From: Dermatophagoides farinae
Lineage: Eukaryota; Arthropoda; Arachnida; Sarcoptiformes; Pyroglyphidae
NCBI RefSeq assembly: GCF_024713945.1
Contig: NC_134686.1
Location: 1,202,001 to 1,266,000 of the forward strand
Length of the DNA: 64,000 nt
Reading direction: 5' to 3'
A model generated the notes under the pieces. It was not told where the DNA came from and made no database searches. It worked only from the letters and a program-made list of their open reading frames with translations. How positions within the stretch are numbered: the stretch's first letter is position 1; each line of letters begins with the position of its first letter. Shown here piece after piece: positions 1 to 64,000 of the stretch. Position numbers and translations under genes: made by a program.

Positions 1-212
1 CTAAAAAAAAATTAGATCATCAAATTTGATGTAAATACTAAAGACAGAATTATTTTCAATGAACCAAAAAAAAAAAAAAAAAAAAAAATTCTGCCTACAC
101 CAACAAGAATGTTAAAAATCCCATGGATCATCATCATCATCAGCAAAGGATTCTATCCAACCACCACCACCACCACCACATATCCTCCTCTATCATCATA
201 TTTAATATGATC

Positions 213-244
<32 letters not shown>

Positions 245-3200
245 ACTTAATTTTATAACTCAAGTAGGACGACAGTGAACATAGAAAAAAACGAAAAAAA
301 AACAAGAGAAACACAATGTTGAAAAACACACAGATGCACAGCAGATGCGTTGACGTTTAAACAAAAAAAATAAATAACCAGAATATTGTGTGTTTGTGTG
401 TGCGGTAATAACATTATCAAACACACACTCACACACACACACGAAGTACAAAATGAACAAGAAAAAAAAATCGAAATTTTTTTTTTTACTTTACTTTTCT
501 TTATTACAATGGAAAGCACGAACAAACACACACACACACACACAAACAAACTATCCACACATTCATTCATTCATTGATGATGAGTAACAGAGAAAAATAT
601 ATCAAGAAGAAGAAGAAGAAGAAGAAGGTTTTCTGGTGCCTGGTTTCACTTTCACCCGACATCATCATCCAGCTATATTTTTTTTGCTCGAATTACTCCT
701 AAACACACACACGGTGATTATTTCGTTTAATTCAATTAGAAAATGCCACACACACACACACACACATATCAAATAAATTTTTTTTTTCTTCTTCTGGTTC
801 ACAATGGATGATGATGATGATGATAAAGACAAGACAAGACAAGACGAAAACAATGGCCAGACAAATTATTTGATGATGAAACGACAAAAAAAAAACGTTC
901 GAATGACAAAAAATAAAATAATTTTTGTCTCGATTCGAATATTATCATCAAAAAAAAAAAAAAAATTTTCAAAATGCAAAAAAATCAATATTCAATCGAT
1001 TCGAATGAACATGAATTCATGGATGCTTGAATCAATCAATTCATCATCATCATCATCATTATCATATACAAATTGATCAGAATTGGGTCATAATATGAAT
1101 TTTTCTTTGGAGGGGGGTTGGAAAAAAAAGAACAAAAGAAAAAAAAGCGTGCATGGTATCCATGTCGAACACAGTTTACATACACCCACACCCACACACA
1201 TACACACACAGTGAAAGGCAATCATTATTGGCGAAAAAAAATGAAAATGAAAATGAAAATGAAAATTGAAAACAAAAAACCAAAAAAACCAAAAAAAAAT
1301 CCACCAAATTCAAATCATTTATAATCATTGTTTTGCTGGTTATTATCATTATCATTATTAATAGCTAAATGAAAAATGAAAAAAAATTCTGTGGTATAAA
1401 TTCAAATTATACAGAATATTCTTGCAATCCAAAAAAAAAAACTATAATCAAACTTTCATTCAAAAGGGCAAATTCTCTGCATATATTGTTTGATCATTAC
1501 AACAGCCGGGAATGAAGCGGTAAATTTCTATCATGCACTTGGAAAAAAAAAAAATAATAAAATCACGAAGGTAGACATCCAAAACAACAACAACAACAAA
1601 AATCCATAAAACAAAACAAAAAGCAAACTTTATTACTGATCAATATATATGTTTGTATTTTGCATATGGTACACAATATATGCAAAATCACGCAAAAAAA
1701 AACAAACACAGAAAAAAACTTTCTCATTATTGAGATTAATCAAAAAAAAAATGTGATGGACCCAATAAATAATTTTGTTTTTTTTTTGATGTTGCTGTTC
1801 ACCCTCACTAATTAGTGTCAAAGTTTTTTGTTGTTGTTGTTGTTATGGATCACGCCAAAAACAGAGTGTTATTTTTCAGTGTGCAATTTTTACTAATAAA
1901 AAAAAAAAAAATTTTCAAACAATCAAGGTTCATCCCAATCAAATGTGCGTGTGGTTCAATAAAACCATCACCATCATCATCATCATCGTCATTGGCAAAC
2001 AAAAAAAAAGCTGATTTATTTGCACAAATGAACAAGAAAAACCAAGCTTTTAAAACTCTATCTCATAATGGTATTAATAAATTAAAAAAAAAAAAAAAAA
2101 AAAATTTCAGCCATTCAGTTAGTGAAAGAGAATGAAAATTGCTGACTATTGTCAAACGAAAAATTGAAAATGAAAATGAAAAAACTTTTAGACTTAGTCA
2201 TATTTAAACGATTCTCACTTTTTCGATTCTATTCTCATGTGTGTGTGTGTGTGTGTGTGCGATAATCTGACAGAAATAGAAACAAAACAAAGCAATGCAG
2301 AAAAAAAAGTGCGAGAAAAACTCAATCGATTGAACATTAGTTGAGCCATTTTGATATCTTAATTTAGATCTTTACGAGCGAAAAATAAAACAAAAACAAA
2401 ACAAACGAAATCACAGAAACTCTTTACATTTTGATAATAAATATTTATCAAACGCACACACACACAAACAACAACATTGATACTTATCATCGATTTTTGT
2501 TTTTGTTTTCTTTAAAATTTTCAAAATAGAATCAAATTCTGTATTTTCATCATAGAATCTCGCAATACAGAGAGAATAAGAATGAAAAAAAATGACAAAA
2601 TCAATATGTACCCAAACACATACACATACAAAAAAAAACAAATACAACAAGAATAAATAAACATCCGGACAACAATGTGAACGGAATAGGAAACGAAGAA
2701 ATATATATATTGCAGCCAAAAGTAGCAATGGCTACAGTAGAGAATTGTCCGCAAAAATATTTTTTTCTTTCAAAAGATTCTTTTTTTTTCATTTTCAAAC
2801 TGAATTTCAATGAATCACATTGAATCAATGGACTATACGATGATGATGATGATGAATTTCTGGTTGTTGGGCCCAGAAATTCTATTCTTTCCACCACTAC
2901 CACCACCACCACCACCACCAGATTCTGTATAAAGAATGTATTTATTTTAAAATTTAAATTAATGCCCAGTCAGATAAGAAAAAAAAGATATCGACATACA
3001 CAACAAAAAAAAATTTTGTGATCGTGAACAAAAAACAACAACAACAACAACAACAAAATGACATCCAAACCCGGAGAACTGGTTTTTTCCTTCTAGTTTT
3101 TTTTCGTTCATTCATTTCTTCAAGACAAAAAAAGGAATCCAAACAAACAAACAAAAAAACCGAAGAATGGTAGTTGAATGAAATGAAAACAAATAGTTTT

Positions 3201-6147
3201 CGTTTTTGGCCGATATTCGTAGATTCTGGGTAGCAACATCTACATGATTTGGATGAGAATTTAGCAATTCCCTCGAATCACATTTGAATCACTAAACAAC
3301 AAAAAAAAATTGGTGCGCGTGCCATTTTTTTTGTTCACATGATTTTCCATGATACACACACACACACAATAATGCTATTTCGTGACAATTTCAATCAATG
3401 ATCACCACCACCATTGAAACAATCATTGGAACGCAAACAAAATAAAACAAAACAAAAAAAATCAAACGTCAAATTTTCGTATTCTCTCATTCTAAATACA
3501 TACAGAATAATTTATTACTTATCCAGCCAATAATATGGACGTAATCATTATCTCATCAAAAAAAAACACGAAAAAAAACTAAAAGAGAAAAACAAGCCAC
3601 ATAATGGTCAAAATAATCATGATAATCACCGGTATATATATATTATATACGGGCGATACAAATGTACATGAGAATCGAAACAGGCATCAGTCTCTCTCTC
3701 TCTCTCTCTCGATCATCATATCGAGAATATTCTCTATACGGGCAACAGTCACACACACACACGTAGATTGTCGTTATTTTTGCACGACAATTTTTATTCC
3801 ATCCATTCATTCAACCAAACACACACACACACACACATACACACACGCGAAAAAAAATAATTTCAACAATGTTGATGTTGATATTGTATTAAAACATAAT
3901 TATCATAATTAGATGTGATATATCTAAATGTATTCTTCACACACACACACTAATATCTGTCTGTATGGAAATAAGCAATGAACTGAAAAGCATAAACGAC
4001 AAGAAGAAGACTGTTATATACAATATGGAATGGAAAAGAAAAAGAAAAATTTGAAATGGAATCACAAAAGCATCATCATCATCCACATCATCCACACGAT
4101 GATAATGTGTGAATGATTTTTCGCATCAATAAATAATTTTAATCCACTATAAATGACAAAAAAAAATATTTTGGATGTAATGGAAATGAAATTTTGTGTG
4201 TGTGATGGAAAAAAAGACAAAATTCATCAGATGGAATTGAATAAGAGAAATGGATCTATTTTTTTCTGGTTCCATATGTGTTTTCTTCTTCTTATTCTGT
4301 TTTTTTTCTTCATCAAGAATCTATGTAAAAGAAATTATCGCCAATGAAATTTTTCATTGCAAATGAAACCGGTAGTGTGCAATAATTTTTTTTTTATTTT
4401 GCTCGTCATTTTTTTTTTCTGGGCAAATCCAACAAAGCCAACAAAGTTGGAATGGAATAGGCAAAAAAAAAAAAAAGAATCTTGAGAATGAAACAACATA
4501 AAAAAATGAACAGCTCAGCAAAATGTGAACCTCAATCAGAGAAAATAGAGAGAAAACACACACACAGACACAAACCCAATTAGAGTGTCTGTCATGTCTT
4601 TTTTATTCTGTGAAGAATTTGGCCTAAAGTCTTGAAATCATTTATACACTAAACACACACACACACACACATAGCACACATTAACCAATTAAGATATGAA
4701 ATATGATGATGACTATGAGGAATAAAAATATCAAATGAAAATGAATCAATTCTAACGAAAGAATCTGAAAACTTTTTTTTTCTTCATTTTCTTATTTAAA
4801 TTATTCTTCAATTTTTTTTTACCAGTTGAACTAAGAAAAATTGACCGAAAAATGAACTGTTTACTGTGTAAATGAAGATGTGAAATTTTAAAATGATGGC
4901 CATCATACACACATACACACACACAAACACACAGCCAACAGAGAACAAGCTCAAAACAAATCAAGCCCTAAAGAAGAATAAAAAAAAAGTTCCAAATTCT
5001 TGAACGAACGAACGAACGAACAAGAATTGAATTTTCAAATACAATTTGATTTAAATGGATGGATGAAAAATATTCTCTCTCTCAATCTCATTATAGCTGA
5101 ATCACATACACACACTGAACACAAAAAACAGAAGTGCAAAAAAAAAAAACTTTTCTCTGTAATAAGTTGGTGTGAATATATGAATTCTCAAGAATAAAAA
5201 TGAAAGTGAAATAAAAAACAAAACGGAATGAAATGAAATTAAAACCAATTGTGCAATTGTAAAAAAAGTTTTGAATCAGAAAAAATAAAATGCTAAAGGC
5301 AAAATTCCAACAGCATATACACACACACATGGAAAACTTGATTATGATAATCACATGTAAATAGCAAAACAAAAAACAAAAACGAAACGAAACGAAACGA
5401 AAAAAAATTCAACAACAGCAGTGACAATGATGATCAAAGCAAAACAAAAAAAACAACAACGAAAACCGCCATTTGAGATTGTTGTTGGATCTACACCAGA
5501 ATTCAATATATATTATATTCGCTTTTCAAATATTGAATTTACGACCAATATACTCCAGCACTTTGAAGAGAGATGGAACCAAAAAAAAAAAACATTTATT
5601 TTAATTTGTTTAGCGAAACAAATTCCAGTATTCTATTCAGTCAGTCAGTCTCTCTTTGATGTAGAGAAATTTAATTTTAAATGATAATGGCTTAATTTTT
5701 TTTTGTTTCTGTCTATAGACAAGAATATTCGTACAGAATTATTCCCCTATTCATTCAATTCATTGAATTATTTAGTTTTAAAAAAAAAGAATTGAGAATT
5801 GAATGACAAACGAAGAAGAATAAAAAAAAATTCTTTTCCCGTATTTTGAATACATAATCATGATAATAAATAAAAATAAAATGAAATAAAATGAAAAAAA
5901 AACGACAACAAAACCATTGTATTCACATAGAGAATTGTCTAGTGACGAATGAGACAGAATTTTTTTTTTTTTTGGGAGGGCAGCAAAAAACAAACGAATA
6001 TATTCGACATTCGTATTGGAAATACAAATATCCAATCAAATGGAAACTAATGATAATCAAAAGAACAAATAATGGAATGAAATTCAAAAAAAAAAAAAAT
6101 ATTCCATGAATTTTCAAAATTGGAATGTAAAAAAAAAATTTACATAC
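1..6147. other. Long simple-repeat region, probable intron of a minus-strand gene
   Basis: I see no exon with protein-like composition here on either strand. The plus strand is dominated by poly(A) runs, CA repeats and GAT/ATC runs. Examples are a 23-base A run at 66-88, a GAT tract around 209-243 and a TG tract at 2238-2259. The open frames are translations of these repeats (Thr-His, Cys-Val, Lys and Asn runs). The A/CA bias on the plus strand means T/TG bias on the minus strand. That suits intron sequence of the minus-strand gene whose probable first exon ends at 6148. This reading is inference. Confidence 0.4.
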
Positions 6148-6472
6148 TTGATTGAATACTAGCGGTAGATGATGATGATGATGATGATGACGGTGGTTGT
6201 TGTTGTTGTCCAACATCAACAACAACAACAACGGTGGATGTATTGAATATTGATAAATCTGTTGTTGTTATCATTGTTGTTGAAGTTAAATTTAACGATT
6301 GTTGTTGTTGTTGTTGTTGTTGTTGAATCATCACACACGTAACATTATTTACAAATAATAATAACAATGGAATAACGATAATTACAATCGAATGAATCTT
6401 CGAATGATGACGATGACAAAGATCATGATGATGATCATCAGTTTCATCTGTATCATCCATATTTTTGGCCAT
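6148..6472 (-). CDS. Probable first coding exon of a secreted or membrane protein (partial)
   Basis: An ATG at 6472-6470 opens a 108-codon frame, plus one base, that stops at a good donor (CAA then GTATGT; intron begins at 6147). The protein starts with an Asp/His-rich stretch, then a strongly hydrophobic segment (IVIIVIPLLLLFV) at about residues 30-42 that could be a signal peptide or signal anchor. It continues with a nine-Gln run, a Thr/Val-rich part and a run of eight Ser. Gln/Ser homopolymers of this kind occur in the confirmed genes of this window. The shared promoter palindrome lies 129 bp upstream of the ATG, which supports a real gene start. No later exon could be found in the window, so the rest may lie beyond the left edge. 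The family is not recognised. Confidence 0.5.
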
Positions 6473-6600
6473 TTTTTTTTGTCTTCAATAATGATTTTTT
6501 TGATTATGAATTTAAACAAAACAAAAAAAAAAAAAAAAGAAATCACACACACAGAAACAAAAAAAATTTATAAATAAGAAATAAAGAATGAACGAATCGT

Positions 6601-6615
6601 ATCGATACTATCGAT
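6601..6615. promoter_or_regulatory. CGATA near-palindrome upstream of the minus-strand exon
   Basis: The 15-mer ATCGATACTATCGAT lies 129 bp upstream of the ATG at 6472. It is an inverted pair of CGATA units around one central base. The identical 15-mer is found upstream of RPA2, and its exact reverse complement upstream of POLR1C. In Drosophila, DREF binds TATCGATA and BEAF-32 binds clustered CGATA motifs. Whether a related factor acts here is inference. Confidence 0.5.
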
Positions 6616-9074
6616 AATAAAAATTATGATTATGATGATGATGATGATGATGGATTATGTAAATGTTCGATTCGATTCGATTTTTCTTTTTGTTTTCTTT
6701 GGATTCGTTACTAATATTTTTCTCTATTTATTCGTGCACTAAATTATTCAGATGATGATGATGATGATGATGATAATAATGATTATTATGATGATGATGA
6801 TTTATATTGAGCGTTTAGAATATGAAATGAGCAATGAAATTTGTTTACATACAGACACGACGATATGATGGAGAATAAATCAAGAATCATCATCATCATA
6901 TATTAATAGAACTGTGAAATTGATGGATTTTGATTTGCCGGCAACGATCAATAATGATGACGATGATGATGATGATTGGATTCGTCGTCCGATTTTTTTT
7001 TTGGTCTGATTATTTGTATGATGATCACCGACAAGAGATTGATCAATGATCGAGTGTTGTTCGTGTGTAAAGTTTTGTTGTTGTTGATAAAATTTGAAGC
7101 CAAAATGAATATCGATTCACACCATCACAAAATCGTTCATCAGCTGAAGAAGATTGTGAAAAATATTTCGGTCACGTAAAATTCAAATTTTTTTTTCACT
7201 ATATTCTTGATTCTAAAAAATTCTTCTCGTTTTGTTTAGACTGAATTTGGATTCGTAAACGAAATTCTTCAATTCAACAAATAAAAAAAAAACTCATCAA
7301 AGCCTCGAGAATTCTTTCATTTAAAAATTTTTCAACATGGAATCGAACAATAATAATAATCGAATACGGAAATGAATCCAAAGAAGAAAAAAACGATTGT
7401 GTTCCATTTTTTTTCTATGAAACAAAAGACCGAAGAAAAACAAACATGAAAAAAAGGATTTTTTTCCCTGTTCATTTCATTAGAATAAACCCGAAAACAC
7501 ACGCAAAAAAAACTTTGAATGGGATTAAAATTTCGGTTGAAATTTTACCAACAGAAGAAGGAAAAGTTTCTCAATGATGGCGACAAAGTTTCCAGAATCG
7601 ATGAAGAAGAAAGAAAGAAAAAAAAATTCTGTCTGTCGATCTTTATTCCTGAAGAAATTTTTTTTTTTGAGTTGATAATTTTCACATTCTTCGATGTAAA
7701 ATACACGAAAGAATTTTATTATGTCAAACACACACACACGAACAAACAAACAAACAACAATGATGATGACGTGATATCAGCATTGGAACGTAGTAAGAAA
7801 AAAAAAAGAATCAGACGAACGATATGATTCAAATGCAAATTAATTTTTTTTATTTTATTTTATTTTAATAATGTCAATGCAGACATAGTCGAGGTTTTTT
7901 TTTCATTGCAAACAAACGAAAGATGTTGACATTACATCATTTGCATCATTCACATTGTCACCAGATAGCTAGGAACACAAAACAGCAACGAAGCGAATCC
8001 AAATTTTTGAAAATTCTTCATTTTTTTGCAGAGACAAAAAAAAATAATAATATTTCATGTCACTGTCAAACGATAAACAAAATCATTTTTTTTTCAACAA
8101 CATTCATAATCAGAGTGGAACAAAAAAAAAAAAAATAACATCATATCATGATAAAGAAGATAATTTTTCACGTTGAATTTTTTTTTCTTTTATTTGTCTT
8201 GGATCGTTGATGATGATGATTGTTACGCGATGCGATTTACACGAAGAATCGCGCCAAATACTAGATTCACTTGGTGTTTTATATCAACGAAAAATGGAAT
8301 GAATGAATTCTCAGCTAGCAACTGTAGAAGAAAAAAATTCTTCATGATTCAGGTGATGATTCTATATAGGATAGGCGATGCGTGCGCGCACACATGAGAC
8401 ATGGAATTTTTGTACTTGAAAAATATTCTGTGCGAAAGACAACAACAACAACAACAACGACGACGACGATGCAATTCATGATTAAAGTTGAGAAGAGAGA
8501 GATATTCAATTGTATATCTTAAATTTGAAATTTACAATTCTACAAATCACTTCTATTCTTTCAGATCAGAATCTTTTGATATTATGATGATAATCATTGT
8601 CATACAAAATAATCAAATCATTGTCATTTCGAAAATTCCTTGATCCTATATATAAATAGAATAAGAATTGGTAATGAAAATGATATGATAATAAATGATG
8701 ATGATGATGATGATGATATAATTGGACATTAGCATCAGTCAATTAGCATTATAATGAGATATATAACTTTGTCTTCACAGGTTCCAAATGGAATTTCTTT
8801 TATTTTGTTGTTGTTCGTTATTGTTGTCATTGTCGTTGTAGTTTGGTACCCATTTTCATTTACGATTCAATTTAGTGATGTAGAAATTATTCTGACTTGA
8901 ATTCATTATCATGTTTTTTCTTTTTTTTTTGATAAATTTATTTGTTGGAATTCTGGATCATTGATTTAATTTAATGTTGATTTTTTTGTTTTGTTTTTTT
9001 GTGGGGTTCGAATTTCATTAATTGTAATGACAGAATGTAGATGGCACAATCGTGTCGATGATGATGAACAACCA

Positions 9075-9112
9075 AATCGATAGCATTCGGTGAAATTACG
9101 ATACAATCGATA
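9075..9112. promoter_or_regulatory. Two AATCGATA half-sites upstream of CCT5
   Basis: AATCGATA occurs at 9075-9082 and again at 9105-9112 in the same orientation, about 170-210 bp before the CCT5 start codon. This is the half-site of the near-palindrome found upstream of POLR1C and RPA2. The spacing and direct orientation differ, so the functional link is weaker. Confidence 0.35.
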
Positions 9113-9282
9113 TAATCACGCCTTTTTGAAGCATGCTTTCGTTTTCATTGTTCAGTGGTGTGTGTATGTGTAGTGATCATTGAATGTGTAAACTTTTTTT
9201 TTTTTGGATTTTGCCCACAATTTTAATTTTTAATTTTTCAAATTAATCGTTTAATTCTTGAACAAACAAACAAACGAAAAAA

Positions 9283-11077
9283 ATGGCTAGCGTAGGAACT
9301 TTAGCTTTTGATGAATTTGGTAGGCCATTCTTTATTCTTAAAGATCAAGATCGACAAAAACGATTGACCGGTACTGAAGCTATCAAGGTAAATATAAAAT
9401 GATTCTTATTCGCATTTTTTTTTCATTACAAAACTAATTTTAATTTTCAATTTTATTCGATCCGTAGAGCCATATTTTGGCTGGTATTAGTGTAGCTAAA
9501 ATATTACGAACATCGCTTGGACCGAAAGGTCTGGATAAAATTATGGTCTCAGCTGATGGCGATGTTACCATCACTAATGATGGTGCAACAATACTTAAAA
9601 TGATGGATGTTGAACATCAAATTGCCAAATTATTGGTTGAACTTTCTCAATCACAAGACGATGAAATTGGTGATGGTACTACTGGTGTTGTTGTATTGGC
9701 TGGAGCTTTATTAGAACAAGCTGAACAATTACTTGATCGTGGTATTCATCCAATTCGTATTGCCGATGGTTTTGAATTGGCTGCACGTCATGCATTGGAA
9801 CATCTGGATAAAATCTGTGAAAGTTTCCCGATCAATCAGAATAATTTGGAACCATTAATCGAAACTGCTACAACAACATTAAGTTCAAAGATTGTCAATC
9901 GTTGTTTACGGAAATTTGCCGAAATAGCAGTGAATGCTGTAATTTCGGTTGCCGATCTTGAACGAAAAGATGTCTCATTCGATTTGATTAAAGTTGAAGG
10001 CAAACCTGGTGGAAGACTTGAAGATTCAATTTTGGTCAACGGTGTTATTGTCGATAAGAATTTTAGCCATCCACAAATGCCTAATGAATTGAAAGATGTA
10101 AAACTGGCCATATTAACGTGTCCGTTTGAACCACCAAAGCCAAAAACCAAACATAAGTTGGATGTACAATCGGTTGAAGATTATCGTAATCTACGAAAAT
10201 ATGAAATTGAAAAATTTGAAGAAATTGTCCAACGTGTTAAAGATGCTGGAGCAAATCTGGTCATCTGCCAATGGGGCTTCGACGATGAAGCTAATCATCT
10301 ATTGTTGCAAAAAGAATTGCCTGCTGTTCGTTGGGTCGGTGGCCCCGAAATTGAATTAATTGCTATTGCAACCGGTGGTAGAATTGTTCCACGTTTTGAG
10401 GAATTAACTCCAGAAAAACTTGGTAAAGCTGGCATCGTACGTGAATTATCTTTCGGTACTACACGTGATAAAATGTTGGTCATTGAACAATGTCCAAATA
10501 CCAAAGCTGTAACGATTTTTATTCGTGGTGGTAACAAAATGATTGTGGAAGAAGCTAAACGTTCAATGCATGATGCTCTTTGTGTTGTACGAAATCTTAT
10601 CAAAGATAATCGAATCGTTTATGGTGGTGGTGCTGCTGAAATATCCTGTGCATTGGCTGTATCGGCAGAAGCTGACAAGATCACATCATTGGAACAATAT
10701 GCATTCAGATCATTTGCCGATGCATTGGAATCAATACCATTAGCTTTGGCTGAAAATAGTGGCCTTTCACCAATAGAAACTGTGGCCGAAGTGAAAGCAC
10801 GACAAGTAAAAGAATCCAAACCACAATTGGGTATTGATTGCATTCAAAAAGGAACTAATGGTAATATTTTTTTGTTTATTTCATTTTTACATTTTCATGT
10901 GTTTAATTTTTAAGACTAACCCACATTTTTATTTATTTATATACACATACAGATATGAAAGTTCAAAATATAATCGAAACATTGAATAGCAAAAAACAAC
11001 AAATTAGTTTGGCCACACAATTGGTGAAAATGATTCTAAAAATTGATGATATTCGTTCATCCGAAGGAATGATGTAA
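9283..11077 (+). CDS. CCT5: T-complex protein 1 subunit epsilon (CCT5), 3 exons
   Basis: One of the eight subunits of the cytosolic TRiC/CCT chaperonin, which folds actin, tubulin and other proteins using ATP. Exons are 9283-9387, 9468-10860 and 10953-11077. They join in phase to give 540 aa, against 541 in human. The N-terminus [16 protein letters not shown] is typical of the epsilon subunit. Group II chaperonin motifs are present: [10 protein letters not shown] near residue 55, the nucleotide-binding GDGTT at about 103-107, and the late VYGGGAAE segment. The third exon supplies the conserved end ([23 protein letters not shown]). Introns are 80 and 92 bp with GT-AG ends. The ATG at 9283 fits the family start. 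An AATAAA lies 85 bp after the stop. The identification is firm. Confidence 0.97.
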
Positions 11078-11580
11078 TAATCGAAAATTATTTCATTTTT
11101 TTTTATATATTCGATGATTATTGATGATGATGATGATGATTTAAATTTTAAAACAAAAAAAAATAAAAAGGGCAATTTTTTTTAAAAATATCGACAATAG
11201 ATGTCACTATAGTGGTGGATTATTTTTTTTTGTAGTGGATAAAGTGGGCGGGTCTAACAAAAAAAAAAAAATAGAAAATTGAACTAGCTGCCATTTTGTC
11301 GGCGTGTGTGTGTGTGTGTGTGTGGTAGCTCCAAATTATATTCTTTTGGTTGATGGTGTGTGTTTTTGGCTGCTTGCTCAATTTTTTTTTGTCTTTGTTT
11401 CGCTCTTTGTGTGTGTGTGTGTGTGTGTGCTCACCATATTCATTGCAGCATACGTTCAATTTGCATTGGTGTTGCGTTTCATTTTTTTTCTTTTTTTTTT
11501 TGGTTATTTTGTTTTTTCAAATCTTTCCATTTGTAATAAATTTGTTTTCAAAAAGTATAATTTTCAAATATTGATTAAAA
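11078..11580. other. CCT5 3' flank and hnRNP promoter
   Basis: Holds the probable CCT5 poly(A) signal, a GAT run (about 11122-11141), two TG tracts (11304-11324 and about 11408-11430) and T-rich sequence leading into the hnRNP start. The 10-bp palindrome CACTATAGTG sits near 11205. No other gene is seen. Confidence 0.6.
11162..11167 (+). terminator. Probable CCT5 poly(A) signal
   Basis: AATAAA, 85 bp after the CCT5 stop codon. Distance and orientation fit; cleavage at this site is not shown by sequence alone. Confidence 0.5.
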
Positions 11581-13069
<1,489 letters not shown>

Positions 13070-13154
13070 ATATATAATTCGAAATTTTCATTACTAAAAA
13101 AAACAAAACAGAAAAAATCATCCATTGTCGACATTTAATTTTTCGCCAAAAAAA

Positions 13155-13160
13155 AATAAA
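13155..13160 (+). terminator. Possible hnRNP poly(A) signal
   Basis: AATAAA 85 bp after the hnRNP stop codon. Longer 3' ends are also possible, because the downstream sequence has further A-rich stretches. Confidence 0.35.
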
Positions 13161-15238
13161 AAAATTCAAATCTCACACGGGTAAGTTATATTTTTTCATT
13201 TTTTTTCAAAAAAATTTTTTGTTCAAAATTTTTGCCTGACAAATTTATGTTTGGTATATAAATTGCAAAAAAAAAAAAAAATTTTTTAGTTTCAAGCTTA
13301 AAATAATATTCAAAAATAATCATTTTCTTTATTCGTTGCATTCTTTTTTTTCTAGGGTTTATCTTTCTTTCTATTTTCATTCGTACAGTTAAAAAAAATA
13401 AAAATAAAAATTATAAGGACAAGATATACAGGACAGGCCACAAGATGATGATGATGATGATAAAATATAGTGAACAAAAAAAAATCAGAACAGAAAAACA
13501 GTATCCACGTATTCAAAATGTTATATAATCTAATGAATGATAATGATCTTTCTAATATATCTCTCAATCGATGATTCGATCTTAAAAATGTGTGTGTTGA
13601 TCTTCTGTGTACCTACTCGCGTGTGTAAATATATTAAATAATATAGGTATCGATATCGTATTTTAAAGCAAATATAATCCAGATATATATCGTATAAATT
13701 ACCGAAGATGAAGATTAATTGATTGATTATTGATGAATATGAATGTATTGATGATTAGAAAAGCAAAAAAAAAAATCAAAGTTTCAACACAGCATCATTT
13801 TTTTTTCATAAACCATTCACAAGCAAACACACATATATTAAATGATTGTTAATGCGCATCTCAAACCATCAGAATCAGCAGAACTTTTTATTATTATTAT
13901 TATTATCATCGATTCATTTATCTGGTCAATGTTTTCAAACAAACAAACAAAAATCGTTCCCAATATATCCCACACACACAGTTTATATTCCATTCAACAG
14001 AATAGTGCCAGAATAAACGAAAATGAGCCCTGTTTTGTTTTTTTTTTTCATTTTTTAAATGTCGACTTCATTCAAATACAAACAAAAAAATATATTCAAT
14101 CCAATTCCACTTTTTTTTCCTTTTTCTTCTTCTTCTTCTTCCTCATAAGTTTCATTTTGATTTTCTTATTCATTTTTCATTGATTTTTTTTTCTCTATAT
14201 AAAAATTCTATCATTTGAAATTGATATTCTCATTCTCTCTCTCATCTATTTCTTACTATTATGATGATGATCGTAAAAAAAAACTTGAATAAAATACAAA
14301 TTTTCCAAGGCCAAAATTTAGTTTGTTTTTTTTTATCGAAATAAGAAAGAAAAATCCAAAAGATTATTATACACATTATCGATATTAACACATTACATAT
14401 AAGCAGAACATTGAATTTTGTGTAAAACACACAGGTTTTTATTATCACTTTTTAATCAATTAAATCTCAATTTTTAATTTATTATTTATATTTATATTAT
14501 TATTAATCATCATCATGTAATAATTGATAATTTAGTAGCCGATTGATTGATTGATTCATTTTTTTTTGCTGACCAAACATTTCAAACAAACAAATAAACA
14601 CTGACCAGACATACATAACAGACACACACACATATATACTACCTACAATAATTGTCAACAATTTCACACACACACACACACACCTATGGATATGTCATCA
14701 TTGATAATAAAGTTTTCAAACAAAAAAAAAAAGAAAATTCATATTTATCGATTATATTTAATTTCAAACAAGCATCGATCAGTGAAAAAAAATTTTATCT
14801 TAAAAATAGATGGCCAGGACAGTGAATTATTGTTGTTGTTGTTGTTGTGCTTAGGTAAAGACCATCAGCTTTTTCTATCCAACACCACCATCACCACCAC
14901 CACAATTCACCATCACTTCATTCAATCCCAATTCCTTTTTTTTCATTTCAATGTTGGAATGTTTTTTTTTTCAATCATTTATTTCAATTAATCTCTATAT
15001 ATATATTCCATTTCTATTTCATTGATTCTTTTGAACACCAGGATGATGATGATCATTATGGCCACGATGTTTATGGATTCGAAGGGTTGTTTTTTGGCAT
15101 GCCCCCTCCCAAAAAAGGTAAGTTTTTCAAAATTTGGTAAATTTTGAATCTGATTGATGTACAAGTGACAATATTGAATTGTTTTGGAAATAAAAATGAA
15201 ATTTTTTTTCACAAATAAAAAATTGTGTCCAAATAAAT

Positions 15239-15244
15239 TTTATT
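15239..15244 (-). terminator. Probable RPL15 poly(A) signal
   Basis: Reads AATAAA on the minus strand, about 80 bp beyond the RPL15 stop codon, the usual distance for a short ribosomal-protein 3' UTR. Confidence 0.5.
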
Positions 15245-15325
15245 TCAAAATTTTTTTTTGGGGAGGATTGATAAATCGAATAGAGATTTACATTTTTTTT
15301 TTTTGAAAAAACCAATATATCGATT

Positions 15326-16072
15326 CTATCGTTTTCGGCGTAGCTGTAATGTGTTTCGTCTGCGCCAATTTCCACGTCGTGATCCACCAATTAGTTTGGA
15401 ATAACCATGTCCAGAACCACGTAGGCCACGATGTTTTTTGCCTGAACTAGTCAAACCACGTAATTCACGATGTTTATGTACAGCGTTACAGATCCAATTG
15501 ATCTTTGGATCACGACGGATAGCCTTGTGGAAAGGATCAATACAAATGATCTACGAAAATGGAAATTTTTGTTTTTGTCATTAAATAGTGATGACAATGC
15601 TTTTAAAATTTACCTCAAAAAATTTAAAAGTAGAATCCTGTCCAACCCAATAGGATCCTAAAATTCGCAAAGCATGAGCAACACGACGGCCAACACGTTC
15701 TTCAGCAATGGCTTGCAAATTTCGTTTCGGTTTCAATTCATTGACACCATGGTTCTTTGGTTTGCCATATGTGGCACCTAGAATTCGATTCAAAATTTTT
15801 AAATTAATGGAAATAATGATACAATAATAATTACAAATACCTTTTGGAACTTGGCGTTTTCGGCCACCACGTCGAACACGAACACGATAAATAAGATAAC
15901 CTTGTTTAGCTTTATAGCCAAGTCGGCGAGCTTTCTCCGTACGTGTTGGTCTTGGACATCGAGTTATGACATTCAATTGACGATATTGCCAGGTACGTAC
16001 ACGAAGCAAAAATCGCATAACATCAGATTGTTTGTGTCGCCATATTTCTTGCATATATTTGTATGCACCCAT
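15326..16072 (-). CDS. RPL15: 60S ribosomal protein L15 (eL15), 3 exons
   Basis: Structural protein of the large cytosolic ribosomal subunit. On the minus strand the exons are 16072-15841, 15777-15614 and 15550-15326, with 63-bp introns, giving 206 aa (204 in human). The start [20 protein letters not shown], the core [15 protein letters not shown] and GATYGKP, and the end RRRNTLQL are diagnostic. The frame is open upstream to an in-frame ATG at 16255, but all L15 proteins begin at MGAYKY, so the start at 16072 is used. The gene diverges from the ATP13A-like gene. The region upstream of the ATG is pyrimidine-rich on the minus strand, as expected for a TOP-type leader, but the start site is not established. 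Confidence 0.97.
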
Positions 16073-17065
16073 TTTGGAATATTCTGATTCTGATGAAAAA
16101 ATACAAAAAATTTCAATGAAAAACACCAAAAAAAAAACACTGCACACTAGCACACACAGTGAGAAGAAAAGGAAGTTGCTGCCACCGTGAAAAACACAAG
16201 CCAATCGAATCGTGTGTGTTGTGAAAAGAAAAAACAGAAAAAAACCACGTTTCATAACCGTTCATATAAACTAGTGCAAAAATGTTTTGATAATTTATTC
16301 ATAGATGGCGATCAAATCTGTTAAAAAGAATTTTTCGAATGAATTGATACTTTGTACATTTTAATTACGAAAAATTTTTAATTAAATTAATTATTACGAA
16401 TGTATATTATCCTTGAATATCCTGAATCTTGAATAATTATCATCTTGAAAAATATCTAGGTCGAATCCAAATGTAGAAAAAGGGGTCTGGTTGGACCACA
16501 ACATTTTCATATCGATGTATCATATTCGTTTTGAATCAATCAATCAATCAATTATAATCTTATCAATGATTTTGTTTCATTTTTTCTTCCCTTGTGAATA
16601 AAAATCCGATGAAATTACAATGACGTTAAACGATCATCATATCATATCATATTGTTGGTTGATTGTCAAAAAAAAATTGGTCTTCATGTTGATTACGTCT
16701 CGTTTTTATTTTTTTGTTTGTTTGATGGCATCCGACGTGACCGAAAGACAAGCACTGATTAGTATGGACTGGAATGTCATCATTCAATCTAAATCAATCA
16801 AATGATATGATTATAAAAGTTTTGAATTGTATGTTTTGATCTGTTTGTTTAGCTTGATGGTGATGATTTTTTTTTTTACTTCTTTAGTTGTTTATTGTAT
16901 TTTGTTCATAATCATATTGATGATATGAAAACTATGGCATAGTTTCGCGAATGTTTCGTTTTATTTTTCTTTTTCTTTTTCTTTTTTTGTCACCCATAAT
17001 CTAAATGATTTAGAATTTTGATTTTTTTTTTCGTTTATCTCGACAAATTCATTGAATAAAAAAAC
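16073..17065. other. Divergent intergenic region, RPL15 / ATP13A-like
   Basis: Contains the 5' regions of both diverging genes. The minus strand near 16215-16255 is pyrimidine-rich (RPL15 leader side), and T-rich sequence precedes the plus-strand start. The frame at 16620-16805 has no domain and poor composition, so I do not call it a gene. Confidence 0.6.
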
Positions 17066-20000
17066 ATGTTGGATTCCAAACGTGGAATCGATCAACAACA
17101 ACAACAACACCATGATCGAATGAATGTTGGTGAAGAAGATGAACTACAATTGCAAGGATTCACCAATTCATTATGGAAAACAATCATCATTGGTATGGCT
17201 GTTTTTGCGTCCGGTGGATTAATTGCCATATTGATGTTATTGAAACCGGCCATTAGGATACGATTGACTAAAAAACGATGTTCATTAGATAAAGCACAGA
17301 TTCTTGTGCTAAAAGTATGTTTGTGGTTTGTGTATATGATGAAGAAAAAAAATTCATTTTTTTTCACTATCTCTCAACAGGATAAATATGGCGATGAATT
17401 TGTGGAACAAATGCATGTGATGCCAAATTTATCATATCGTTATTTTATGCATAAAAAAATCAAATACATATGGACAGATGAATATGAACATTTTAAAAAA
17501 CTAAAAGGTCTTGATCAAGAAAAATGTAGTGTTCTTTATAGCCAAGTGGAAGGTGCATCATCAACGGAAGCGGCAAAAAAATTGAATTTATTTGGACGTA
17601 ATTCCATCGATATTGAAGTGTTGCCCATTTGGCGTTTAACATTTAATGAGGTTTGAAAATTGAAATTTATTATCATTATCAGAATCTATTTTGTTTGTCC
17701 GTTGTAGATTACTGGACCATTTTATCTGTATCAATTTTTCATCATTTGTGTTTGGTTAATTCAAGATTATTATCAATTTGCTGCCTGCATATTTATATTG
17801 TCCACTGTGTCCGTTGCAATGCATGTATGGCAAACACGTAAGGTTTGTTAAAAAAACGTTTTTTTTTTTGATTTCAAAATTCAACATTCCCCCTATTCTA
17901 TTTAGCAATCAATAGCATTGAGAAAAAAAGTACATTCAACATCAATGGTCACTGTGATTCGTGATTCAATATCGGTGCAGAAAAATTCCACAGAATTAAT
18001 ACCCGGTGATGTAATTGTTTTGCCAAAACATTCATCAAACATTCATTATATGATGGAATGTGATGCAGTACTAATGACTGGTTCATGTATTATGGATGAA
18101 AGTATGTTAACTGGTGAAAGTCTTCCAGTGCCAAAAGTTCCACTTGTTGATAATCCAACATCAATATATTCATCATCAATACATAAAAGTAACACTTTAT
18201 TTTCCGGAACAAAATTATTAAATGTTTATAGTAAAGAAAATATCGATGTAATGGCCGTTGTAGTACGTACTGGATTTTCAACCACAAAAGGAGAATTGGC
18301 TAGAAGCATTCTATATCCAATGCAAATGAATAACAACATCAAACGACAAATGATCAAAATGTCCATTATATTTGTGTTTTTGATTGGTATCCCATCGTTT
18401 ATTTACACTTATTATGCATTAAGTCGATTTGATTTTGCCACCACCAGTATCATGATCATTGTATTGGATGTTGGTACATTTTTAATACCACCGGTTTTAC
18501 CGGCCGTATTGACCAGCGTTAATGTACATGCACAACGACGATTGAAAAAGAAAGGAATATTCTGTTTGAATTCACAGGCGATTGCTTGTGCCGGTGAAAT
18601 TGATACAATGTGTTTCGATAAAACTGGCACACTAACAGAAGATACAATCGATTTTGCAGGAATTGTACCGATTTTGAATAGAAAATTTCAATCAATACTC
18701 ATTGATATGAAATGTTTACCAGCCGATAGTATTATTGTCAAAACAATGGCATCATGCCATTCATTGGTTGAATATAAAGGCAACATTGAAGGTGATGATC
18801 TTGATTTGAAACTATTTTCAGCTAGTGAATGGACATTTGTACAAGATATGGATGATTTGAATAAAACATTTGGAAAAATTCCTGAACGTATTGTAACCAA
18901 TACATTTTCCGGTACAAATTATCAATTAATCGGTATAATGAAACAATATCCATTTGAATCATTTCTACAAAGAATGTTGGTCATCATTAAAGATGTGAAA
19001 GAAAATCGTTTAATGGCAATTGTAAAAGGTGCACCTGAAGTGTTGAAATTATTTTGCATACCAGAAACATTACCGGAGAATTTTAATGAAATTCTTGAAC
19101 AATATACTAGCCAAGGATTTCGTGTACTAGCAACTGCATCGAAAATCATAGACACTATGGATATGGATGAATGTCTTGAAATGAGCCGTAGTTTACTAGA
19201 AAGTGATATGACATTTAATGGATTCTATTTATTTAAAAATAAACTTAAACCATCATCCGAAGATATCATTAAAGAATTGATGGATGCCAATATTCGTTGT
19301 GTAATGGCCACTGGTGATAATATTTTGACAGCATTGGCCGTTGCACAAGAATGTAATATGGTCAATAAATGTGATGCTATTATCCGAGTGAAGGCAATCA
19401 CCAACAAATTATTACCGAATCAAATTTCCATCCATTATGATTATGTAAAATATCCTGATTTTATGATCATGAATAATAATGATGATGATGTAGAAGCCAA
19501 TGAAATTAATGAACAAAAATTCAATTATCATATAGCCATCGATGGTGAATCATATAATGTCATTAGAAATTCGAAACCATCATTGATTGATCGTATTATT
19601 CATAAAGGAACAATTTTTGCTCGTATGACACCGGATCAGAAAAAAAGTTTGATTACAATTCTACGAAAACAGGATCATAATGTTGGAATGTGTGGTGATG
19701 GTGCCAATGATTGTGGTGCATTACGTGCTGCTGATGCTGGAATAGCATTATCAGTGGCCGAAGCATCAGTAGCATCACCATTCACGTATAAAAATAAAGA
19801 TATTTCCTGTGTACCATCATTGATCAAAGAAGGCCGCTGTACATTAGTCAGTGTTTTTGGTACATTTAAATATCAAAGTGCATATTGTTTTATTTTATTG
19901 GGTGCAGCATTAATATTATTCTGGCATGGATTTCGACCATCCGATGGTACATATGTATTTGTTGATGTTATAATGAATATTTTACCACCAATGGTATTTG

Positions 20001-20745
20001 CTACAACACATCCATATCCAAAACTTTCACAACGAATGCCTATACGAAATTTATTGAGTTTTATTCAACAAATGTCGCTATATTCATTTATTATTGGTCA
20101 AGTTTTTATCTATTATCTAATAAGAACATATCTGATTACACAACCATTTTATGTACCGGTGATAAGTGAAGATATTATTGAACAACCAGTACATAATCAG
20201 ATTGCATATGCAATTTTTTCAGCAAATACAATGTCTTATGTTATTGCTGCTATTGTGTTTGCACCAGGACCACCATATCGTTTAGGATTTTTTTTCAAAC
20301 AGTAAGTTAAATGTTTGTTGTTTTTTTATTTCCCTCATTTAATTTCAAATGATTTTCATTACCACCAGAAATCTACATTTGTATGGTTTTAATCAATTTT
20401 TCATTATCATTATTGATGTCATTGATTGCACCGGAATGGTTTATCGATTTTTTGCAATTCATACCATTACCATTCGATTTTCGGCTAACAATTTTATTCA
20501 TTTGTTTATTAAATTTTATATTGTCATTCATATTGGAACGATATTTTTGGTATGGATTAATGGCAAATTATTTATTACCTTGGATCCGGATGAAATTTCG
20601 TATAAAATCAATGAAAAAATATCGAATATTAAATGAACAAATTGTACAAGATAATTGGCCATTTGAACATTTAATTGATGATGATTTCATACATAATGGA
20701 CAATCAATAACAGCCACCACCTACCACCAACGTAATAACGGGTGA
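17066..20745 (+). CDS. P5B-type ATPase (ATP13A2/ATP13A3-like), 5 exons, one apparent frame break
   Basis: P-type ATPase of subfamily P5B, endolysosomal membrane pumps; ATP13A2 and ATP13A3 are linked to polyamine transport. Exons are 17066-17314, 17381-17650, 17708-17842, 17906-20301 and 20369-20745, giving about 1141 aa if the frame is restored. Visible motifs: TGES at about 287-290 (actuator), PPVLPAVL in the M4 region (P5B type, not the P5A PPELP), DKTGT with the phosphorylated Asp at about 456, KGAPE in the nucleotide site, and GDGANDCGALRAAD near 815. Membrane segments lie before TGES, around PPVLP and in the last third. The Gln-rich N-terminus is short. Exon 4 ends in phase 2, but exon 5 must be read in the frame starting IYICMVLIN to match the family end (WFIDFLQFIPLPFDFRL). 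The eight-T run at 20288-20295 appears to hold one T too many. Confidence 0.9.
20288..20295 (+). other. Homopolymer frame break in the ATP13A-like gene
   Basis: Eight T residues in exon 4 just before the donor at 20302. Read as given, splicing to 20369 puts exon 5 in a frame with no P5B similarity. One T fewer gives GPPYRLGFF followed by SNK, then IYICMVLIN, which aligns with the family C-terminus. The donor (CAGTAAGTT context) and acceptor (ACCACCAG) are otherwise good. The cause may be assembly error, polymorphism or an unusual splice. Confidence 0.7.
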
Positions 20746-20873
20746 TGATCGATTAAAAATGCCTAAATCATCAAGTTTTAATTTTTAATATATACATATA
20801 AATAGATTGATTATTTTGATACAAGAAAAAAATTAATTTGTCAATTTGTCAATGATAATGATTCAAAATAGAA

Positions 20874-20879
20874 TTTATT
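20874..20879 (-). terminator. Possible poly(A) signal of the small membrane protein gene
   Basis: AATAAA on the minus strand, about 150 bp beyond the stop codon at 21030. It would place the two convergent 3' ends (this gene and the ATP13A-like gene) very close together. Confidence 0.35.
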
Positions 20880-21029
20880 CAAATTTCATCCATAAAACGT
20901 TCGAATGTGTTCGTGTGCAAATGTGAATATTCAAGAATTGGTTGCAATTGTATAGAAACTTAATGAAAAACCGGAACAACAATCGGAATTAACCACAAAA
21001 CAGAATGGGCCAAATTCTGTTTCTATTTT

Positions 21030-22627
21030 CTATTTAACTTTTTTAGTCGTTTTTTCCATCTTTTTTTTCTTCTTCTCTTCACGACGTTTTTCTTTGTCCT
21101 TTAAATTTTGTACCAATTTATAGACAAAAAATCCTGGATTAATGAGAAAGAAAAAAAACAACAGAAAAATTAATTTCAATCGATTAATAAATTGATAATA
21201 AAATAGATCTAACCGATGATTAACACCGGAATCAACACCAATAATATCCAATACATTTTTTTTCTTGTTTTGTTTTCGAACGAAATCAATTAAATTTCAG
21301 ATCACAAAATAATAAATCAATCAATGATGATGATGATGATGATTAGTGACACGTGTTATGTTATCCAGACACACACACACACACACAAAAATCGAACGGA
21401 ATCAATAGGAGTATTTTAGAGATTTGGAATTAACCATGAAAAAAAATAGACAACAATCAAACCAAACTTTATCACTGTTGATGATTTGTTTTTTTTTGTG
21501 TGTGTGTATGAGAGAGAGAGGTTGGTTGCCACCATCATCATCATCATAGATACACCACCAAACAGACTTCATCAAACCAAAAAAAAAAACAGGTTGATGT
21601 GGACATTTTATCGACAAGCTGATGATGATGGTGGTGGTGGTTAAAGCCACCATTAAAAATGTGATAATGATAATTAGATGAAAAATGTGCACAATACACA
21701 CACAGAGACAGAGAGAGAACTAAACTGACAAGTTTTTATCGTCATATGTCAGCATCCATGCAATGAACTATAGTCTACTACTGCTGCTGCTGCTGATGCT
21801 GTAAAATTTAAAATGTTGATCCGCCAAAAAAAATAGAAAACGAAAGGAATGAAATTGTAATTAGTAAAAATTGAATTAATCTCATCGATTAACAATCAAT
21901 AAGAAAAAAAAACAATTGCTTTATATACCAGCGGAATAATTAGAAAAAAAATTTCAAAAAAATTATGGAATTTCGTAAACAAAAATTGCCAAAAAAATTC
22001 GTGGCTAAAAACCTGATGAACATTCGGCGACAAAAACAACAACAACAACAACAGCAACAACAACAACAACGTAATAATATGATGAAGACAAGAAATAAAA
22101 TTAATAATAATGATCTTAGAATTGGCGCATTTGTACAGCCAGGAAATTTTACATTAGGTAATTTATTGGAAAATTTATTCATGCCATTCGATGATCATAA
22201 TGAATATGAATCATTGGAATTTATACAACAAATGAATGATTTGAAAACACCACGTGAAAAAGATGATGAACAAATTGAAAATTTATATAAAATAATGAAT
22301 GAATCTGAAACAATCATTGCTGATACGATTGAAAAACAAATGATAAAAGAATCAATTATGGATGAAAATTATGATGATGAAATTGAAAAAATTATTGATA
22401 AAATACAAAAACATTCGAAAATCCATGATGATGAATGAATGAATGATTTTCGAATGTTTTTGTTTTTTTTTCTACTTATAAATAAAAATGATAAAATAAA
22501 ATGAAATTTACTCTCTCTACTAACCTATAAGCGAAAAAATTATAATGCCGGGTCCTATGAATATCCAATTGTTGAAACCATGTGAAATGATTCCATATGA
22601 TTCTGAATTGCCCGCTAATTCGACCAT
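21030..22627 (-). CDS. Small single-pass membrane protein, SMIM15-like, 2 exons
   Basis: Exons on the minus strand are 22627-22525 and 21133-21030; together they give 68 aa. Exon 1 encodes MVELAGNSESYGIISHGFNN and then a hydrophobic segment (WIFIGPGIIIFSLI). It ends at CTTATAG/GTTAGT. Exon 2 starts after a strong pyrimidine tract and ATCCAG and continues GFFVYKLVQNLKDKEKRREE, then a Lys-rich tail. Layout (short N-terminus, one membrane segment, YKL..-(D/E)KEK charged coil) resembles small integral membrane protein 15. The similarity is by eye only. The intron is 1391 bp, far longer than the 53-96 bp usual here, and carries an opposite-strand ORF. The start faces MTR4 across 269 bp, suggesting a shared divergent promoter. 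Confidence 0.65.
21965..22438 (+). CDS. Unrecognised 157-aa protein nested in an opposite-strand intron
   Basis: A single-exon frame from ATG at 21965 to TGA at 22436-22438. The N-terminus is basic (MEFRKQKLPKKFVAKNLMNI), followed by an 11-Gln run. The middle (LRIGAFVQPGNFTLGNLLENLF) and the acidic, probably helical C-terminal half (repeated Glu/Asp/Ile/Lys) do not look like translated simple repeat. I do not recognise a family. It lies entirely inside the 1391-bp intron of the small membrane protein gene, on the other strand. It could be a young or fast-evolving gene, or an additional exon of an unseen plus-strand transcript. Confidence 0.6.
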   Translation: MEFRKQKLPKKFVAKNLMNIRRQKQQQQQQQQQQQRNNMMKTRNKINNNDLRIGAFVQPGNFTLGNLLENLFMPFDDHNEYESLEFIQQMNDLKTPREKDDEQIENLYKIMNESETIIADTIEKQMIKESIMDENYDDEIEKIIDKIQKHSKIHDDE

Positions 22628-22828
22628 GATTTTTTTTCGTTTGTTTGGATTATTATTTCATAGTATTGATTGATTTAATTTAATTTCATTTGAAATTCAA
22701 TATATTCTTTTTTCATGTAAATGAAATTGTTCAAACTTGAAAATTGTTATTTTTATGGAATATTAAAAAAAAAAAATTTGTTTTCGATACACACAATACA
22801 CTATTGAAACAGTTTGCGATTCATTAAG

Positions 22829-22868
22829 GTATAAATAGATTCCAAGCAATATAAGCTCAACTCACGTG
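22829..22868 (+). promoter_or_regulatory. MTR4 promoter elements: TATA-like box and E-box
   Basis: TATAAATA begins at about 22830, 67 bp before the MTR4 start codon, and the E-box CACGTG lies at 22863-22868, 29 bp before it. The E-box sits in the 11-mer CAACTCACGTG (22858-22868), which recurs upstream of POLR1C. CACGTG is the canonical Myc/Max, USF or MITF-type site. So close to the ATG, the E-box may lie within the 5' UTR. Confidence 0.4.
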
Positions 22869-22896
22869 TTGTTTTTTTTTCTAAAAAAAATTCGAA

Positions 22897-25800
22897 ATGG
22901 ATTTATTTGATGTTTTTGATTTGGATCCAAAATCCAATGATAATAATAATAAACGAAAAGCCAATGTTATTGAAGAAAGTAATGGCAAAAATAGTGGTAA
23001 TGATAATGGTGAAAAAGAATTGATGACCATCGACGAAGATGTTGACAACGGTTTGATCGATAAATTAATCAACGATGTGAAACGTAAAAAAGGTAATGAT
23101 GATAATCTTCTAATCACTTCAATGGTAGATGAATTGACCAAAACACATGATGATAAAGATGATGATGATGATGAAAATTTGGGTCAAGATTATGGAACTT
23201 TTACTGCTCGTGTCGCAATTCATGAAATAGAAACACAAGGATCGTGTGTACATGAAGTGATCATACCTGACGATTTGGAATATGTGCCTCTTCGAGATCA
23301 AAGTGAAAATCCTAATTATAAACCGGCTAAATCATATAAATTCACATTGGATTCATTTCAAAAAGAAGCAATCCTTTGTATTGAAAATAATCAAAGTGTT
23401 TTGGTTTCGGCACACACTTCCGCTGGTAAAACGGTTGTTGCTGAATATGCCATTGCATCTTCATTCCAAAACAAACAACGTGTTATCTACACAACACCAA
23501 TCAAAGCATTGAGTAATCAAAAATATCGTGAATTTCAAGAAGAATTTGAAGACGTTGGATTAATCACTGGCGATGTGACAATCAATCCGAATGCCACTTG
23601 TTTGATTATGACTACAGAAATTCTTCGTTTAATGTTATTTCGTGGCAGTGAAATTATGCGTGAAGTTGGATGGGTAATTTTCGATGAAATTCATTATATG
23701 CGTGACCGTGAACGTGGTGTTATCTGGGAAGAGACCATTATTCTTTTGCCCGACACTGTGCATTATGTTTTCCTATCCGCTACTATACCGAATGCAAGAC
23801 AATTTGCCGAATGGATAGCTCATCTACATCATCAAAGTTGTCATGTTGTCTATACAGATTTTCGTCCAACACCTTTACAACATTATATCTATCCAGCTGG
23901 TGGTGATGGACTTCATTTGGTATTGGATGAACAAAATAATTTTCGTGAAGATAATTTCAATCTAGCTATGAATGTATTGCAAAATTCTTCTGTTGAAAAT
24001 TCATCATCCAAAGGTGGTGATCAAAGTTGTATCACAGTTATCCGTACAATCATGGAACGAAATCTGGCACCAGTTATTCTATTTAGTTTTAGCCGTAAAG
24101 AATGTGAAGTTTATGCACTTCAAATTAGCAATCTTAAATTGGATTTCAATTCTGCCGAAGAAAAAGCATTAGTCGAAGAAGTATTTAATAATGCAATCGA
24201 TGTACTTGGTGATGATGATAAAAAATTACCACAAGTACAGCAAATATTACCACTTCTTAAACGTGGTGTTGGCATCCATCACAGTGGTCTTTTACCATTG
24301 ATCAAAGAAACGATTGAAATTTTATTCGGCGAAGGTCTTATAAAAGCATTGTTTGCCACCGAAACTTTTGCCATGGGTTTGAATATGCCGGCTAGAACGG
24401 TTGTGTTCACAAGTGTACGAAAATTTGATGGTACAAATTTTCGATTTCTAACTTCAGGCGAATACATTCAAATGAGTGGCCGTGCTGGCCGTCGTGGCCT
24501 TGATGAACGTGGCATAGTTATACTTCGTGTGGATGAAAAAGTTAATCCAGCTGTTGGTAAAGAAATGATTTGTGGTAAACCTGATCCACTGAACTCAGCT
24601 TTTCATTTGACATACAACATGGTCCTAAATCTGTTACGTGTTGAAGAAGTAAATCCTGAATACATGCTTGAGCATAGCTTTTTCCAATTTCAACAATATC
24701 TTGAATATCCTAAGCTGCATGAAAGTAAGTTTTAATTGATTTTGGATTTTTTTTTAATTTTAAAATTTTTTCTCATTTCTGCCACATTTAGAATACAAAA
24801 AACTAAAAGAACAAAGTAACATCAAAATTGAAAATGAAGAATGTATTGGTGATTATGTTAAAACAAAAAATCAGATTACTGAATTGACCAAAGAATTTCT
24901 GGTTTTCATCACAACACCAAGATATATTTTACCATTTTTAAATAGTGGACGTTTATTGAAAATCGTTAACAATGATAATATCGATATGGATTGGGGTGTA
25001 TTGATTAATTATAATAAACCACCACCAATGGATAGAAAACGAAATGATAAACAAGAATTGACATATCAAATCGATGTTCTGCTACCAGTGGATAAAACAA
25101 TTGATCCAATTAGTGAAACAATATTGCCACCAAGTAGTGTGGAAAAATGTGAAATGAAAATTGTATCATTACGATTATCGAACATTACAAATATCAGTGC
25201 AGCACGTGCATTTGTACCACAAGATTTACGTAGTTATGATAGCCGCCAATCGGTTTTGAAATCTATAAAAGAAATTAAAAAACGTTTCAGTGGAAACATT
25301 CCTTTGTTGGATCCATTGGTGGATATGAAAATCAAAGATAATGATTTTCTCAACATTGTCAAACGAATTGAATTGTGTGAAAAAAAACTACGTGAATATA
25401 AACAAATCAACCAAGAAAGTGTTAAACAATATGAACGAAAAATGGATATTGTACATAAAATGAAACAAACCAAAGAAATGATGAAAAAAACTAGAAGTTT
25501 ATTACAGATGGATGAATTGAAATGCCGTAAACGTGTACTGCGTCGTTTAGGCTATTGTACATCGGCAGATGTCATCGAGATTAAAGGACGTGTTGCCTGT
25601 GAAATTACTAGGTTTGTATTATATGATGATTCACTGATGATTTGTTTATTCATCAATTTTCCATTTCTTTTTTGTTTTGTTTTGTTTGTTACAGTGGCGA
25701 TGAATTATTATTGACCGAAATGTTATTCCATGGATTATTCAATGATTTAAATGTATATCAGATTGCCGCATTATTAAGCTGTATGGTTTTCGAAGAAAAA

Positions 25801-26178
25801 ACAGATGTTCGACCTAAATTGGGTGAAGAATTATCGAAACCATTGAAAACAATGCAAGAATTGGCTAAAAAAATTGCAACCGTTTCAAAGGAAACCAAAT
25901 TAGAAATCGATGAAAAAGTTTACATAGAAAAATTTCGACCAAATCTAATGGATGTTATTTATTCATGGACAAAAGGAAAGTCATTTTCAGAAATATGTAA
26001 AATGACCGATGCATTCGAAGGTTCAATAATACGTTGTATGCGACGTTTGGAAGAATTATTAAGACAAATGTGTCAGGCATCAAAAGTGATTGGCAATACT
26101 GATTTGGAAAATAAATTCTCTGAAGCAATCAAATTAATAAAACGTGATATTGTTTTTGCAGCCAGCTTATATCTTTAA
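22897..26178 (+). CDS. MTREX: Exosome RNA helicase MTR4 (SKIV2L2), 3 exons
   Basis: Ski2-family DExH RNA helicase that unwinds RNA for the nuclear exosome, as part of TRAMP/NEXT-type complexes, in rRNA maturation and RNA surveillance. Exons are 22897-24724, 24792-25611 and 25695-26178, joining in phase to 1043 aa (human 1042). After an acidic, Asn/Lys-rich N-terminus come EYVPLRDQ, the Walker A motif SAGKT (175-179), [17 protein letters not shown], the DEIH box (263-266), [15 protein letters not shown], and motif [12 protein letters not shown] (525-534). The arch/KOW region is in exon 2 and the helical-bundle DSHCT domain in exon 3 ([19 protein letters not shown] to the end ASLYL). These distinguish MTR4 from SKI2. 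Introns are 67 and 83 bp. Confidence 0.97.
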
Positions 26179-26190
26179 ATTTAGACTTTT

Positions 26191-26196
26191 ATTAAA
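26191..26196 (+). terminator. Possible MTR4 poly(A) signal (ATTAAA)
   Basis: ATTAAA 13 bp after the MTR4 stop codon, in the 94-bp gap between the convergent MTR4 and SUB1 coding regions. Confidence 0.35.
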
Positions 26197-26212
26197 CGAT
26201 TTTCATTTTTTT

Positions 26213-26218
26213 TTTATT
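26213..26218 (-). terminator. Possible SUB1 poly(A) signal
   Basis: AATAAA on the minus strand, 55 bp beyond the SUB1 stop codon. It lies within 25 bp of the MTR4 signal, so the two 3' ends would overlap. Confidence 0.4.
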
Positions 26219-26272
26219 AATGTAATGATAATGATTCATTAAACAATGATGTAATTTATAAATTAGATTCAT

Positions 26273-26618
26273 TCATTCAGAACCTGAATCACCTTGATCT
26301 TTAATCATTTTTTTAATCATATCCATATTGGATACAATTTTTTTCCATTCTTCCATCGATAAACTGATGCCTTTTTTTCCTGGTTTTCGTTCACCATCTT
26401 CATTGCGATAATATTCACGTATATCAACACGTACTTTATTCTTAAAGTCCGAAACGGTTAGGTAACGATTGTTACTCAATTTCAATGAATTTGGTGATTC
26501 TTCATCCGAATCTGGAGCCATGGCTATTTGAATTAATAAAAAGATATCAATATAATGATCAATATGATATGATGATACAAATAGCATTACCTTTTTGTTG
26601 TTTCTTTTTGCTGGACAT
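26273..26618 (-). CDS. SUB1: Transcriptional coactivator PC4/p15 (SUB1), 2 exons
   Basis: Single-stranded-DNA-binding coactivator of RNA polymerase II, also linked to Pol III and DNA repair. On the minus strand, exon 1 is 26618-26591 (MSSKKKQQK) and exon 2 is 26523-26273, with a 67-bp intron; the product is 92 aa (human 127). The PC4 C-terminal domain is clear: NRYLTVSDFKNKVRVDIREY, then GERKPGKKGISLSMEEW. The human Ser-rich N-terminal region is mostly missing, leaving a short basic start and an acidic DSDEESPNS. The acidic tail DQGDSGSE is short. The ATG at 26522 could start a shorter product, but the spliced Lys-rich start matches the family better. The gene converges on MTR4. Confidence 0.93.
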
Positions 26619-26919
26619 GATTTCGATGATTGATTGATGAAATTGAATAAAAAAAAGCGCGTAAACTGATTGAATGACAAGATTGAATGAATAAATAGTT
26701 GCTCTCTCTCTCTCTCTCTCTCTTAATACTGAAAAAAGCAGTGATGATGAAATTTGTATTCATCTATTTTGACATAAATGAATCAGGACAGTCAGAAAAG
26801 TCGACGATGCATTCAAAAAAACAAATGCTGAAAATTTTAATCATTCTCAATTTATGGAAAATTTACCAATTTGAAAAAAAATCAAATAATAATCAGGAAC
26901 TAACGGTGTCATTTTTCGA
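26619..26919. other. Gap between SUB1 start and POLR1C end
   Basis: Serves as SUB1 upstream region and POLR1C 3' flank. The only marked element is the CT tract at 26702-26722, listed separately. No gene is seen. Confidence 0.6.
26702..26722. repeat. (CT)n tract upstream of SUB1
   Basis: About ten CT units, 84-104 bp upstream of the SUB1 start codon. GA/CT tracts in arthropod promoters can bind GAGA-type factors, but CT microsatellites are common here, so function is open. Confidence 0.7.
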
Positions 26920-27870
26920 TTATTTTTTTTCAGGTTCAGATTTAACTTTTTGAATACGTTCTTTCCATATTTCAATTTTATATTTGAATATATCCAATGC
27001 ATTAATAAACATTTCGGCCGGATCTTTTACGCCATAAGTTTCAACAATAAAAATCAAATGATCACGATAATATTTCACCTGGACAGCTTTGGCTACATCA
27101 TCATAATTTTTAAAACTTCTTGTATGATGATCCAGGCGTTCATTAACAACAACCGGTATAATTTGACCATTTGGTCGGATTTTCGTTTCAATTACACCAG
27201 CCGGAAAAGATGATTTTATTCGTTCAACTGTTTCATTGGAAAGATTTTCTCCATCTTTTATAGTGATTTGTGAATGAAAAAAATAACGAGCAAATCCTGG
27301 ACTGAATTTCATGTGATCTAAACCACGACCTTTAACACAATGTAAACGACAAACAATTTCTTCATCTGGTTTCAGATACATGATTGGTATTTTTGGATAC
27401 AGTAATTTAATCGGTGATAATAGATTTTGTCTTGTTCCAATCGGTTCCCATACAATTTCATCGGCATATATTTTGATTGGTTGTGTGCCAGTATTTTTTC
27501 TATTCAAATTCATCACAATACAATTATTCGTATTCAATCGTTCCGATTGGTTTTTATTTCGAAATTTAAAATCATTTGGATTAGCATCGATTGGAATCAA
27601 TGCTAAACGTTGGGAAATGTAATCACAATTGAAAAAAGTGGAAGTGTTTTTCTGAAAATAAACATCTTCGATGGCCATCGTAGGAATTTCATTCAAAATT
27701 AATTGCCGTATTGTATTAGCAAAAAATGGTTTCAAACCAATGATATCGAAATTGATTTCATCTGAAACGATCGATTGTATACGAATTTCCAGTACTTTTA
27801 ATGTTTGATCAATACTTTGAACATCAGGATAACGATAAACATAATCACTGAATTGTTGAAGATCAACCAT
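26920..27870 (-). CDS. POLR1C: RNA polymerases I and III subunit RPAC1 (POLR1C), single exon
   Basis: Shared alpha-like subunit of RNA polymerases I and III that pairs with RPAC2 to nucleate assembly. The single exon gives 316 aa (human 346). The alpha/Rpb3-type dimerisation region is visible in NFDIIGLKPFFANTIRQLIL and NEIPTMAIEDVYF, with QRLALIPIDANP in the position of the family's HRLGLIPI motif. The insert domain follows, and then VCRLHCVKGRGLDHMKFSPG, typical of RPAC1 and Rpb3. The end (FIVETYGVKDPAEMFINALDI) is the second half of the dimerisation fold. The slightly short length reflects a short N-terminus. It sits in a same-strand row with RPA2 upstream (159 bp) and SUB1 downstream (301 bp). 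An E-box and the CGATA near-palindrome lie just upstream. Confidence 0.95.
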   Translation of the reverse strand: MVDLQQFSDYVYRYPDVQSIDQTLKVLEIRIQSIVSDEINFDIIGLKPFFANTIRQLILNEIPTMAIEDVYFQKNTSTFFNCDYISQRLALIPIDANPNDFKFRNKNQSERLNTNNCIVMNLNRKNTGTQPIKIYADEIVWEPIGTRQNLLSPIKLLYPKIPIMYLKPDEEIVCRLHCVKGRGLDHMKFSPGFARYFFHSQITIKDGENLSNETVERIKSSFPAGVIETKIRPNGQIIPVVVNERLDHHTRSFKNYDDVAKAVQVKYYRDHLIFIVETYGVKDPAEMFINALDIFKYKIEIWKERIQKVKSEPEKK

Positions 27871-27933
27871 CTTTTTTCTAAATCTTTGAAATGAATATAA
27901 AATTCTACAAATTCATTGGATCATCAATCAACT

Positions 27934-27939
27934 CACGTG
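27934..27939. promoter_or_regulatory. E-box upstream of POLR1C
   Basis: CACGTG 64 bp upstream of the POLR1C ATG, within CAACTCACGTG (27929-27939). The same 11-mer precedes MTR4. A Myc-type site on a Pol I/III subunit gene is biologically sensible, but binding is inference. Confidence 0.4.
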
Positions 27940-27958
27940 CTTTCAACAACAACAAAAA

Positions 27959-27975
27959 AATCGATAGTATCGATT
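27959..27975. promoter_or_regulatory. CGATA near-palindrome upstream of POLR1C
   Basis: Eight-base inverted arms (AATCGATA / TATCGATT) around a central G, 89 bp upstream of the POLR1C ATG. Its inner 15 bases are the exact reverse complement of the 15-mer upstream of RPA2 and of the exon at 6472. It lies just 55 bp past the RPA2 stop codon on the plus-coordinate side, so it belongs to the RPA2/POLR1C gap. Confidence 0.55.
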
Positions 27976-27997
27976 ATATTTAAAATTAATTGAAATT

Positions 27998-28003
27998 TTT
28001 ATT
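27998..28003 (-). terminator. Probable RPA2 poly(A) signal
   Basis: AATAAA on the minus strand 27 bp beyond the RPA2 stop codon, and only about 25 bp from the POLR1C promoter palindrome. Confidence 0.45.
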
Positions 28004-28029
28004 GAATTCAAATTTTTTTGGGAAAATTT

Positions 28030-28897
28030 TTAGAAAAAAGTAGCTTTAAAAGTATTTTCATCGACTGTACTGAAGATATGACCTTCATTTACCAAGAATT
28101 GAATGGCATCATCAATTTGTGAAGGATTGACACCAGTCATATAGTTATGAATTTCAATACGTTTTAAACCAGATGGTGAATCCTTATGTTTGGACAGAAT
28201 ATTCAACACTCCACGTTGAAGTTGAGTATAACCACCATTATTATTGTTGGAAGTATTATTGCCACCAATTTGATTTACGTTTGATGGTCCAGCCATAGCT
28301 CCTTTGTTTTTTGCATTGACAGTAACATTTTTACGTTTTTCCAAAAACAATGAATCATTAATGACTTGAAGAAAATGTTCTGGAATTTCATTCGGATCCT
28401 TGATTGCGTCCACACGGAAAGCAACAACAAATGGTTTTTGTTCACTATAGGAAACTTTTCCGGTCACACGAATGTAGGTTCGTTCTAAAACGGTCGGTGG
28501 TACCAACGAAATTCGCATTGATCCACCGGGACCTAAATGAATTACACAAAATGATCATTATTTTTCACGTCAAATTTTACAATTACAAACCTTCAGCAGT
28601 ATTTTTCCAGTATTGAACTTCGATTGGACCACCCGGTGTATAATCATCGATGACATAAACATTTTTGGTCGTAACTTCTTCAACGCTTTGCACGACACCA
28701 ATGACAACAACAGTATGGACTTTTTGTCGATGCAGAACTAGCCCATCTTCTTTACGTGTTAAACGGGCAATCTGTGAACATGATACGTGAACAATATTTT
28801 GATCTAATTGATTTTCGATCTTTTTTGTACCATGACCAGCAACATTACCCGATTCATCGGGAGCATCAAAATTTGAAGGCTTGAAAAAATCACTCAT
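28030..28897 (-). CDS. RPA2: Replication protein A 32-kDa subunit (RPA2), 2 exons
   Basis: Middle subunit of the RPA heterotrimer, which coats single-stranded DNA in replication and repair. Exons on the minus strand are 28897-28591 and 28532-28030, with a 58-bp intron; the product is 269 aa (human 270). The N-terminus is short and polar, followed by the OB-fold DNA-binding domain D (about residues 38-165): HVSCSQIARL, VVVIGVVQSVEEV, YVIDDYTPGGPIEVQYW, YIRVTGKVSYSEQKPFVVAF and DPNEIPEHFLQVIN. A Asn/Gly linker leads to the C-terminal winged helix (GVLNILSKH, then DDAIQFLVNEGHIFSTVDENTFKATFF), which recruits repair proteins. The N-terminus is less Ser/Gly-rich than the vertebrate phospho-region. 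Confidence 0.95.
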
Positions 28898-29115
28898 TTT
28901 TTTGTGCCTAATATGAAAATCAAATTAAAATAAATGAACAAGCTTTAAATATCGAAAATCTGAATAGTCAGATGATGAAATACTCGAATGATGATGAAAA
29001 AAAATGAAGAAAGCTAAACGAAAATTCGAAAGTGATGAAATTGACTCAATCAATGACGACACAAAACAACACATACACACACACACACACACACAACATT
29101 CGCGCCATAAGGATG

Positions 29116-29148
29116 AAGACTATAATCGATACTATCGATTATAGTCTT
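29116..29148. promoter_or_regulatory. 33-bp perfect palindrome (16-bp arms) upstream of RPA2
   Basis: Sixteen-base arms that are exact reverse complements flank a single C, about 220 bp upstream of the RPA2 ATG. The core 15 bases (29125-29139) are ATCGATACTATCGAT, identical to 6601-6615 and the reverse complement of 27960-27974. It could form a cruciform or hairpin, but the shared core points to a protein-binding site. Confidence 0.6.
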
Positions 29149-32100
29149 TTATTTTTAAGACAAAAAAAAATTTATATCATTTTATCATGGCGAATGATTT
29201 GTGCATATGCATAACGAGATCATTGACTCCATATCTAAATTGTCTGTCATTGAATATTCTGATTCTTATTATTCATCAGAATCAGAATTTGTTTTTGTTA
29301 TTGATTTGAAAAAAACCAATTCTCCTAGGACATATAACCTTGAACCCTTTTTCTCATATATGAAAACCAGATTTCATTGAACTTATAATTGACTAAAAAA
29401 AAATGACATGAAAATTGTAAAATCCGGTCACCTTGGTAACCCTAATTTGAATTGACAAAATTTTTTGCACGTGTTTTTTTTTAGCTCAACAAGGTGTGGT
29501 CATAATACTGATGATGGACATCCATCATCTCGAGAATTTTTTAAAATAAATCTTTGCTTTTTTTTTCTTCTTCATAAATCCATTTCCATTTTATGGAATT
29601 ATTCCTATGCCTTGTTGTTGTTGTTGTTGTCACATTCACACATTTGTATTTGTATTACGTTTTCGTGTATAACAATCAAAAAAAAAAAAAAAAAATTTTG
29701 AATGGATACAACAAACAACCAAGAAAAGGTAGTGGAACAATTCAGAATTAAGAGTTTGAAAGAGGAGGATGTTGACGATGAGGAGGAAACGAATTTATTC
29801 TAGGGATATTTTTTTTTCCTTTCATCATCATCATCATCATCATCAAAATGTTCTTTTGTTAAAATACAACGCCTGAAATTATTATTATTATTATTATTAT
29901 TATCATCAATGATGATGATGATGATGATGATGGAAATGTAACCAGAACCAGAACATCTTCGTTGTAGGCGATAAAAAAACCGAATACGATACCCTTTTAT
30001 CCTCACAATACTACTACCTTTTTTTTCTGAACAACAACAAGAGAACATTCACCAGCTATAGAATATTCACCCTCTGAATTGTAGAAATTCTTCAATTAAT
30101 GATCAATACCACTACAACAATGACAATAATTTTTCTATTTTTTTTTTTTTTTTTTTTTTTGATTGTCTACGATAAGAGGGTGAGTCTCAATGGAGAGACA
30201 AAGAGGATGAGGGGTATATGTGGATTTGATTCACATAATTTCATCAGAGGGTCTCTCTCGTTCTCGTTCTTACAACATACAAATCATTCAAACTTTTTTG
30301 CTTCTCTTTATTCCTCTCCCTCTTTCTGTGAGACAATACAAACCAAACCAAACCAACAACAACAACAACAAAAAAACTATTGAAATAATCGTGACGATAA
30401 GCTAGTTCGGGTCTTATAAATGCGCGCCATACATTAAAAAAAAAAATAAAAAAATGTGTGTGTGGAGGAGGAGGAGAGTGAAAAAAAATGATGATGATGA
30501 TTTGATAATATAAAGAAGCAAAGTTTTGTGTGTGTGTGTGTGTGTGAGTGAGCTGTAGAGAAAAAAAAAGTTAGAACAAATTCACACACACACGCACAAA
30601 TACAGAATGATGGAAGAAAAATGAATTGAAATAGAGTGAGAATGTGAAAAATCTTTTTCATCATCATCATCATCATCACCATCACCATCACCATCACCAA
30701 TCATCATCATCCTCAATTCGATTTTTTTTTCTTTGTGTTGTTGTTGTTGTTGTTTTGTGTTAAATGGCGATTCTTTCAACATCAAAGTGACAAATATAAA
30801 AAAAACAAACGAAAGGTTTATATTTGATTGGCCTGTGTGTGTGTATATCACTGCAATAATTTTTCAAGATCAAAGATTTTCTTTTCTCAATTCATTCGAT
30901 TCATTTCAGGTGTTCCAAGATTTTTTTGATTGAAAGAATAAAACCGACATCAACAAAAAATCAATGTGATCAACAACGTTGTGTGTGTGTGTTGACTAAG
31001 AATTCGAATTTTTTTGTTTTTTTTTTGTATATTGCCGGCTTTGTATATATTTTTGTAATCATCGCACATTATTTTTTGACATGTATGATTACATCAGTCA
31101 TCAGTGAATTTTTGTTTTGTGTGTGTATGTGTTTGATAATTCCATCCACGTCAAAAATTGTCATCATAAGATAATCTTTTTCTTCTTCGTTTTTTTTTTT
31201 GATAATTTTCTTATACAATTTACTCATCATCAACATCATTCATCATTTATATATTCAAAATCATTCTTTGATCTGGCTTGTATTTATACATTAGGAATGT
31301 GTCAAATTTTTTTTCTTCAATTAATGTAAATAATGTTCCGGTGCATTTTCACTGTCCAAGTAAAGGTAAGTTTCTTTGTTTTTTTTTTGTTTTCTATATA
31401 TTAGATATGGTATGATAATTTAATTTGATTCAGTCGAAAAAAATGGAAAAAAAATTCTCAAGAATTTCCTATTACATATGATTATGGTTTGATATTGATG
31501 ATTTTTTCCCAAGAAGATTCCAATCTATCCAAAGATTCTGTTTCAAATTTATTCCTATGATGATGATGTGGATACTTGTTCCAGGATTTTTTCCAATTTT
31601 TTTTGTGTGTGTGTGTGTGTTTTATTTTTTTTCTCTATTTCGAATGACGTTTCAATTGGGGAATAACCGAAAAAAATAATAACAAACAAGCAAACTCAGT
31701 CAATCTTTCTGTGTGTATGTGTTTTTTTTAATATCAAAAAAAAGAATGTATGTGCGTGTGTGTACCATAATGATGATGATGATGATGATGATGAAATAAA
31801 AGTTTCAATCGATCCACAGCAATACAAATCACAACAGAATCAGAAAGGACCACCACCAAAAACTAAAGAAAAAAAAATCTGGTGATGTTCATGAGAACTT
31901 GAATATGGTCTTCCAACAACACACACATACATTTTGGTTGTTCCAAATTTCATCTTTGATGATGAAAAAAAAATGAGAATTTTTTTTTGGCTTTTCAGAT
32001 CTCTTTTTTTGTTTGTTTTCTTTTGTCTTTATTATTATTATTATTATTCTTCGTCATCAGTTAAAAGTTGGTAGAAAAAAGAATTGAGTCGAATTTGGAA

Positions 32101-35100
32101 TTGGTTGGTTGTTGGGGTTTTTTTTTTGTTTTGTTTTTATAATAATGGATCACTTACACACACACACACATATAGCTGATGAACCCCTTCTTTTGAATTT
32201 GAGATTCTGGCCATTCTGTGTTGTATGTGTGTGTGTGTGTTCGATTGTAGTAGATGTATTTTGGTGATTTTTTTTCCACTATATGAATCATGACCAAATA
32301 GTGGAAAAAAAATTCCATAGTTCCATATACAGAATCTCATTCATTCAGTTAATTATAGACTATTTTGCCATCAATTCCTTTGTTTTATTTTTTATATTGA
32401 CACGAATGAAATGATTCAAGTTGATTCATTGGAATCTCATCATAAAAAAAAATTTATTTCTGGATGTTCATAAAAAAGATTTTTTTTGTTTTGTTTAACG
32501 TTATATTTCTCTTTACACGTGACATCTTTACCGGTGTTTCTCTGTGTTCTGTGGTTATGTGGTATGTTATTGAACTCACGTAGAATATTCATTATTAACT
32601 TTTTTTTCTTGTACGATGGATTAATTGTTCTCGAAATTTGTTTTTTATTCTGAAAATCATTTGCCCGTTATGCGGAAGATTATCCATCCATTCATTATTT
32701 AATTACGAAAAAAAAGAAATCTTTTTCTGGATTAAAGATTGTTGGGTTTTTTTTTGTTTGTAATTTAGCCTAGAATCTAGAACAAAGCTTTCCAGTAGAA
32801 AAAAAAATCTCTCTCTCTCTATGTAATATGGTTTGACTATTGTTAAATCGATGATTATTGTTTGTTTGTTTCCAACGAATTTATCCACCATCATCATCAT
32901 CATCATCAACATTAACTATTTGAGTAATGACGATGATGATGATGATGATATTCTGCTCTATTGATGCTACTACAACAATCTATTTTATTTTAAACATGTC
33001 GTTTCATTTTGTTGTTGTTGTGAATTTACTTATATCCATGGATACAAACAAAGTGAAAATTTTTTTTTTTTTTTTTGTTATTTCTTTTTGGGAACATGAA
33101 CGCGCACTCAACTTATATATTTTGCTATAACCATCATCATCATCATAATCCGGTTTTTTTCTTCTTGTTGATGACGATCATGATGATGATGATGATGATG
33201 ATGATGATCAACATCATTCGACCATTTCATCATTCAATGTTTTCCTTCTCTTTTTGAATTTTTTTTTTATTTTTATTTTGAATGTTGTTCATCATCATCA
33301 TCAATGATGATGATGATGATTATATTGTTCTCTACGAAAATTCGACATACACACACACAAAGTCAGACATTAAAATACCTATGTTGTTGTTGTTGTTTTT
33401 TTTTATTCAAAAAAAAAAAAAAATTCAATTCAGCATCATTCATAATGTGTCGGACATTCAGTGTGTGTGTATTGAATTGTTTTTAAATTGGATAAAAAAA
33501 ATGTTTGTGTGTGTGTGTGTATGTCTATCAGATTGTTGTTTGTTTGTTTGATTGATTGATTCATTGATTTATTCAATTTTCTGTCTATATTACGTGTGTG
33601 TGTGTTTGTTTTTTGTTCATTTAAACTTTTTCATCGTCGTCATCGTCGGATTCGATTCATTATTTGTGTTATTATATAATAGTAATCATTGTGATTTTTA
33701 TTTTAAAGATAACACCGTTACACATCATCTATCCACATTTATCCGTTATTTGATTTGATAATTGAATACGTGTTCAATATTGAAAGAATAAATTCTCATC
33801 ATCATCATCATCATATCAGTTGATTATTCTGTATGTGTATGTGTGTGTGTATTTTAAATTCTGATTCTTTATTCTATTATCAATTATGTGAATGGTTAAA
33901 AGTCTCAATTTTTAAATTCCCTTATATTCTTCTTTCTTTTTTCTTGTTTTCTTTATTCTCATCATCATGTCAAATAAACATCACATACCATCATTTACAC
34001 ACACACACACAAACATTTATATATATTATATACATCAGAAACTTGCTATTACTTTTGATGATGATGATGATGATGATGATACTGACTTGAACGAATGAAC
34101 AAAACAAAACAAAAAAAAGAAAAAAGAAAATTCACACACACACAACATACAATGCTTTGCTTCTCTAACCACCATTTTATTCAGTTGGATCTATCTATCC
34201 ATCTCTCTCTCTCTCTCTCTCTATTTCTCCGGTATTGCAATTTTCTTCATCATCAGAAAAAAAACCAGACCAAATTGGAGAGAGAGAGAGAGAAAGAAAT
34301 GAAAAAAAACCTACTACCACCACCACTATGATGATGATGATGATGATGACGACCAAAAAAAATAACATATTACCATTATATACCAATACCATCACCCGAA
34401 TAATAAAAAAAAAACACCACTGAACACACACACAGCCTGACATACCAACCAACAATAATAATAATAACAACAACAACAACAACAGCATTTCAAAGATACA
34501 TGAACTTTTCTTTCTTTCTTTCTTTCATATTTTTTTTTTTTTTTTTTACTGAACCAAATGTCCTGTTGTTGTTGTTGTTATTCGTTGATCGGTTTTTTTT
34601 TCACTATTTGGTCGTTCAATTCATTCAATTCATTCAGTGGTGTTCAGTTCCAATTTTTTTTTCTTTTTCGTTATTTTGTTTTGTGTTTCATTTTGGTCCT
34701 TTTCTCTCTCTCTCTCTCTCTCTCTCACACTCTCATCTTGTTTCATTCATTTGTTTGGTTTGGTTGGTGTGTGTGTGTGTTTGTATTGTGAATCGGGCGC
34801 TCAACTTTTTATCATCATCATCATCATCGTGTTTGGGTTTGGATTTTTTTTTCTATTTTTCTTTTCTGTATGTACTTCTTTCGTCTTTTCATCATCATCA
34901 TCATCATCATCATCCTACTATCCTCTATCCATAAAACAATTTTATTTCATTCTTTTACAGACACACACACACACAGTGTCTATATTCATATTATGTGTGT
35001 GTGTGTATGTCTCATTTCATAGTAGCATTAATGTATGTATGTAGTATGATTCAACATTTGCTAGATGATGATGATGATGATGAAAAAAAATCAAAATGAA

Positions 35101-36920
35101 ATCCAAATACATACTATACATACACACACTCAAAACATTGATTCTTTCTCATTTTTTTTTTCGTTCGTCAATTCATCTCTTATATCTTGATCAAGCTGCT
35201 CATTTCTTTTGTTATTGTTGTTGTTGTTGTTTGATTTGTCAAGATCCAGATACTTTTTGTTTTCTTTTTCTGGATCTGTTTTTGTGTAATTCCTACTGAT
35301 TCATATCAAAATGTAAAAATATATATTTTGGATACATTTAAATGTCTTGCCGCTGTTATTTACTTTTTTTTATTAATAAGAAATCTACACGTGTTGTTTT
35401 AGTGAGTGAAAAAAGTGTGTGTATAATCATCATCACACAGCCGGCAAAGTTCAATGTCATCAATTAAACATGGCCATGGATTCTTTTCACTAATTCAGAA
35501 AAAAAACCTTGCTGATGACGAAGATTGCTGTGTTTGTGTGTGATTAGACACATACGTACGACGACCTTGATTGGTTGTAATAAATTTTTTTTATTTCTCT
35601 TCAATCGATTCAATCCAAAAAAAAATCACAAGAAAAAAAAATTTGTATCATTCACCATCATCATCATATTAGTGATAAATATTTCTTATCATCATCATCA
35701 TAATAATAAAAATCATATCAATCTTACTATACGACGAAATATTTATCATATCCATCCATTCATTCATTCATCTGTTTGTTTGTCATTTATTGTAATAATG
35801 TATAGGGATTTTTCCTTTTAAACAAAATATTTTTTCTCTTTGTCAATCATATGTCAATTTTGATTCAACGAGAACAACAGAAAACAACATTGATGATGAT
35901 GATGATGAAATTGTTTCATTCTTAAATCTAATCGTATATATCAATGATGAGATGTGTTTTTTTTTGGATTTCAAAAAAAAAAAAAAACAATTTTTCCAAT
36001 CGAGTTTCATTTTTTATTTTTCATTCAAAATTTCTAGCCAATTCTTTGGTTTTATTCATCTTTTGGATATATAATGATGATTTTATATGTATGCAAAATG
36101 TGTGTGTGTGTGATGGATATGAAGAATTCTTTCGCGGCAAATATGGGAGCCTAAGAAAATTTTTTTTTTTCATCTTTCAATTGAGCCATTTTTATGTTAT
36201 GATTTTTTTTTCATTATTTATACATTCAATAAAAAAAAATCTGTATGTTTGCGTGTGTGTGTGTGTGTGTGTGTTTAGCTCAATCAATGATGGCTGCTTG
36301 CTGGATGTTGTCGTTGATGATGATGATGATGAGCCTATTGCTTTTTTTTTCTCTCTCTCTATCCCTCTATTTCCCTATTTCACAAACTCAAAGTATTCTT
36401 TCCTCCCCTTTCCTCTCTCTCTCTCTATCTATCTATTTTTTTTTCTTCACATTTCTTCTGATGTTATTGTCGTTGTTTGTTTGTTTGTTGTTGTTGTTGT
36501 TGGATCTGAGAGCGCGTTTTGTGGTCCCAAATACATGTTGTTTGTTGTTGTTGTTGTGATAGACCACCTATTATTATATTAGTTATATTTCTATGTGTGT
36601 GTGTGTGTGTATATGAATGTGAAGAGTATATATCATCATCATAATTATCATCATTTCATTATTATTGTGTGTATGTGAAAAGTGTTTCATTTTTTTTTTG
36701 AGTTTCATTTATGAATCATCTTTATTTCATTTATCTAGGAGTTTTACGCAATTTCAACGTTTCAAATGTTGTATATGTGTGTGTATTAGTGTGCTAGCGT
36801 TTTTTGTTGTTGTTGTTGTTGTAAATTCTATATTCTATATATTTCATCATTGAATGAATATTTTTTTTTGTCTAATTTTATGAATTTCTTTATTCTTTTT
36901 TTTTCTTGGTTATAAAATAG

Positions 36921-36993
36921 ATTAAAATTGATTGAAATTGATACAATTGGTACAATTTATCATCATTTGTCGACATATATTTTTTAATGTAAG
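36921..36993 (+). other. Possible non-coding 5' UTR exon of the BAZ2-like gene
   Basis: A long pyrimidine tract and ATAG acceptor end at 36920, and AAG/GTAAGTAA gives a strong donor at 36993. All three frames contain stops, so it could only be untranslated. Splice-site quality is the only evidence. Confidence 0.3.
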
Positions 36994-37738
36994 GTAAGTA
37001 ATTTGATTTATTGATTAAAAATCTTACCGGTATATGTTCGTGTGTGTGTGTCCATTTTGTTTTTTTTTTTTTGTTTGTTCTGATTGATTAAAACCCATAG
37101 TAGAATATTGATTTGAATCCATCCATATGATTTATCATTTCCTATACCAAACACTCACACGTGAATATACACACCGTCACCACCATTAATTTTACCTGAA
37201 ATCCATTTATATTTCAAATAGAATTTCATTTTCACTAATAACTCTTTCTATGTCTATTTGTCTTTCTTCTACTTCTATTATTCTTTTCAAATTATCCAAA
37301 AGTTTCCTTCTCTCTCTCTCTTTCTATCTAGAAATCGACAAAAAAAAATTCGTCTTTCATCACAACACACATAAACAATACACACACACACACACACAGA
37401 CAAACACTCAGAATCACATCTCGAATATCATCAAATTCGAATCGTTTTGGACACAATTGTGGAAAAATAAAACAAAACAAAAAAATTTTGTATTCAAAAA
37501 TAACAGAAAAAAAATAATTCAAAAATATAAAAATAAAAAATTTTTCACCAAGTGAGTGTTGTTGATGATTGTGCACGGACTTGAAGATTAGAACAAAAAA
37601 AAAAAAAATTCGAACATTTTCCTTGGTTTTTTCATTTTGTTGTTTTTTTTTGTCTTTTGTTTGTCTGTAATCATCAGCTAAATATATATATTAATTCTAT
37701 TTTCTTATTTTATTTTTTTCCAATCAAAATCATTCAAG

Positions 37739-40700
37739 TGTTTGGCCAATCAGTATTGGATGGCAATGTGAGTGAAGCGGCGACCACCACCACCACCACC
37801 ACCACTGCTACCGAAAATATCACCGATATAATTGAACAACAACAGCAACAAAATCATTATAATCAAAATATTGTTGTGACATCGGATTCTTCGTCATCAT
37901 CATCATTTGATAATCATATAAATAATAATAATATCAAAACACAAGACCAAAGTTTTCATCACAATCATAATCATAATCAGCAACGAAAACCACAACAACA
38001 ACAACAACGACAACGACAACAAAAAGATCATTCAAGTCTAGTCAGCACTACCACCACAAGTTTTACAAATAATAATAATAATAATGATGATGATGATGAT
38101 GTTGGAAATGATTTGGCTGTAAATGTAATAGCATCATCATCATCATCATCCATAACATCAACAATAACAACAACAACAACAACAACAACTACAGCAGAAA
38201 TAGTGAAAAATATTCAACAACCTCCGCCCTCATTATCATCATCAATAACAACAACAACAACAACGTCTTCGTTTTTGTTGTCATCATCATCATTACCATT
38301 ACCATCATATTATTGTTCAACGAATTTATTTACCAATAATATAGCACAACAACAACAACCAATTACAACATTATCGCCGTCCTCCACTTTTTCATACAAG
38401 AATAATAATAATTCAACTTCCAAATTTTTATCGCCATCACCATCATCATCATCATCATCACATCAATCAGTAAAACGTTCAATTTTATATGAACATTTAT
38501 TGAAAGAATTATCACCAACACCATTAGCATCATCATCGAATGCATTACAAAATCATTCAAATTTGAATATTAATAATAATAATAATGAAACATTCGAATT
38601 TTTTCTTCCAATATCATCAGCATCATCATCATCATTTTTAAATAATAACAAGTAAATTGAATTTGTAAAATTTTTTTTAAATTAATTTTTTTTTCTTCTA
38701 CTTTTACAGACCGAATTCTGTACAAAATGATCAGTATTTATCAATTATTAATGATACAAAGAAATCTACAAAAAGAAAAACACAACGAAAACAAAAACAA
38801 CACCAGCAACAACAACAACAACGAAATAATAACCGAAGTTCAATGAAAAATCGAGTCAATCGTAATAATAAAAATAGTGATGGACTGATAAATAATAATA
38901 GTAACAGTGGTCGTAATAAAAGAAAATCAAAAAAACAAGAATTACTTTTACAACAACAACAACAACAAGAAGATTCAATATTAGAATCATTACCTATACA
39001 AGTTGTGGCTGCATTGTTATTAAATCAACAACAACAACAACAACACCATCATCATCAACATAATAATTTAACTGCTACAACAAATTTGGATCAAAATAAT
39101 TCATTATTTCTATCAAATTCATCAAATTTAAATAATTTTATTATTGGTAATGATATAAATTCTATTGGAACTTCATCATCATCAACAACAACAACAACTA
39201 CTACGACATTAACAACAACAACAACAAATACAAAAACAATTGTCAGTGACAATATAAAAGAATTGATTAAAATTGACAATATAATGAATCTATCAACAAA
39301 ACAATCACCAATGCCAATTGCATTGACAACAAAAACAACGGCCAATAATAGTAATAAAAATAATAATAATAATTCCAATGAAGATGATTCTTCAATTCCT
39401 TTAAATTTATGTGTAAAAAAATCATCATCATCATCATCATCGACATCGTCATCGTCATTGTCTTCAAATAATAGTAATAATAATAATAATGTCTCATCAT
39501 TGCAGCATAACAATTTTGGTAGCAATAATAATAAATTACATCTTCACCATCAACACCATCATCATCAACAACAATTACAACAACCAGATTCTCATACACT
39601 GAATTTAGTCAAAAATCTAGCCCAATTACAGCAACAACAAAATTCTCAACAACAATTACAATTCAATAACAGTCTGCTATCGCAACAACAACAACAACAT
39701 CAACAGCCTCAACAACAACAAAAGAAACGTGGAAGAAAACCGAAATCAACATTGATGGCATATGGCGATCCACAGCCACATCCAACACAAACGCATCATC
39801 AGCCATTATTACAGCAGCAGCAGACGCCGCCAACATTGCCGTTACCGGATTTTTCCGGTTTCGGTAATTTATTGGCTGCATTCAATCAACAGCAAGCCCA
39901 TCTTCAGCAACAACAACAACAACAGCAGCAGCAGCCACGAAAACGTGGCCGTCCGCCTACATTATCACCACCACACAATGCCCATCAAAATAGTTTGGCT
40001 AATTCAAAATTAGCTACCAATCAACAAGCTACCAGTGCCTTTCATCAAAATACTTATCCATTCAATTTGTTTAATACTCCTGCGGCGAATGATGGAATCA
40101 TACCGAATTTTCCTGGTCTCAATGCTCTATCGTTGGCGGCAGCGGCTGCACTTGCTGGTGGTGGTCAATTGGCTAATCACCAATTATTCAATAATGCTGT
40201 CAATCAGTTTAGCATTCTACAGAAACTTAATCCAAATCTATTGAATGCAAATCTATTTGCCAATCTAAAGAATCCAATGGAATTGGCTGCAGCAGCAGCT
40301 GCAGTAACAGCAAATAGTAATGACATTGTTAATAATAAACATTCATCAGCTTCCTCATCATCATCATCATCATCGAAATTTGTTGATCCGGCTTTATTGC
40401 TACAAAAAGAGCTAAATGATCAAATGCAGGCCAATTTTCTTTCATCATTACCTGCTGCTGTGGCCAAGAATCTAATTGGTGATCAATCCGGTGGTAGCAA
40501 CACTTCGATGAATAAAAGTTCATTTGCTCATAAATCGAATTCAAGCGATAAACAGCTACGTATTTCTTTGAATCATGGGTAAGTTTAATTAAATTAATTT
40601 TAATCATTTCTAATTCTAAAAAAAATTCTAGATTTCAACGTTTCACTTATATTACGGGATTTTCTAAATCGGGAACAATTGAAGGTGATGTTATTTATAT

Positions 40701-43700
40701 TGCACCATGTAAAAAGAAAATAAAAAGCTATCAAGATTTAATAAAGGTACTGTTTTTCAGGTTTTTTTTTGTCGAAATAATTTTTCTGTTTTGTTTTTCT
40801 TTGATGTTCAATAGTATTTAAGCAAAAATAATGTGGTCAATTTAAGTCGTGAAAATTTTAGCTTTGATCCCAATGTAATCATTGGCCAATTCATTCCAAA
40901 TATTGCACAATTACCAAGTGATGTAAGTCTTTTTAAAGAAAAAAAAATACAATTCATGAACAATTGGGATTTGAATATAATTTTTTTTTTGTTTCTGTTT
41001 GCTTTCAGGTCATATTGAGTGAAAATCAGATGAAAGTTCATCTGGAAGAATTGAGCAAGATACGAAATTTGGATCTATCTGCTACCAGTATAACAGCCGT
41101 ACCTCCACAGCAAACGATTGCACAATCAAATCAGAATAATAGTAGTAGTAATCATATTATTCCAGAGAAAAAGAAACGTGTTCGTGATAGTGGTGGTACA
41201 AGAAATGTTTATGATTCAATCAAAGGATTTAATACTAGAAGTAAAACGGCAGCTGTTGTTCATCAAAATAATGATATTAAAAATAATGAACTTGAACCAT
41301 CGGTTACGATAACAATACAGAATCCGATGGTAACACCAGCACCGATAAGAGGTACTAAACGTAAATCTACTGAACGACATGAAACAGCAAGAAATGAAAA
41401 ATTATTAAAAAAACAACAAGAAGAAGTAAGTGTTGATTTTTTTTCTTCTATATTTATAATGCTCAAAATGTTTAATTTTCTGGTTTATTTTTTTTTTGTT
41501 TCTACCTACCACAAAGCTTGAACGAAAACAACGAGAATTAAAAGAAAAAGAAGAAGAAGAATTACGAAAGGTTAGTAATAGTAGTGGTCTATAGTTTGAA
41601 GATTTTCATATGGATAAAATTGGTTTTTGTTTTCAGATAAAAGAAAACCAGGAAAAGCTTTTGGAATTACAGAAGCAAGAACAATTAAAAATATCGGCCG
41701 AAATTGAACATGAACGTGTTAGTCAACATCAAATGTTTATACATGCATTGAATGAATTGAAATCATCTGAAGATCGCGATTCGAAAAAAGAAGAGCTTAG
41801 TTCGGAAAAAGTAGCACTTCAAGAACGGAAACTATTAAAACGTGTGTTGGAGGTAGAATTATTGAAGGAGTTGAAAAAACCGGTCGAAGATATGATGTTG
41901 AAAGATCATAAAAATTTACCAATATTCAATCGGATACCTGGTCAAAAATTGACTGGTAAAGCATTCGCCGATTTATTAATGGTCTATGAATTTCTTTACA
42001 ATTTTGGCGAAACAATTGGATTCGATGTTGATAGCTTGCCAACGTTAAATTCATTAATGATGGCCTTGTTAAATTTGGATAGCGAAGCTGAAGAAGAATT
42101 AATGTCTATCGTAAATCATTTGGTTATCTGTGCTATCGAAGATCCTGGTATGCCGAATAATATGACAACTTTGATGGGACAAAAACTAAAAGATGCCACT
42201 GTAACTGAACATAATGTGACGGAAATTTTACGATTATATTTTTTGGCCTTCAGTAATGCTGTTCGTGAAGAAGATGAACCAAATCGTGTGGAATGCAAAA
42301 TCCATGAAAGACTTTGTAGTGGCATATCATTTATTGCTCTTGATGCTATTGTCAAATTGGACATTTTAGTTTTTCTATGTAATGAACTATTATGTAATCA
42401 GGCCATTGTTAAACAAATCGATGATAGTATCGAAAGTGTTACTGTATTTAAAAAAGATAAATGGGGTATTGAAAATGATATACGAAAATTTCGCCTGGTT
42501 AAAATGCGACGTGAACGAATCATTGAAGAAGAGAAAGCCAAACAATTGTTATTACAACAGGAAAAAGATAATGCCAATACGAATCAATCGGCAACGACAA
42601 TGGCTGAAAATGGTGGTGAAAACAATGTTACCAATACCGGTGAGAATACAACAGGAACCGGCGAAAATAGCACTGTGATCAGTGATAATGATGAAAGCAA
42701 TACAAATGTCAGTGCTGCTACTTTATCCAATTCAGTGACGACAATCAATTTACCTCCAATCGAATTTGATGACGATGTAAATATGACTAATGAAGAAATT
42801 GATAAAAAAATTGAAAGGTTAAACAAACAATGCAATCAGATGAATAATAAAATGCACAAAGCTTTAAATGCATATCGTGTGTTCCCATTGGGTCAGGATC
42901 GATATCGACGTACTTATTGGGTTTTACCAAATTGTGGTGGTGTTTTTGTCGAAGGCATGGAATCCGGTGAACCAGAAGAATTGGCCAACAATGTTTGGAC
43001 AGAGGAAGAAATTGAAATGGAAAATGCATTGAAAAATGCCATCAATGATGAACCAATGGAAGATCTGACCACTGGTGATGGTGAAATCAAATCCGAATTG
43101 GATAAACAATCAATGAATGGTGATAATGATGTCGAACAAACCGATACAATGTCTATAAAAGAAGAAAATGATGATCGAGATAATGCTTATAAAGATGTAC
43201 CATCTACTGATGATGAGAAAAAACCAATTGTTGATGGTCAACAGGTTAAACCAGAAATGGAACCAAAAATGGAAAAAGATGATGCACTCAAAACCGAATC
43301 AAATGAAAATGAAATGACAACCACCAATCAAATGGATAAGAAAGATGAGCTCTCTGAATCTGAACAAATCGATGTTAACAATGCACAACAAATTGACCAT
43401 ATAACTGTTGATGATGTAAGATGGTTTGATTTAGATCTTGATTTTGAATGTGATCAATCAGTTGAACCGCCGCCGATCATTGATGAATCAACAACAGTGG
43501 AAGAAAAAGATGATGAAGAAACAGCAGAAGAAAAAGAAACGAATGAACAAGAAAAAGATGATCAGAATCAGGAAAACAAAAAAGAAGAAGAAGATGATGA
43601 TGAAGAAGAAGAAGAAATTGCTGAGATCAAAGAAGAACCAATGAGTGAAATGGAAAGAGCATTAACAACGTTCATGTCTCAAGATACATTGGATTGTCTA

Positions 43701-46385
43701 TTCAAAAGGACCGAAATGAATATCGATTGTGCCATACTCAAAGATTGTTTACTACGAATATTATCATCATTTGCACGTAGTGCTACTATTACTAAATTTC
43801 CCAATAGTGAAGTTATCGAAACAGACATAATTGTTTGTCCAACATTACAAAAACGAATTCAATTATGGAAAGTGTTACAATATGAAACACCACGTAAAGT
43901 TCCACGTGAATATCAATTTGGATGGTGGCGTATTACCGATGGTGCTCAACTTAAATCAATGATTGAATTGCTACATTCGAATGCATTACGTGAAAAGAAT
44001 TTACAAAAACATCTGATTAAACATTTGAATTATGCAACAATATCGTGTAGAAATTCTATAGCCAATCTAGATGTTAGTGATTATGATCGCGATGCTTCTG
44101 ATTGGAGAGAATTTGGTGCACCAACAGAAAATCGTTGCCCACATCGGTCATGTATGGGTAAAAATTATTGTCATGAAGTGGCCTTGAGAAAAGATCTTCA
44201 AGTACTTGAATTGATTGAAGCATTTGAAGAAAAAATTCTATCCTGCAGTATGCAGATTCGTAACTGGAAACCATCCAATAAATTATCTAGTGCAGATTTT
44301 AAATCCAAATTGAATCAAAATAAATCATCCAAAACGAATAAAAATGGTAAAAATCGAAAAAATCATAAAAATAATAATAATCACAATGAAAACAGTGATT
44401 GTAGTAATGATTCTATTCAAGAGAATGGTACAAATGGTTGTACACTAGTGATTAGTACTGAAAATAATGGTGATTATGATTTGTTAAGGGTACAGAAAGA
44501 AAAATTATTGGAAATTGAAGCAACCATTGAACGACGTTATCTAAAACCACCATTAGGTTTCAAAAACAATCAAGCTCTTCAATTCACTACCGACAATGGT
44601 AATGGTGGTGATGATTATAATGAATATGCAAACGATGATAATGCTACTGCTGGTTTAATACGTTGGCGTGATGCAGCACGTGAAGCCAAATGTTGTTCAC
44701 AGATTGCAATGGGTCTACATTTTCTTGAAAATTGTATCGCTTGGGATAAATCCATAATGAGAGCGGTAAGTTTTATGTTTTTATGTAAACAACAACAACA
44801 AAAAAAAATTAGCTTCGAAAAAAAGCTTTCTTTTTTAAATTATTTATTATAAGGCAAAGTTTTTTTTTAACATTCTTGTCTCTTTCTCTCTCTCTCTTTC
44901 TTTTTTCTTGAATTTTCTGAAACAAAATGCTAATTAATTGCAATATATCGCTTTGAATGAATGAAATGATTGTGAATGATGTCTGCGACCGTTGCTTTCA
45001 ATTCCCTAAAAAAACAAAACAAAACAAATTGATAACAATATAAAAAACATATCGAAACCAAAAAAATAAAAATAAACTAAATGATGATGATTGATAGAGT
45101 TGCCAATTTTGTGGCTCGGGTGAAAATGAAGCCCAGCTACTTTTGTGTGACTTATGCGACAAAGGGTACCATATGTATTGTTTCAAGCCTAAGATGGAAA
45201 CTGTTCCTGCAGGCGACTGGTTTTGCTATGACTGTCAAAATAAAGTAATTTTTCGCAATCTGATTTACTCACACATCAATGATGGTAACGTTTTGTTTTT
45301 TTCTTTTTGTTTTTATTCTCGTTCATTCACGATAATATAGAATACCATTGATAAGGTTTGCATTGTTTGTGGTAAAAAAGGCAAACTACTAAATTGTGAC
45401 ACCTGTGCCAAAGCATTTCATCCGAACTGTATTGATCCACCTGTCAACAAGTGAGTGCAACATTTTAGATTTATCAATAAATAAATTAATTAATTTTTTT
45501 TTATCATTTTATATAGACAAATCAAAGGCAGATGGATTTGTCATATGTGTATGCGTAAGAATAAACGAAATTCCAGTTCTAAATCATCGAAAAAATCATC
45601 ATCAAAAGAATCATCATCAGCAAATGATGATAGAAATCATGATTCAAACATTATGGGAAATAATTCAAATACAAGAGAATCCAGTAGTAAACGAATGTCG
45701 AATGGAAATGCCAAAGATAAAGGAGAAAAAGAAACGGCCAACAAAAAAGAACGAAAACCAAAAAAGAAACAAGACAAAGAAAAAGATAATTAAAGACAAT
45801 AAAGATAAGGATGAAGATCATCATTTAGAGAAAGAAAAATCTGAAAAAAATGAAAAAATGAGCAATAAAAAATCAATGGAAAAAGAATGTAGTAATAATT
45901 CAAATGCCAATAACAATGGTAATAATATGGCTGGAACAATGGAACAACAACAACAACAATCTTTGGCTACCAATTCATCATCAATAAAGAATGATGAAAT
46001 TGCTTTATGTAAACAAATTACCGATGAAATTATGAAACATGAAACTAGTTGGCCATTTTTGGAACCAGTTAATACGAAACATTTTCCAACATATCGTAAG
46101 ATTATCAAAAAACCAATGGATTTTACACTTATTAAAAATAAATTACAAAATAATAGGTAAGTTGTTTTTAGATGAATTTAATGAAAAATTATTTTTCATG
46201 AACATCACACGCGTTTTTTTTCTTTTAGTTATAAAACCAAAGAAGATTATGCTGCCGACATACGATTAATGTTTGACAATTGTGTTACATTCAATGAAGA
46301 TGAATCACCAGTCGGTCAAGCTGGCCATTTATTACGTGCATTTTTTGAATCACGTTGGAAAGAATTGTTTAACACTCCGATCTAA
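37739..46385 (+). CDS. BAZ2A/B-like (toutatis-type) bromodomain-PHD chromatin protein; 5' end unresolved, one frame break
   Basis: Large nuclear subunit of ISWI-type remodelling complexes. Exons: 37739-38651, 38710-40578, 40632-40746, 40815-40922, 41009-41425, 41517-41570, 41637-44765, 45098-45244, 45341-45450, 45517-46156 and 46229-46385, together about 2550 aa. The first two exons are rich in Ser, Thr, Asn and Gln runs and hold AT-hooks KKRGRKPK (39722-39745) and RKRGRPP (39938-39958). The MBD/TAM domain spans exons 2-4 (LRISLNHG, GTIEGDVIYIAPCKKK, YLSKNN, SFDPNVIIGQF). A charged coil precedes the DDT domain (about 41934-42080), then WHIM parts (YRRTYWVLPNCGGVFVEGMES; FGWWRITDGAQL). Two PHD fingers follow (45098-45244; 45341-45545), then the bromodomain (about 45998-46370; WPFLEPVNTKHFPTYRKIIK). 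No ATG occurs in frame in exon 1, so a start lies upstream. The frame breaks near 45770-45793. Confidence 0.9.
45768..45793 (+). other. Frame break between PHD2 and bromodomain in the BAZ2-like gene
   Basis: Downstream of the second PHD finger the frame runs through Ser/Lys/Glu-rich sequence and hits TAA at 45791-45793. The bromodomain is open one base later, with similar Lys/Glu/Asp-rich composition on both sides of the junction. Removing one A from the A-rich stretch just before (for example the five- or six-A runs at about 45769-45784) joins them. No convincing intron spans the point. Confidence 0.65.
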
Positions 46386-47774
46386 TCAATATTCAATAAC
46401 AACAACATCAACAACAACACAAAACATTTACTCATAATACAAAAACAAAATACAAGTATTTATATTTCATAGCCGAAAAAAAAATTTATAGCCATTCATC
46501 ATCATAAATTGATAATAGTGATATATATTTAAAAATAATGATGATTCTTAGCGCTAAAGGACATTTTGTGCCTTTATCTCTCTATATATAAATAGATAGA
46601 AACGAAGAAAAAAAAATGAATGTTTGTATGAATGTGAATGTGTTTATGTGTGCCGTGTGTAAAAAATTCTCTGTATGTTGATGGAAATTGATGAATTTTT
46701 TTCATTTGTAAATGTTTTTATTATTCAATTAATCAATCAATCAATCAATTGATCCAATCTCTGCCAATAATAATAATAATAATAATTTAGATAATGACAA
46801 CAAAATACATTCCATTACAGAAAAAAAAATTTTTTCCCATTCTTCCTCCACCACTGTCCCTTTCATTTATATATTTTTTTCTCTCATTTTTCTATGTTTA
46901 ATGTTGTAAATATTTTTTTTTCTTCTTCTTCTGTTTTGTTCACAATTTACCTCAATTTTAAACTCGACAAGTCCTAATTGGGCCAACACCCATACTTACA
47001 CACATAATTCATATATATCTATGATCAAGCAGCATGAATTTCAAATATCATCATCATCATCATCATTGTTTTTTTTCATTTGTACTTGAATGACCATAAT
47101 AATGGAAATTGTTTTTTTTATAAATATTCAATTCACATACACAGAGACATATATTCATCAAAAATAAAAAAAACCAACAACTATAATGGCATCTCTCTCT
47201 CTCTTTCTTGCTCTCTCATTTACATCTTGTATCAAATTTTTTTTCTCATTTCATTTTTCATTTTTTTTCTCTTCCTGCTCTTGCAAATTTAACACTCCCA
47301 CACATATATATTTCTCATTTCTTCACAATTCATTATGATGATGATACGCTCATCCTGATTGGGTGAGCAAAATAAATGAAAAAAAAAATTTGATAATTTT
47401 TACAAATAACAATCACACCCATAAACACATACACCCACACACACACACTGTACGACGAAAAAGAAACAAGAAAAATTTATCTCATCTATTGAATTATTTT
47501 CAAACAAACAAAAAAAAAAAATGAAAAGATCTCAAAAATAAAATGAATGAAAAAATTCGAGATGAACATACCAAAAAACAAACAAACAACACACAACATA
47601 CACACAGTATACACGAATTATTAAGATGGTTGTATTTTTGTATTGATATCTGATTGATACTTAATTTTCAAATTCTTAATTTCAATTATTATTTCATTGA
47701 TTTTATTATTATAATATTAACAAAATTATGATTATGATTAATTAAAAAAAAAATGATGACAGTTTTTTTTCTAA
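46386..47774. other. BAZ2-like 3' UTR and flank before the tandem duplication
   Basis: Probably a long 3' UTR in its first part, followed by CAA, ATC, TC and CA repeats. The left edge of the duplicated unit is at about 47606. No other gene is seen. Confidence 0.5.
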
Positions 47775-49921
47775 TTATGATTCAATCTCATTTAAATATG
47801 AATGTGAAAGCTGGTTTTCGGAATCAAAATTGAATTTTTGGCCAAATTCATTATGAAGAAAGAAAGCAATTCGACAATAAGCTGCTATTCTTGGTAAGGA
47901 TTTATTTTCAAACTGGTTGTGTAGTAGTTTATATTTCTGTCCAATCTCCGTATGGACAGCTTCGACGACCCAACGGATTTTTGTGACCAATCTCGAATCA
48001 TTGGTTGGCTCTATGTTTTTTTCTTCCAAATTGGGAATCAGTACATTGAAGCCACGTTTTTTTAGAATCGGTACCACATCACGGAATCCATTATCCAGAA
48101 CAAAATAATCACCAGGCTGTAGCAACACAGATAAACCATCATTTTGGTTGAGTATCTCGTTCAAGATAGTTGCATTGTTTTCATTTACATTGTACGGGCC
48201 AGGAACATCGATAATGAATCCATCGGTAGTGCATATGGTGAAAAGCTTACATAATGTAGTTTTCTTGTTTCCAGAATATGAATTCTTTTGGTATAAATTA
48301 TAAGTTCCATCACAAATAATTATAAGATTATTTTGACAATCCAATAAGTTTTTCACCACAGGTGATGTTCTCTCGTTGATGAGAAAATTTCTGGTAATCG
48401 ATTGATATCCAAATCGATATGGCAAAATATCTACTTCAAAAGATTTTATCACGGAATCAATAGTGGATCCTACCCTTCTTTCTGAACCCAAACCCGAAAA
48501 TACAGCAATAACTTTATTAACATTTCCGGTCCTTAATTTGCAGAGAAATGTCACTATAGCTTGAATGACCGATCGTTTATTGGTGTTTTTCATAAGACTT
48601 TGTAAATGATCAATATCTTCCCAGCTATGAGCAGTAAGAGCATAAAGCTGACATTGTGGCATCAAACGCTTATTTATTTTGTCTTTAATATTTAAAGAAC
48701 TGGATGCTAATAAGTCCATAAATTTCGCCATATCAAATAGTTCGATTTCACATTTATCAGACTCGATTTTGATATTGTTGATTTCATCTTCATTAAGCCA
48801 TCCATTCATTAAATGTTGCTTGCAACACCGATTTCTTTTTGGCACCAAAATTCTTCGCTTCAAAAAAACTTGTAATCTTGCTTCAATGGAGATATCTTTC
48901 AAATTACTTTTTGATGAACAAATGAAGCAGTAACGACGGCTGATTATTGGTCGACAAAACGGCATTTCAATCACATCCTTTACAATTTGTGTATATTCAA
49001 GAATTGGATCTACCATTATTGATTGTGATTGATCATCAATTATAGTTGAAATAGAATCATCGATGGATAAAGTTGATGTAAAGTGTTCGGAATTGTCCAT
49101 CAACATTGAAGAACTGCATGGTTCAGGATCAGGAAGAAGCTGTTTTTTTTCTGGACTGGTTTTGTTATAAATACGTTTGCCACATTTGGAACAGAGGGTA
49201 TCACCAATTTCCACATGTTTATTCAGTGATCGCAAAACTTTGTGAACTTCCTCTTGAGATTTGATTAATTTCCTTCCCACATTAGAACAATTACGTAATC
49301 GAAAACTGCAAATTGGACATCTGGTTTCATCTCTTTGTCTTGACGATAAGCTACTTTCAGACATGATTATTTTCTGTCGAAAAATGTTGTTAATAAATAA
49401 TTAAAATTAATTTAATATTATTTCAATTATTTCAGGTATCTGTGACTTACTCAATTTAGAGATGAAAAATTCGAGGTTAAGGAACAAAATCGTAATGATT
49501 GGTGGTTGAATAATGACGACCAGCAAGCAAATAAGTTGTCGAACGTTAGTTTGGCATGGTTTTTCATATGATTTTGGATAACACACTCGTGGATAACCAG
49601 CTAGCTAGCTGTCACTTGTTACGTAGACCTATAGGTCAAAAGCGATCCTTCCACTACTTTCTTATGTTTGTCCTTGGAAGTTTATGATAACAAACCTTAT
49701 AACCGTCACCTTGATCAAATGTAGCGATTGAGTAGAAAATTCTTCTCTGTATTATCCTAGGCCATAAATAAGTTTTTCCATGCTGTATCTGTAACTATTA
49801 GAATGGTTGCATATTTTCATATTTTTATGGTGGTTCACATTTTTTCAACTGGTTATAATGACAGACATTAGATGGCAGCAGGCGGAACCGGTTCCAATTT
49901 TTTCGGGAATTTGCAAACCCT
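47606..49921. mobile_element. Tandem unit 1: transposon-derived segment
   Basis: A segment of about 2.3 kb that is repeated in direct orientation as unit 2. It starts AGTATACACGAATTATTAAG and contains the minus-strand gene at 47775-49364. Both the short 3' flank and about 500 bp of 5' flank of the gene match unit 2. Homology to unit 2 ends at about 49884 (GATGGCAGCAGGCG). I saw no terminal inverted repeats. AGTATAC is present at the left edge of each unit (47606 and 49922). Confidence 0.7.
47775..49364 (-). CDS. DDE-superfamily transposase-like protein, copy 1
   Basis: Intact single-exon gene of 529 aa. The N-terminus has cysteine pairs (CPICSFRLRNC, LCSKCGKR, later CFICSS and RCCKQH) that suggest zinc-binding modules. 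The C-terminal half looks like an RNase-H-fold DDE endonuclease of the IS5/Harbinger-like DDE_Tnp_4 type. Candidate acidic residues are Asp in IIICDGTYN, Asp in DYFVLDNGFRD and Glu in RWVVEAVHTEIGQ, with the usual Arg-x-x-x-E spacing. The order and context fit; the assignment is by eye. The last residues (SENQLSHSYLNEIES) differ from copy 2. There are no in-frame stops, so it is either recently active or domesticated. Confidence 0.75.
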   Translation of the reverse strand: MSESSLSSRQRDETRCPICSFRLRNCSNVGRKLIKSQEEVHKVLRSLNKHVEIGDTLCSKCGKRIYNKTSPEKKQLLPDPEPCSSSMLMDNSEHFTSTLSIDDSISTIIDDQSQSIMVDPILEYTQIVKDVIEMPFCRPIISRRYCFICSSKSNLKDISIEARLQVFLKRRILVPKRNRCCKQHLMNGWLNEDEINNIKIESDKCEIELFDMAKFMDLLASSSLNIKDKINKRLMPQCQLYALTAHSWEDIDHLQSLMKNTNKRSVIQAIVTFLCKLRTGNVNKVIAVFSGLGSERRVGSTIDSVIKSFEVDILPYRFGYQSITRNFLINERTSPVVKNLLDCQNNLIIICDGTYNLYQKNSYSGNKKTTLCKLFTICTTDGFIIDVPGPYNVNENNATILNEILNQNDGLSVLLQPGDYFVLDNGFRDVVPILKKRGFNVLIPNLEEKNIEPTNDSRLVTKIRWVVEAVHTEIGQKYKLLHNQFENKSLPRIAAYCRIAFFLHNEFGQKFNFDSENQLSHSYLNEIES

Positions 49922-50117
49922 AGTATACAGGAATTATTAAGATGGCTGTATTTTTGTATTGATATCTGATTGATACTTAATTTTCAAATTCTTAATTTCA
50001 ATTATTATTTCATTGATTTATATTATTATAATATTAACAAAACCATGATTATGATTAATTTAAAAAAAATGATGACAGTTTTTTTTCTAATTATGAATGT
50101 GAAAGCTGATTATTCGT
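49365..50117. other. 5' flank of copy 1 and 3' flank of copy 2
   Basis: The first 500 bp match the region upstream of copy 2 (51687-52309) with scattered differences. A non-matching linker of about 37 bp (49885-49921) follows, and then unit 2 begins at 49922. No further gene is seen. Confidence 0.65.
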
Positions 50118-52309
50118 TTATTCCATATTTCCGGAATCAAAATTGAATTTTTGGCCAAATTCATTATGAAGAAAGAAAGCAATTCGACAATAAGCTGCTA
50201 TTCTTGGTAAGGATTTATTTTCAAACTGGTTGTGTAGTAGTTTATATTTCTGTCCAATCTCTGCATGTACAGCTTTGACGACCCAATGGATTTTTGTGGC
50301 CAATCTCGAATCATTGGTTGGTTCTATGTTTTTTTCTTCCAAATTGGGAATCATTACATTGAAGCCACATTTTTTTAGAATCGGTACCACATCACGGAAT
50401 CCATTATCCAGAACAAAATAATCACCAGGCTGCAGTAACACAGATAAACCATTATTTTGGTTGAGTATCTCGTTCAAGATAGTTGAATTGTTTTCATTTA
50501 CATTGTACGGGCCAGGAACATCGATAATGAATCCATCGGTAGTGCAAATAGTGAAAAGCTTACATAATGTAGTTTTCTTGTTTCCAGAATATGAATTCTT
50601 TTGGTATAAATTATAAGTTCCATCACAAATAATTATAAGATTATTTTGACAATCCAATAAGTTTTTCACCACAGGTGATGATCTCTCGTTGATGAGAAAA
50701 TCTCTGGTAATCGATTGATATCCAAATCGATATGGCAAAATATCTACTTCAAAAGATTTTATCACGGAATCAATATTGGATCCTACCATTTTTTCTGAAT
50801 CCATACCCGAAAATACAGCAATAACTTTATTAACATTTCCGGTCCTTAATTTGCAGAGAAATGTCACTATAGCTTGAATGACCGATCGTTTATTGGTGTT
50901 TTTCATGTATGTCATAAGACTTTGTAGATGATCAATATCTTCCCAGCTATGAGCAGTAAGAGCATAAAGCTGACATTGTGGCATCAAACGATTATTTATT
51001 TTGTCTTTAATATTTAAAGAACTGGATGCTAATAAGTCCATAAATTTCGCCATATCAGATAGTTCGATTTCACATTTATCAGACTCGATTATGATATTGT
51101 TGATTTCATCTTCATTAAGCCATCCATTCATTAAATGTTGCTTGCAACACCGATTTCTTTTTGGCACCAAAATTCTTCGCTTCAAAAAAACTTGTAATCT
51201 TGCTTCAATGGGGATATCTTTCAAATTACTTGTTGATGGACAAATGAAGCAGCAACTATGGCTGATTATGGGACGACTAAACGGCATTTCAATCACATCC
51301 TTTTCTATTTGTGTATATTCAAGAGTTGGATCTACCATTATTGATTGTGATTGATCATCATTTATAGTCGAAATAGAATCATCGATGGATAAAGTTGATG
51401 TAAAGTGTTCTGAATTATCCATCAACATTGAAGAACTGCATGGTTCAGGAACAAGTAGAAGCTGTTTTTTTTCCAAACTGCTTTGTTTGCTAAGTTTTTT
51501 ATTACATTTGGCACAGAGAATATCACCGATTTCCACAGGCTTATTCATTAATCGTAACACTTTGTCAATTTCCTCTTGAGATTTGATTAATTTCCTGTCC
51601 ACATTAGCACAACTACGTAGTCGAAAATTGCAAATTGGACATCTGGCTTCATTTAATTTTTTTGACGATGAACTACTTTCAGACATGGTTATTTTCTGTC
51701 GAAAAATGTTGTTAATAAATAATCAAAATTAATTTAATATTTCAATTATTTCAGGTATCTGTGACTTACTCAATTTAGAGATGAATAATTCGAGGTTAAG
51801 GAACAAAATCGTAATGATTGGTGGTTGAATAATGACGACCAGCAAGCAAATAAGTTGTCGAACGTTAGTTTGGCATGGTTTTTCATATGATTTTGGATAA
51901 TACACTTGTTGATAACCTGTCACTTGTCACGTAGACCTAGTGTCAAAAGTGATCCTTCCACTACTTTCTTATGTCTGTCCTTGGAAGTTGATGATAGCAA
52001 AAAGTAACCTTATCACCGTCCTTGATCAAAAGCAGTGATCGAGTAGAAAATTCTTCTCTGTATTATCATAGGCCATAAACAAGTCCACGTTTTTTCCATG
52101 AGTTTTTCTTGCCAAACCAAATAAGTGACGTTAAATTCCAACGATGTTAAATTCAACAAAAAAATCTTCTAAAACCATTTATTCACTTCCACAATCAAAT
52201 TGATCAACAAAGGATTGATCAACTTATAGTGGTTGCACATTATCATATTTTTACGGTGGTTCACATTTTTCAACTGATTATAATGACAGACATTAGATGG
52301 CAGCAGGCG
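49922..52309. mobile_element. Tandem unit 2: transposon-derived segment
   Basis: Direct repeat of unit 1, starting AGTATACAGGAATTATTAAG and ending at about 52309 (GATGGCAGCAGGCG). It includes an extra A/T-rich block (about 52085-52230) absent from unit 1, which makes it slightly longer. The head-to-tail arrangement with a short linker indicates a segmental duplication, or two insertions side by side. Confidence 0.7.
50118..51686 (-). CDS. DDE-superfamily transposase-like protein, copy 2
   Basis: Intact single-exon gene of 522 aa, closely similar to copy 1 along its whole length. It keeps the N-terminal Cys pairs (CPICNFRLRSC, LCAKCNKK, CFICPS) and all three candidate acidic positions (CDGTYN, VLDNGFRD, VVKAVHAEIGQ). 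In this last motif, however, copy 1 has VVEAV and copy 2 has VVKAV. The Glu I would pick as the third catalytic residue is therefore Lys here; the nearby Glu of AEIGQ is kept in both. Copy 2 also has a three-residue insertion (LMTYMKNTNK versus LMKNTNK) and a shorter end (SGNME). The frame is open throughout, so if the Glu is catalytic, copy 2 may be a non-cleaving but still selected protein. Confidence 0.75.
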   Translation of the reverse strand: MSESSSSSKKLNEARCPICNFRLRSCANVDRKLIKSQEEIDKVLRLMNKPVEIGDILCAKCNKKLSKQSSLEKKQLLLVPEPCSSSMLMDNSEHFTSTLSIDDSISTINDDQSQSIMVDPTLEYTQIEKDVIEMPFSRPIISHSCCFICPSTSNLKDIPIEARLQVFLKRRILVPKRNRCCKQHLMNGWLNEDEINNIIIESDKCEIELSDMAKFMDLLASSSLNIKDKINNRLMPQCQLYALTAHSWEDIDHLQSLMTYMKNTNKRSVIQAIVTFLCKLRTGNVNKVIAVFSGMDSEKMVGSNIDSVIKSFEVDILPYRFGYQSITRDFLINERSSPVVKNLLDCQNNLIIICDGTYNLYQKNSYSGNKKTTLCKLFTICTTDGFIIDVPGPYNVNENNSTILNEILNQNNGLSVLLQPGDYFVLDNGFRDVVPILKKCGFNVMIPNLEEKNIEPTNDSRLATKIHWVVKAVHAEIGQKYKLLHNQFENKSLPRIAAYCRIAFFLHNEFGQKFNFDSGNME

Positions 52310-52876
52310 ATCCATATGAATTTTGAAATTCTTGATTATAATAATACAACAATTGATTGACATTCAAAACAAAACAAAAACAGCAACAACAACAACAACA
52401 AGCAGCAGACAATCAAAATATTGCAATCGAGTTGATATTCTCAACAAATGTTTGATTCAATAAAAAAAACACCATTTCCATAAATATTATTACTTGGTTG
52501 GTTGGTTTGTTGGTTTTTTCTGTTTGAAAAAGGATTTAGGCCAACAACAACAACAACGACAAAAAGAAATGAAAAGGAAACACTCTATCCATTGTATTCA
52601 TTGTTCCATCAGGTGAATTTAATGAAAAAAAAAATTGAAACTTGCCATGACCATGACTGGCAATAATAATTCTTCATTATAAAAATGGTTTCTATTCAAT
52701 GATCATCATCATAATGTTTATGATTATTGTAGAAAAATCCATTATGATCATCATCTATATATATAAATAAACATGCATTATCATTCATCCCAATTTTGAT
52801 AAAAAAAAATCCATTTGTTTGTTGATCATCATCGGCCAAACATCAAATTCAAATCATCATTTCAATATTGACTAAA
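51687..52876. other. 5' flank of copy 2 and upstream region of the next gene
   Basis: Duplicated sequence continues to about 52309. After that come CAA and ATC repeats and A/T-rich sequence up to the start at 52877. The frames at 51729-51923 and 52169-52363 have no recognisable features. Confidence 0.6.
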
Positions 52877-54092
52877 ATGAATTCATTCAATAAAGGTTTT
52901 GAATTGTTTTCATTTGAATTTTCTTTACCACGTGCATCTTGTATTGCATGTCCTAATTGTGGTTATCAGATTTATAGTACCATTCTTCATAAAGGTATTT
53001 TGTTTTATCGATTATTAACAATTGATTTTTAATCACAAATTTATATATATAGTTAGCATCTCTAAAACATTCGTGTTGTTTTGTTGTGGATCATTTGTTT
53101 ATTGGAATTATTTAAAAGAAGATCCATATTCATTGATCTCATTATTGTCATCGGCAAAAGATTTAATACAAAATGGTATTACAAGTTTATTCTGGTCATC
53201 ATCATCATCATCATCAGCAGCAGAAACAGCATCAGCATCGACTAGTCCATTATTGGATGGAACATTTACCATTGATCAATCAAATACAACCAATGTTTTG
53301 AATCAATATTATCAATGTTCATCAAATTCTGTTCGTAATCAAGTTATATTTAATAATCAGAATAATAATAATAATGAAGAACAGGAATCATTATCACCAC
53401 AAAATTCAAATGATTTTTTATCATTAAATCTTTCACCACTAAATTCAATCGGTACCGGTACTGTGGCTAAATTGGATGGAATGTTAAATGAAGTACAAGA
53501 GATTAAAATGTATGTAAATGATTCATGTAATGAAATCGGATGGTTTACCGGTAGTAGTGGCCAATTACGGAAGAATCAACAATCGGCTGAATTTTTCAAT
53601 ACATTACATCGTCGTGTTTCGGATGGTGAAATAACCACTAGTCTTCCAAGTTTAGAATGGGATCTTAGTGATATTAATTTTGAAAACACTACTGATAATG
53701 ATTCATTCGATGGTCATAGTAATTTAGATTTTTATGATGAACAAAACAACCGATTGGAGCAACAACAACAACAACAAAATTCTGCCATACATGATCATCA
53801 TGATCATGATGATTATACTATCGACGGTGAAACACTTTCACGTATTATATTCAATAAAAATTTTGAATTTAAAGATGAAAAATTTTTCCGTATGAAAAAA
53901 CAATATGTTAATCTTAAACAACGATTAAAATTCATGTCCAAATCACAACAAGCTCAACAGCAACAACAACATCGGAATAATTTTCTTCGCCACCATCACC
54001 ATCACCATCACCATAACCATAATAATAATAATCTAAATTCCTACAATTATCGTAGTCAACGTGATTCAGCTTTTTTCGATGAAGATATGTAA
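52877..54092 (+). CDS. Unrecognised single-pass membrane protein, 2 exons
   Basis: Exon 1 is 52877-52994 (MNSFNKGFELFSFEFSLPRA, then CIACPNCGYQ) and exon 2 is 53053-54092, joined through a 58-bp GT-AG intron to give 385 aa. The start has a CxxC-CxxC-like cluster (CIACPNC), then a short hydrophobic segment (FVLFCCGSFVYW, about residues 46-57). Runs of Ser, Asn and Gln follow. A conserved-looking middle part (GMLNEVQEIKMYVNDS and EFFNTLHRRVSDGEITTSL, with SLEWDLSDI) precedes a charged helix (FKDEKFFRMKKQYVNLKQRL). The end is a His/Asn-rich run. The layout recalls tail-less mitochondrial outer-membrane or ER adaptor proteins with an N-terminal anchor, but I cannot name a family. Confidence 0.75.
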
Positions 54093-56425
54093 AAAAATCA
54101 CATAAATGTAACACACACGCACCCATATAGTATTACTATATTATGCCAATGAATTCTGATTAATTTTTTTTTCTCTTTACACACACACACAACTCACCAT
54201 GTAATTAAGTGCCTGTTTAAAAAACGAAAATTAGAATTCGAGAATTGTTCAACAAAAAAAAAACCACCTACATTTGCACAGAATTTGATAATTATTCCCA
54301 TTTTTTCGGTTATCATTGTCCAATGATGACAATGGAACCAGAGAAATAGTGGTAAAAAATCAAAAAAAAAAAAAACGAAAAACAACCAAATTATTTTGAT
54401 GAATAAATTGATTGTTTTTTTTATTCTTCTCAATTCATTAATGGCTAAAATCGATTGAAATTCTTTCCCATAAATGGATACGCGAAATGGATCGTTCCAA
54501 GAACACACAAAAAAACATTGTTTTTCATATTTTATGACATTTCATTTCATTTTTTTTTTTTTTTTGGTGAACATCAATTCATTCTGTCATCATCATCATC
54601 TATTGTAGTCGAGCGTTCCATTTATATAACTATAGTGAAACAAATGGACAAACTAAACGATTGTGACAAGTTTTTTTTCTTCTGGGAGCGAGGGGGTGAG
54701 GATTCTAGATTTTTTATCATCATCATCATTTTTATTGTTGTCGTAAATCAACCAGAAATAATGAAATAACAAAAAGTAATCTCTCACTCGGTCTCTTTTA
54801 GATTTGATTAAAAAAAACAAAAAACGAAATTCCAATTCCAATGGATCATCATCATCACAATTATGATGATTAGAATCAGGAAAACAAAACAAAAAAAACA
54901 GAACGATTATTCATATATGGCGTACAATAATTTTTCATTTTTCGAATGAAAATCATTCGTTCTTTTTTTCTTTGATTTCTTCCGTTTTTTTTCTCTACAT
55001 TTCTGATTTCTGGTTTTTCATTCATTTTTCATCAAATAAAAAAAAAATTTTCAAACGAAAAAAAAAGTTTCGATTTTTTCCTGTACTCAACATTCACTGG
55101 AAATCAAACTGTCAAATAAACACCAGAAAAAAAAATTGCAGGAAGAAAAAAATAGAAGAAGAGCAAAAAACCAAAAACCGAAAAAAACCAAAATCAATAT
55201 ATGAATGTGTCATTCACACATCATCATCTATTGTTTTTTTGTTTTGTTTTATTTTGAATTTTAAATTTTTTTTTTGCTCCTTTCCATTCGCGTTTGCATT
55301 TTCGTTTCGTTTTGTTTTGTTATCTGGATTTGATCGATTCGTTTTTGTTTTTGTTTTTTGTTTTTTTATTTGACTTGGATTGTCAATGTCAAATTTTTTT
55401 TTCGTTCTTCATTTCGTCTTTGCTACTGCTGCTACTACTGCGATTTTTATCCTCAAGCATCATCAATCGATGATTCGATTTATTTCATGTTGTTGTTTTT
55501 TCGATAAATCAAATTTGGACATTTTCATTCTTTTCCTTTATTTGAAATCACTGTACACACACACAAAAAAAAAAATCGATTCTTGATTATTATTACTTGA
55601 AGCCATTTTAAACGACCACTACCATCATCATGATAATCAAAAGATTTTCTAAATCTCTGGGCCATCATTCGTTTTAATCAATCAATCAACCAATCGATTA
55701 ATCAATGAATGTTAATGATGATCATTAATCATTGTAATGATTTATTTTATCGATGGTAAAAAAAAATAAAGTCAATCACCTTGTTATTATTTTGTAGGTT
55801 TATTTTTGAAAAGAGAGAGAGAGAAAAAAAAATTCAATCTTAAATCATAAAATGAATGAAAATTAACTAAATAACGGAAATCACACCTACGCACAAACAC
55901 ACATCATTAGAAACATCTTATATGAATGGTGCATAGTATTTTGTCAAACATTCGAACCAATGTTGTTGTTGTTTTTTGCTAAGATCAATGTACCTTGTTT
56001 ACATTTTTTTTTCTTGAATTCAAAATCCATAAATGTTTTTTGTGTAGTTCTTCAACAATTCAATCAATTTGATCATCAATTAGTTGTCGTCGTCGTCGTC
56101 GATATTTGATAAGTCTGTTGTGTTTTTTTTTGTCTCTTTATTGTGTGTATATATGCATCTTCGAAACAAACAAACAAACGAAAAATTATCTTCGATGCAT
56201 TCATTTTCGATTGATCGTTTATATGTGTTGGAATTAAAATTGTGTTGTTAATTTTACTGGCAAATAATAAATATTAAACAAGCACAAATGTAAACGAAAA
56301 TTATTATTATTACATACGTATAAAGTAAGTATATAAGAGACAAAGAAACAAAGTAAAAACCAAAAAAAAAAAAAGTTGATGGTAAAGTTACCAAATATGG
56401 ATTTATTGAGCCCATCGTCTCTCCA

Positions 56426-56430
<5 letters not shown>

Positions 56431-56460
<30 letters not shown>
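56431..56460. repeat. (CT)15 microsatellite
   Basis: Thirty bases of uninterrupted CT, followed directly by an eight-T run. One of the longest pure dinucleotide tracts in the window. Confidence 0.95.
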
Positions 56461-56467
<7 letters not shown>

Positions 56468-57966
56468 CATTCGTTGTTGATATGATGATGATGATGGCAA
56501 TGGCATGGAATCGGGATGGAATGGAGGGAAGGGGGAGAGAATTATGGCAAGGGATATTTTTGTTTCTTCTTCAATTATATATTGATTGTGTGTGTGTGTA
56601 TAGAAAATTGTTTGTTGTTGTTGTTTAACATGTGAAACATTGAAAATCATGGTGATGATGATGGCGGTAATAATATTGCCTGTGTATGTGCAACAAGATT
56701 TTTTTTTTTTTTTTTTTTTTGATCGAAGATATTCAACAACAACAACAACAGAAAAAAAAATTGTTGTTGATGATGAATCCTTTATTATTTCGTTTGTTGT
56801 AATTTATGAATTTCAAAAACCCATTCTGTCTTTTCTTCACCCTTGAAACACTATAGATAAAATCCCATTTTTGTTGTTTACCGTAATTTTATCACCATCA
56901 TCATCATCATTCAGTTCTTGTTTTGTTTTTTTTTGTTTTTTGTTTTTCTTTTTCTTTCGATTATCAGATAAATATTGTCGTGTGAATTGTATTTGTTTGT
57001 TTGTGTTATGTGGTGTGCATGTGACAGGCAACAAAACAACAAATATCTATAGACAAACTTTGAATGATTTTGTAGCGGAAAAAAAAGGTCACCGGACCCA
57101 AGAGAGACACTATGTTTGAATGAATGAATGAATGAATGAGAGTGGCGTAATGTGTGTGTGTTTGTGTGTGTGTGGTAAATAGGAAAATCAATCTCGTTCA
57201 CATCGATCGATCGATCGATCGATTGACGAAACAAAATATGAAAGAAAAAATTCGATCAATTTTCATCATTCATTTCTCTAGGGATAAAGGTTTTTTTTTC
57301 ACTGCAACAACAACAACAGCACCACCACCACCACTACCAGCCTCTCTCCCAAAAAAAAACACACATTAGGGGTGTGTAGAATTCCATTTAATTTTTTTTT
57401 CTTTTTGTCTGTTTACTTATTATTATAAGTAGTGAAATATAACAAGAATTATGTTTCAAAAAAAAAAAAAAAACAGTAAACAACTACCAAAAACAACAAC
57501 AACAACAACAATCACAGCAACAGCAACAACATTGTTGTTTGATTTGTTTTTCATGATAAAAATGTTCATGTCGCTCGATAATAGTACGATAAACCAGGAA
57601 TTTTATTCTATTTTTTATTTTGTCATTAGTAAATCTGATTTTGCCAAATAATTCTGTCTGAATTCATTGAAAGATTCATATTTCATAGCCACAAATATTG
57701 TATTGTGGACAACAGTTGTTGCTGTTGTTTGTCAAGAATATTCTGCTGTTGATGGAAAGATTAACGTCGTCGTTGTTGTTGTTGTTGTTTTGTTTTTCGT
57801 TTGTTCATATATAAAGAATCATTTTTATTTATTTCAATAATCGTCAATGATTCATTCAACAACGACAACAACAACAGTAGTGGCTATATGTGTGTGTGTG
57901 TTGTATCTAAATTTATCATCATCATTGTTGATGATCATGAATCTTATAATTTTGTTTTCACACTGT

Positions 57967-58000
<34 letters not shown>
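57967..58000. repeat. (TGA)n microsatellite
   Basis: About eleven uninterrupted trinucleotide units. The same unit appears in many other short tracts across the window. Confidence 0.9.
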
Positions 58001-58290
58001 AATAGAAACGATTTACATTAACATTTGAATTTAGATGAGATTCAAGTGGATGAGATTTTTTTTTTTGATTCTATTTTTATTCTAAATTTAGAATCCAATG
58101 AATCTATTTATTGTCGATGTGTGTGTGTGTGTGTGTGTGAATGTGTCGATTATTCAGAATTACCAGTACCAGTCATCACATTCACACACACACACACACA
58201 GACACACACTATAGTGGTGGTTAAACTCTTAAAAGTGAAATGAAATGAAAAAAAAAATCATGGATGATCAGAATTTCAATTGAACATTTT

Positions 58291-58294
<4 letters not shown>

Positions 58295-58328
<34 letters not shown>
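58295..58328. repeat. (TG)17 microsatellite
   Basis: Thirty-four bases of uninterrupted TG following a nine-T run; the longest TG tract I found here. Confidence 0.95.
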
Positions 58329-58331
<3 letters not shown>

Positions 58332-58965
58332 GTTCAATGGTATATGAACCGAATTTTTATCATTTTTACTAGATAAAAAGAAAGAAAGAAAAATAAATAA
58401 ATTCAACACACACACACACACCATCTGTTTATTGCAAATACTGGGTGTGTTTTTTTTCACATAGTTCACCAAAAACGGTAAATACCAGTTACAATATCCG
58501 CCATATCAGGATATTGGAATTGAATTGTGAATGAATGAATGAATGAAATATGAAACGATAATTTTTTTGTTGTTGTTGTTGTTGTTGTGTTTGTTGTTGG
58601 TTCAATTTTTTTTTATTCTGGATTCTGTTTTATGGTGGGAGAGAAAGAGAGAGGGGGAGGAAAGGGGTCACTCCAATAATGATGTTAATCTCATTTCCGG
58701 TTTTTTTTTGCCTGTCTGTATCGGATTTGTTGAAAATTTTCAAAAAAAAATTTCATGGTGGTTGTTGGTGCTGATGCTGGTAGTAGTAGTGGACATTGTC
58801 ATTGTGTTTGTGTTCATTTAGTGTTTAGTTTGATGGTGATGTTTTTGAAATATTAAAAAAAAAATCTTGAATCGGCCATCTGGTCGTCAATAATAATATT
58901 ATTTTATCAAATGGTTAAACAACAACAACAACAACAACAAATATGGTCCCAGATCATTCTCCTCA

Positions 58966-58990
58966 TCTCTCTCTCTCTCTCTCTCTCTCT
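58966..58990. repeat. (TC)n microsatellite
   Basis: About twelve uninterrupted TC units. Confidence 0.9.
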
Positions 58991-61633
58991 GGCATCCTTA
59001 TTGGATTCTGGTTATTTTTCTCTCATTGATTAATTGATTGAATGAATGAATGATTTTTTTTGTAGGAAGAAAAAAAAACAGAATTCTTTTCTACCTATCC
59101 AATGCGGCTACACTACACTACATACCATATTATAAGTCATATATATAAAAAGAATATTCTTTATAGTGCGCATGCTTGAAAAGAATTTCTTTTTTTTCAC
59201 ATATCAATTCATGCTTTTTTTTTGTTTTTTTTCTGAATGTAAACAAAACTAAACATAAACACAACCAACCAACCAACCAACCAAACAATTATTTGGTTAT
59301 GTTTATATATACAACACATGGATATATGCTGCTAGCAGCTTATTTTTAACAACACTGCATTTATTATTATCATCATTTTTGGATCCATGATGATGATTTT
59401 GATGATTGCATTGCAAACAATATATACACACACACACACACAATATATTCATTGAAGCAATTCATTTATCCATCCTTTTTTTTAATGGAGGGGGATACAA
59501 AACACACACACACACACACATACATGCATTTTTTTATGTGCATTTGGAGGAGGATGAGAATCTTATCGGTGTTATTCTTCTTTTTCTTCCTCTCCTCAAT
59601 TTTTTTTTTGGGCGAAATTGTTGCCTATTGCAAATGAGAACAAACAAATGACTGCGTAGCATATACGGATATAACTACTAAAAACATTTTCTCTCTTTTC
59701 GTTTTTTCTTGTTTGCACTCTCATTGTCATCCTCCTCATCACACCCACACACACACACACACATACACAGAACTAAATCAATCAACCAACTAACTAAAAA
59801 CACCAGAAGAAAAAAAAAAGAAAGTATGTGTGTGTTTGAGAGAGAGTAAAAATTCATTCTTTTTATTTTATTTTTTTTTTGGCTTTGCTTTTTTTTCCAA
59901 TTCGATTTATATATATATGAGCTATTTGGTGTGTCTATATTTTGGCGGTGGTATTGGTGTCTGTTCTTTGTGCCTTTGTGTGTGTGTGTGGATCTTGTTG
60001 GTTTTTTTTTCTCTGTTGAATCTACACGAGATAGTCATCATCATCATCATCATCATCACCAACATCGACATCGACATCGACAACATCGACATCGACAACA
60101 ACAAACCACCAAGAAAAAAAATATATTTCACTTGCCTTTTTTTTCACCGAAAACACCACCCCCTAAAGCCAAAAAAAAAAAAACGTAACGTAACGTAACG
60201 CGGTTTGTTTTTCTTTTCGATGAATTTTTTTTTTATTTTTATATTTCTCTGCTGGATAAGTTGTTGTTGTTGTTGTTGTTGTTGTTTTTCATCATCAATA
60301 GTTAGTTGTTAGGTTGATTCAATATCATTATCATCATCATCATCATCATCGTTATTATCATTATCGGTTATATATATAAAAATTTTTTTTTTTCGGTGCT
60401 AATTCATCGTCGTGGTGTAGTATATGTACATTGCATAGCTATATTATCTGTGTGTCCGTGTGTGTGACTGATATGATTGAGAAAGAATTTCTTGTTTGTT
60501 TGTTTGTTTGTTATAGACGACTACTCGCCGTGTTTGTGTTTCATTAATTCTTTTTTTTTTAGTTCACTCTACCTAATTCACACACACACACACATGGAAC
60601 TAGAGAATTGATTCTGTATAGTCAAAACTGTGAACCTGAATAATCCAATGAAAAGAATTTTTTGTTTTTTTGTTTTTTTATGTCAATACAATATACTTGC
60701 CGTCCGATCATTTTAATTTTAGAGCTTGTGATGTTTGTTTTGTTTATTTATTCTGGTTCTGATTCTGATTCTGATCTCAAACACTTTAAAATTCTTTCTC
60801 AGCATTTGTTTTGTTTTTCGTCATGATTCTTTAGTTTGTTTTCAATCATCATCAATATATATAAATGAAGAATCAATGCAATAAACGACAACAACTGAAA
60901 CCACTGAAATCGTAGACAAATGCAGCAAATAATCGGAGAAAAAGTAAGTTTTTTTTTTGCATCTTTTTTTTTCTGCGTCTGCAATTCTAATTATAAATTC
61001 TTACATTCTGTAAATTTTTTTTTCGAATTAATTTCAAATTCCGGCCAACACTAAAATATATGAATGTAGAATGTGTGTAAACAGACACACACACACACGC
61101 CTACACACTTATACACATCACCTACGCTTATTAAGTCTAGATTTTTGTTGTTGTTGTTGTTGTTGTTGTTTTCAAATAATTTTGTTGTTGTTGTTTTGTC
61201 GGTCGATTGCCTCTTTTAAACATTCAGATTATAACACACACAAACAGCAGAGGACATCTTATCATGTGAACGAAAGAAAAAAAAAATGAACGGTAATCAT
61301 ATTAGTCATCATGTATTTGATATTTGATGAATCATCAATCGATCAATGAATAATAAAAAAAAAAATTCAATTCCAATAAATCATATACACACACAAATAA
61401 ACACCGGTAAGTGGAAATAGATTCGAATTCATTCATTCATTCATTTTTTATAATGTACTTGTTATCATTAATGATTGATCGATTGAGGTCATTTAATTTA
61501 ATTTCATTTTGTTTTGTTTGTCGCTGATAATTGACATGGATTCCCCGGGTATCATAATAATGAGAATTTTTTTTTTTTTTTTTTTGAACAAAATAATCCT
61601 CTTGTTCATTTGTTTGATTCTGGTCTATGGTGA

Positions 61634-61657
61634 GTGTGTGTGTGTGTGTGTGTGTGT
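61634..61657. repeat. (GT)12 microsatellite
   Basis: Uninterrupted GT units in T-rich surroundings. Confidence 0.9.
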
Positions 61658-61984
61658 CTTAATCCTTTGTTTGTCTAGGCGATGAAAAACCGTTTTTTTT
61701 TTTTTTGCTGCTGCTGCTCAAATCGGTCGTTGTTTACGTATGGGTTTTACATTTTCAAATCCATCCATCCATCTCTTGTACAGAGAAAAAAAAATTTTTT
61801 TCTCTCTCATATATCCAACATTAGTTCTCAAATGAAAACAAAAAAAAAATCAGTCAAGTTTGAAATGAAAAGAAAAGAAAAGAAAATCCGAAAATCTTAT
61901 CAATGATGATAACCATAACAACTTAAGAAATCGAACATTTATATCTGAGTGAGTGAGTGAATGAGAGAGATTATTTCCATGTTA

Positions 61985-62019
<35 letters not shown>

Positions 62020-64000
62020 GTGTAAATGATCAAAAATCAAAGAAATTTGATTGATCAAATATTGATGATGATGATGATACCTATATGGTTAGGAGAGTAT
62101 ATATCAATAACATTACTAATTCTATCCCAATAAAATGAAAGATCAAGCAAGAGTGAGTGAAATCTATTAATCAAATGTTTTTTCTTGTTTAATTGATGTC
62201 AATGTGTAATATGTATGTGTGTGTATGTGTTTTTTAATTATTAATTTGATGTTAATGATGATAGAGAGTATAGAAATGTGTAATATATGTGTGTGTGTGT
62301 GTATTTGGCAAACAACAATCGTAAATGGAACAAAAAAATTTTTTTTTCTGTGTTCCCAAAGGATCGATTTATCCAGTATTTTGTCTTTGAAAATTAATGT
62401 TTTTGAACATTTAAACATTGTTTGTGTGTGTGTGTCATCAATTTTCAATTTTTTTTTTCATTTTCATTTGATAATTTTTTTTATCGATTGTTGTTGTTTT
62501 GGTTGTTGTTGTTGTTGTTTTGGTTGTTGTTGTTACATATTCAACGGAAATAATTTCTATATATACTAGACTGCTGGATGCTGGTTTGTAATTTTTTTTT
62601 TATTGATTATTATCATCCTGTTTCGGTGTTTGTGCTTGCGTGTGTGTAAAATCATCATTTACATCATCATCATCATCATCGTTTTGTTTATTTGCAGGAA
62701 ATGATCTAATGATTCCCAAAAAAAAAATGTGATGACATTGACATTTATGAATTTTGTTTTTTTTGGCAGTTTTTTGCTTTGTTTATTTGTCGCAAAATGA
62801 AAAGTTTGATAAATTTTCAAAATTTTAAATTTTCAAAGGTGATGCCATCACTTTGTTTGTGTGTGTATGTGTGCGTGGATTTCCAAACTTTAAATATTTA
62901 TATTCACGGCTGTGATGTGTGTGTCGTTGTCATCATTGTATCAATTTCTTTTTTGTTGTTCACAGTGAATATGAATATGAATGAATGAATGAATGTGGCA
63001 TGATCAATGGTTGATGATTTGATGGTTTAATGCATTTATCTTTTACCATTTCTATCTGTGTTTTGTCAGTGTTGGTGTTGGTGTGTGTGTGTGTGTGTGA
63101 ATGTGCATAAGTTTATCACAAGTTTTTCGACATTTCAAACAAAATTTCTTTTTCTTTTTTTTCACAGAATCCATTTTATTCTTTATATTCTCTATAGATA
63201 TATGACACATACACACACACACACACAAAGACATTATCGCATTTTTATTTTTATATTTATATATAGAGAGCATTAAAGAATCATGTGTGTGTGTGTGTGT
63301 GATATCTGACCTCATCATCATCGTCGTTGTCGTTGTCTTTTTTTTTTTTTTTGTTTCAACTTAAGTTTTGTTCAATTCTAAATCATTTTTTTTTTTCTTT
63401 TTCTTATTCTTGAGCTGGAATATATACAATTCACACACGCATACACATATTGATAGTGGCAGCAGCAGAGAAAAAAAAGCATTACTCATATGTGTGGTGG
63501 TTGCTTTATTCTGGATGACAGAATCCAAATGTGTGTGTGTGTTTTTTTTTTGGCTTTCTACTGCTTTTAGTGGTTGGCTGTAATGTTTTTTTTTTTGCTT
63601 ATATTTGGAAATAAATTCTTATCACACACCAAGAATATTCTTATGAATTTTATATTCATAGTAGTAATTAATATATATTTAGGATTTATTATTATTATTT
63701 GGTTGAATAAAAAAAGAAAAAGAAACGAAATTTATGAATCATGAAAAAATTCTCCTGTGAATTCAAGAGAGAGAGATTTATAACAATAATAATTCTTTGG
63801 ATGAACTTTGAGCTTTTTTTTCCTCCAGTGATCGATAGTGTGTGTGTGTGTTTCATTATCGGTAATGAAAGAATTTTGTTTTTTTTTTTTTGTTGCTTCT
63901 CATTGGATCAACATATGCAGCAATTTTGCTTTTCATTTTTTGTTGTTGTAGTTGTTGTTGTTGTTGTTGTTGCTCTGTATCATTTTGTCAACCTTGACGA

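Follow-up and report, generated by a model that had tools for sequence, protein, structure and literature searches.

Among described systems, the closest to the element reported here are built on BED-finger proteins. According to the available text of the sources cited, DREF uses its BED finger to recognise TATCGATA, and human ZBED1 reads TGTCG(C/T)GA(C/T)A, with self-association needed (PMC6179265). BEAF reads clusters of CGATA near promoters and competes with DREF; its dual-core sites consist of two CGATA clusters bracketing an AT-rich spacer of about 200 b (PMC2605929, in the part available). The chelicerate core-promoter literature, in the text searched, contained no DRE. The full 15-mer described below was not found in either form in the literature searched, its 11-base core turned up only in works of unrelated title, and searches for TATCGATA together with mite, or for dust mite genome with DREF, returned nothing pertinent (Drosophila or unrelated works). 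To our knowledge, little is charted of promoter grammar beyond the insects.

In the window (the whole 64-kb stretch analysed, C10:1202001-1266000) we confirmed three exact copies of a 15-base word, ATCGATA-S-TATCGAT, in which S is C or G; the wider class with any centre base is ATCGATANTATCGAT. The word is composed of two ATCGAT palindromes at a repeat distance of 9 b and contains four CGAT half-sites. The copies lie where the preliminary description had placed them, and the distances it gave to start codons (129, about 230 and 90 b) are counted here as 128, 227 and 89 b. The relevant features of the window are:

6601-6615, forward strand: S-centred 15-mer, copy 1, 128 b upstream of the ATG at 6472 of a minus-strand ORF (putative gene)
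9076-9112: region upstream of CCT5 with two ATCGAT, 171 and 201 b before the ATG at 9283
26920-27870, minus strand: POLR1C/RPAC1, ORF of 316 aa
27960-27974, reverse complement: S-centred 15-mer, copy 2, 89 b upstream of the POLR1C ATG at 27870 and 55 b past the RPA2 stop
28030-28897, minus strand: RPA2/RPA32, at least two exons (28897 to about 28586, then the 28518 region to the stop at 28030)
29116-29148: palindrome of 33 b around copy 3, with one unpaired centre base and 9 further paired flank bases
29125-29139, forward strand: S-centred 15-mer, copy 3, 227 b upstream of the RPA2 ATG at 28897

Homology confirms the names proposed for the genes starting at 27870 (RPAC1, E 9.1e-38, with a Pfam match) and 28897 (Pfam RPA_C; RPA32, E 9e-21), the first exon of RPA2 having no Pfam match by itself. 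The ORF starting at 6472 matches Pfam TMEM144 with E 0.0076, which lies below the curated cut-off, so that its start is unproven and treated as putative. The suspicion that three exact copies would hardly arise by chance is borne out, as 100 dinucleotide-preserving shuffles of the window gave an expectation of 0.00 for ATCGATANTATCGAT. If up to three mismatches to the 15-mer are allowed, the window holds 14 rows where 2.02 are expected (near-palindromes being counted on each strand), and TATCGAT is about threefold enriched (35 rows against 10.8). The palindrome around copy 3 has a single-strand DNA fold z of -6.94, equalled by none of 200 shuffles; at the other 22 copies read, the extra paired flank bases number 0-4.

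Across the genome (62.4 Mb, 22 contigs), ATCGATANTATCGAT occurs 96 times and its reversed, not complemented, control never. C/G-centred copies, hereafter S copies, number 70 (39 and 31 rows) against 0.48 expected, and A/T-centred copies 26 (12 and 14 rows) against 2.21; both expectations derive from an order-3 Markov model of 264 kb, made up of the window and 20 loci of 10 kb each, with the 23 sites masked. Inverted pairs with gaps of 0-20 total 326, of which 96 have a gap of 1 and 230 are spread over the other 20 gaps (11.5 per gap), and the reversed control has 15. Direct TATCGAT pairs number 366 and 335 over both strands, compared with the 326 inverted pairs counted once per site; the pairs are thus clustered without a general orientation bias, and we set aside a general orientation preference. 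What stands out among the pair arrangements is gap 1 with a C/G centre, and the one-base spacing that had been singled out in the window is therefore distinctive genome-wide. ATCGATAGTATCGAT with up to two mismatches yields 847/850 rows, and its control 44/54. Of the 28 bases that directly flank the 14 S copies read, 26 are A or T. On C1, 5 of 46 pairs have a CCG or CGG centre (ATCGATCCGATCGAT), a class to which the order-3 model assigns 0.5% of pairs.

The density of S copies is 0.2-0.7 per Mb on C1-C3 and C5 and 1.3-3.4 per Mb on C4 and C6-C10 (sizes past C3 being lower bounds). C5 carries one S copy and eight copies of a relative with an ACA/TGT centre. Eight pairs of S copies lie less than 30 kb apart, against 3.6 expected (p 0.03), and clustering within 10 or 100 kb is not significant.

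Genomic context was read for 23 of the 96 copies (14 S and 9 A/T-centred); these are the three of the window and the 20 that come first when the contigs are taken in order (C1, C2 and part of C3). For seven of the 14 S copies a start codon follows 87-227 b downstream, and six of these seven genes could be named by homology; the start codons around S copies were located by eye, not blindly, and A/T-centred copies were searched less closely. Besides POLR1C and RPA2, the named genes are:

RBM42 (E 4.1e-42): S copy 87 b before the start codon
RTF2 (Rtf2, E 5.7e-87): S copy 105 b before the start codon
gamma-SNAP (E 4.3e-13): S copy 128 b before the start codon
GID8 (E about 1e-22): S copy 129 b before the start codon

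An automatic coding score places 8 of the 14 S copies outside coding sequence and no more than 1 kb from a coding 5' edge; the same holds for 0 of the 9 A/T-centred copies, 52 of 270 single ATCGAT and 928 of 5,000 random positions (S versus random, p 0.0014; p 0.008 without the window's three copies). The sense-strand centre of the seven start-proximal copies is G in four and C in three, which fits a double-stranded site and argues against reading the word as an RNA hairpin or terminator. The 11 S loci read beyond the window contained no Rfam family at gathering scores.

For the other seven S copies read, no start codon was found within 250 b. Two copies appear to sit in introns, the one at L017 by forkhead-like exons and the one at L032 by Musashi-like exons (both named by eye); one ORF beside L017 has no Pfam match. 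No gene start is predicted within reach of three copies (L021, L027 and L031), the L033 copy lies about 460 b from an ORF lacking a Pfam match (putative gene), and the L025 copy lies 565 b from an ABC-transporter start. As a weak proxy for start codons we counted AAAATG at 100-130 b from all S copies. Eight matches were found, six of them at the 14 copies read, where four are the assigned start codons; these six are not independent, because the bin was picked from those same copies. At the 56 unread S copies there were two matches versus about six by chance, and of the three matches in the 400-430 b control two were at unread copies and one at a copy that was read. The proxy thus fails as genome-wide proof and gives no support for generalising start proximity. 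Since S density is low on C1-C3, the copies read, which come from there and from the window where the word was first noticed, may not be typical. The proposed placement near starts holds for half of the S copies read and finds no echo in the proxy at the unread ones.

Like the Drosophila DRE/DREF system, in the part of it described in the available text of PMC6179265, the 15-mer has an ATCGAT core and replication or housekeeping genes nearby, and half of the S copies read have a promoter-proximal place. It differs from the Drosophila DRE in pairing two palindromes, always equally spaced, around a C or G. The full TATCGATA octamer is present in 9 of the 14 S copies read and absent from five, including those at 27960 and 29125. 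The element is DRE-like by core and, at half of the S copies read, by place, yet rigid and double in form.

The preliminary description had called for a check for a BED-finger protein, and one is predicted. Profile matches to zf-BED occur at three places in the genome, two of them within one predicted gene; the two loci concerned here are:

C2:1453774-1454939: two-BED-finger gene, two exons (L036:174-662 and 740-1339) joined by a GT-AG intron, stop at 1339, predicted protein of about 362 aa
C2:3118322-3120193 (L037:122-1993): hAT transposase-like open frame of 623 aa with a BED-type finger and a dimerisation domain

The two domains of the former match with E 4.8e-12 and 2.4e-12 and are similar to one another (E 8e-10). 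The match to human ZBED1 (2ct5) has E 2.9e-11 for finger 2 and is weaker for finger 1 (E 0.0012). All three BED matches have SGNT[TS]N in common, presumably in the recognition helix. The predicted protein is like the multi-finger ZBEDs (ZBED6, ZBEDX and ZBED4) in having two BED fingers, the second matching human ZBED1, and unlike them in its length and in ending after a short segment, with no hAT dimerisation domain found. This segment resembles, by eye, the part of ZBED proteins that we take to be their hAT N-terminal region. Dimer_Tnp_hAT (PF05699) has five matches in the genome and none at the two-BED locus as modelled, where a later exon is possible. Because the dimerisation domain was looked for and not found, we do not file the protein as a DREF. 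Nor is its likeness to ZBED1 evidence of DREF orthology, since ZBED1, according to the available text of PMC3606216, has no close phylogenetic relationship to DREF.

We give an even chance to the explanation that the S-centred 15-mer is a fixed-geometry, double DRE-like and mainly promoter-proximal element, probably bound by a dimeric BED-finger protein. It would be a sequence-specific site in double-stranded DNA, and its probable reader would be of the DREF/ZBED1 kind, the best candidate being the predicted two-BED-finger protein. A dimer of this protein could place four fingers on the four CGAT half-sites, and we infer this match from the composition of the word. Once bound, the site would increase transcription of the gene next to it; between closely spaced tandem genes it may also set a promoter apart from the gene ending just upstream. 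If this were true, a fixed double DRE with a compact two-BED protein would show a domesticated transposase finger and its site changing together, and the element could be tested directly as a promoter element. Should the interpretation prove wrong, it would still have to be explained what reads the 70 strictly centred and spaced copies.

The 15-mer could instead be a by-product of Ile-Asp-X-Ile-Asp codons, a repeat family or chance, which we regard as very improbable. The codon reading has a real basis in the relatives of the word. ATCGATNNNATCGAT occurs 469 times (about 46 expected; control 4), and of seven such copies read in predicted coding segments six are in the frame ATC GAT NNN ATC GAT, encoding Ile-Asp-X-Ile-Asp: three of four A/T-centred copies, both exact ACA/TGT-centred ones and one near-copy with one mismatch. 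Three of the nine A/T-centred copies are in predicted coding sequence at a coding-score cut of 12, and four at a cut of 10; with none counted outside coding sequence near a coding 5' edge, the N-centred word that had been put forward as one element is ruled out as a single class. The ACA/TGT-centred relative has 95 copies (control 1), and we dropped it as a second regulatory class because both distinct copies read, 2 of the 95, are in-frame codons. The A/T- and ACA-centred relatives are thus partly codons, and the ATCGATNNNATCGAT class beyond the S copies is probably not regulatory. For the 14 S copies read, a by-product is already contradicted: none is in a predicted coding segment, and the flanks of all 23 copies read are unrelated, sharing (blastn, 400 b) only eight short low-complexity matches, the longest of 44 b, as expected of a word that is not part of a dispersed repeat. 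The 70 S copies found against 0.48 expected speak against chance.

A second alternative takes the word mainly as a BEAF-32-like chromatin boundary that blocks crosstalk and is not an activator, placed where one closely packed gene gives way to the next and also at certain sites within introns or in intergenic DNA. One S copy lies in each of three stop-to-ATG gaps between head-to-tail genes:

window 27870-28030: gap of 159 b
L023:4502-4695: gap of 190 b
L029:4735-4904: gap of 166 b

These copies lie 46-55 b past the stop of the preceding ORF (RPA2 before 27960; by Pfam, POLO_box in L023 and a short-chain dehydrogenase in L029). A boundary could also accommodate five further S copies, two of intronic appearance and three without a gene in reach. 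As at BEAF-32 sites, which are CGATA clusters near promoters in the part of PMC2605929 available, several CGATA units lie near genes, with at least three in 200 b at 13 of the 14 S copies read (two of them the 15-mer's own). The likeness stops at the fixed inverted one-base spacing and at the dual-core arrangement, for which a second CGATA cluster at 100-800 b was seen in 4 of 14 S copies, rarer than at random positions (1426 of 3000). The sites are not of the dual-core type, and a boundary as the main function is unlikely. We also think it rather unlikely that the word is the ordinary site of a different, non-BED factor with a consensus that by coincidence consists of two ATCGAT palindromes. 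The BED candidate was chosen by the likeness of its fingers and the ATCGAT core, which leaves room for such a factor; against it, the proteins that read TATCGATA and CGATA, DREF and BEAF, are BED-finger proteins (PMC6179265 and PMC2605929, in the text available). The preferred reading, a double DRE-like element with a BED-finger reader, can be extended to a rebuilt DRE system, a version we hold to be doubtful as a whole. A hAT-derived two-BED protein that lost its transposase part would read the rigid double DRE, inverted with one-base spacing and a C/G centre, with one finger per CGAT half-site in the dimer, and the element would start and separate the promoters of tightly packed tandem housekeeping genes.

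A link to replication like that of DREF had been suggested from the window; by name it fits RPA2 and RTF2, the only replication-related ones among the six named genes, and not the other four. Single ATCGAT showed no clear excess upstream of 10 other starts compared. The two half-sites reported upstream of CCT5, a gene identified by a Pfam match, are both present, and one of the two ATCGAT lies inside a composite with two mismatches at 9097-9111. A further word, TATCGATTGT, has 10 copies in 264 kb against 2.2 expected, three of them in coding sequence. One copy is at 9103 in the window, 171 b upstream of CCT5, and another, at L030:6254, precedes a TBCB-like ORF (ubiquitin-like plus CAP-Gly) by 85 b.
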